In this document: positions 1-36,169 of the stretch, one piece after another | Numbering within the stretch: position 1 is the first letter of the stretch | Layout: each line of letters starts with the position of its first letter | From: a virus | DNA length: 36,169 nt | IMG/VR virus record: IMGVR_UViG_3300046012_000418 | Location: 1 to 36,169 of that record | Direction: 5' to 3' (one strand) | Translations under genes and position numbers: made by a program | Notes under the pieces: model-generated | Told to the model about the DNA's origin: nothing | What the model saw: the letters and a program-made list of their open reading frames with translations, nothing else | Database searches by the model: none

Positions 1-366
1 CCGAATAGCCTTTCGCGCCGGGAGCGTACGCGGAACGAAAACAAGTGCCAGTTGTGTGAAACGAAGACGCCCCTCAAATCGCAGTTCGTCGTCACGAACG
101 ATCTGGAGGCCGGGAAGGTCAAGGTCTCTAAGGACTGCACCAAAAAGGGACGCGAGACCGCTTCGCACTACTGCGAGGAGTGCAAGGACAAACGAGTCAA
201 GCAGAAGTCGGATTGGCTCGCAACCCGCGACGGCAGCCCTAAGCCGAAAGGCAAAAGCAAAGCCAAAAAAGGCAAAAAAGGCTCCAAAAAAGCGGTAAAG
301 AAAGCGCCCAAAAAGGCGACTAAGAAAGCCGCTAAGAAAGCTCCCAAAAAGAAGGAAGCGTTCTAG
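1..366 (+). CDS. Zinc-finger, lysine-rich tail protein (5' partial)
   Basis: The reading frame is open from the first base, so the N-terminus lies outside the window. A TTG at base 52 could be taken as a start, but it would cut through a CQLC pair encoded at 46-57. That pair matches a second pair, CEEC, about 38 residues on, and together they look like a CxxC/CxxC zinc site. The last 40 or so residues are almost entirely Lys, Ala, Pro and Gly with KKAPKK-type repeats, like histone H1 tails. Such tails usually bind nucleic acid. The protein is therefore probably a small DNA- or RNA-binding protein, but its exact role is unknown. A strong hairpin follows 16 bases after the stop. Confidence 0.6.
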   Translation, partial: PNSLSRRERTRNENKCQLCETKTPLKSQFVVTNDLEAGKVKVSKDCTKKGRETASHYCEECKDKRVKQKSDWLATRDGSPKPKGKSKAKKGKKGSKKAVKKAPKKATKKAAKKAPKKKEAF

Positions 367-381
367 TCGCAGCATCTTCTA

Positions 382-411
382 AGCGTCGGGCGGGTCAAAC
401 CGCTCGGCGCT
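382..411 (+). terminator. Strong hairpin, putative terminator
   Basis: Bases 382-393 pair with 400-411 over 12 positions (two G-T wobbles) around a six-base loop. It lies just after the zinc-finger gene and before the leader of the next gene. There is no U-run after it, so it may be a pause or processing hairpin rather than a classical intrinsic terminator. Confidence 0.5.
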
Positions 412-421
412 CTTGCAGTTC

Positions 422-447
422 GCAGTCCACTACGAAAAAGGAGCTAC
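422..447 (+). promoter_or_regulatory. Shared leader element with ribosome site, copy A
   Basis: These 26 bases are identical to 28383-28408. They run from GCAGTCCACTACG to AAGGAGCTAC and end one base before the ATG at 449. AAGGAG is the ribosome-binding site, but the identity extends well upstream of what the ribosome needs. No convincing sigma70 promoter is visible directly upstream of this copy. Confidence 0.6.
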
Positions 448-448
448 A

Positions 449-769
449 ATGAATGCAATCGAGGTAATCGCAGAACGAATCGAGCAGCACGTTGACGGCG
501 GCGAGGTTCGGATTGAGTCGCCGATCTTCGAGGCATCGCGGGAGGCGGAAGTTGGAAACGACGTGCGCGTCGTTCTCTACCCCGGCACCGTCGAGAAGGG
601 CAGCGGTCTACGGTCAGAATTGTTCGCATTTACGGTCTACGTCTTTGACGCTCCAAATTGCGAGAACGGGTATACGCAGGTAACGGTGAACTTCGATACC
701 GCGTTTGACCCTATCAACTATCTCTACTACTACGAGGACGGTTCAGAACTTCGCCTCAACTCGAACTAG
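449..769 (+). CDS. Hypothetical protein, 106 aa
   Basis: The start chosen is ATG 449, which lies two bases after the AAGGAGCTAC leader. An upstream in-frame start at 413 would run through the leader and is unlikely. The product is acidic and soluble. It has a helical N-terminal third (residues 1-20), then alternating charged and aromatic beta-like segments ending in a Tyr-rich stretch near residue 92. It has one Cys, no signal peptide and no motif I recognise. It sits as a single gene between two hairpins, so it may be transcribed alone. Function unknown. Confidence 0.7.
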   Translation: MNAIEVIAERIEQHVDGGEVRIESPIFEASREAEVGNDVRVVLYPGTVEKGSGLRSELFAFTVYVFDAPNCENGYTQVTVNFDTAFDPINYLYYYEDGSELRLNSN

Positions 770-809
770 GGCGAGAGGTTGCAGCGGGGTTCGATTCCTC
801 GCCGCCCCT
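769..809 (+). other. tRNA 3'-end-like segment (possible attP core) or hairpin
   Basis: Bases 785-801 fold as a T-arm: five pairs with one wobble and the loop TTCGATT. They are followed by CCGCCCC and T at 802-809, the layout of an acceptor 3' strand plus discriminator. No matching 5' half with a good acceptor strand is present upstream, so this is not a whole tRNA. Many integrative phages carry a tRNA 3' end as attP. The same bases can also form a hairpin, GGGCG/CGCCC plus GAGG/CCTC, which could end the preceding transcript. No integrase is seen in the window. Confidence 0.3.
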
Positions 810-837
810 TGCAGGTAGTTGTAGAACCTGCTATAAG
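809..837 (+). promoter_or_regulatory. Sigma70-like promoter of the exported-protein gene
   Basis: A -35 box TTGCAG at 809-814 and a -10 box TATAAG at 832-837 are separated by exactly 17 bases. Six bases after the -10 box the leader begins with GCAGT at 844. The promoter at 28348-28376 shows the same offset, which supports a transcription start near that G. Confidence 0.6.
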
Positions 838-843
838 TAGTCC

Positions 844-870
844 GCAGTACAAAACTACTAAAGGAGCTAC
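844..870 (+). promoter_or_regulatory. Shared leader element, copy C (diverged)
   Basis: This 27-base stretch starts with GCAGTAC and ends with ACTACTAAAGGAGCTAC, a variant of the leader at 422-447 and 28383-28408. It ends one base before the ATG at 872. Confidence 0.5.
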
Positions 871-871
871 C

Positions 872-1366
872 ATGAGTGAACGATTCTGGAAGTACCTATC
901 GATAGTCCTGACGGTCGCGGTGATCGTCGCGGCGTCTCTGGTCCCTGCGAGCGGTGCGCCGGTCTATCGGACCGACGAAGGCAGCAGCTCGCAGAACTGC
1001 CGCACGCTGAACCATCTCGGATCTCCGATGGTCTGCGATAAGGCATCGATCCAAAATGCGGTTCCCCTGCCCGATCCTAGTCCGGCCTCGCCTCCCCGCT
1101 CGGCTGCGCCTAGCTCGCCGGTCGTGAGCACCGGGACGGAAGCAGCGGCTACGCAGATTTGTTTCCCTGCACGTAGCTGGAGTACGGCATACGGGGCGTC
1201 TGCGGAGGATCGGCCGTGCGACGTTCTGTTCCGGCCACAAGAGGACGGCAGCACGCGCCTGGTGCTAGGGACGGTCGGTGCGGACGCTGCGGTATGCGTT
1301 GTTCCTAACCCGTACGAGGAGAGGGGGCACTTCGACGTAGAGTGCCACCGCGTACCGAATCGGTAG
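872..1366 (+). CDS. Exported cysteine-bearing protein, 164 aa (moron-like)
   Basis: The start is ATG 872 behind AAGGAGCTAC; the longer in-frame reading from 779 would run through the promoter. The N-terminus is a clear Sec signal: a short basic region, hydrophobic residues about 8-26, then a PASGA-type cleavage site near residue 30. The mature part has six Cys residues (suggesting disulfides outside the membrane) and a Pro/Ser/Ala-rich linker around residues 66-90. I recognise no enzyme motif. The gene has its own promoter (809-837) and an intrinsic terminator (1409-1442). This is the layout of a moron, a phage gene expressed independently, often in the lysogen. A role at the host surface is an inference. 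Confidence 0.72.
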   Translation: MSERFWKYLSIVLTVAVIVAASLVPASGAPVYRTDEGSSSQNCRTLNHLGSPMVCDKASIQNAVPLPDPSPASPPRSAAPSSPVVSTGTEAAATQICFPARSWSTAYGASAEDRPCDVLFRPQEDGSTRLVLGTVGADAAVCVVPNPYEERGHFDVECHRVPNR

Positions 1367-1408
1367 ACTGCCTAGCGGTTGCTCGTTGCTGGGGCAGTAA
1401 TCAAGGTT

Positions 1409-1442
1409 AGGGCGTCCCTCCGGGGGCGTCCTTTCCTTTGTT
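1409..1442 (+). terminator. Intrinsic (Rho-independent) terminator
   Basis: Bases 1409-1418 pair with 1423-1432 over ten positions (two wobbles) around the stable loop TCCG, a UNCG-type tetraloop. A T-rich run, TTTCCTTTGTT, follows. This is the clearest terminator in the window, and it closes the exported-protein unit before the terminase region. Confidence 0.85.
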
Positions 1443-1657
1443 AGGGAGGGCACGCTAGGGGATGCCGATCCAGGGCGCTAGGCGGGCGTCTAAGGGCCGG
1501 GTGCGCAGGCCTGGGTAGGTGCAGGGGAGAAGCGCCGGCGGGTGTAGGGAGGGCAGAGAGATGTGGATCTGCTTGGGCTTAATGGTAGCGTCCGGAGGGG
1601 TAGGGCATACTGCCCGGTCGTGCCTACCGCCGCCCATACTAGACCGGCCCATACTAG
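1442..1657 (+). other. G-rich repeat region upstream of terminase (possible cos/pac)
   Basis: TAGGGAGGGCA occurs at 1442-1452 and 1545-1555, and CGCTAGG at 1453-1459 and 1476-1482. CATACT occurs at 1606, 1635 and 1650, the last two inside GCCCATACTAG repeats 15 bases apart. The + strand is strongly G-biased up to about 1560, and no gene fits 1443-1560. Small terminases commonly bind repeats next to or inside their own gene. A packaging site is thus plausible but not shown. Confidence 0.35.
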
Positions 1658-2282
1658 TAGTGAGTCAAAGGGCTCCAATCTAGCACCGAAGGAGCCGAGT
1701 AGCGAGGCGTGCAATGGCCGCAAAGCGGACGGGTCGGGGTACTGCCACCGCCCCCCAGGTTGGGGGACCCAGCATCCGGGTCTTGGGCGTTGTAAACGGC
1801 ACGGCGGATCAACTCCTCTCTACCAGCAGCGCGTAGAGAAGATGCGAGCGGCCGCGTACGTAGAGCAGTACGGCCTACCGCGTCATATCGATCCCTTCCA
1901 GGCGTTGGAAGAGGAGCTAGACCGCTCGGCCGGGCACGTCGATTTCCTTCGCTTGCAGGTCGCCGCTCTAGAGACCGAAGGTATGCACGGTCCAGTTGGC
2001 GGCGGGCAAGGTGCTATCCCCGAGCACAAGCCGCACGTATGGATTGCTATGTACAACGAGGAGCGCGACCGCTTCCGCCGCATAGCCAAAACGTGCATAG
2101 ACGCCGGGCTCTCGCAGCGGAGGGTTGAAGTAGCCGAAGCGCAAGGGCAGTTGCTAGCAGTGGCAGTGCGAGGCATCCTCGACCGACTCGGCGTGCTCAA
2201 CCACCCCGAAGCAGCGACGGTCGTACGCGAGGAGTTGTTGCGGCTATCGACGGGCGCACCAGAGGTCGACAATGTCGAGTAA
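1563..2282 (+). CDS. terS: Small terminase subunit-like protein
   Basis: This is likely the DNA-recognition subunit of the packaging motor. Residues about 49-81 carry a Cys/His cluster of the form C..GYC...GWGT.H.G.G.C..HGG, which I know from small-terminase proteins of many actinophages and take as a zinc site. The rest is mostly helical, with helices around residues 90-150 and 165-230, as expected for oligomerisation. The start is GTG 1563 behind GGGAGGG. The first 45 residues look disordered and overlap the CATACT repeats, and no other in-frame start exists before residue 94, so the N-terminus is uncertain. Large terminase follows after two small genes. Confidence 0.7.
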   Translation: MDLLGLNGSVRRGRAYCPVVPTAAHTRPAHTSSESKGSNLAPKEPSSEACNGRKADGSGYCHRPPGWGTQHPGLGRCKRHGGSTPLYQQRVEKMRAAAYVEQYGLPRHIDPFQALEEELDRSAGHVDFLRLQVAALETEGMHGPVGGGQGAIPEHKPHVWIAMYNEERDRFRRIAKTCIDAGLSQRRVEVAEAQGQLLAVAVRGILDRLGVLNHPEAATVVREELLRLSTGAPEVDNVE

Positions 2283-2652
2283 GCCGGTCAACAAAATAGT
2301 AAAGGGGTCTGGTCTAAACACAAACAGGGCACCCTCAAACATTTCACACACTGATTCCCCCTTGCCCCTTTGTTATGACGAAGGCTCCGCGATCCTGACT
2401 CGCGAGGAATCAGAGATAGGTCCGTGCTGGGAGATCAGAAAGGGCGACAGCATCAGCTTTCCAGCTGACCCCGCTATCTGTCCTAATTGTGAATCCCCGT
2501 TAATCCTCTGGCGCAAGGTCTCCCGCAGCATTCCAGATGGCAGCGGCACGGTAGACGTGCATCTGCACAAGCCTGAGCTACACTGCACGAACGATGACTG
2601 TGACACCACGGTCGTACGTCTAACCGACAACGCAGCCGAGGATCGTAGTTAG
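2272..2652 (+). CDS. Zinc-ribbon hypothetical protein, 126 aa
   Basis: The ATG at 2272 overlaps the end of the small terminase gene by 11 bases, so translation is probably coupled. A CPNC pair near residue 70 and a C-x4-C pair (CTNDDC) near residue 105 could bind one zinc ion. The first 30 residues are polar and look unstructured. It is co-transcribed with the terminase genes, but a role in packaging is only a guess. Confidence 0.65.
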   Translation: MSSKPVNKIVKGSGLNTNRAPSNISHTDSPLPLCYDEGSAILTREESEIGPCWEIRKGDSISFPADPAICPNCESPLILWRKVSRSIPDGSGTVDVHLHKPELHCTNDDCDTTVVRLTDNAAEDRS

Positions 2653-2654
2653 GC

Positions 2655-2801
2655 ATGACGAGGGAACTGAGGAAATTGAAGAAACAGATCGATACCGGCG
2701 AGTACCGCATCGATCCAGTCCAGGTCGCTGACGCCATCCTTCACCGTGCCAAAAAGGAAGACCTGAAGATTCTCGAAAACATTTGTAGGAGAGAATCGTG
2801 A
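2655..2801 (+). CDS. FlgM-like (anti-sigma28 domain) small protein, 48 aa
   Basis: The ORF starts two bases after the preceding stop and ends in a GTGA overlap with the large terminase start. Nearly the whole protein matches the pattern of the FlgM C-terminal half. There is a basic helix with spaced Leu residues (2-12), then I-x-x-G-x-Y-x-I-D at residues 12-20, then VADAIL and a second charged helix. In FlgM this part binds sigma28 (FliA/SigD) and blocks it. The likeness is to the motif only. It could be a sigma-factor modulator or just a helical packaging accessory. It has no N-terminal export segment like that of cellular FlgM. Confidence 0.6.
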   Translation: MTRELRKLKKQIDTGEYRIDPVQVADAILHRAKKEDLKILENICRRES

Positions 2802-4159
2802 CGCCCTCGAACCTCTCTCCATACGAGAAAGTCGCGGTCACCGATCCCTTCCATCTCGCTGCTGACATAATCGATCCACCCAAGTGGCACCCGAAGGATC
2901 GGCCCGGCCTGGAGCCTCATCAGAAACCCCCAGAGAAGTTGTTAACCCGGGAATCGAACTTCTGGCTGCTGGAGGCGGGTCGTGGTGCGGGGAAGACGGA
3001 GGCTTGTTCTCGCTACTACGCCGAATGGATGCACCAGCACCCCGGCGCACGCGGCCGTATCATCGCTCCGACGTTTGGCGACGCCGTAGAAGCGTGCATA
3101 GATGGTCCCTCAGGGCTGCGTTCGGTCGATCCCGACGTGACCTGGCATCCGAACGCCAACGGCGGATCGAAGGTGACGTGGCCGAACGGCTCTGTGGCTC
3201 TGGTTGTAGGAACGCCGCAGCCTCGCGATGTGGATCGACTCAGAGCAGGCGGGAACAGGGAAATCGACTGGTGGGAGGAGATGGCTGCCAATACGCAGCT
3301 GAAAGACGCCTGGGATCAGGCCGCATTCGGTCTCCGCGAAGGCTTCCCGCACAAAATAGCTTCGACTACGCCCCGGAACACGACGCCCTACAGGACGATC
3401 CGGGCATTGAAGAAAATCTGCTTCACGCGGGCCAGCCTGTTCGATAATCCGCATCTCCCAGCGGAATTTGTCGCGCAGATGAAAGAAAAGTACGAAGGCA
3501 CGCGACTAGGGCGTCAGGAGTTGAAGGGTGAACTGCTCGATGACATCGAGGGTGCGCTTTGGACCCGATACATGCTCGATGCTGCCCGCCTGCCGAACGA
3601 TCAACTGTACGTGCCCGAAATGCACACGGTCGTCGTCGCGATCGATCCGGCCGCCACGTCCAGCGAGGAGTCCGACGATACGGGCATCGTCGTGGTCGGG
3701 CACGGAGTAGACGGCTGGGGTTACATACTTGATGATCGAACTTGCCACATGAAGCCGGGCGAATGGGGTCTACGCGCCGCACGCTCCTACGTCAAGTGGA
3801 AGGCCGACTATATCGTCGGCGAGGTCAACAACGGCGGCGAGATGGTCGAGCATGTCATCGCTACCGTAGACCCGCGTATCCCCTTCAAATCTGTCCGAGC
3901 TTCGCGCGGCAAGCAGACCCGAGCGCAGCCGGTCGCCGCCCTGTATGGCGACGGTAAGAAGAGGGTCAGTCGCATCAAACACGTCGGCGTCTTCCCCGAG
4001 CTAGAGGACCAGATGTGTACGTGGGTGCCCGGCGAGGAGGACAGCCCGGACAACATGGATGCTGCCGTCTGGGGAATTACTGAGCTGTTCCTCGCCGAGG
4101 CAGAGGAAGATCAAATTGTAGAGTACTGGGAGCCAGAGCGGATCGGAGCAGACATATGA
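2798..4159 (+). CDS. terL: Large terminase subunit (ATPase-nuclease)
   Basis: This is the motor that pumps DNA into the prohead and cuts it. A Walker A motif, GRGAGKT, lies at residues 61-67 and a Walker B/catalytic Glu segment, IDWWEEM, near 155-162. The RNase H-fold nuclease part begins with AIDPAAT near residue 280, has NNGGEMV near 345, and ends with a conserved Asp in DNMDAAVWG near 418. At 453 residues it has normal family length. It starts at GTG 2798, overlapping the FlgM-like stop, with AGGAG eight bases upstream. Confidence 0.95.
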   Translation: MTPSNLSPYEKVAVTDPFHLAADIIDPPKWHPKDRPGLEPHQKPPEKLLTRESNFWLLEAGRGAGKTEACSRYYAEWMHQHPGARGRIIAPTFGDAVEACIDGPSGLRSVDPDVTWHPNANGGSKVTWPNGSVALVVGTPQPRDVDRLRAGGNREIDWWEEMAANTQLKDAWDQAAFGLREGFPHKIASTTPRNTTPYRTIRALKKICFTRASLFDNPHLPAEFVAQMKEKYEGTRLGRQELKGELLDDIEGALWTRYMLDAARLPNDQLYVPEMHTVVVAIDPAATSSEESDDTGIVVVGHGVDGWGYILDDRTCHMKPGEWGLRAARSYVKWKADYIVGEVNNGGEMVEHVIATVDPRIPFKSVRASRGKQTRAQPVAALYGDGKKRVSRIKHVGVFPELEDQMCTWVPGEEDSPDNMDAAVWGITELFLAEAEEDQIVEYWEPERIGADI

Positions 4160-4236
4160 AGTGGCCAGCTTGGGCTCTGCTCATCTATGGCAACCGCGAG
4201 GAAACTTGCGGATTAAAAGGGAGTAAAGGAATATGA
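4156..4236 (+). CDS. Very small ORF, 26 aa
   Basis: The ATG at 4156 overlaps the large terminase stop and the ORF's own stop overlaps the next ATG at 4233, as in the surrounding operon. The peptide starts with a short hydrophobic stretch (MKWPAWALLIYG). There is no strong ribosome site of its own. It may be a real coupled peptide or only a bridge that delivers ribosomes to 4233. Confidence 0.4.
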   Translation: MKWPAWALLIYGNREETCGLKGSKGI

Positions 4237-4370
4237 GCCAACTTCGCGATAACCCGCACCTTCCTCAGTCGTCTAGAAAAGCGATTGAGAAAGAGTTGCG
4301 AGGAGTACAAAATCCGAGGAAGCCTAACGAGGGCACTCCTCAGAACCCAGCACCCAAAAAGGAGAAATGA
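4233..4370 (+). CDS. Small basic polar protein, 45 aa
   Basis: The ATG lies five bases after AAAGG in AGTAAAGGAAT, and the ORF ends in an ATGA overlap with the peptidase gene. The product is rich in Lys, Arg, Pro and Asn, with one possible helix around residues 14-24, and is otherwise likely unstructured. No family is recognised. Confidence 0.55.
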   Translation: MSQLRDNPHLPQSSRKAIEKELRGVQNPRKPNEGTPQNPAPKKEK

Positions 4371-5170
4371 TGTCAGACGCCACTGCACGTAAATATGGTT
4401 GGAGGCCGTCGCTTCCTGACTTCCGGGATGCAGGCGTTCCTGACAGGGTTGTAGAGACTTCTCTATCTCTGCCTCCGGAAGTAGACCCGCGCGAGGCGAT
4501 GCCACCTGTCTACGATCAGGGCCAACTTGGAAGCTGCACCGCGAATGCAATCGCCGCCGCCTTCCAGTTCCACAGCCAGCAGCACTACGACACGGAGTTT
4601 GGCGTTCCTTCTCGCCTCTTCATCTACTACATGGAGCGGCTTCGAGAGGGCACCGTACAAGAGGACTCCGGAGCGTACGGGCGCGATGGCTTCGCCTCTC
4701 TGCGCAAAACCGGTGTGTGCCGCGAGGAGGCTTGGCCGTACGACATTTCCCGGTTCCGCGAAGTTCCGCCGGAGGCCGCGTACGAGGAAGCAGCCGGGCA
4801 CAAAATCAAGGGCTACTTCCATCCTGGCCTGAATCCTAGGGACAACAGGGAAAAGCGGCTTGCAGAAATGAAAGCAGCTCTGGCTGTGCTGAACCCCATC
4901 GCCTTCGGGTTCACGGTTTACGAGTCTTTTGAGTCGGCTGCCGTTGCGGAAAACGGCGTCGTGCCAATGCCGAAGAAGGACGAGAGGGTCTTGGGCGGTC
5001 ACGAGGTCCTCATGATCGGGTATCTCAAGTCTTGTCCAGACCACGCACTCTGCCGGAACAGCTGGGGCAACGGCTGGGGGATGGACGGATACTTCCTGAT
5101 GCCTTGGTCTTTGATCCTTAACCCACAGATGGCGAGCGACTTCCGCGCTATCGAGGACATTGTCCGATGA
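4370..5170 (+). CDS. Papain-family (C1) cysteine peptidase, 266 aa
   Basis: The catalytic set of papain-like peptidases is readable: oxyanion Gln50 and nucleophile Cys56 in YDQGQLGSCTANA, His211 in GGHEVLMIGY, and Asn230 in CRNSWGNGWG, followed by the usual GYF strand. There is no signal peptide and no long inhibitory propeptide, so it probably acts inside the infected cell or in the virion. The start chosen is ATG 4370, five bases after GGAG; ATG 4367 is too close to it. It sits between large terminase and portal, which suggests it is made with the head proteins. A separate prohead protease is encoded downstream, so its substrate is unclear. The family call is firm; the role is open. Confidence 0.88.
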   Translation: MSDATARKYGWRPSLPDFRDAGVPDRVVETSLSLPPEVDPREAMPPVYDQGQLGSCTANAIAAAFQFHSQQHYDTEFGVPSRLFIYYMERLREGTVQEDSGAYGRDGFASLRKTGVCREEAWPYDISRFREVPPEAAYEEAAGHKIKGYFHPGLNPRDNREKRLAEMKAALAVLNPIAFGFTVYESFESAAVAENGVVPMPKKDERVLGGHEVLMIGYLKSCPDHALCRNSWGNGWGMDGYFLMPWSLILNPQMASDFRAIEDIVR

Positions 5171-5322
5171 CCGCCCTCAGAGTCGTACGCTGGCGGGTCG
5201 AGGATGCTGGAACTGGAGAGACCCTTCATCCAGGGGTTTTGACCGAAAGCTACGCCGAAGTCCTCTGCGACAAACTAAAGCGTAAGCACCCGGCAGCATT
5301 CGTAAAAAGGGTTGATCCCTGA
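5167..5322 (+). CDS. Small hypothetical protein, 51 aa
   Basis: The ATG overlaps the peptidase stop and the TGA overlaps the portal ATG (TGATG), so it is embedded in the operon. The sequence reads as a two-strand beta unit followed by a helix (residues 27-40) and is basic at the C-terminus. No family is recognised. It is probably real because of its tight overlaps on both sides. Confidence 0.6.
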   Translation: MTALRVVRWRVEDAGTGETLHPGVLTESYAEVLCDKLKRKHPAAFVKRVDP

Positions 5323-6932
5323 TGGCAGGGCGACTCCAATCACTTCGCGAGGCCGTTACGGGAGGTGGCGGACCGCCTTCACAAGAGCGCTCCTTTAGCG
5401 AGGAGCTACGGCGTGCGAACCTCATGGCTGATGTAGCCCAGGAGAACCTTGCACGCCTTGAAGACTCTAACGAAGCGGGCGAATGGAAACGAGTCGCCTT
5501 CAACGTCGAACGCGAATTTACCCGGCCAGGTCTGGATGATATCTGCGACCTGAGCCGGGCGATGTACCTCTCTCACCCCCTCATCAAGCGTCTTGTTAAC
5601 GTCACGACCTACTACACCTTCGGGCAGGGCGTCACGTACAAAGCGATGGACGACAGGGTTCAGAAAGAGGTCCTGTTGCCGCACCTAGAAGACGAGGGCA
5701 ACAAACGAGAGCTATATGGCCATCAGGCTCGAATTCTCACCGACGTAGATCAGCTTGTTGAAGGAAACGTCTTCATGGCTCTGTTCACTGACATGGAAGG
5801 AAGCGTCAAACTCCGATCCTTCCCAACGAAACAGATTCGGGAAATCTATCACATGAAGGGCGATGCCCGGTCGATCACCTTCTATCGACGCCAGTGGACC
5901 GAACAAGTCTTCGATGAAGAGCGCGGCACTACTAAATCAGTACAGGAAGAAGGATTGTACCCAGACTACCTGTACCACCCCAAGAATAAGCCCGAGAAAA
6001 TCGGCAGGTTGAACGTCCACTGGGATTCGCCAATCATACACAAACGTACGGGCGGCATGAAGGACATGCAGTTTGGTATCCCAGAGACCTACGCCGCTCT
6101 GGACTGGGCTCGCGCCTATCGCAAGTTCTTGGAGAACTGGCATACCCTCGTCGCCTCTCTCGCGAAATTCGCTTGGAACGCTACGACTAAAGGTTCAAAG
6201 CTCAAAGCTGGCAAAGAGAAACTGCGCTCGACCTTGGAAGACAGCGATACGTTCGAGGATGAGAACGAGACCGTTCCAGGGGGAGTCTACCTAGGGAAAC
6301 CAGGAGAAAAACTAGAGGCGATACCGAAGACCGGCGCTCACACGTCTGCCGAAGACGCGCGGCCGTCGCGCCTCATGGTCGCCGCAGCCGGAGACATTCC
6401 GGACACGATCCTTTCCGGCGACGTTGATGTAGGCAACTACGCTACTTCCAAAACGCTCGACCGTCCTACCTGGCTCCGTATGCGCAACAGGCAGTTCACC
6501 GAGCGCGACTGGCATCAGGCGATCTTCCGCTACCTGATTGATGCGAAGGTCCGCGCGGGCAATCTGCCGGGCAAAGTCATTTGGGAGTCAGACGGCAGTA
6601 ACTCCTACGTCGAGCCAAAAATCGATGCTGAGGTCAAAGTAGCCTTCCCGCCGATCTTGCAGGAAGACACCCTGGACATGGTCAAGGCAATCATCGCCGC
6701 TGCGACCCTTGAAGGGAAGACCGAAGCCGGAACGATCCCGCCCGAACAGATTTCCAAGATGCTTATGGAAACGCTCGAAGTAGAGGACATCGACAACGTT
6801 CTTTCAGAGATAGACGCGAGCGAACGCCGCGACCTCCAGAACGCTCTTGAGGACCTAGAAAAAATGTCGAAGTCCTTCGGGGGCGGGAATCCTGAAGACA
6901 AACCGCCGAAGAAAGAACCGGAGCCTGCATGA
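5322..6932 (+). CDS. Portal protein
   Basis: The portal forms the ring at one head vertex through which DNA passes and to which terminase and the tail attach. The 536-residue length, the position between terminase and MuF-like genes and the sequence character fit the family. There is a segment of the form LSHPLIKRLVNVTTYYTFGQGV near residues 86-107, a central alpha/beta region, and then long helices. The C-terminal 50 residues are charged and Pro/Lys-rich. It overlaps the preceding and following genes by one and four bases. Confidence 0.9.
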   Translation: MAGRLQSLREAVTGGGGPPSQERSFSEELRRANLMADVAQENLARLEDSNEAGEWKRVAFNVEREFTRPGLDDICDLSRAMYLSHPLIKRLVNVTTYYTFGQGVTYKAMDDRVQKEVLLPHLEDEGNKRELYGHQARILTDVDQLVEGNVFMALFTDMEGSVKLRSFPTKQIREIYHMKGDARSITFYRRQWTEQVFDEERGTTKSVQEEGLYPDYLYHPKNKPEKIGRLNVHWDSPIIHKRTGGMKDMQFGIPETYAALDWARAYRKFLENWHTLVASLAKFAWNATTKGSKLKAGKEKLRSTLEDSDTFEDENETVPGGVYLGKPGEKLEAIPKTGAHTSAEDARPSRLMVAAAGDIPDTILSGDVDVGNYATSKTLDRPTWLRMRNRQFTERDWHQAIFRYLIDAKVRAGNLPGKVIWESDGSNSYVEPKIDAEVKVAFPPILQEDTLDMVKAIIAAATLEGKTEAGTIPPEQISKMLMETLEVEDIDNVLSEIDASERRDLQNALEDLEKMSKSFGGGNPEDKPPKKEPEPA

Positions 6933-7735
6933 CGGCTGTGTTGTCACGTCGAGCGGTTACCCGCGCCGTGCGCGAGGCAGAAGCCAGAATCATTCCTGGT
7001 GCGGCAGTCGTACAGGAGATACGACGTACTCAACCTGGCCTAGAGCGTTCTATGAGACCGGAAATGCAGTATGCGCTAGAGGACCTGGGGCAGCGCGTCG
7101 CCGGGGCAAGCGTGCGTATCGGCAGCCCTCTACTGGAGGCTAGGGCTGTGCCGACCGGAGAGGAAGAAGCGCGGATCGACTCAATCATCGCTGCTTCGCG
7201 TCTAGAGAGTTGGAAAGTGTCGAAACTCCAGCCGATGTTTGAAAGGCACTGGAAACGGACTGCGCAGGCCACGATGGATGCAATCGAACGGCACGACATC
7301 CGTCCTTCGCTGCGAGACAAAATAGCAGAAGACATACTGCTGAAAGGGGGTAAACGAATCGGCTTGGTTGACATCGAGGGAGATACCAGGCGTGCCCTTC
7401 TCAAAGTCGTGAATGCTGGCCGCGAACTCGGATTGAGCCCGAGGAAATCAGCGCTGCTGATCGAACACTTTGTACCAGGTGGGCGCTTCACGCTTGCCGG
7501 GAAACAGTACCGCTCACAGATGATCGCTCGCACTGAGACGCTGAGCGCCGGACGGGAAGCATCCGTACAGGCTTACAAGTTTTCCAGGACGGTCGAAAAG
7601 GTAATAGCGTTTGATGGAGAGGAATTCGATGAGAACTGTGCAAGCAGGAACGGAGAAGTCTTCGACATTATAGCTGCCGAAATGGAAAATGGTAACTGTC
7701 ACCCTAATTGCGTCCTTTGTTGGGCGCCAGCGTAA
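6929..7735 (+). CDS. MuF-like head morphogenesis protein
   Basis: It belongs to the Mu gpF/SPP1 gp7 type of minor head protein, which associates with portal and procapsid. The C-terminal domain shows the family signature: ARTETLSAGR near residues 199-208, then Cys237, and a terminal cluster of Cys257, His258, Cys261 and Cys264 (NCHPNCVLCW). The N-terminal two thirds are helical. It overlaps the portal stop by four bases. At 268 residues no extra toxin or enzyme domain is fused to it, unlike some MuF proteins. Confidence 0.85.
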   Translation: MTAVLSRRAVTRAVREAEARIIPGAAVVQEIRRTQPGLERSMRPEMQYALEDLGQRVAGASVRIGSPLLEARAVPTGEEEARIDSIIAASRLESWKVSKLQPMFERHWKRTAQATMDAIERHDIRPSLRDKIAEDILLKGGKRIGLVDIEGDTRRALLKVVNAGRELGLSPRKSALLIEHFVPGGRFTLAGKQYRSQMIARTETLSAGREASVQAYKFSRTVEKVIAFDGEEFDENCASRNGEVFDIIAAEMENGNCHPNCVLCWAPA

Positions 7736-7743
7736 GGAGAATT

Positions 7744-8079
7744 ATGGCAACGCAGGTTCTTGTTCCAGATGAGCCGAGTACCAAAGGCAAACTCCTAACG
7801 GAGCACACCGGCCTTTCGGCAGCGGACACCTTCACGTTCCTCAACGACGGGAAGACGCTGCTGATCGTTCGGACGAAAGAAGCGATTACCAAAGTGACCG
7901 TCAGCGTCTTCAGCAAAGTGGACGGCCGCGAAGTCAAAACCGAAGAAGTCGAAATTGCCAAAAACGCCGCGCGAGTGTTCGGGAATTTCGACCGAACTAC
8001 TTACAACGACGAAGAAGGCAAGGTCGAGTTCAAAATCTCGGTCGCTACCGAAGTAACGGTAGAGATCGTCAAGGGCTAA
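7744..8079 (+). CDS. Beta-rich head-region structural protein, 111 aa
   Basis: ATG 7744 follows AAGGAG by four bases; an upstream start at 7708 lies inside the previous gene. The sequence has the pattern FLNDGKTLLIV, then VTVSVFSKVDG, GNFDR.TYN and a closing VTVEIV strand. I associate this with a common family of about 110-residue proteins encoded beside capsid genes in actinophages. The predicted fold is an all-beta, Ig-like domain. Its exact place in the virion is not known to me. Confidence 0.7.
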   Translation: MATQVLVPDEPSTKGKLLTEHTGLSAADTFTFLNDGKTLLIVRTKEAITKVTVSVFSKVDGREVKTEEVEIAKNAARVFGNFDRTTYNDEEGKVEFKISVATEVTVEIVKG

Positions 8080-8088
8080 GGAGGCCAC

Positions 8089-9747
8089 ATGCCCGCTGTA
8101 ACCAAAATTCAGATTGCTGAGGCGGGCACGTCAGCCTTCCGCGAGTCGTCCCAAACTGGATCAAAACGTGCGATAACGGTGATCCGAGCCGGGTGGGGTT
8201 CGTCGGGGTACTACTCTGAGCAAGTCTTGGAGCGGGACATCCCGCGAATCTTCCCGGCCGGGACGCACATGTACCTTGATCATCCGACGGAGAGCGAAGA
8301 TCAGGCACGCCCTGAGCGTTCGGTTCGCGACTGGGTGGGAACGTTTGATGAGACCCCCCGGATGGCGGGCATCGACTCCGTTACGGTCGCCAACATCTTT
8401 GAGCATTGGCAGCCGGTAATTAACGGTATTGTCGAGGGAGGAGGAAAACTCGGCACTTCCATCCGTGCGTTCGGCTTGTCCGAAGAGGGCGCAGCTGGGG
8501 GTCAGAACGGGCCGATCATCGAACGCCTTACCGAGGGTTTGAGCGTAGACTTTGTGACTTTGCCCGGTGCGGGAGGAAGCGTCGGTGCGATGACGGAGAG
8601 TATGCGTGAGCGCGTCATCCCTCTGATCGAGAGCGCACGGTTGGCGATTCCTGCGCACCTACGCGAGGCTTTGGACTCTGAGGTCCGTGAAGCGCTCGAC
8701 TCGGCGGGTACGACCGCGTATGGCAGCGACGATGTCTATGTCTACTGCAACGACTACGATATTGACGAAAGCTGGGCGATCTTCTGGATCAACCCAGATA
8801 ACGCAGAGGCGTATTACCTAAAACAGGATTTTGTGCGGAACTCTGATGGCGATGTAGCCCTGAAAGGGGAAGGTTCGAAAGTCGATAGGGACGTCAACTA
8901 TGTTCCGGCTAAAGAGTCGAGCATTGTCATCGCAGACGAGGCCCGTAACGCAGGCAACTACTTGGAGGCGTTGCTTCACCGACGCTTCAGCGAAACCGCC
9001 GACAATCTATTCGGCGAAGGTCATCTGACCCGCGAGGAGAGAATTTCTCTCTCAAGCGCGATTGGAGATGGCTTGCAAGCCTTCGCGGCTACCCTGGAAA
9101 GCGAGGTTCCCCAGTTGTTTACTAGGGACCCATACGCGGACTTGGAACGCCCAGAAGAAGAGTACATGCAAGAAAATGGTGGCTCCGGCCGCCCAACTGA
9201 GGAGGACAAAATGGCAGAGGATGCCGGGCTGTCGGAGCTTCGTAGGGAGTTCGAGAGCCTCAAAGAGTCGTTGAACAAAAAAGTCGAGGAGGCAGAAGAT
9301 CGGGCTACCAAAGCCGAGACTCGCGCCGACGAGGCAGAGGCGCGGGCCGACCGTGCCGAAGAAAAAGACCTCAAAACGGAGGCAATGAAAGTTGCCGCTA
9401 AAGTTTTGGAGTCTGTCGGACAGGATAAACTGTCCACCAAAGCGAAAGCACGGATCATCGAGGCCGCTACTCGCGGCGATCTCCCGATGGAGGGTGACAA
9501 ACTCGATGAGTCGGTGCTTCAGGAGCGGACCCGCGCACGCGCCCGTGAGGAGTTGGAGTATCTGGGTGAGGCGCTTGGGACCGGCCGCGTTGAAGGCGCG
9601 GGAGGTTCAGGTGATCTCTTTCAAGAGGCTGCGGCGCCAGGCGGCGGCGGAGGCTCCGAGGAGGTCACGGATGAGGCTCTTGTCGAGGCGTTCAAGCGTC
9701 AGGGCATGAGCGACGAGGCCGCTAAGCGAGCGGCAGAAGGAAGGTAG
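8089..9747 (+). CDS. Capsid maturation protease-scaffold fusion, 552 aa
   Basis: Residues 1-165 form a prohead-protease-like domain with His65 in MYLDHPTE and Ser124 in LGTSIRAFG as likely catalytic residues and VDFVTLPGAGG near 155. Residues about 210-300 carry an extra Tyr/Asp-rich beta segment that I do not recognise in this family. Residues about 375-450 are a long heptad coiled coil typical of scaffolds (repeated AEDRA/AEARAD units), followed by a Gly-rich linker and a short C-terminal helix that could bind capsid protein. GGAGG precedes the start at 8089. A second start inside the gene at 9211 probably makes a separate scaffold. Confidence 0.85.
   Translation: MPAVTKIQIAEAGTSAFRESSQTGSKRAITVIRAGWGSSGYYSEQVLERDIPRIFPAGTHMYLDHPTESEDQARPERSVRDWVGTFDETPRMAGIDSVTVANIFEHWQPVINGIVEGGGKLGTSIRAFGLSEEGAAGGQNGPIIERLTEGLSVDFVTLPGAGGSVGAMTESMRERVIPLIESARLAIPAHLREALDSEVREALDSAGTTAYGSDDVYVYCNDYDIDESWAIFWINPDNAEAYYLKQDFVRNSDGDVALKGEGSKVDRDVNYVPAKESSIVIADEARNAGNYLEALLHRRFSETADNLFGEGHLTREERISLSSAIGDGLQAFAATLESEVPQLFTRDPYADLERPEEEYMQENGGSGRPTEEDKMAEDAGLSELRREFESLKESLNKKVEEAEDRATKAETRADEAEARADRAEEKDLKTEAMKVAAKVLESVGQDKLSTKAKARIIEAATRGDLPMEGDKLDESVLQERTRARAREELEYLGEALGTGRVEGAGGSGDLFQEAAAPGGGGGSEEVTDEALVEAFKRQGMSDEAAKRAAEGR
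9199..9213 (+). promoter_or_regulatory. Internal ribosome site and start for a nested scaffold
   Basis: GAGGAGG at 9199-9205 lies five bases before an in-frame ATG at 9211 (codon 375 of the protease-scaffold gene). The start falls exactly where the coiled-coil scaffold begins and would give a 178-residue protein ending at 9747. This is the arrangement of lambda C/Nu3. The internal site is at least as good as that of the full gene. Confidence 0.65.
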
Positions 9748-9753
9748 CCAACA

Positions 9754-10098
9754 ATGGCTAAGAATCGAGAGTACGCACAGGCAACTAGGGTCAAGGTTCC
9801 CGTACCTGAAGGGACCAAAAGTGGTGACCCTCTGATTCTCGGCTCGGGCCTTCCCGCTGTCGCGCTTCAGGATCGCCAGTCAGACGGAGAGGCCACGTGC
9901 CAGTTTGACGGTGCATACCGTCTCCCTGTCGAAGGCAAAAACAAAGCCGGGAATAAAGCCATCGAAGCAGGAGACATCCTCTTCATGAAAGGCGGCAAAC
10001 TCGGGGTCAACAACGAAGAAGGCGTGCGCTACGGCTACGCCCTTGCAGCAATTGAATCGGGTAAAACCGTGACGATTGTTGTCAAGATCGGTTACTGA
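9754..10098 (+). CDS. Capsid decoration/cement protein (DUF2190-like), 114 aa
   Basis: The small beta-rich protein reads as the DUF2190 type that stabilises capsid shells: a GD..ILGSGLPAVALQDRQ opening, a central VDG-like FDGAYRLPVEGKNKAG segment, then AGDILF and a closing valine-rich strand. It lies between scaffold and major capsid genes, the usual place for decoration proteins. It starts six bases after the scaffold stop. Confidence 0.8.
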   Translation: MAKNREYAQATRVKVPVPEGTKSGDPLILGSGLPAVALQDRQSDGEATCQFDGAYRLPVEGKNKAGNKAIEAGDILFMKGGKLGVNNEEGVRYGYALAAIESGKTVTIVVKIGY

Positions 10099-10115
10099 AA
10101 GGAGACTGATTCGAC

Positions 10116-11291
10116 ATGGCAGACATGCTTGAGTTGGTCGAGAACCTTCGTGCCGAGGAGGCTTCCGTCGGGAACCTCTTTGGTGACGCGGGCAATCGCA
10201 TTTCAAGGGCTGGCGACCCGGCTGACCCGCGCTACCGGCGCAACCTGGCTGAGGCCGCCCAGTTCATGCACGACATCGAGAAAGGGAAACGTCGCCCCTG
10301 GCAGTTTGAAGAGGCGATGACCCGTTCAGACTTTCCACTTTTGTTCGCGGATATTCTGGACCGTTCCCTGCTCGGTTACTTCGCCGAGATCACGCCTACG
10401 TGGCAACAGTACGTCCGCAAAGGCACGGTGAGGGATTTCCGCAAAGCCAAGAAGTTCGCAGTTGACGGAGCGGAGTCCACGCTGGGCGAAGTGGGCGAGC
10501 GCGAGGAGTACCCCGAGGCAGCGCTGACTGACAAGTCAGACGAACTCGCAGTAAGCAAGTTCGGTCGCCGAATTGACCTGTCCTGGGAGACTCTGATCAA
10601 CGACGATCTGGATGCGTTCTCGCGCACGCCGGAACGTCTCGCCCGCGCAGCGCGCAGGTCAGAGCAGAAGAAGGCTGTAGAACTCTGGGTGGACTCGAAA
10701 GGTCCGCACGCGAGTCTCTACAAAGCTGAATTCGCAAACATCATCGAAGGCAATCCCGCACTCGATGTCGTCGGCCTCCAGAAAGGTCTTCTGGAACTTT
10801 CCAAGGCCGTCGATTTCGACGGGGAACCGATTGTCGTGGACATGGTCACGCTCGTCGTGCCGCCTGCCCTCGAAATCGTTGCCGAGAACATCCTGCACGC
10901 TTCTGAGGTTTTCCTCAAAGAGGCAGGCGGGACGGAAAAACAGATCGTGCGGGCGAACAACTGGCTGAAAAACCGTGTTCAGCTGGTCGTGGAGCCTTAC
11001 ATCCCGTTTATCGCCACGAAAGAAAACGGGAACACGATGTGGGCTCTGTTCGCGGAGCCGAGCGTTGGTCGTCCGGCAGTTGAGATGGACTACCTGCTCG
11101 GTTACGAGGAGCCTTCCCTGTACGAACGCCTGCCTAATGCACGGCGGATCGGCGGAGGAGGGGGCGAGGTCATGGAGTCGTTCGAGGATGACTCTAGGGC
11201 ATGGCGCATCAGGCACGTCCTGGGCGGTGCTCGCCTCACCAACACCGGCGGTGCCAAAGCCACGGTGGCATCGAGCGGTAAAGGCAGCTGA
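10116..11291 (+). CDS. Major capsid protein (HK97 fold)
   Basis: The 391-residue product has the size, position and character of a major head subunit. It has a helical N-terminal arm (1-60), a phenylalanine-rich segment DFPLLFADILDRSLLGYF near residues 71-88, an acidic E-loop-like region (110-140), then alpha/beta P-domain sequence and a strand-rich region near 290-330. It resembles Mu gpT-type capsid proteins more than lambda gpE, by eye. AAGGAG lies 12 bases upstream of ATG 10116, so ATG 10125 is a possible alternative start. A UUCG hairpin lies downstream. Confidence 0.88.
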   Translation: MADMLELVENLRAEEASVGNLFGDAGNRISRAGDPADPRYRRNLAEAAQFMHDIEKGKRRPWQFEEAMTRSDFPLLFADILDRSLLGYFAEITPTWQQYVRKGTVRDFRKAKKFAVDGAESTLGEVGEREEYPEAALTDKSDELAVSKFGRRIDLSWETLINDDLDAFSRTPERLARAARRSEQKKAVELWVDSKGPHASLYKAEFANIIEGNPALDVVGLQKGLLELSKAVDFDGEPIVVDMVTLVVPPALEIVAENILHASEVFLKEAGGTEKQIVRANNWLKNRVQLVVEPYIPFIATKENGNTMWALFAEPSVGRPAVEMDYLLGYEEPSLYERLPNARRIGGGGGEVMESFEDDSRAWRIRHVLGGARLTNTGGAKATVASSGKGS

Positions 11292-11323
11292 GGTGACTCA
11301 GCGCGTCAGACAAGGTCGTAGCC

Positions 11324-11345
11324 GGGGGCGGGTTCGCTCGCCCCT
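11324..11345 (+). terminator. UUCG tetraloop hairpin after the capsid gene
   Basis: Bases 11324-11332 pair with 11337-11345 (nine pairs, two wobbles) around TTCG, one of the most stable RNA loops known. No U-run follows. It sits in the 86-base gap between capsid and connector genes. It probably slows transcription or protects the capsid mRNA 3' end so that capsid is made in excess. Confidence 0.6.
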
Positions 11346-11377
11346 GGTTGCGCCCCTGGCGCAGAACGGAGGGTACG

Positions 11378-11761
11378 ATGGCTGACTCAAACTACGATGT
11401 AGAGACTGACCTGGGTATCGTCCGTCTGCTCATTTCGGACGTAGGCGGATCGGATGGTAAACAGTTCATATTTACCGACAAAGAGATCGAAGCCATCATG
11501 GGAATGCGCGAAGGCATCAGAGCCGCCGCTGCAACCCTGTTGAGAACGATTGCCGGTAACGAATCGCAAGTTTCAAAACGCATAACCTTTCTCGAACTTT
11601 CTACGGACGGTCCCGCTGTATCAAAAGAGCTTCGCGAACTAGCGACCGGACTAGAAGCCGAGGAAGATGATGACGCGGTATTCGAGGTCGTTCAGATGAA
11701 TGTAGATATGTTCTCGCGTCGTCAACTGATCTTGCAGCGATTCCGGAGGGAATCCGCATGA
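11378..11761 (+). CDS. Head-tail connector (adaptor) protein, 127 aa
   Basis: ATG 11378 follows GGAGGG; the in-frame extension to 11348 runs into the untranslated hairpin region. The helical protein starts with LGIVRLLISDVGGSD....FTDKEIEAIM, typical of the HK97 gp6/SPP1 gp15 adaptor family that docks on the portal. Its place as first gene after the capsid gene fits. Confidence 0.75.
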   Translation: MADSNYDVETDLGIVRLLISDVGGSDGKQFIFTDKEIEAIMGMREGIRAAAATLLRTIAGNESQVSKRITFLELSTDGPAVSKELRELATGLEAEEDDDAVFEVVQMNVDMFSRRQLILQRFRRESA

Positions 11762-12150
11762 GCCCTCGCTCTCTTACCAAAAGCGGCCTTCCCGGTCCGG
11801 GGCAAGTCATCTTCCACGAAGACGCCAAGGAGGAGGCCGTCAGGATAGCCCTGACCGACGAAATCAAGATTCTGCGGAACGAAGGCGCAGTGGACGCCGG
11901 AGTCCGTGAAGAAGATTGGGAAGAAGTCGAAGTCGTCCGAGGACGCATCGACATCGTCGGCGTGCGACTCCCAAACAAAATGACTGCTGATCAGGTGAAC
12001 GAGGGTACCACCCACGTGATACACCTGGATAAGGATGCCAACATCAAATCAGGAGATCGAGTCGAAAGAGCCGGAGAGACCTGGGCTGTGTTGGCAGTCG
12101 GAGCAAGAACTGATCAACCTACTATCTACGCGGAGGCGAAACACCTATGA
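11758..12150 (+). CDS. Head closure (stopper) protein, 130 aa
   Basis: A helical N-terminal part is followed by a beta-barrel-like half with VRGRIDIVGVRLP, THVIHLDKDANIKSGDRVE and AGETWAVLAVG. This pattern (a hydrophobic barrel strand, SGDRV, then W-V-L-x-V) is common in head-completion proteins of the SPP1 gp16 type. It overlaps the adaptor stop by four bases and is followed by tail-completion genes. Confidence 0.7.
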   Translation: MSPRSLTKSGLPGPGQVIFHEDAKEEAVRIALTDEIKILRNEGAVDAGVREEDWEEVEVVRGRIDIVGVRLPNKMTADQVNEGTTHVIHLDKDANIKSGDRVERAGETWAVLAVGARTDQPTIYAEAKHL

Positions 12151-12371
12151 GCATCAAACTGACCGCTGAGGCAAGCTTCGACCTGGACGAGAGGCGGAAG
12201 GTATGGATAACACTCTCAGGGGATGTCGAGGACGACGAGCAGGCACCTGCGCTGGCCGCTGCTCTGGCCGAGGCGGTCACGGAAAACGCAGGCCAGGCCT
12301 ACGCCCATGCAGCCGCTAGACACCCAGAGATCACCAGCAAGCCGCCTACTGCAACTTTCCAAGATACCTAA
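12147..12371 (+). CDS. Small head-tail region protein, 74 aa
   Basis: It overlaps the stopper gene by four bases and ends three bases before the next ATG. It has a beta hairpin at the N-terminus (SIKLTAEASFDL...RKVWITLSGDV) and an Ala-rich helix (residues 30-58). I do not recognise a family, but the position suggests a part of the neck or an assembly aid. Confidence 0.65.
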   Translation: MSIKLTAEASFDLDERRKVWITLSGDVEDDEQAPALAAALAEAVTENAGQAYAHAAARHPEITSKPPTATFQDT

Positions 12372-12374
12372 GCC

Positions 12375-12716
12375 ATGATCGCTACTAAGGCAACCTTGAA
12401 GTCCAGCATCCCTGAGATCGTTGCGGGTGCTCAAGCGAATGCCGTAGTAGCGGTGAAACGTACGTGTGAGCGGATTGAGACCCGAGCGAAGAGTCACAGC
12501 CGAGTCGATACCGGGCATATGCGGGAAGAATGGCAACATCAGATGCTAGGGGAGATGGAAGGGGTCGTCTACAATCTAGTGGAGTACACGGTGTATAACG
12601 AGTTCGGAACCGTCTTCATGCCTGCCGCGCCGATGCTCACTCCTGCCATCGAGGAATCGAAAGACGAGTTTGTCAACGATCTCGCGGCAGGTTACGAGGG
12701 GAGGGCGATCATATGA
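12375..12716 (+). CDS. HK97 gp10-like tail completion protein, 113 aa
   Basis: Residues 35-100 carry the HK97 gp10 family pattern: SRVDTGHMREEW, then VYNLVEYTVYNEFGT and MPAAPMLTPAIEES. Members join the tail to the head or finish the tail. Length and order (stopper, gp10-like, tail terminator, tail tube) are standard. Confidence 0.85.
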   Translation: MIATKATLKSSIPEIVAGAQANAVVAVKRTCERIETRAKSHSRVDTGHMREEWQHQMLGEMEGVVYNLVEYTVYNEFGTVFMPAAPMLTPAIEESKDEFVNDLAAGYEGRAII

Positions 12717-13120
12717 GCGAACTCCGCAGCGCACTGCTCGATCTTCTAGAAACCGATAAACAATTGAAAGAACTTGCTACGGGAGGCTTCTGGTATGACG
12801 TAGGCGACGAACGTACGAACGCCAAACCTCCATACGTAATCGTCGGCAAGCCTGTTGGCATTCCGTCTTGGGCCTTCCAGGGCAATTCGCAAGACTGGGA
12901 GGTCTGGCTGATCAAGGGTGTCGGTCCCGTGAAAATCGCGGAGGCAATCGACGAGCGTTGTAAGGAACTTCTCACCGATGCCGAACTGACGATGGAAGGT
13001 AGGGATCTTCAATACCTTCGTCCGATGGGAGATGTCAATTATCCAGAGGTCGTTGACGGCGAGCGTTACCAGCACGTCGGCGCGAACTACCGAATCACTA
13101 GCGAAAGGAGAGAATCATGA
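12713..13120 (+). CDS. Tail terminator protein, 135 aa
   Basis: The protein has the alpha/beta layout of lambda gpU/DUF3168-type terminators: an N-terminal helix, then KPPYVIVGKPVGIPSW, a long middle helix (IAEAIDERCKELLTDAEL), and a final strand ending in YRITSER. Terminators cap the tail tube at its set length. It overlaps the gp10-like gene by four bases. Confidence 0.75.
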   Translation: MSELRSALLDLLETDKQLKELATGGFWYDVGDERTNAKPPYVIVGKPVGIPSWAFQGNSQDWEVWLIKGVGPVKIAEAIDERCKELLTDAELTMEGRDLQYLRPMGDVNYPEVVDGERYQHVGANYRITSERRES

Positions 13121-13428
13121 AGACCTATAAGAACATTAGTAACGCGCCGGTGCTTGGCAATCCGCCCGGCAAGGTCTTCGAGGTTGACCCGGAGAAGGTT
13201 TCGGCAGATCAACTAAAACGTATGGCGGCTCGCAAATCGATTGAAGAGGTCGATAAGTCGGAGCTTCCATCGGAAGTGCCCGCCGAGGAGTCGGAAGAGG
13301 AGCAGGCTGAGGATGAGCCCGGTTCCGAGACCGACGCTGAGGACGATGGCGACGATAGTCAAACGGGCAAGCCCAAAGCGCAGGTAACGCCTCCGCCCAA
13401 AGCTCCGCCCTCAGGAAGGAAGGTCTAA
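13117..13428 (+). CDS. Acidic small tail-region protein, 103 aa
   Basis: GAAAGGAG precedes ATG 13117, which overlaps the previous stop. Residues 1-45 look like a compact fold (YKNISNAPVLGNPPGKVFEVD followed by a short helix). The rest is an unstructured Glu/Asp-rich stretch ending in a Pro/Lys-rich basic tail. No family is recognised. Its location between terminator and tube suggests a virion or assembly role. Confidence 0.65.
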   Translation: MKTYKNISNAPVLGNPPGKVFEVDPEKVSADQLKRMAARKSIEEVDKSELPSEVPAEESEEEQAEDEPGSETDAEDDGDDSQTGKPKAQVTPPPKAPPSGRKV

Positions 13429-13431
13429 CAA

Positions 13432-13851
13432 ATGGGCAAGCTGATACTTGTCAACGCAAGCCTCGTCATCGACGGGACCGATCTGTCTAAGCGGTCTACT
13501 CAGGTGGCGATTGATGCACAGTCCGATGAAGTCGATCTGACTGCTTTCCAAGAGGAATGGAAAGACACTGGAGTTGGCCTGAAAGACGCGACGCAGCAAG
13601 TCACGTTTATTCAGGACAACGACGCAGGAATGGTCGATGACGTTCTCTGGCCGCTGTTCCGGACCGGAGACGAATTCTTCATCGAATCCAAAGCGGACAA
13701 AGGGCCGAAAGCTCCGACGAATCCGCTCTGGAAAATGGGCACCAAACTGTTCACCTACTCCCCTCTGTCGGGATCGGTGGGGCAGGCTTCAACCACGCAG
13801 GTCACGTTCAAAAACACGAGCGAGACCGGCCTGGAACGGATTACGGAATAA
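13432..13851 (+). CDS. Major tail tube protein, 139 aa
   Basis: It matches the short tail tube proteins of many actinophages: a VIDGTDLSKRSTQVAIDAQSDEV opening, VDLTAF, GLKDATQQVTFIQDND, and a NPLWKMGTKLFTYSPLSGSVGQAS closing region. Hexamers of this protein stack into the tail tube. GGAAGG lies 12 bases before ATG 13432. The tail assembly chaperone follows. Confidence 0.85.
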   Translation: MGKLILVNASLVIDGTDLSKRSTQVAIDAQSDEVDLTAFQEEWKDTGVGLKDATQQVTFIQDNDAGMVDDVLWPLFRTGDEFFIESKADKGPKAPTNPLWKMGTKLFTYSPLSGSVGQASTTQVTFKNTSETGLERITE

Positions 13852-13878
13852 CCCGTACAAAGCAGTAAGAAAGGAATC

Positions 13879-14340
13879 ATGTCTGATAGCGCTCTCACTC
13901 CTTCCCCCGGTGGCACGGACATAGGGAAGACCCTAAAGGATGCACAAACGGGTAAGCTGCCTGTGGGCTCAGTTGAGGACATCCTCCAAGCTGCCCCAAA
14001 GGATCTCAAAGAAGAAGTTCTGGAGATTCCCGAGTGGGGATACTCCGTTGAAGTTCGGTCGTTGACTGCCGCACAGTCGGCCCGCGTGAAACAGCGCGGC
14101 TTCTCCTTCACCGAAGGCGGCACGGATGTTGCCTGGGCTGAGATGGAGATCATGCAGTTCTTGATGGGCGTACGCAAACCTAAATTCACTGAGGAGCAGG
14201 TCCTGGATCTGCACAATCAGTCGGGTGCGGGATTCGCACGCATCATTGCCTGGATAGACGAGCACAGCGGCATCGACAAGAAGGCTCTGGAGGAGAGCCG
14301 CAAAGAGTTTCAGGAATCCCAGAAGCCGACTGAGGTTTGA
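13879..14340 (+). CDS. Tail assembly chaperone, short form
   Basis: The 153-residue product occupies the lambda gpG position between tail tube and tape measure. It has a polar N-terminus, a beta segment around residues 50-70 (IPEWGYSVEVRSLTAAQSARVKQ), then helices. AAAGGA precedes ATG 13879. The stop TGA at 14338 is preceded by GTT, and the +1 frame continues directly into the usual C-terminal chaperone extension (see next entry). Confidence 0.82.
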   Translation: MSDSALTPSPGGTDIGKTLKDAQTGKLPVGSVEDILQAAPKDLKEEVLEIPEWGYSVEVRSLTAAQSARVKQRGFSFTEGGTDVAWAEMEIMQFLMGVRKPKFTEEQVLDLHNQSGAGFARIIAWIDEHSGIDKKALEESRKEFQESQKPTEV

Positions 14341-14503
14341 TCACCTACTAGCGAAAGACCTTGGATATGTCTCCGTCGAAAAGATGCTTGAAGAGATCAG
14401 CGGTCCCAGCTATCAACGCTGGAGGGTCTACTATGAGGTCTTGGCGGAGGAGGCCGAACGAGAACGTGAAGAAATCGAAGCAGCACAACAGAGGAGGCGT
14501 TAG
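13879..14503 (+). CDS. Tail assembly chaperone, long form by +1 frameshift
   Basis: After GTT at 14335-14337 the ribosome would skip T14338 and read on from 14339, adding about 54 residues beginning DHLLAKDLGY and ending in an Arg/Glu/Gln-rich helix (stop TAG at 14501). This extension has the look of gpT-type tails (HLLA.DLG..S, then P.Y.RW..YYE). It has no good start of its own. GTT TGA resembles the CTT TGA +1 site of the RF2 gene prfB, and GAGG lies directly before it. The frame is an inference from sequence; the site itself is visible. Confidence 0.7.
14335..14340 (+). promoter_or_regulatory. Probable +1 programmed frameshift site (GTT TGA)
   Basis: The zero-frame codon GTT is followed by TGA; shifting one base forward gives TTT in the P-site and GAT as the next codon. 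A GAGG at 14332-14335 just upstream could act as an internal anti-Shine-Dalgarno contact. Most tail chaperone shifts are -1, so +1 is the less common type. Confidence 0.6.
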
Positions 14504-14507
14504 TTAA

Positions 14508-17500
14508 ATGCAGCCCGCCGCTGTCTTGAGCGTCCTGGTTACCGCCGAGGGGGTAGGACCGACCAATGCCAGACTGAACTCGGTCCAGTCCACTCTGCGG
14601 AAAACTGCGGTCGCTGGAGACGCGGCGGGTTCCTCCGCTGCCCGCGCCGGTGCGAAGATGGAGAAGGCCGGTGCGGGCATTTCGAGGCTTGGTAAGGCCG
14701 CTACTAAGTATGTCGCAACTCCGCTACTTGCAGCAGCCGGAGCGTCTGTGTACTTTGCACAAAAGTACGAGAAAGCCATGCTCATGGTACAGACGCACAC
14801 TGACACCAATCGAAGAGACTTAGCACTATACAAGCGCGAGATACTGGAGATGGGTTCTTCCGGTAAGTATGTGCAGGGTCCAGCAGAACTCGGCGAAGCG
14901 ATGTACCACATTGCCTCTGACGGGTACAAAGGCGTCAAAGCAACGACGATGCTTAAGAAATCTGCCGACTTGGCAATGGTCGGTCAAAGCGACCTAGCGG
15001 AATCGACGTACGCCCTTGTATCGGCGATGAAAACGCAGATCAGGGGTACGGAGTCTTCCGGGGCGGCAATCAATAACTTGAACGCTATCGTCGGTGCAGG
15101 CGATATGAAAATGCAGGAAATGGTCGGTGCGATGTCAACCGGCATCCTGCCCGCTGCGAAGGCGATGGGGCTGAGTCTACGCGACGTAGGTGTCTCTCTA
15201 GACATTATGACGCAGCGAGGCGTCCCGGCGCAGCAGGCCGCGTATCGACTCGCGATGACCTTCCAGATGTTGATCCCGCATACGGAAAAGGCCGAAGACG
15301 CCTTCAAGAAAATCGGCCTGACTAATATGTCGCTGATCAAAGCGATGGAAGCACACCCGAAAGAGGGGTTGCTTGCTGCTCTGGTCCTGCTGAAAAAACA
15401 TCTTGATAACGTAGACGGGCATAAAAGCGTCAACCAGATTCAGGACATCGAGGAAATCTTTGGAGGCGGTCGAACCTCTCGCGGGGCGATCACCCTTCTC
15501 CAGAACCTCGACAGTGTGCGCGAGACCTATGGACGCATCAACCAGCTGGCAGGGGAAACGCCTAAGAAAATCAACGAGGCGAAAGCCGCTCCGGTAAACC
15601 GCCTCAAAGAGTCTCTGGTCCAAGTCGAGACGGTTATGACCGAACTCGGCAGCGACATTATCCCGCCCCTGGCCGAAGGCATTACCTGGATAGCTCACGA
15701 AGTCCAGCACCTCGCGCATTGGTTCCATTCGCTCTCTCCCGCCGCGCAAAGCAGCATCATGAAAATCTTGGCTTTGACGATTGCGATTGCATTTCTGATC
15801 CGGATCATCGGGTTCTTTGTTAAGTCTTTCGGGATGCTCATCAGCTGGTTCGCCAAAACTACGGTAGCCACTGAGGAGGTAATACTAGCCAACGAGGCAG
15901 CGGCCGTGAGTTACGAGGAGACCGCTGTCGCAGCCGAGGCTAGTGCAGCAGCCCAGACCGCAGCTATTGAGGAGGTAGCAGCGGCACAGAAGATAGCACA
16001 GGCTGCGATGGTCATGGGTACCCCGATAGGTTGGAAACAGGGGCAACAGTCGATGGGCCAGATGCTCCCGTACGCCGAGGAGGGCGGACAGATGTCGCTG
16101 TTTGCGGCAGGCAGCAGGGCGTCTATGGCGTCTGAGGCTACGGTCGCGGCAGAGGAGGCAGGAGCGGCGGCAGGACCGGCGTTCGCGGGCGGAATGGCCC
16201 TAGCTCTACCCCTAGCAATCGGCGCCATAGGGCTGGGCAACATTATCACGTCCGTCGCCGGACACGACTTCAAAAATGCAGGACAGGAGCTAGGTGGAGC
16301 GCTTGCGGGCGGTCTCGCAGGCTTCATGATCGGCGGTCCTCTTGGGGCGATTGTAGGAGCAGGCATCGGATCGGTAGGAGCAGATGTTATCCGGGACGCA
16401 CATCTGTTCGGGACTGCGAAAGCTCCGACCAAATTCCAGTCCCGGATGAGTGCCAGCCACCGACACGTCAAAGCCACTCACTCTGAAGAGCGCGGAGACT
16501 TCGCCAAGGTATCGGCAGCGGAAAAGCGCCTCGCCGGTATGAAAGACAAAGATATTAAGGCGAACAGAGGCCTGGTCAAAGCGGAACACGCTCTTAAGCA
16601 GGCAAGGCAAAACGCAGGACCGAACTCGCATAAGGTTGTCAAGGCGGAACTAGATGTTTGGAAAGCTAAGTCGAAAGTCATCGCCAAGACTGAAGAACAG
16701 GGTCGCCTCGAAAGGAAACATGGATTCGCTCTCCTTGCTGCGAAACACAAAGCAGTCGAAGCGGTCGCCGCGAGCAAGATCGAAATCAGGAATCTCAAAG
16801 ATTATGAAAATCGCCTGCTCAACGTACTTACGAAGGAAAAGGAACACGGAGCCTTCCGTCATCAACTAAGCGAACAGACGGAAAAGCACATACAGACTCT
16901 CGAACAAGTCGAAAAGCGATACGGCCAGGCGAAGAAGCGCGAACTGAAGTCCGTTGAAGAAGCGGAAAAATTCGTCGGTTCTAAGTTCGCGAAGGGTCTG
17001 GCCAATATGAACATTGCTCAGGCTCGATTCGGGAAACACTACGAAGGTCTACGCCGGACCATCGAAATGAACCCGATCAAAATGCACGAAATCGAATTCC
17101 AACACACGATGAATAACTTCAAACATGGCTTCCTGCTCCCCTTCCAGAAACAGTCGCATGAAGCCTCGCGCAACTCCGCTCAGTCCTTCAAAAACTGGGA
17201 AGCGACTACGAACACGGCGATGGGTTCGGTCGGCGGGGAAATGAACAAAATGCTTAAAGCGATGGGAGCTAAGCCGCTCTCATTCTCCGCTCAGTCTGAA
17301 AAGCACAAGGAAGCTAAGAAGGCACGCGGCGGCATGATCAACGTCGGCGCTCCTGAGGGAGACTCTGTTCATGCTCTCCTAGAGAAGGGCGAGTACGTTG
17401 TCAACAGAGAAGCAGTCGCTAAGGTCGGCGTTCACAAGCTTAATGATCTGAACTTCGGCAAGGCTCCGCGCGGACTCGAAAGCGGTGGGCCGGTACTAAG

Positions 17501-19787
17501 TGGCATGGGCACCCATCGAGACTACCGTGGGTTGTCTGGAGATACCGACTTCGCAGTCCAACTGGGATATGCTCTGTCCAAGATGGCAACCGGGACCGGG
17601 ATGCACATCGACGTGTTATCCGGTTGGAGGTCGATAGCAGAACAGGCAGGTCTGTATCAAGCCTACCAGAACGGGACTGGGAACCTGGCTGCGCCGCCTT
17701 CACCAAACGCTCCGCACGTTCGAGGCGGCGCGGCAGACATCGCGCCCGGACGTTCGACCTTTGGCGGAATGGCTAGCAAGTTCGGAATGGGGTTCACGGT
17801 GCCTTCCGAGGATTGGCATATCGAACTGTTGAACGCTATCGTCGGCGCCAAAGGCGCGTTCGGTCTAGGAGGCAATCCTCAGCTAGCCAAAATGAAACTG
17901 GACGGTCCGCAGGGCAAGCTTCTCAAAATAGGTCAGGACGCTCTGAACCAGGTGCAGCACGCCGCGCAGGAATATATCAACAAAAGCGGGTCGCACGGAG
18001 TCGCAGGGATGAGCGTTGCTGTCGGTCCGGTAGAACAGATGGCCAAGCAGATGGTAAGCCAAATTTGGGGAGGAGGAGAGTGGAACTCCTTTGACGCTCT
18101 AGAGATGAGCGAGGCCGGGTGGAATCCGCAAGCTCTCAACCCCAGCAGCGGCGCAGCCGGTCTAGCTCAGGCACTGCCGCCGTCGAAGTACCCGCCCGGC
18201 GCTTGGCCTTACGCAGGACCAAAGTCTGCGCAGCTTCAGTTGGAATGGATGATGGGGTACATCAAAGATCGGTACGGCACGCCTTCCGCCGCCTGGGACT
18301 TCCACCAGGCCAATAACTACTATCAGCAGGGCGGTCCCGTCGAAGCGATGATGAAATCAGGCGGCTCGCCGGGCAAAGAGGGCAAACCTGCTTCAATCGA
18401 AAAATCGATCAAATCGACCCTGGAGGGAATCGGGGAAGGGAAACACCTTCCTAAATTCAACTCTCATCTGAAGAAGATCGGTCGTCGGGTTTCCAAAATA
18501 GATTTGCCCCATAGCCAGATGAACAGTCTTGGACACATGACGAACGAGGCGGAAAAGTTCAGCGAATATGCTTCCAACGCTTCCGCTCTAACGAAATCCG
18601 ACGAAGACGGCAACATCACCCAGGGTATCTTCAAGGGCGGCAAAGAGGGAGACTGGCTAGGGCAGGAGCTTACCGCCCTCATCAACTTGAGGAAACAGAT
18701 CGTCGGCTCTCACGAAGTAGTCCTGACGAAGACTCTCCCTCACATTATGAAACTCTTGAAGCACACGCAGAAAAGACTGCGCGAGGCTCAGAAGGCAATT
18801 CGCGAGGACGAAGAGAAGAAACGCGAATTGAAAAAGAAAATTCAGGACCTCGAAAAAGTTCATAATGATAACGTCAAGAAGCTTGAAAAAGAAAAGAACT
18901 CCCTCGAAAACGATCTGAACAAGGCTCAGGGGGCTAAAACTCCCGACTCGAAACTGATTAATCGTATCCGAGACGAAATCAAATCTAAGAACGAAGCCAT
19001 TGGAAGCGATAAGGACGAAGCTAACAAGGCTATCAAATCGGATAACGAAAAAATCAGGAAGATCGAAGACGACGTTCACGACAAGCAACGGATCGAAGCG
19101 GCTTCTAAGACTCTGGCAGGGCAACTTGGCGAGCGCCGCACCAGCCTCTACTCGACCGCAAGCGACCTGTACGGGCAGGGCGGCGAATTTGAAGGGACTG
19201 GTCTGGCCTTCTACGGACTCGAACAGGTCCAAGGAAAAGGCGGGACTACGGGAGACATCCCGAATCCTCCCGAACTGGGCAGTGTTGGAGGAGAAATCTT
19301 CATGGTCCAGAATCGTCTTCAAGAAATACAAGAAGAACTAGCTAAGAAGCCGGTGAGCAGCGCAGACGAAAGCAGTTCCGAACTTTCAGAAATTGAAAAA
19401 GAAATCGCTCTGGAATGGAAGCAGCGCTACGCCGTGAGCCAGGCTCAGTTCAAAGTCCTATCTGAATTCCCTAGTGTCGGCTCCCTCGTTTCTGTGCCGC
19501 ACGTCGGCGCGTACGCAACGGGCGGTCTCGTAGCCGCTACGGTGGGCGAGAGAGGCAAGGAGGTAGCCGTTATGCCGACTGGCTCGCGAGTCGTGCCCGA
19601 GCATGACGCCAAGGATGCCATCGCAAGGATGGCGCCAGGCGGCGGCGGCTTCAAGATAGATCACCTGCACTTGTACCCCGATGGTTCGGTCGAGGCCGAG
19701 GCATACGGAAAGCAATTCAAAACCGAAGTCAAAAAAGTTACGAAGGAGCAGGGCTCAGGACGTAAAAGCCCAGGAGGCAAGTGGTGA
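14508..19787 (+). CDS. Tape measure protein with M15 peptidase and transglycosylase domains
   Basis: It sets tail length and carries wall-cutting domains. Residues 1-400 are a helical tape-measure core. A hydrophobic segment spans 414-443, and Gly/Ala-rich membrane-active stretches lie near 554-628. Coiled coils follow (660-830, 1420-1535). Residues about 1003-1110 are a VanY/M15-type peptidase: SGWRS, HVRGGAADI and EDWHIEL supply the metal ligands. Residues about 1186-1270 are an SLT/lysozyme-like domain with catalytic Glu in DALEMSEAGWN and GAAGLAQALP. Two GG-x-V...GE-x-V motifs lie near 945 and 1668. At roughly 0.15 nm per residue the tail would be about 260 nm. GAGGAGG precedes ATG 14508. 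Confidence 0.92.
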   Translation: MQPAAVLSVLVTAEGVGPTNARLNSVQSTLRKTAVAGDAAGSSAARAGAKMEKAGAGISRLGKAATKYVATPLLAAAGASVYFAQKYEKAMLMVQTHTDTNRRDLALYKREILEMGSSGKYVQGPAELGEAMYHIASDGYKGVKATTMLKKSADLAMVGQSDLAESTYALVSAMKTQIRGTESSGAAINNLNAIVGAGDMKMQEMVGAMSTGILPAAKAMGLSLRDVGVSLDIMTQRGVPAQQAAYRLAMTFQMLIPHTEKAEDAFKKIGLTNMSLIKAMEAHPKEGLLAALVLLKKHLDNVDGHKSVNQIQDIEEIFGGGRTSRGAITLLQNLDSVRETYGRINQLAGETPKKINEAKAAPVNRLKESLVQVETVMTELGSDIIPPLAEGITWIAHEVQHLAHWFHSLSPAAQSSIMKILALTIAIAFLIRIIGFFVKSFGMLISWFAKTTVATEEVILANEAAAVSYEETAVAAEASAAAQTAAIEEVAAAQKIAQAAMVMGTPIGWKQGQQSMGQMLPYAEEGGQMSLFAAGSRASMASEATVAAEEAGAAAGPAFAGGMALALPLAIGAIGLGNIITSVAGHDFKNAGQELGGALAGGLAGFMIGGPLGAIVGAGIGSVGADVIRDAHLFGTAKAPTKFQSRMSASHRHVKATHSEERGDFAKVSAAEKRLAGMKDKDIKANRGLVKAEHALKQARQNAGPNSHKVVKAELDVWKAKSKVIAKTEEQGRLERKHGFALLAAKHKAVEAVAASKIEIRNLKDYENRLLNVLTKEKEHGAFRHQLSEQTEKHIQTLEQVEKRYGQAKKRELKSVEEAEKFVGSKFAKGLANMNIAQARFGKHYEGLRRTIEMNPIKMHEIEFQHTMNNFKHGFLLPFQKQSHEASRNSAQSFKNWEATTNTAMGSVGGEMNKMLKAMGAKPLSFSAQSEKHKEAKKARGGMINVGAPEGDSVHALLEKGEYVVNREAVAKVGVHKLNDLNFGKAPRGLESGGPVLSGMGTHRDYRGLSGDTDFAVQLGYALSKMATGTGMHIDVLSGWRSIAEQAGLYQAYQNGTGNLAAPPSPNAPHVRGGAADIAPGRSTFGGMASKFGMGFTVPSEDWHIELLNAIVGAKGAFGLGGNPQLAKMKLDGPQGKLLKIGQDALNQVQHAAQEYINKSGSHGVAGMSVAVGPVEQMAKQMVSQIWGGGEWNSFDALEMSEAGWNPQALNPSSGAAGLAQALPPSKYPPGAWPYAGPKSAQLQLEWMMGYIKDRYGTPSAAWDFHQANNYYQQGGPVEAMMKSGGSPGKEGKPASIEKSIKSTLEGIGEGKHLPKFNSHLKKIGRRVSKIDLPHSQMNSLGHMTNEAEKFSEYASNASALTKSDEDGNITQGIFKGGKEGDWLGQELTALINLRKQIVGSHEVVLTKTLPHIMKLLKHTQKRLREAQKAIREDEEKKRELKKKIQDLEKVHNDNVKKLEKEKNSLENDLNKAQGAKTPDSKLINRIRDEIKSKNEAIGSDKDEANKAIKSDNEKIRKIEDDVHDKQRIEAASKTLAGQLGERRTSLYSTASDLYGQGGEFEGTGLAFYGLEQVQGKGGTTGDIPNPPELGSVGGEIFMVQNRLQEIQEELAKKPVSSADESSSELSEIEKEIALEWKQRYAVSQAQFKVLSEFPSVGSLVSVPHVGAYATGGLVAATVGERGKEVAVMPTGSRVVPEHDAKDAIARMAPGGGGFKIDHLHLYPDGSVEAEAYGKQFKTEVKKVTKEQGSGRKSPGGKW

Positions 19788-21892
19788 CCGAAAAAAGTAC
19801 TGAAACTGCGTTTCTAGATCCAATTGAGTTCTCTCCTGGCAGAGTCGAAGTCGGGTTGGATGAATTAGGACTCCGCATCATGAGCGCCGATTGGGGAGAG
19901 TCTGATGTGGAGCTTTTCCTAATCCGACAAGCACATGGCGAAGTTCCGGCCGATGCTCACCCGCCTAACAGGACGATGGTTATCAAACTTAAGGCGGAGG
20001 AGGATCACTCCATGCCTCTCTCTGAAGTTGTACAGAGGCTAGAGTCGAAGATCGCCCTGATACAAGAAGAGGAAGGCTGGGTCAAACGCAAAGCCGACAT
20101 CAGAGGGCGATATGCGGCGCAAGTCGCCTACCCTGTACGCAAAATTGCGTTGGCAGGTATTCAAGGATGGATGATGGCACACCGGCAGATAGCCGACGAA
20201 ATCACCATGACGTTGACTACTGGTCCCTACTGTTACCGGACGACGCCTATCGAACTCGGACCATTCGAAGAAGAAGGTAGGGAGCTTATCTTCAAAATGG
20301 CAAAAATTCTCGGGACCGCACCCGGACTTATCCGGCATTCCATCAAAAACGAAAACGAAGATAACGATTGGGATTCAGCAATCGTCGCGATGGAGTCCAG
20401 GGACTATCGAGAAGGCACGACGGCCGAACTTACGTACGAGGCCGAGGATCTCACGCTGCTCGGTCACGCCAAAAAAGCAACTAAGGCAGGAGCATCAGGG
20501 GGCGAAGCTCTCAACGTAGTTAAATCAGGTTCGCTCTCTCAGACTTGGGCAGCTTTGATTAGCTCGAAGATCGCTGCGAGCGGCAAACACATGAACCACA
20601 AAGGCAATCGCCGTATGTTCGTAAGGCTATGGGACCCGAACGATCAGTATGGCAACATTAGACTCAAACTTGAATACCGCTCTCTAGGGTCTGTGGCATG
20701 GAGCTCAAACAAGGGGAAGGCAACGCTAGTCAGCGGAGGGTTCTCCTACATTGACTTCGGTGAATGCCGCATCGAAGAGGCTGCGCTGGGGGAAGACCGT
20801 TGGGAGTTTCGACTGCTCGCAATGACGACCGGACCGGGAGGGGAAGAAATCGAAATCGACAAATTCTACCCGTTCCCGACTGAGCAGTTTGAGATCGTGC
20901 AGAAGCCTGAAGAACTTTCAACCGGCGGCACGGTCCTGTGGGAAGACTACTTCAATCAAGAAGCAGGGAATCTAACCGGCAAGATCGCACCTGTCGGGGG
21001 CACGTACGAAGGAGAAGGCGATGCCGATGACTTTGTAGTCGATCCGACTACCGGAGAAGCGAAGCGTACGGCGAAAGGCGATTCCTCTCTGAACAACGGG
21101 CGGTTCCTAGTCGCCAGCGGGACCAAAAAAGCTTATCAGAAGCTAGAGGGAGAAATTACCGGGCTGAACTTCATCTCCAATGCGCAGAAATCCGGATACC
21201 TATTTAGATACAAAGATAAATCTAACTGGGGTATGTTGAGCTTCATTAAGGGCGTTATTGTAATGCCCGGTCCTATCATCCTAGAAGCTTGCAAATTGCG
21301 CGTTGAGAAATGCGTAGCGGGGGTGGTTACCGTATTGAAAGAAAGCGAACTAGTCCAACAGCTTGCGGCAGGCGGAGGTCTCTTCTTGACCGTGACGGCA
21401 GGCGGGTCAATAACCGCAGAAGCTAAAGCCGGTCACGAAACGGGCACCCTCTATGCCAAACTCGTACTTGAAGACGCAGACTTCAAAACCGGAGGCTCGC
21501 TTGCAGAAGGCAAAGTAGGGATGTACGACGCCATGACTGCAACCGGAGGAAGTTCGACCAACCCCCGCAAATTCCGGAAACCTTTGGCGACCGTTGCACC
21601 GGGCGAATCCGGATTCACGGAAGAAGACTCCGTGTGCTTCGCAGGCAGAGGCATCGAGTACAGGAGCGAGGGATGCTTCCGACAACATTCTACTGATGAA
21701 GTATGGGGGCGTCTGATACCGGACGGGTTCGCTCCATATGCACCCCCATCGAGGTTAGAGGGCCGCGCCGCACGCTGTATCATCGTCCCTTCTCAGGGAG
21801 ACTTTGAATCCAAGCCGGATTCAGGCACTAACAAAATAAAAGACACTGTCATCTATTTCCCCGGATATCACTTCTTGTCCGAGGCTGCTTAG
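19784..21892 (+). CDS. Distal tail (Dit-like) protein with jelly-roll insertion
   Basis: The first gene after the tape measure usually encodes the distal tail hub. The start chosen is GTG 19784, six bases after AGGAGG and overlapping the tape measure stop; GTG 19781 is too near. Residues 1-240 fit a Dit N-terminal beta domain, and the final 100 residues a matching C-terminal part (GRGIEYRSEG...GYHFL). In between, residues about 385-590 look like a concanavalin/LamG-type sandwich (WEDYFNQEAGNLTG, G.YLFRYKD.SNWGM), typical of glycan binding. The fold assignments are by eye. Confidence 0.72.
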   Translation: MTEKSTETAFLDPIEFSPGRVEVGLDELGLRIMSADWGESDVELFLIRQAHGEVPADAHPPNRTMVIKLKAEEDHSMPLSEVVQRLESKIALIQEEEGWVKRKADIRGRYAAQVAYPVRKIALAGIQGWMMAHRQIADEITMTLTTGPYCYRTTPIELGPFEEEGRELIFKMAKILGTAPGLIRHSIKNENEDNDWDSAIVAMESRDYREGTTAELTYEAEDLTLLGHAKKATKAGASGGEALNVVKSGSLSQTWAALISSKIAASGKHMNHKGNRRMFVRLWDPNDQYGNIRLKLEYRSLGSVAWSSNKGKATLVSGGFSYIDFGECRIEEAALGEDRWEFRLLAMTTGPGGEEIEIDKFYPFPTEQFEIVQKPEELSTGGTVLWEDYFNQEAGNLTGKIAPVGGTYEGEGDADDFVVDPTTGEAKRTAKGDSSLNNGRFLVASGTKKAYQKLEGEITGLNFISNAQKSGYLFRYKDKSNWGMLSFIKGVIVMPGPIILEACKLRVEKCVAGVVTVLKESELVQQLAAGGGLFLTVTAGGSITAEAKAGHETGTLYAKLVLEDADFKTGGSLAEGKVGMYDAMTATGGSSTNPRKFRKPLATVAPGESGFTEEDSVCFAGRGIEYRSEGCFRQHSTDEVWGRLIPDGFAPYAPPSRLEGRAARCIIVPSQGDFESKPDSGTNKIKDTVIYFPGYHFLSEAA

Positions 21893-21903
21893 AAAGGATT
21901 AAC

Positions 21904-22347
21904 ATGGTTGACGAGAAATTCAGTTTGAAGGGAACGGTCGTTATCGATCTCTACGGCCCGGACGGCGAGGTAAAAGAGCACAGAGAGATCGACAACATTG
22001 TTACTACTCTGGGCAAGGAAGGCATCATCGATCGGCTGTTGGCATCGCCGAGCGTTGGAGTCCCTACCCATATGGCAATCGGGAAAAGCTCGGAAGAAGC
22101 CAAAGTCGGCGACACCAAACTGAAAGAAGAGCTAGACCGAAATGCTTTCTCCACCAAGACCCGATCCGGGGCGGCAGTAACGATGGTAGGGGAATGGGCA
22201 GCAGGAGACGGAACCGGAGCACTCAAAGAGGCCGGTCTACTTAATGCTTCAAGCGAAGGTACTCTGTTTTCAAGGATTGTATTTGAAGTCATAAATAAGG
22301 CAGCAGAAGACACTCTCAAAATCACCTGGAAATACACCCAGAGCTAG
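21904..22347 (+). CDS. Tail-tip protein, 147 aa
   Basis: AAAGGA precedes ATG 21904. The protein has the pattern of small tail-fibre-base proteins found between Dit and hub genes: a DLYGPDG..K strand pair, DNIVTTLGKEGIIDRLLASP, PTHMAIGKSS, and a C-terminal SRIVFEVINKAAEDTLKITW pair. It probably sits at the tail tip. No enzyme motif is seen. Confidence 0.7.
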   Translation: MVDEKFSLKGTVVIDLYGPDGEVKEHREIDNIVTTLGKEGIIDRLLASPSVGVPTHMAIGKSSEEAKVGDTKLKEELDRNAFSTKTRSGAAVTMVGEWAAGDGTGALKEAGLLNASSEGTLFSRIVFEVINKAAEDTLKITWKYTQS

Positions 22348-22350
22348 ATC

Positions 22351-25300
22351 ATGGCCGTCCCTGTTGAGCACGCAGTAAATAAATACACTGGGGTCAGCGC
22401 CACCAGTCGTACGGTGACGGTACCAGCCGGTTCAAAAGCCGGAGATGCGTTGTTCGTTCCGATTAAGGTTGCATTGAAAGGAACGATTGCGGCTCCTGCG
22501 GGTTGGACTGAAGTTGCCAAACAGAAAATAGCAGGGATCGAAAATTGGACGGTAGCAGTATTTGTTTTACCTAATTGGAACGGTACGACTACTGAATACA
22601 CGTTCACTTGGGGCGGTTCAAAAGTCGAAAGCGTCGCTCATATCTTCGCTGTAGAACTGGCTGACAAAATTAAACCAGTCAGTGCCGTCAGCAGCGAAAC
22701 GATTCAGGAAAACACTCCGGCCTCTACCAAAGCTCCCGTACCGGCGTACACTGTACCCACGGCGGAAAATCGAGCCTTCGCAATCGTCTTCAACAACGAA
22801 GGTTTCACCTATACGCAAGGGGCAGGATACACGGAGTTCGCGGACCAAGCAGACGGTCCAGAGGCTGTTTACAAGGCAGAAGGATTCGGACCAGGAGAAC
22901 TTCCAAAATACGAATCCTCCTCAGGCTCGGCGGTGACGCTTACGATAGGGTTCTCAGTTCAACCTGCGCAACCCGAAGGCAAAAACTACACTCTTGAAGT
23001 TAACGAGAGCGTCACGATCTCAGAGTCTGTTTCAAAAGAACCGGGAAAGAATCCTTCTGAGGTAGTAACCATTACGGAGTCAATTGCCAAGGATGCAACT
23101 AAGGAACGGTCCGAGGCCGTAACGGTTACTGAGTCAGTATCTAAGGAGCCGGGCAAGGAACCTTCTGAGGGCGTAACGGTTGCTGAGTCGGTTGTAAAGG
23201 AGCCGCAGAAGAATCCTTCAGAGGTCGTAACCGTTTCTGAGTCAATCGGCAAGGAAGCCGAAAAGACGATAGCCGAGTCGGTCACCGCAGCCGAGAGTGT
23301 AACCAAGCAGCCGGAAAAGACGGTTTCAGAGAGCACCAAAACGGAAGAGGCTGTATCTGGACTCGCAGTCCTTCCGAGCGAAGGCAAAATTACGGCAGCC
23401 GAACTCAAAGCTGCTGAACCACTTGATCCTCTTATCCGCAAACCTGCCGAGCCCATATTTGGAAAAGACTGGCATGGCACTTTTGCGGACCCCGGCGAAG
23501 GAACCCCTACTGGGTGGACTCACCTACCAGGGGAAATCTTCTCAACGGCGCGCTGGTGGAGATATGGTTTCCCCGCTTCGGCTGCGACGGGTCTGACGTT
23601 TGCTGAGCCTTTGAGTGCAGGGCAAGAGGTGCGCATTGTACTTGGGGATAACAAGGTTGGAAACTCGGTCGTTCTGAAGATAGCTTACAACAGTCCCGAA
23701 TTCTACTTCTACGCCTTGTACGAGGAGAGCCCAGAAGGGGAAATTGAACCGGCGATGGGGTCAGGATTTTTGCCTGTTGTCAAAGGGGATAAGTTCTATC
23801 TGACCTTTGAGAAAGGGTTCGAGGGTATTCGAGCTTGGAGACAAACCGGGGTAGGTAGTCCGACGGTCTTCACGCAAGGAACGTTGACTGAACCCCTTGA
23901 AATCTACGGGACGACTGCGGATCTCATTCTTCAGGGAGCCGGATCGTTTAGGGGTACCAACTTCATAGCTTTCAGTCTTAACCCTGAACCGCCAATTGTA
24001 GAGAAAAAAGCGGATAAAATGATTGTCTCTCTACAAGCGCAGAACTGGGGAGGCAAAACCGTAGAAGACATCGCTGCTGCCGTACACAATGCGAGGTTCG
24101 ACACGGAAGACAGCAGCGTAGGGTTCCTAGAAAAACTTCTGGCAGCCGGATTAAAAATCACTTGTCTGTTCTCCGGCCCTTACAATGAAGAAGGAGTGTC
24201 GGCGCTTGACCCCGACGAATGGGTCGCGAACGCTCTGGCCTACTACGAAGCGAATCTAACCCCGGAACAGGCACCGATTGTAGAGGTTCTTAATGAGCCT
24301 CACGGACCTTGGTTCTGGGGGGAAGGGGCGAATAGCGCGAAAAATGCTCTCGCCTATCGGGTCATAATCAAAAAAACTTATGAAGCCTTCCACGCAAGGT
24401 ACGGCAGCGAATCCCCAAAGATAATCGCTTCTGTAGAAGGCAGCGGGATTGACTTTGGAGAAAAGTGGTGGGAGCCTTCTGCTGCCGCATACCTCGATGG
24501 AGTTGTTGTTCACCCCTATGGAGGACACGATTCAGAAGAAAAAGAAGCTTCTGCCAGGGGACATAGGGACAAGGTTGAAGAAGCACGGTTGCTTACCGGA
24601 GAATCGCTTCCAGTCTACGTAACCGAGGTTGGATGGCCTACGGCTATTGGAGAAGAACCGACTGGCGATAGCTTGCAGTGGACCGAGGCAGAGCAAGCAA
24701 CTAATATAACTGAATTCTTTGAATGGGCAAGGGGACAAAGGTATGTAGCGGAGGTTGCGTACTTCGGTTATCACGACTTCGGAACCAATACCTGGTACGG
24801 AGTCGTAGATCTAGTAGGTAGGCATAAGGCGGGGTATGCGTCTATCGAAAGGCAAACCGGCATATACGACGGGACCTTTGTAGAATCTAGAGTTCCGATT
24901 CGTCGTCACGTCGTCCCGGATAAGCTGGCCATACGGATCGATGCCCCTGGGGGCGGGTCGGCACGCTGGGCAGACGACGAGATACGGCCAGAGAACGTCA
25001 TGTCAGGCATCACTATCGAGGACGAGATGCCGGGCGGCTATAAGCAACTCAAGGGTACGCTCGCACGCAATCCTCAGATCAACTGGCCTGATACCGGGAC
25101 GTACGGCAGGGTTAAAGCCTACTTGCCAGGGGTTGAGAAAGTATTCGAGGGAAGTCTCGACAAGAGTCCGCAGGCAAGCGGCGACCATCTATCGATGCGC
25201 CCCGAAATGGTCGGCGACCAAAGACTCCTAGAAGACGATAAGTCAGTCAAATTCGGGATCATCGACGGCGATCTAAGCAAGTGGGGCGCGCCTTCAACGT

Positions 25301-26562
25301 TGCGCCGTAGGTCGCTCGCTCTAGCGAATTACCACCTGATCATCGATATGATTCTTGGGTTCAATGATGCCTCGAACGAATGGGGACCAGGAGTAATCTT
25401 CCAAGTAGATAGTTCGGGAGGGAATACCGAAGCCGGACAATTCTTAGGAGAAGCCTGGTGGTACGGAGGGGGCATCGACGTAGCAAAGCTAAGATACGAC
25501 TACAAACAGCTTAGCCCTTATGGCGAACCTGACTTCGACTGGATTGATGAGCCACGTGCATCGCAGACCGATGACGGCGAATTCTGGCTAGGGACTAATC
25601 ATCAACGTCAGAGCGCTACGAATCAGACTCTGAACGTTACTCCGGCAGGCTACAAGTACCTCGCGCTCCTAGTATTGCGGGAAGCTGCTTTGGGAGGAAC
25701 CTTCGTAAACATCGATGGGTTCCTCAATCCTAAAGTCATAGGGCGACACGGACTAGCCGAGAAAGGTACTTGGCCCAACATAGGGTTCACTGCAAAGCAG
25801 ATCCATGAATACGCAATCCCCTTGTTCGCTTCTGGACTGGTAGTCAAACCCGAGAACATAGAAGACGACGGGTATGTAATTGAACAAGCTTGGTACGAAG
25901 CTGCGGGAACTCTAGCGGAACACATTCGAGACTACTGCAAATACTCTCTGTATGATTGGTTCGTCTTTGACGATATGGAGTTTCAGTACCGCAAGCCGGG
26001 AAGCTACGGCAGGCAGTGGAGAATCAATATTGGAGACTCTGAACTTGAAGAAGACGGGCTAGACGGAGAACGCCTCTGGGAATCAATAGTCGTTTCCTTT
26101 CAAGACGTAAGCGGCAGGACGATCACGGTCGGCCCGCCCGGATCGGGCTCGGACGTAGAAAGCGGACTCCTCAAAGTAAGCGATCCGGAACACCCGGCTG
26201 TACTTGCTAAAAGGAAGCGTCGCGATCTCCTCGAACTCCAGGGAGTTTCAAACCCTGCACAGGCAATCGAAGTCGGGGTGCGGTTCCTTGAAGAAGCAAA
26301 CCTGCTCCCGCGTTCTGGCTCCGCAAAAATTAGCGGCTTCGCCCTCGACTCAAACTCCGTGCTGCGTCCGGTTTCGCAGATGAAATCAGGAGACTACGTA
26401 AGCTTTGTAGACGCGCACGATAACTCTTACCGAAAGATCGTACACCGGCTCTACGATCATGACAGCAGATCGGCGGAGATAGACTTTGATGCTCCCCCGA
26501 CTGGTCTGGAACAGCTACTAGAAAGGCTACAAGGCGTGCTCAATCCATTGGGGGTCTCATAG
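22351..26562 (+). CDS. Giant tail-tip fusion: binding region, repeats, glycosidase, hub
   Basis: Reading order is as follows. Residues 1-210 form a beta-rich binding-type domain. Residues 218-325 are six 18-residue repeats. Residues 360-550 are a second beta-sandwich. Residues about 553-840 are a clan GH-A glycoside hydrolase barrel, with Glu649 in VLNEPHG as likely acid/base and Glu759 in YVTEVGWPT as likely nucleophile. Residues 850-1403 form a hub/tail-associated region (RIDAPGGGSARW..., SAKISGFALDSNS near the end) that anchors it to the tail. It probably degrades capsule or wall glycan during adsorption. The substrate cannot be told from sequence. The ribosome site before ATG 22351 is weak. 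Confidence 0.82.
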   Translation: MAVPVEHAVNKYTGVSATSRTVTVPAGSKAGDALFVPIKVALKGTIAAPAGWTEVAKQKIAGIENWTVAVFVLPNWNGTTTEYTFTWGGSKVESVAHIFAVELADKIKPVSAVSSETIQENTPASTKAPVPAYTVPTAENRAFAIVFNNEGFTYTQGAGYTEFADQADGPEAVYKAEGFGPGELPKYESSSGSAVTLTIGFSVQPAQPEGKNYTLEVNESVTISESVSKEPGKNPSEVVTITESIAKDATKERSEAVTVTESVSKEPGKEPSEGVTVAESVVKEPQKNPSEVVTVSESIGKEAEKTIAESVTAAESVTKQPEKTVSESTKTEEAVSGLAVLPSEGKITAAELKAAEPLDPLIRKPAEPIFGKDWHGTFADPGEGTPTGWTHLPGEIFSTARWWRYGFPASAATGLTFAEPLSAGQEVRIVLGDNKVGNSVVLKIAYNSPEFYFYALYEESPEGEIEPAMGSGFLPVVKGDKFYLTFEKGFEGIRAWRQTGVGSPTVFTQGTLTEPLEIYGTTADLILQGAGSFRGTNFIAFSLNPEPPIVEKKADKMIVSLQAQNWGGKTVEDIAAAVHNARFDTEDSSVGFLEKLLAAGLKITCLFSGPYNEEGVSALDPDEWVANALAYYEANLTPEQAPIVEVLNEPHGPWFWGEGANSAKNALAYRVIIKKTYEAFHARYGSESPKIIASVEGSGIDFGEKWWEPSAAAYLDGVVVHPYGGHDSEEKEASARGHRDKVEEARLLTGESLPVYVTEVGWPTAIGEEPTGDSLQWTEAEQATNITEFFEWARGQRYVAEVAYFGYHDFGTNTWYGVVDLVGRHKAGYASIERQTGIYDGTFVESRVPIRRHVVPDKLAIRIDAPGGGSARWADDEIRPENVMSGITIEDEMPGGYKQLKGTLARNPQINWPDTGTYGRVKAYLPGVEKVFEGSLDKSPQASGDHLSMRPEMVGDQRLLEDDKSVKFGIIDGDLSKWGAPSTLRRRSLALANYHLIIDMILGFNDASNEWGPGVIFQVDSSGGNTEAGQFLGEAWWYGGGIDVAKLRYDYKQLSPYGEPDFDWIDEPRASQTDDGEFWLGTNHQRQSATNQTLNVTPAGYKYLALLVLREAALGGTFVNIDGFLNPKVIGRHGLAEKGTWPNIGFTAKQIHEYAIPLFASGLVVKPENIEDDGYVIEQAWYEAAGTLAEHIRDYCKYSLYDWFVFDDMEFQYRKPGSYGRQWRINIGDSELEEDGLDGERLWESIVVSFQDVSGRTITVGPPGSGSDVESGLLKVSDPEHPAVLAKRKRRDLLELQGVSNPAQAIEVGVRFLEEANLLPRSGSAKISGFALDSNSVLRPVSQMKSGDYVSFVDAHDNSYRKIVHRLYDHDSRSAEIDFDAPPTGLEQLLERLQGVLNPLGVS
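23002..23325 (+). repeat. Six tandem 54-bp (18-residue) coding repeats
   Basis: Six units of exactly 18 codons read approximately SEVVTVTESVSKEPGKNP with substitutions in every unit; a seventh partial unit follows. They are in frame within the tail-tip fusion gene. The regular V-T-x-x-E-S-V/I pattern with Lys/Pro turns suggests a stalk or spacer between the N-terminal domain and the hydrolase. Confidence 0.85.
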
Positions 26563-26837
26563 TGGAGGCATCGAACGGGGTCGCGACCCGGCTAGGGGAG
26601 CATGAGCGCCGGTTAAACGGTGCGGATAGGGCCAGGGCTGCGATCAGAGATGAACTCGGCGATATAAGGGTCGAAAACGGAGAACGCAAAAAGACTATTG
26701 AAAATATCGAAGGCGATATAAAGGAGATGAAGGATGTCATGACTTGGATCCGTCGAGGCATGTGGACGGCCGCTGCATTCCTGATCTCTTCAACTCTTTT
26801 GCTAGCGGGCGTTCTTCTGGCGGTGCTAGCAAAATGA
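26562..26837 (+). CDS. XhlA-like lysis-associated membrane protein, 91 aa
   Basis: GTG 26562 overlaps the tail-tip stop. A charged coiled coil (residues 1-62) is followed by WIRRGMW and one membrane span (about 69-89) at the C-terminus. This is the layout of hemolysin XhlA-type proteins that accompany holins. It is the first gene of a compact lysis cassette and ends in an ATGA overlap with the next. Confidence 0.7.
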   Translation: MEASNGVATRLGEHERRLNGADRARAAIRDELGDIRVENGERKKTIENIEGDIKEMKDVMTWIRRGMWTAAAFLISSTLLLAGVLLAVLAK

Positions 26838-27208
26838 AAGGCTCAGCCAAGATGAAATGGGCCGTCATTGCATTGATTGTTGCGCTATCGTTTTCGACTG
26901 GAGCAGCCGGGGTAGGAGTTTACTTCAAAATCAAGAGCGATAAGGCAAACGAACAAAGTAAGGAAGAACGCCTGAACGAGTCTGAAGCTCGCCAGAAGCA
27001 GTTTTGTTCAATATTCATATCGCTTCGGAAAGAACGCGTGAAACGTCTCGCAAATACCGTGATCTATCTCCACACGGATGCCGGGCGCGAACTGACCTCG
27101 CTGAACCTCTATATCCGTCAGGTATCCTTGCCCCAGACGCGGCAGGAAGTGAAGAAGGAAGGCGAACACTTGCCTACTTCCTGCTACAAAATCGATAAGG
27201 AGAAATGA
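26834..27208 (+). CDS. Membrane-anchored lysis-cassette protein, 124 aa
   Basis: ATG 26834 overlaps the preceding stop; ATG 26852 is a possible alternative. The protein has one N-terminal membrane span (about residues 9-30) and a long charged helical domain outside it, with two Cys residues (near residues 58 and 118) that could pair. In shape it resembles an inner-membrane spanin, but I see no partner lipoprotein. The role in lysis is inferred from position only. Confidence 0.65.
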   Translation: MKGSAKMKWAVIALIVALSFSTGAAGVGVYFKIKSDKANEQSKEERLNESEARQKQFCSIFISLRKERVKRLANTVIYLHTDAGRELTSLNLYIRQVSLPQTRQEVKKEGEHLPTSCYKIDKEK

Positions 27209-27831
27209 TGCATCCAGAAGAATTTGCAAACAATCTTGATAGAGAAGCTAGCGACCTCTCTGTCACCGATGCTGGTCTGGTTGAAATCAGTAGAGAGCTA
27301 GCTGTGCCTGAGCTTGCCTTGCCGGACGGGTTTAAGTTTCAACCCGAGCATCATGGCAAGGTCGATCATGACAAACATTTCCGTGACGGCGAGACTAAGG
27401 GTCGTATCAGGAGGGTAGAGCATGAGATCAGCCGCCTGATGGCACTCGATCTCACCTACACGTTCGGCGGCGGTCGAAATTGTGGTGTGCGCCCCTGCAA
27501 AAACGGACCTGGCGACTGTTCTTGGTTCGCATCACGCTTGTGCGACGTGTTAGGAGTCGATCTCGATAGCTGGCTCGGCAGCACTTACAGCTTGGCAAAC
27601 GAGGGCAAGCCTGGTAAAGGCCGCTACTTCACCCTCATGATCAAGAACCCGCCCGACCCGCATGAGGCCCACGTGATCGTAGAGGTCTCGCACGGACCGG
27701 GTACGAAACACCGACACGCCGAGTGCGGCGGTTCGGACAACCCGACGTTCGGCAATGGTCCGGCCTGGGTCAACATGCCCGCTTCGCGGCTCGCCGAATT
27801 CCCGATCCACAGGCACTTTCAAGGCCTGTAG
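27208..27831 (+). CDS. Endolysin, NlpC/P60-like peptidase, 207 aa
   Basis: This likely cuts peptidoglycan peptide bonds to release progeny. The core YTFGGG...GPGDCSWFASRLCDVLG supplies catalytic Cys104. His155 in HEAHVIVEV is the base, and His168 or His170 may complete the triad. There is no signal peptide, so it needs the holin. No separate wall-binding domain is visible, though residues 1-85 could serve in recognition. ATG 27208 is five bases after AAGGAG; ATG 27205 is too close. Confidence 0.82.
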   Translation: MHPEEFANNLDREASDLSVTDAGLVEISRELAVPELALPDGFKFQPEHHGKVDHDKHFRDGETKGRIRRVEHEISRLMALDLTYTFGGGRNCGVRPCKNGPGDCSWFASRLCDVLGVDLDSWLGSTYSLANEGKPGKGRYFTLMIKNPPDPHEAHVIVEVSHGPGTKHRHAECGGSDNPTFGNGPAWVNMPASRLAEFPIHRHFQGL

Positions 27832-27843
27832 AAAGAAGGTCAC

Positions 27844-28227
27844 ATGTTGGAAAAGTACAGCAAGGGAGTAGTCAGCCTGTTGGTCTTTGCGTTCGCAGCC
27901 GTCGCCCTCTTTTGGGGGGGAGACATCTTCGGATTCACGATCACGGCCGACTTCCAATCAAAAGTCATTGCACTTATCCCGCTAGGAGCAGGGGTTATCG
28001 CAGTGATTGGAGTAAAGAACGCCACGGAAGACGCCATCGACAAGGCGATCATGCAGTTAGTAACCGGCGGTATCGCCGTGGCGAACTTCTTTGCACAAAT
28101 ACCTAGTGATCTCGGCGTCAAGATAGGTTCGTTCGTATACGCCGGGGTGGCCGGATATTTCGTCTGGCGCAAGCAAAACGCGCCGGTGCCTTCTCCGATC
28201 AATGCTGGTCAGGGAAGACTTACCTAG
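27844..28227 (+). CDS. Holin, 127 aa
   Basis: Four hydrophobic segments can be read at about residues 9-30, 40-57, 70-90 and 95-109, with a short polar C-terminal tail. It directly follows the endolysin, and GAAGG precedes the ATG. This fits a holin that opens the membrane for the endolysin. It is the last gene before the hairpin at 28246. Confidence 0.8.
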   Translation: MLEKYSKGVVSLLVFAFAAVALFWGGDIFGFTITADFQSKVIALIPLGAGVIAVIGVKNATEDAIDKAIMQLVTGGIAVANFFAQIPSDLGVKIGSFVYAGVAGYFVWRKQNAPVPSPINAGQGRLT

Positions 28228-28245
28228 TTGAAATGCCCATGCTTG

Positions 28246-28284
28246 CGGAGGGGGTACCTACGTATCGTGGGTGTACCCCCTCCG
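28246..28284 (+). terminator. Perfect 12-bp inverted repeat after the lysis genes
   Basis: Bases 28246-28257 are the exact reverse complement of 28273-28284 with a 15-base loop. No U-run follows. The position at the end of the late operon fits a terminator. The motif GGGGTAC recurs here (28251, reverse at 28273, 28290, 28305), so a protein-binding site is also possible. Confidence 0.55.
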
Positions 28285-28347
28285 TAGGAGGGGTACCCAG
28301 GGTAGGGGTACTAGGAGTGGGCCGTTACGAGCAGGAAGGGGTATGGG

Positions 28348-28376
28348 TTGCTTTCCGCTTCCCGAGCCGATATGCT
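28348..28376 (+). promoter_or_regulatory. Sigma70-like promoter for the right-hand genes
   Basis: TTGCTT at 28348-28353 and TATGCT at 28371-28376 are 17 bases apart. The 26-base shared leader starts six bases after the -10 box, the same offset as at 832-844. Confidence 0.55.
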
Positions 28377-28382
28377 ACGCAG

Positions 28383-28408
28383 GCAGTCCACTACGAAAAA
28401 GGAGCTAC
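28383..28408 (+). promoter_or_regulatory. Shared leader element, copy B
   Basis: This stretch is identical over all 26 bases to 422-447, although the genes that follow are unrelated. AAGGAG lies within it, and ATG 28413 follows after four bases. Confidence 0.6.
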
Positions 28409-28412
28409 CAAG

Positions 28413-28655
28413 ATGTGTCGGAACTGGCAAGAGGGAGACGATGTTGTAGTTAACTACCCGCGCAGTGGTACCAGTCGCTACGGAACGATCATTAATAGCT
28501 CCGGGCACGGTCACTGGTGCGTCTTGTATTACCAGGACCAGGATTCGACCCAGGCCGAGGAAGCCGATCCTTACGTACAAGAAAGCTGGATGGAGGTCCC
28601 TGGCGCTCATGCACAGATGACCTCGACCGGCTGCGACCAGAAGGAGCTACTATGA
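28413..28655 (+). CDS. Hypothetical protein, 80 aa
   Basis: The start is ATG 28413 after the leader; a longer in-frame reading from 28233 would cross the hairpin and promoter. The N-terminal half (GDDVVVNYPRSGTSRYGTIINSSGHGHWCVLYY) reads as a small beta barrel of SH3/KOW-like type, a shape that often binds nucleic acid or peptides. The C-terminus is acidic. No named family is recognised. Confidence 0.68.
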   Translation: MCRNWQEGDDVVVNYPRSGTSRYGTIINSSGHGHWCVLYYQDQDSTQAEEADPYVQESWMEVPGAHAQMTSTGCDQKELL

Positions 28656-29056
28656 GTTTGTATGGGGGGGGGCAGCGCGGCATGACCTACGCAGAAAGCG
28701 AAGACTTTGTCGAGCGACTCGCCATGATGCCCGACGACGCGGAAGAGTTCATGAACATGTTTCTACGGTCGGGACACGCTCCCCCGTATTTTCTGGGACT
28801 CCTTATGCTCCGCGAGGGCGTCAAATTTCTAGAAATGAGCGAGCATCAGTGCGATGACTGCGATAACCCAAGTTGTTTCGGGCGACCTCAGCATCAACAA
28901 CTGATTCGTGAAACCTTTCTGCCGAACATACAGGCGGTTAGAGAGTCTGTAGAGGATTTGAAGAGGGAGTTCACCGCCTATATCTATCAGATCTCTAACT
29001 GCGAATGTCAAGACTGCAAGACGAAAGACAAAAAGGATGCCGCGAGATTCAACTGA
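28652..29056 (+). CDS. Cys-pair hypothetical protein, 134 aa
   Basis: AAGGAGCTAC lies just before ATG 28652, which overlaps the previous stop. The protein is helical, with two Cys groups: CDDCDNPSC near residues 67-75 and CECQDC near 121-126. These may bind one or two metal ions. It lies in a run of small early-type genes. Function unknown. Confidence 0.65.
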   Translation: MSLYGGGQRGMTYAESEDFVERLAMMPDDAEEFMNMFLRSGHAPPYFLGLLMLREGVKFLEMSEHQCDDCDNPSCFGRPQHQQLIRETFLPNIQAVRESVEDLKREFTAYIYQISNCECQDCKTKDKKDAARFN

Positions 29057-29318
29057 ACCCTATCGCGTCCAGAGTGACGCCTATGCGGAGTACGTCAAGA
29101 ACATGAAACACTACGAAGTTATAGACCTCGAAGGCGAGTGGGGCGTCTTACGATGCCCCAAATCCGATTGCAAAGGAGAATTCAAAGTAAAGAGGAAGCA
29201 GTTCAAGGAGAGCAAGGAGAGCATTGGTAGGTCTTGCCCTTACTGCTTCCGTACCAGCGCCAAACCTGAAGAGGAGATAACCGCTGAGGGACTGAACCGA
29301 GGAAAGGTCGCGCGGTAG
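29037..29318 (+). CDS. Zinc-ribbon hypothetical protein, 93 aa
   Basis: AAAAAGGATG places the ATG at 29037, overlapping the previous gene by 20 bases. CPKSDC near residue 40 and CPYC near residue 67 form a likely zinc ribbon. The segment between them is basic (KVKRKQFKESKES), suggesting nucleic-acid contact. Confidence 0.65.
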   Translation: MPRDSTEPYRVQSDAYAEYVKNMKHYEVIDLEGEWGVLRCPKSDCKGEFKVKRKQFKESKESIGRSCPYCFRTSAKPEEEITAEGLNRGKVAR

Positions 29319-29363
29319 CGTCCGACCGGCTCGTATAGACTGCGCGGGACGGCAGAAGTATTC

Positions 29364-29398
29364 GCCCCCGGTGCGGCCTCCGACCCCGCGCCGGGGGC
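29364..29398 (+). terminator. 13-bp GC-rich hairpin
   Basis: Bases 29364-29376 pair with 29386-29398 (one T-G wobble) around a nine-base loop. No U-run follows; a partial copy of the shared leader (29412-29429) comes next. It fills most of the 113-base gap between 29318 and 29432, where a weak TATAGA at 29334 has no good -35 partner. Confidence 0.55.
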
Positions 29399-29411
29399 CA
29401 CCGCCGAGAAA

Positions 29412-29429
29412 TCCACTACACGGAGCTAC
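29412..29429 (+). promoter_or_regulatory. Shared leader element, partial copy D
   Basis: TCCACTACACGGAGCTAC matches the 3' two thirds of the leader at 422-447 with a short deletion in the A-run. GGAG is the ribosome site for ATG 29432. Confidence 0.45.
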
Positions 29430-29431
29430 GA

Positions 29432-29614
29432 ATGGATCTGAACAAAAATAGATGGTCTGACTTTTCCGATCAAGAGGTCGGAGTCATATCTACTGCTTTG
29501 ATATTCGCAAGAGAAGAGGCGCTCAAAGCAGGATTGATAAGTAATAGCCCTGATACTGTCTCAGTCAAACTTCTAACTGAGCTGCATACTGAGTTGGCAG
29601 AAAGAATTGTCTAA
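29432..29614 (+). CDS. Small acidic helical protein, 60 aa
   Basis: It starts three bases after the leader copy and its stop overlaps the helicase ATG (TAATG), so the two are translationally coupled. The sequence looks fully helical (two or three helices) without Cys or motif. It could be a helicase accessory, judged by position only. Confidence 0.6.
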   Translation: MDLNKNRWSDFSDQEVGVISTALIFAREEALKAGLISNSPDTVSVKLLTELHTELAERIV

Positions 29615-31671
29615 TGGATCTGGACAAACCAGTTAAGGCAGAGATCAGCAGGGGAGGCAACTACATAGACATTGACTTCCCCTACTCTCCTCAACGAGTC
29701 GAAGCGGTTAAGGAAATCACCTCATGGAGGTTCGTTTCCAAAAAACGCAACGGCCCGAAGATTTGGAGAGTGGCGCTGGACTTGCCTACTTGTCGCAGAC
29801 TGCGCGAGGTCTTCGGCGAGGAACTTAAGATCGGCGATAAGCTCAACAACTGGGGACATGATGAGGTCGAGCGGGAGCGATCGCTCGCGGACCTCTCGAT
29901 GGCGGAGGACGCCGAGTTGAAGAACGTCCCTGCTCCCCTGATTGAAGGAGCGATGCGGCCGGACGGACGCCTCTGGGAGCCGCGAGCCACTTGGAGGGCC
30001 GACGTAGCCTTCATGGCACAGGGCAGGTTCATCAATGCGAATCAGCCCGGCTACGGGAAGACCGGCGAGTACATCGGCGCGGTCATGGAGGCCGATCTCA
30101 CGTGGGGTCAGCATCTTGTATTCGCACCCGTAACCTCTCTAGAGGTCGTGTGGCAGTTTGAACTTGAACAGCTATACGAGACGGCCGGGCTAGAGGCACC
30201 TACGATCTTCACCGGCGATACCCCGGCGATGCGCAAGCGTGCTATCAAAGAAGCAGCCGAGTACGCCGAAGACGGCCTGGCCTTCTGGTTGGTGCTGAAC
30301 CCACATATGGGCCGGATGAAGAGGGAACTGAAACCGGAGATCAAAGAGCGGCTAGCGAAGATGAGCGAAAAGACTCAGAACGCTTGGTTGAAGGAGATGC
30401 CTGAAGAGGAATGTTACGACCAGTTCCTTGTTAACCCCGAACTTGCAGAAGTGGACTGGGACTCGATTAACATTGACGAGTTTCACCTTATGGGCCTGAG
30501 CAATCTCAGCACGCAGGCTTCAGTCGGCATGAACTCAATTGCGAACGAAACGGAACCGTTCATGCGTGGCTGCATGTCGGGCACGCCGATGGGAGGGAAG
30601 CCGATCAAGTTGTTCGGTGCCCTGCACTTCGTAGAGCCAGGCAGATTCCCGGCGAAATGGCACTGGGCGCGGCAGTGGCTCGAAATCAAAGTGTCCGAAC
30701 GCGACGATAAACCGACGCGGGAGATCGAGGGTATCCAGGAGGGCCGCGAGTTTGAATTCTACGAGTACCATAGGCAATGGTTACTCCGTAGGTTGAAGAC
30801 CGGGCTACCGCCGAAGCAGCGGATACCCGTCTGGTGCAAGATGACGCCGAAACAGGCAACGCAGTACCAGACGTTCGAGCTTGAGGCCGAGCTTCGCATA
30901 GACGACATGGAAGGCGAAGGGCGGCTGACGGCGACGAACGTCCTTGCAGAGTACACTCGCCTCAAACAATTCGCTTCGGCCTTCTGTGAAGTCAAAAAGA
31001 GCGGCATCGAGCGCAAAGGTAAAGAAATAATCGAAGTGGTGCCGACTGCCGAGAGCGGCAAGTACGAACAGCTTATTGAGAAGCTGAAAGAGGAGAACGT
31101 CATCGTGGAAGACGAGGACGACGACGCTCCCAAACTTGCGATCATCGCCTCTCAGTTCACCGCCGTAGTAGAGGCAGGTGTCATGGCCGCCTTGAAGAAG
31201 TACCGCGTTCCGGCTGGGACCATCACTGGACAGGTCACCGGCAAAAACCGGACGGCCGTTGCGAAATCCTTCCAGCTACAAGAAGTAGAGTTTCTGAAGG
31301 AGTGGCCGAAGAAGTCTAAGCTGGTTGAAGAACTAATTGCGAACGGACCGCCGCGAGTCATCGTGATGAATACGAAGGCGGGCGGCACGACGCTGACGCT
31401 GACGAGTGCGGATAGCGTTCACATCCTCGATGAGACTTGGGACCCTGACGATCAGGAGCAGGTAGAGGACCGAGACCATCGAAACGACGATCTTACTAAG
31501 TTGAAGGACGAAGTTCGGATCTACTACTATCGGACGAAGCACTCCATCGAGGAAATGATCATGGAAGTCACGTCCGATAAGGAACTGAACAACAAAACCG
31601 TCCTTGATCTCCGCGAGAAGATGAAGGCAGTCTACGCGGCAAAAGTTTCGGGGGACGATCAAGATGGGTAG
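29614..31671 (+). CDS. SNF2-type superfamily 2 helicase/ATPase, 685 aa
   Basis: An ATP-driven DNA translocase is the likely role. Motif I is GYGKT at residues 146-150 and motif II is DEFH at 288-291 (IDEFHLMG). Motif III is MSGTPMGG near 326. Motif V is NTKAGGTTLTLTSADSVHILDETWDPDDQ near 590-613, and motif VI is QVEDRDHR near 615-622. The order and the W-D-P-x-D-x-x-Q pattern are typical of SNF2/RapA relatives. The first 60 residues are a separate alpha/beta domain. The acidic insertion EDEDDDA near 503 separates the two lobes. It lies in the replication/recombination block. Confidence 0.88.
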   Translation: MDLDKPVKAEISRGGNYIDIDFPYSPQRVEAVKEITSWRFVSKKRNGPKIWRVALDLPTCRRLREVFGEELKIGDKLNNWGHDEVERERSLADLSMAEDAELKNVPAPLIEGAMRPDGRLWEPRATWRADVAFMAQGRFINANQPGYGKTGEYIGAVMEADLTWGQHLVFAPVTSLEVVWQFELEQLYETAGLEAPTIFTGDTPAMRKRAIKEAAEYAEDGLAFWLVLNPHMGRMKRELKPEIKERLAKMSEKTQNAWLKEMPEEECYDQFLVNPELAEVDWDSINIDEFHLMGLSNLSTQASVGMNSIANETEPFMRGCMSGTPMGGKPIKLFGALHFVEPGRFPAKWHWARQWLEIKVSERDDKPTREIEGIQEGREFEFYEYHRQWLLRRLKTGLPPKQRIPVWCKMTPKQATQYQTFELEAELRIDDMEGEGRLTATNVLAEYTRLKQFASAFCEVKKSGIERKGKEIIEVVPTAESGKYEQLIEKLKEENVIVEDEDDDAPKLAIIASQFTAVVEAGVMAALKKYRVPAGTITGQVTGKNRTAVAKSFQLQEVEFLKEWPKKSKLVEELIANGPPRVIVMNTKAGGTTLTLTSADSVHILDETWDPDDQEQVEDRDHRNDDLTKLKDEVRIYYYRTKHSIEEMIMEVTSDKELNNKTVLDLREKMKAVYAAKVSGDDQDG

Positions 31672-31744
31672 CTCCGTCGGTTCCCCGAAAAGGAGGGCTC
31701 TTACGACTGACGCTGCCTCTGGTAGCGGTAGTCCGCCCTCAGCG

Positions 31745-31865
31745 CCGGGGAGGTCCGGTGTAGTGGCCGACCTCCCCGGACACCTTCTCTCTGGCTCTCT
31801 GCGGGGAAAAGTCCGCAGAGTCCAGGGTCTAGTCCAGCACGGAATTACGCCGTCCGGGAGGGCGG
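31745..31865 (+). ncRNA. Array of three strong hairpins (terminators or structured RNA)
   Basis: 31745-31755 pairs perfectly with 31769-31779 (11 bp). 31797-31804 pairs perfectly with 31813-31820 (8 bp). 31850-31855 pairs with 31860-31865 (6 bp, one wobble) around GGGA, a GNRA-type loop. They fill the 249-base gap after the helicase gene. No U-run is present, so this may be a transcription block, an untranslated leader, or a small RNA. An overlapping ORF from 31664 is judged unlikely. Confidence 0.35.
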
Positions 31866-31920
31866 CTAAGGTTCGCGCTGTGGTCGGTCGGAGTAGTCAC
31901 GGAACCATATTGGAGGAAAG

Positions 31921-33105
31921 ATGCCGTCGAGTGCTGCTGTCAAGAAAGCCAAGCGTGCCCCAAAGAAACGTGGGTCAGGCAAAGTCGTCAAAAAGAGTAA
32001 GCCGAAAAAATCGGCCTCAAAACTTCTAGTTCGGACCTCAGAGCGGAGTAATTGGAAGCGCTGCCGCTGGCTCTGGGATCAGAACTACAACAAACGACTA
32101 AAGCCGCTACAAGAGTCACCAGCCCTTCGGTTCGGGACCTTGGTGCATGAGGCTCTTGAGTTGCGGTACCCGCCGGGCAAACGTCGCGGCCCGCACCCGG
32201 CGCGTGCATTTGAAGAGATATATGCACGCAACCTCAAGGAAGCGGAGGAGGATTGGGGAACCTTCGCAGACGATGAGTGGACGGATGCTCTCGATCTCGG
32301 CGTGTACATGTTGGAAGGATACGTCGAAAAATACGGGAAGGATGAGGAGTGGGAGGTCATCGCGTCTGAGATGACGTTCCAGGTACCCGTCTACCTTCCA
32401 AAGGACGATCCGAATCCTCTCATAGCGATCCTGTTCGAGGCGAAACTTCTGACGGCTGCGCAGGTTCTTGGAGAGGAGCCGCTGTTCTACTACGTCGGTA
32501 CGATGGACGGTGTTTGGAAAAACCGGCAGGACAGTGGCGTTCGGGTAATCGACTACAAGACGACTAAGAACGACGCGGAGAAGGAAGGCAAGGGGAAGCT
32601 CAAACTAGACGAGCAGGGTACCGCCTACTGGACCTGGGGATGCGACTGGTTGATCAACGAGAAAATCCTTAAGCCTCGCGGCATCGAAGCTCTTGACGGG
32701 ATGCTCTACACGTTCCTGCGCAAGGCAAAGCGCGACGACCGGGAACAGGACGCTCAGGGCTACTACCTCAACCAGCCTAAGAAAGACGGCACGCAGGAGC
32801 GCAGCGCGAAGCAGCCTAGCCCGCGCTACCACCGTGAGTTGATCTATCGTTCGGAATCGGAACGGGATAAGGCGCGCAACCGAGCCATCAACGAAGTACT
32901 AGAGATGATCGCGGTTCGGGCAGGCCTGATGGAGGCTTACAAGAACTCGGAGACCGGAGCGAACGGACATTGTGGCTGGTGTCCGCAGCGCGATGTATGC
33001 GAGCTACACGAGGCCGGAGCCGATTGGGAGGAACTGCGCGACCTCACGATGGTCCTTTGGGACCCGTACGACGCCCACGAGATCAAATGGGCGGAGAATC
33101 GATAA
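31921..33105 (+). CDS. RecB/Cas4-like PD-(D/E)XK exonuclease with Fe-S site
   Basis: GGAGGAAAG precedes ATG 31921. A basic tail of about 34 Lys-rich residues is followed by a nuclease domain: GTLVHEALE with His76, Asp196 in TMDGVWK, Asp211-x-Lys213 in VIDYKTT, and Gln232 in QGTAYW. Cys48 together with Cys351, Cys354 and Cys360 gives the C...C-x2-C-x5-C arrangement of the AddB/Cas4 4Fe-4S clasp. It probably resects DNA ends for recombination or replication. The nearby Sak4-like and DUF669-type proteins support this. Confidence 0.87.
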   Translation: MPSSAAVKKAKRAPKKRGSGKVVKKSKPKKSASKLLVRTSERSNWKRCRWLWDQNYNKRLKPLQESPALRFGTLVHEALELRYPPGKRRGPHPARAFEEIYARNLKEAEEDWGTFADDEWTDALDLGVYMLEGYVEKYGKDEEWEVIASEMTFQVPVYLPKDDPNPLIAILFEAKLLTAAQVLGEEPLFYYVGTMDGVWKNRQDSGVRVIDYKTTKNDAEKEGKGKLKLDEQGTAYWTWGCDWLINEKILKPRGIEALDGMLYTFLRKAKRDDREQDAQGYYLNQPKKDGTQERSAKQPSPRYHRELIYRSESERDKARNRAINEVLEMIAVRAGLMEAYKNSETGANGHCGWCPQRDVCELHEAGADWEELRDLTMVLWDPYDAHEIKWAENR

Positions 33106-33215
33106 TGTTCGGGTTTATAATTGTGTACGAACCGCGCGGCGGATTCTGGGGCATCTGTTCTTGTTTTACCGTTAAACGTCTTGGAGATAACTATCTAGGA
33201 GATGTGCGCCGATGA
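33105..33215 (+). CDS. Very small ORF, 36 aa
   Basis: ATG 33105 overlaps the nuclease stop (TAATG) and the ORF ends in an ATGA overlap with the next. The peptide is hydrophobic at the start (MFGFIIVYE) with a C-S-C pair. No ribosome site is obvious; translation would rely on coupling. Confidence 0.45.
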   Translation: MFGFIIVYEPRGGFWGICSCFTVKRLGDNYLGDVRR

Positions 33216-33385
33216 TAGGCGGGAGAGAGGGTCGCAACCTTCGATTCCAACGTTTCGCTCTAGGAGGGGTCCTGGCCTTCGGAACTGCTGAATGGCTAGG
33301 AAATGCAGCGGCCCATTACATATTCAGCGGGACTCTGATCTTGACTCTAGTCATCGAGATTTGGCAAGAGAGGAAGAGTCGATGA
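33212..33385 (+). CDS. Small membrane protein, 57 aa
   Basis: A short basic N-terminus is followed by hydrophobic residues about 16-32 and a second span about 37-50, then a charged end (WQERKSR). It overlaps both neighbours at ATGA. It is probably a two-pass membrane peptide of unknown role. Confidence 0.55.
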   Translation: MIGGREGRNLRFQRFALGGVLAFGTAEWLGNAAAHYIFSGTLILTLVIEIWQERKSR

Positions 33386-33531
33386 GCATCCCTAAAGGCG
33401 GGGTCTGCTGCCGATGCGGCTGGGCTCTTAAAAAGCACGACCGATGTTGGTACTGCACCAATGCTTCCTGCTTCTATAACACTAACAAACACAAGGGCAA
33501 CGGCAAGGGCAGCCCTTATAAGAATTATTGA
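33382..33531 (+). CDS. Zinc-ribbon mini-protein, 49 aa
   Basis: CCRCG near residues 9-13 and CWYC..ASC near residues 22-30 form a likely zinc ribbon that makes up most of the protein. The C-terminus is a short Lys/Gly/Asn-rich tail. The start at ATG 33382 overlaps the previous stop. Confidence 0.6.
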   Translation: MSIPKGGVCCRCGWALKKHDRCWYCTNASCFYNTNKHKGNGKGSPYKNY

Positions 33532-33532
33532 G

Positions 33533-33916
33533 ATGAGCAACCTAGTGAGCAATCCAGAACCAGACGACATCGAGATCATCCCTGACGAGGACATCGAGAT
33601 ATGTTGGGAACCTAATAAATACGATGACAAACTGGTATGGGAAAAGCTCGACGGATCGATGAGGATCGAGACCGTTCAACAAAAGGATGAACGGCTGAAG
33701 TGGGATGATGACAAAGAAAAATATGTCAAAGTAAGTAAGGATGCTTTCGCTGAAGCTGAGGAGATGTTCAAACAGGCGATGCGGGGAGAGCAGAAAGCGC
33801 CGCGCCCGAAGCGACCTAGAAAAATCTTCATCCCCGATACCGGCGATATAGAGGCAGAGTTAAACAAACAGTTAAAAGAAGAACTGGACGAGATGTTAAG
33901 AAAATGGTTCAGATAA
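33533..33916 (+). CDS. Acidic hypothetical protein, 127 aa
   Basis: The first 25 residues are very acidic (PDDIEIIPDEDIEI). The middle has a beta-like WEPNKYDDKLVWEKLDGSMRIE, then helices broken by a basic proline patch (KAPRPKRPRK, near 90-98). No family is recognised. It starts one base after the previous stop and is followed by a gene with the AAGGAGCTAC ribosome site. Confidence 0.62.
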   Translation: MSNLVSNPEPDDIEIIPDEDIEICWEPNKYDDKLVWEKLDGSMRIETVQQKDERLKWDDDKEKYVKVSKDAFAEAEEMFKQAMRGEQKAPRPKRPRKIFIPDTGDIEAELNKQLKEELDEMLRKWFR

Positions 33917-33926
33917 AGGAGCTACA

Positions 33927-34196
33927 GTGAAATTCAAAGACTACGTAAACGAACTGCGCATAACCGGCAAGTGCCAATGTTGGGACTGCCTGAGGCAAGC
34001 AGGCTTCACCCCGCCGAAGGGCGAGCGCGGCAATCACCCGTCGATCTCTCCTCACGGCGTCTTTGGTAAGGACGAGGGAGGAGAACCCGTACTAACGCAC
34101 GGTACGAGGCGATCCAAAGACAAGGATCAGGTCGGCACGACGCCTTCTGAAGGTCACGAATTGCGCGAGTCGGTCCGCAACAGGTCGGCGATCTAA
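33927..34196 (+). CDS. Basic Cys-pair hypothetical protein, 89 aa
   Basis: GTG 33927 follows AAGGAGCTACA. Residues 16-21 are CQCWDC, and the rest is polar, basic and Gly/His-rich without a second metal pair. It overlaps the next ATG at TAATG. Function unknown. Confidence 0.6.
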   Translation: MKFKDYVNELRITGKCQCWDCLRQAGFTPPKGERGNHPSISPHGVFGKDEGGEPVLTHGTRRSKDKDQVGTTPSEGHELRESVRNRSAI

Positions 34197-34450
34197 TGCT
34201 CTACCCCATCGACAAGGCTCCCGCAGCCGAGTGGAGAGAATGGGCTGACGCGAGCATCTCATGGTCGTCACGTCGCCGTCTTCAAGACGCGCATGAGCGG
34301 CGGATCACGGCATGGTTCCTCGCTCCGGCTGTGCTGGGGCTCATACTCTTGATTTACTTCTGCACCCTATCTTTCCCTGTTGAACAATGGTACGTCGGCC
34401 TCCTCTCGGTGGTGCTGATAGTGCCCTACCTGACGAGGAGGTTTTCGTGA
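34196..34450 (+). CDS. Two-pass membrane protein, 84 aa
   Basis: An amphipathic N-terminal half is followed by two membrane spans (about residues 40-59 and 65-79) and a basic end (RRFS). It overlaps both neighbours. It is too far from the lysis cassette to call a holin with confidence. Confidence 0.6.
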   Translation: MLYPIDKAPAAEWREWADASISWSSRRRLQDAHERRITAWFLAPAVLGLILLIYFCTLSFPVEQWYVGLLSVVLIVPYLTRRFS

Positions 34451-34581
34451 ACGGCGAGGAAATGTATTTGAGGTACTACACCATCTGGGAGGAACAGGGC
34501 GTGGTTCAGCAGCCCTGGGAAAGGTTGACTGACGAGGCGAAAGCCGTCTGGAATAAGCTTGCCAAAGAGGTTGCACAGTGA
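34447..34581 (+). CDS. Small hypothetical protein, 44 aa
   Basis: GTG 34447 overlaps the membrane-protein stop (GTGA) with GAGG 10 bases upstream. ATG 34462 is an alternative start. The peptide is helical and has spaced Trp and Tyr residues. It overlaps the ATPase start, so it is coupled to it. Confidence 0.55.
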   Translation: MNGEEMYLRYYTIWEEQGVVQQPWERLTDEAKAVWNKLAKEVAQ

Positions 34582-35444
34582 CCGGACGTAAGCAGCCGCG
34601 CAAACTGCGTCAGGGCGAGGGTTGGATCTGGATGAACTTCGGCGTACCCGGCGTAGGTAAGACTCCGCTCATCGGAGAAGCCGAGCGGACCTTGATCATC
34701 CGCCCTCCTACGGATCACACCGATTCGATTCAGGTGCCCGAGAACGTCCGGGAGATAGTGATCAAAAATTGGAGTGACCAAATAGAAGCCTTCCAGTTTG
34801 TGCATCAGGAGGGTTGGGAGGAATTCGATAGTGTTTGGATCGACTCCCTCTCTGGTTGGCAGGACTTCGGTTTGAGGGACGTACTAGAAGACGCGGTTAT
34901 CCGCAACCCTTCTAAAAGGGGCATTGAGAAGGGCGGGCAGATCATTGCTGAGTTCGGACCGGATCAGCCCGAGTACGGAGTCAACTTTAGTCGTATCACT
35001 AACTGGGTGCAGGACATGTGTGGCCTTGCTAGCGAAGGCAAAATCAACTTCGGGATTACCTGTCACCCAGCAGAATGGTACAACCCTGTAGCCGAGGAGA
35101 CTATTCTGGCTCCTTGGATTCAGGGGAAGGGCATGATCTCGAAGATATGCGGCTACATGAATGTAATCACCTACATGCAGGAGGTACAGAGAGAGAACAA
35201 ACCGCCCCAGATACAGCTGCTGTCAAGTGCCCCAGGGTTCTACGGGAAGGATCAGTACCGCGCCTTCCCTACCCTCAAGTCAGGCAAGCGGGGACTTTTG
35301 GAACCGACGATGGAGAAAGTGCTAGAGCTTTTCGAGGCCAAGCGCGAGACGCCTTCCGAGGCCGTTAAGCGCGAACGCGACGAAGCTCAACGCGGTCCCA
35401 AAAAAATCTTGCCGAAGAAAAAAGCAATCAAGAAGAAAGGTTAG
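34578..35444 (+). CDS. Sak4-like RecA-fold ATPase, 288 aa
   Basis: Walker A GVPGVGKT lies at residues 22-29 and Walker B FDSVWIDSL with Asp92. Together with length, the C-terminal YRAFPTLKSGKRGLLEP segment and the DUF669-type neighbour, this fits phage Sak4-type single-strand annealing proteins. The last 20 residues form a Lys-rich tail (KKILPKKKAIKKKG). It starts at GTG 34578, overlapping the previous gene. Sak4 works with a phage SSB, and the next gene is a good candidate. Confidence 0.75.
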   Translation: MTGRKQPRKLRQGEGWIWMNFGVPGVGKTPLIGEAERTLIIRPPTDHTDSIQVPENVREIVIKNWSDQIEAFQFVHQEGWEEFDSVWIDSLSGWQDFGLRDVLEDAVIRNPSKRGIEKGGQIIAEFGPDQPEYGVNFSRITNWVQDMCGLASEGKINFGITCHPAEWYNPVAEETILAPWIQGKGMISKICGYMNVITYMQEVQRENKPPQIQLLSSAPGFYGKDQYRAFPTLKSGKRGLLEPTMEKVLELFEAKRETPSEAVKRERDEAQRGPKKILPKKKAIKKKG

Positions 35445-35450
35445 CCACAA

Positions 35451-36169
35451 ATGGCTAAAATTACTTACGATGTAAGGGACGTAGAGCCCAGTCGAAGTTT
35501 TGACAAACCTATCCCCGTAGGGGTTTATCCGATGGTTATCGCTAACTGTCAGAAAACCTCCGCCAAGAGTTCCGGAAGCGACATGCTCATGATCGAGCTA
35601 GAAGTCGTCAAAGGCGAACACAAAGGTCGGAAAGTCTGGGAGTACATCGTGCTGGACGAGTCTTCTGAATGGAAGGTCCGCCAGTTGATCGATGCCCTAG
35701 GCATGAAACTGAAAGGCAGCATTGACACCGATGCCCTAATCGGCAAGGCTATCACGATCAAGACGAAGCACGATTCGTTTGAGCGTCCTAACGACGAGTC
35801 GGGCGAGATGGAAGTGGTCGTCACGTCGAAGGTTGCTTCTCTTCTCAAACTCAAAAAAGATGCACCCGAGGAGGCCGAGGAGGAGGAAGAGGAGACCGAC
35901 GAGGAGGAGGAGACCCCCGAGGCCGAGGAGGCTGAGGAGGGAGAGTACACCTGGGACGATCTCCAGAAGATGGACCGCTCGGAGTTGAAAGCGTTCATCA
36001 AAGAGAACGACTCGGACTACAAAGTCAAGAAAAAGGATTCCGACGAAGACATTCGTGTTGCGCTTGCCGAGGAGTACGGCATCGAGCAGGGCGAGGCTGC
36101 CGAGGAGGCCGAGGAGGAGGAAGAGGAGACCGAGGAGGACGGCACCGACTACAATGAATGGATTTTTCT
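35451..36169 (+). CDS. DUF669-type ssDNA-binding protein with acidic and SAP-like parts (3' partial)
   Basis: The frame is open to the last base. Residues 1-125 match the DUF669/phage SSB pattern: IPVGVYPMVIANCQKTSAKSSGSDMLMIELEV, GRKVWEYIVLDE, WKVRQLIDALG. Then come a Glu-rich run, a SAP/HeH-like helix pair (WDDLQKMDRSELKAFIKEND, near residues 165-184) and a second Glu-rich run. Two exact 34-bp copies (35866-35899, 36100-36133) encode the acidic parts. Acidic tails in SSBs recruit partners, so it probably works with the adjacent Sak4-like ATPase. Confidence 0.72.
   Translation, partial: MAKITYDVRDVEPSRSFDKPIPVGVYPMVIANCQKTSAKSSGSDMLMIELEVVKGEHKGRKVWEYIVLDESSEWKVRQLIDALGMKLKGSIDTDALIGKAITIKTKHDSFERPNDESGEMEVVVTSKVASLLKLKKDAPEEAEEEEEETDEEEETPEAEEAEEGEYTWDDLQKMDRSELKAFIKENDSDYKVKKKDSDEDIRVALAEEYGIEQGEAAEEAEEEEEETEEDGTDYNEWIF
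35866..36133 (+). repeat. Exact 34-bp direct repeat pair in the SSB-like gene
   Basis: Bases 35866-35899 and 36100-36133 are identical, with a period of 234 bases (78 codons, in frame). They encode the two Glu-rich runs that flank the SAP-like segment. Confidence 0.8.

Follow-up and report, generated by a model that had tools for sequence, protein, structure and literature searches.

The window analysed here, which is the whole IMG/VR record IMGVR_UViG_3300046012_000418 of 36,169 bases, carries a short leader that recurs immediately in front of start codons, is restricted to non-structural genes and is conserved at orthologous genes of a related phage. Probably, this leader is a composite site at which both transcription and translation start, belonging to the non-structural arm of the phage group from which the window comes and conserved by descent.

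The window is a fragment of a phage whose group has genomes of about 47-52 kb. The genes run from terminase through head, tail and a small holin-like membrane protein to helicase, exonuclease and others, an order that is the same in relatives of about 47-52 kb, namely G001, G021, G022, G023, G025 and G026, while G024 has the late genes in common with the window and is without the helicase. G001 (49.6 kb) has a terminase 64% identical to that of the window, and the closest complete relative is G025, with 51,987 bases, a 127-base end overlap, and 74% and 58% identity in terminase and helicase, respectively. End overlaps as for circular or terminally redundant genomes are present in G001, G021, G025 and G026; they were looked for in G022 and G023 and not found there. 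Compared with G025, roughly 15 kb of the right arm is absent from the window, and the genes at 449 and 872 are the far end of that arm, adjoining the terminase genes as they do in G025. The phage collection held no near-DNA match to the window, the 20-mer CACTACGAAAAAGGAGCTAC had no exact match in IMG/VR beyond the window's own record, and the pattern CCACTACN(3-8)AGGAGCTAC gave 92 stretches, about the chance expectation and not tied to start codons. Since searches by leader sequence fail in this way, relatives had to be sought by protein. Single-sequence patterns gave no relatives of the protein at 5322, and the only close match among cellular genomes (65%) was to a contig from a Sphingomonadales metagenome bin, no other exceeding 51%. 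The features of the window on which the argument turns are these:

382-411, + strand: hairpin A, 12-bp stem, 3' of the previous gene (stop 366) and 5' of the leader of 449; TANNNT is absent at the usual distance
422-447, + strand: leader A, GCAGTCCACTACGAAAAAGGAGCTAC, before gene 449; identical to 28383-28408
449-769, + strand: accessory gene, 106 aa, no family match
769-808, + strand: hairpin B, immediately 3' of gene 449-769, with a 3' half similar to a tRNA T-arm/acceptor
809-837, + strand: promoter-like TTGCAG-17-TATAAG, read directly, by consensus only
844-870, + strand: leader B, GCAGTACAAAACTACTAAAGGAGCTAC, before 872; the orthologue G025 41239 has GGAGCTACCATG, with CTAC upstream
872-1366, + strand: accessory gene, 164 aa, hydrophobic at the N-terminus, which may be a secretion signal; 63% over 93 aa to G025 41239
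28241-28288, + strand: hairpin C, just 3' of the gene for the small holin-like membrane protein (stop 28227); no hairpin of the window is stronger
28348-28376, + strand: promoter-like TTGCTT-17-TATGCT, read directly; TATRCT boxes at similar places in G010, G022 and G023
28383-28408, + strand: leader C, GCAGTCCACTACGAAAAAGGAGCTAC, before 28413
28413-28655, + strand: accessory gene, 80 aa; 34% over 70 aa to G025 16255
28641-28650, + strand: operon-internal AAGGAGCTAC, before 28652; the orthologue G025 16480 also has AAGGAGCTAC
28652-29056, + strand: accessory gene, 134 aa; 32% to G025 16480, E=4e-19
29333-29340, + strand: possible -10 element TATAGACT, upstream of hairpin D, by inspection only
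29364-29400, + strand: hairpin D, adjoining the leader; in G025 the helicase-gene leader also adjoins a hairpin, an unrelated one
29412-29429, + strand: leader D, TCCACTACACGGAGCTAC, before 29432, the first gene of the helicase operon; GGAGCTAC at the helicase start in G025, G026 and G023
29432-29614, + strand: accessory gene, 60 aa; one base is shared with the helicase start
29614-31671, + strand: SNF2-type DNA helicase, 685 aa (PF00176, PF00271, phrog_62)
33916-33925, + strand: operon-internal AAGGAGCTAC, before 33927
33927-34196, + strand: accessory gene, 89 aa, GTG start; 44% match in G026

The 8-mer common to all copies, GGAGCTAC, lies at 440, 863, 28401, 28643, 29422 and 33918, which is 1-4 nt before the starts 449, 872, 28413, 28652, 29432 and 33927. 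The sequence-only reading had described a leader recurring before non-structural starts, and every site and position that it gave for this leader checks out. Two further exact 8-mers are found in the window, one within a coding region (5402) and one on the minus strand (31668), and with one mismatch allowed the bare 8-mer is not enriched in the window as a whole (24 found versus 28.7 expected); its enrichment is positional, at gene starts. Among the 22 window genes with a GGAG ribosome-binding site, CTAC follows the GGAG in 6 (p about 1e-7 after 256-fold correction), and these make up 6/8 of the non-structural GGAG-bearing starts versus 0/14 of the late ones (Fisher p=4e-4), late genes being those for packaging, virion and lysis. 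When all window genes are counted, GGAGCTAC stands at 6/15 non-structural and 0/26 late starts (Fisher p=0.001). It is to be noted that gene starts came from a simple caller plus inspection and that start codons and the late/non-structural split were set from gene order and inspection, so these p-values are approximate. Most non-structural genes, 9/15 in the window and 38/45 in G025, do not have the element. The 26-mer shared by 422-447 and 28383-28408 is an exact repeat, as had been claimed; nothing else in the window lies within 3 mismatches of it, none of the relatives has the long leader, and 0/100 shuffles of the window gave any 26-mer match. No Rfam cis-regulatory family was found at the leaders. 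Start regions of the six genes fold less on average than those of late genes (-4.7 versus -8.1 kcal/mol), with overlapping distributions.

The element takes two forms. When the window and G025 are taken together, CTAC occurs a second time within 24 nt upstream of 8/13 GGAGCTAC starts, compared with 7/49 other GGAG starts; the shuffle mean for the GGAGCTAC starts was 1.3, and 0/20000 shuffles reached 8. The combined motif CTAC-N(2-16)-GGAGCTAC has 4 sites in the window and 5 in G025 on the coding strand and 0 on the opposite strands, and the distance between the upstream CTAC and GGAG varies from 2 to 12 nt. The eight copies with the upstream CTAC are those behind an intergenic gap, while the copies without it (28652, 33927, 16480, 21767 and 26774) are 0-30 nt from, or overlap, the preceding gene, a split noticed only after the sites in the window and G025 had been inspected. 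The shorter sites that the sequence-only reading had listed before 28652 and 33927 are real, and they are operon-internal copies consisting of the GGAGCTAC part only.

A strong hairpin does precede each of the four longer leaders, with energies of -23.6, -16.6, -36.0 and -30.4 kcal/mol for A, B, C and D, respectively, which puts them among the strongest 0.3, 1.6, 0.01 and 0.14% of 50-nt windows. The four hairpins have no sequence in common, however. In comparison with a classic intrinsic terminator, a GC-rich stem-loop followed by a T-run, the stems of the window are strong and the T-run is absent at all four, whereas the hairpin before G025 41239 has both: there GGGTCGGC-loop-GTCGGCCC is followed by TTTTTCTT (T-run), then by TTGACT-17-TAGTTT, and then by the leader. 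At G025 40079, the order is a strong hairpin, TACTCT and the leader. A GC-rich hairpin 3' of the holin-like gene is also present in G001, G010, G021 and G022, at the place of hairpin C, and this supports a role as terminator for the preceding genes. Where a -10-like box follows the hairpin and precedes the leader, the best reading of the hairpin is a terminator for the gene before it and not a fixed part of the element.

Promoter-like sequences are likewise confined to some of the copies. The two TTGCnn-17-TATnnn pairs at 809-837 and 28348-28376 each end six bases before the GCAGT of the leader, as had been noticed, and a generic promoter scan of the window flags neither; TATAAG at 832 departs from TANNNT. 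The complete order of hairpin, promoter-like pair and leader that had been proposed as a module is found at 872 and 28413 and is not found at 449 and 29432. At these two genes, as at G025 17274, the hairpin abuts the leader with no -10-like box between them, so that the hairpin may be within the 5' UTR, or transcription of the gene may begin at a more distant upstream site. -10-like boxes located 24-37 nt before GGAG are present at 872, at 28413 and in several relatives, and absent at 449 and 29432. In the intergenic gaps of G023, TATRCT boxes number 8 versus 0.6 in shuffles, and 6 of the 8 lie 34-40 nt before a start; as a group-wide -10 element TATRCT was rejected, being enriched in G023 and weakly in G022 and not in the window, G001, G021 and G024. 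Boxes resembling TANNNT also lie only 7-9 nt before GTG/ATG at 1600-1640 in the window and 950-980 in G001 (CATACTGCCCGGTCGTG; TACCCTGCCGGGCATG), upstream of the gene preceding that for the terminase large subunit, and this closeness suggests a leaderless transcript. Apart from the question of termination, hairpin B has a T-arm-like CGGGGTTCGATTCCTCG followed by an acceptor-like CCGCCCC. It was rejected as a tRNA gene, since ARAGORN finds none and Rfam gives a weak, sub-threshold tRNA-like match (mascRNA); it is possibly a remnant of a tRNA 3'-end, the core of an attachment site, or a product of chance.

How far is the leader kept outside the window? In G025, GGAGCTAC stands before 7/45 non-structural and 0/27 late genes (p=0.04; called genes), so that the absence of copies before structural genes, noticed in the window, extends to its closest complete relative. 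The seven genes are 16480, 17274, 21767, 26774, 38738, 40079 and 41239, and the window and G025 both have GGAGCTAC at the orthologous pairs 872/41239 (63%) and 28652/16480 (32%) and at the start of the helicase operon, where 17274 is the helicase itself and the window copy precedes 29432. Window 33927 was also considered as an orthologue of G025 21767 and rejected, because 21767 matches the next gene, 34196; the case is a near miss, the upstream neighbour of 34196 being 33927 with its GGAGCTAC. The site of G025 26774 lies inside the preceding gene and may be due to chance. G026 and G023 each have GGAGCTAC at the helicase and at a single further non-structural gene, and G010 has it at one non-structural gene; G023 also has it at one late gene (12536), where the site is inside the coding sequence of the previous gene. 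No GGAGCTAC start was found in G022 and G024, and the background in 27 distantly related phage loci is 6/542 GGAG starts. A looser rule for the whole group, GGAG-N(1-3)-TAC, was rejected: it occurs in G001, G010, G021 and G023, it does not occur at the non-structural genes of G022 and G024, and it also stands before a few late genes. Leaders at corresponding places in G022 (29164 and 31032) resemble the window's GCAGTC...AAAAAGGAGC when judged by eye, but have GGAGCAA. Repeats within single genomes are GCAGTCCACTAC in the window, CCTCTAC in G025, GGAGGTTAC (three times) in G001 and GTCAACCCCA in G022, and by appearance the leaders of one genome resemble one another more than they do those of other genomes.

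What, then, would such a leader do? Its core AGGAGCTAC combines the ribosome-binding site with a conserved CTAC spacer and lies 1-4 nt from the start codon; in copies behind an intergenic gap, an A/C-rich stretch that includes CTAC usually precedes this core. Many copies have a -10-like box 24-37 nt upstream, and often a terminator-like hairpin at the end of the gene before. The hairpin is supposed to end or insulate upstream transcription, after which a promoter of the host-sigma type would restart it, and the short, weakly structured leader would allow efficient and uniform translation of the non-structural genes. The leader would have been inherited with its genes, and selection or local recombination would have partly homogenised its copies within one genome. 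Pairing with the tail of 16S rRNA does not extend into the CTAC that follows GGAG, so plain strength of ribosome binding may not be the whole story. It is likely that selection acts on something beyond the ribosome-binding core, and spacer composition, the context of the start site or a factor are possible targets.

If a factor is the target, the leader could be bound by a phage-encoded RNA-binding protein or small RNA that sets translation or stability of the non-structural genes jointly, with the target co-evolving in each lineage. In favour of this are the conservation reaching past the ribosome-binding site, the two-part motif of the intergenic copies, and lineages with different, internally uniform start sequences, as expected of a lineage-specific reader; the same idea has been voiced for the start-associated sequences (SAS) of other phages (PMC3203893, PMC11373665). 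The variable distance of the upstream CTAC and its absence from operon-internal copies, however, leave no evident fixed binding site, and the uniformity is also explicable by selection for good translation or by local recombination; we regard such a factor as rather unlikely. Its generalisation, that many tailed-phage lineages each evolve their own start code, with leaders (GGAGCTACC with the upstream CTAC here; GGAGGTTAC, GGAGGGTCA and GGAGGGTACC elsewhere) read by a putative phage factor favouring non-structural transcripts, seems unlikely as well, and slightly more so.

The sequence-only reading had offered a portable expression cassette as one of two possibilities, the other being a co-regulated set. 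A moron cassette is a gene with its own promoter and terminator that one phage has and a relative with the same flanking genes lacks. Accessory genes might each have arrived with their own terminator, promoter and leader, and the identical 26-mer would then reflect a recent duplication or transfer. The exact identity of 26 bases in two copies that are separated by 28 kb of the contig and have unrelated flanks, the carrier genes unrelated to one another, and the terminator-promoter-gene arrangement at some accessory genes all fit this. But the signature is found at orthologous positions in G025 (872/41239, 28652/16480 and the helicase-operon start), which indicates descent, and also at the helicase-operon start in G026 and G023, so that core replication genes are included; moreover, the hairpin sequences differ, and the operon-internal copies lack hairpin and promoter. 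Portability is thus improbable as the explanation, while the other part of the claim, a real set of genes, stands, the leader being limited to non-structural genes and conserved in relatives. A reading by coincidence, in which the ribosome-binding sites are of the ordinary kind and only favour a certain spacer, would agree with the 8-mer alone not being over-represented across the window, and one local duplication could yield the 26-base pair; against the position-specific enrichment, the conservation in G025, the two-part motif and the low background, coincidence of this kind is hardly credible. The reading that we prefer is that of a composite start site inherited with the non-structural arm.

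Since 2011, SAS have been recognised in a few phage clusters, with no function assigned to them. In cluster K they are conserved ribosome-binding-site leaders before many genes, mostly outside the structural module, and about half of the copies have an extra upstream element, ESAS (PMC3203893, PMC11373665, PMC12699233). Cluster K SAS are usually 3-9 bp from start codons and have the 13-bp consensus GGGATAGGAGCCC; ESAS is an imperfect 17-bp inverted repeat of conserved sequence upstream of SAS, and its sequence differs by subcluster, the SAS papers including those on Adephagia (PMC11373665) and Yasnaya_Polyana (PMC12699233). In Adephagia, SigA-like promoters are found in the extended part, and a terminator-like hairpin between genes 90 and 91 (PMC11373665). 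The present leader is similar in being repeated at the ribosome-binding position (6 window and 7 G025 starts), although at 1-4 nt it is slightly closer to the start codon; in lying mostly outside the structural module (0/26 window and 0/27 G025 late genes); in having an extended form at some copies only; and in looking more uniform inside a genome than across genomes, as ESAS differs by subcluster. It differs in sequence, the cluster K consensus having 0 sites with up to 2 mismatches on both strands of the window and G025. There is no conserved 17-bp inverted repeat in the window, where the hairpins are unrelated in sequence, and none of the window direct repeats shown forms an inverted-repeat family like ESAS. 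As far as sequence comparison goes, the element can be regarded as SAS-like in position, distribution and extended form, yet outside the cluster K family.

Among Microbacterium phages, the motif of cluster EF is GGGAAAGGACCCC, with up to one mismatch; it occupies ribosome-binding positions and is preceded by a part of weak conservation. Clusters EC, EG and EI have intergenic repeats, those of EC and EG being 22-30 and 14-21 bp upstream of the start codon (PMC7302621). These clusters are likewise separate lineages with a conserved motif of their own before start codons. The sequences are different, and none of the leaders that were read resembles GGGAAAGGACCCC; in contrast to the EC and EG motifs, the window leader is at the ribosome-binding site and not further upstream. 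The papers on start-associated sequences cited here do not describe the leader sequence of this phage group. The group adds a further SAS-like case, with a different sequence and a two-part form tied to operon position, and with conservation at orthologues that have no more than about 30-65% protein identity. Along with other lineage-specific leaders it suggests that such a start-leader feature is common among phages, and the natural variants of the leader offer a test of whether the flanking bases act via the ribosome alone or via a phage factor.

Distant phages found via the helicase (L217, L218 and L219; L232, L236, L240, L243 and L264) also have repeated start leaders of their own: GAAGGAGGGTCA(A)ATG, 9-13 per 22 kb, and AAAGGAGGGTACCAATG, 8-10 per about 20 kb. 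In G033 (L240) and G034 (L236), the leader matches are confined to a 5-10 kb stretch of a 52-61 kb genome. L218 and L219 belong to one viral contig of 129,757 bases with two helicase regions about 65 kb apart, possibly two joined genomes or a concatemer.

Some other features of the window deserve mention. The protein encoded at 52-366 has no Pfam match; its cysteines may form a zinc-finger-like pattern, and its long tail rich in lysine and alanine (KKAPKKATKKAAKKAPKK) recalls histone-like tails. At 4367-5170, 3' of the terminase gene, a papain-type cysteine protease (PF00112) is encoded, with relatives of 54% in G001 and 58% in G025. The large gene 22351-26562 contains tandem 54-base repeats at 23005-23258, and GAG-rich repeats at 35859-36148 encode an acidic stretch at the contig end, where they may be the cause of the stop of the assembly.
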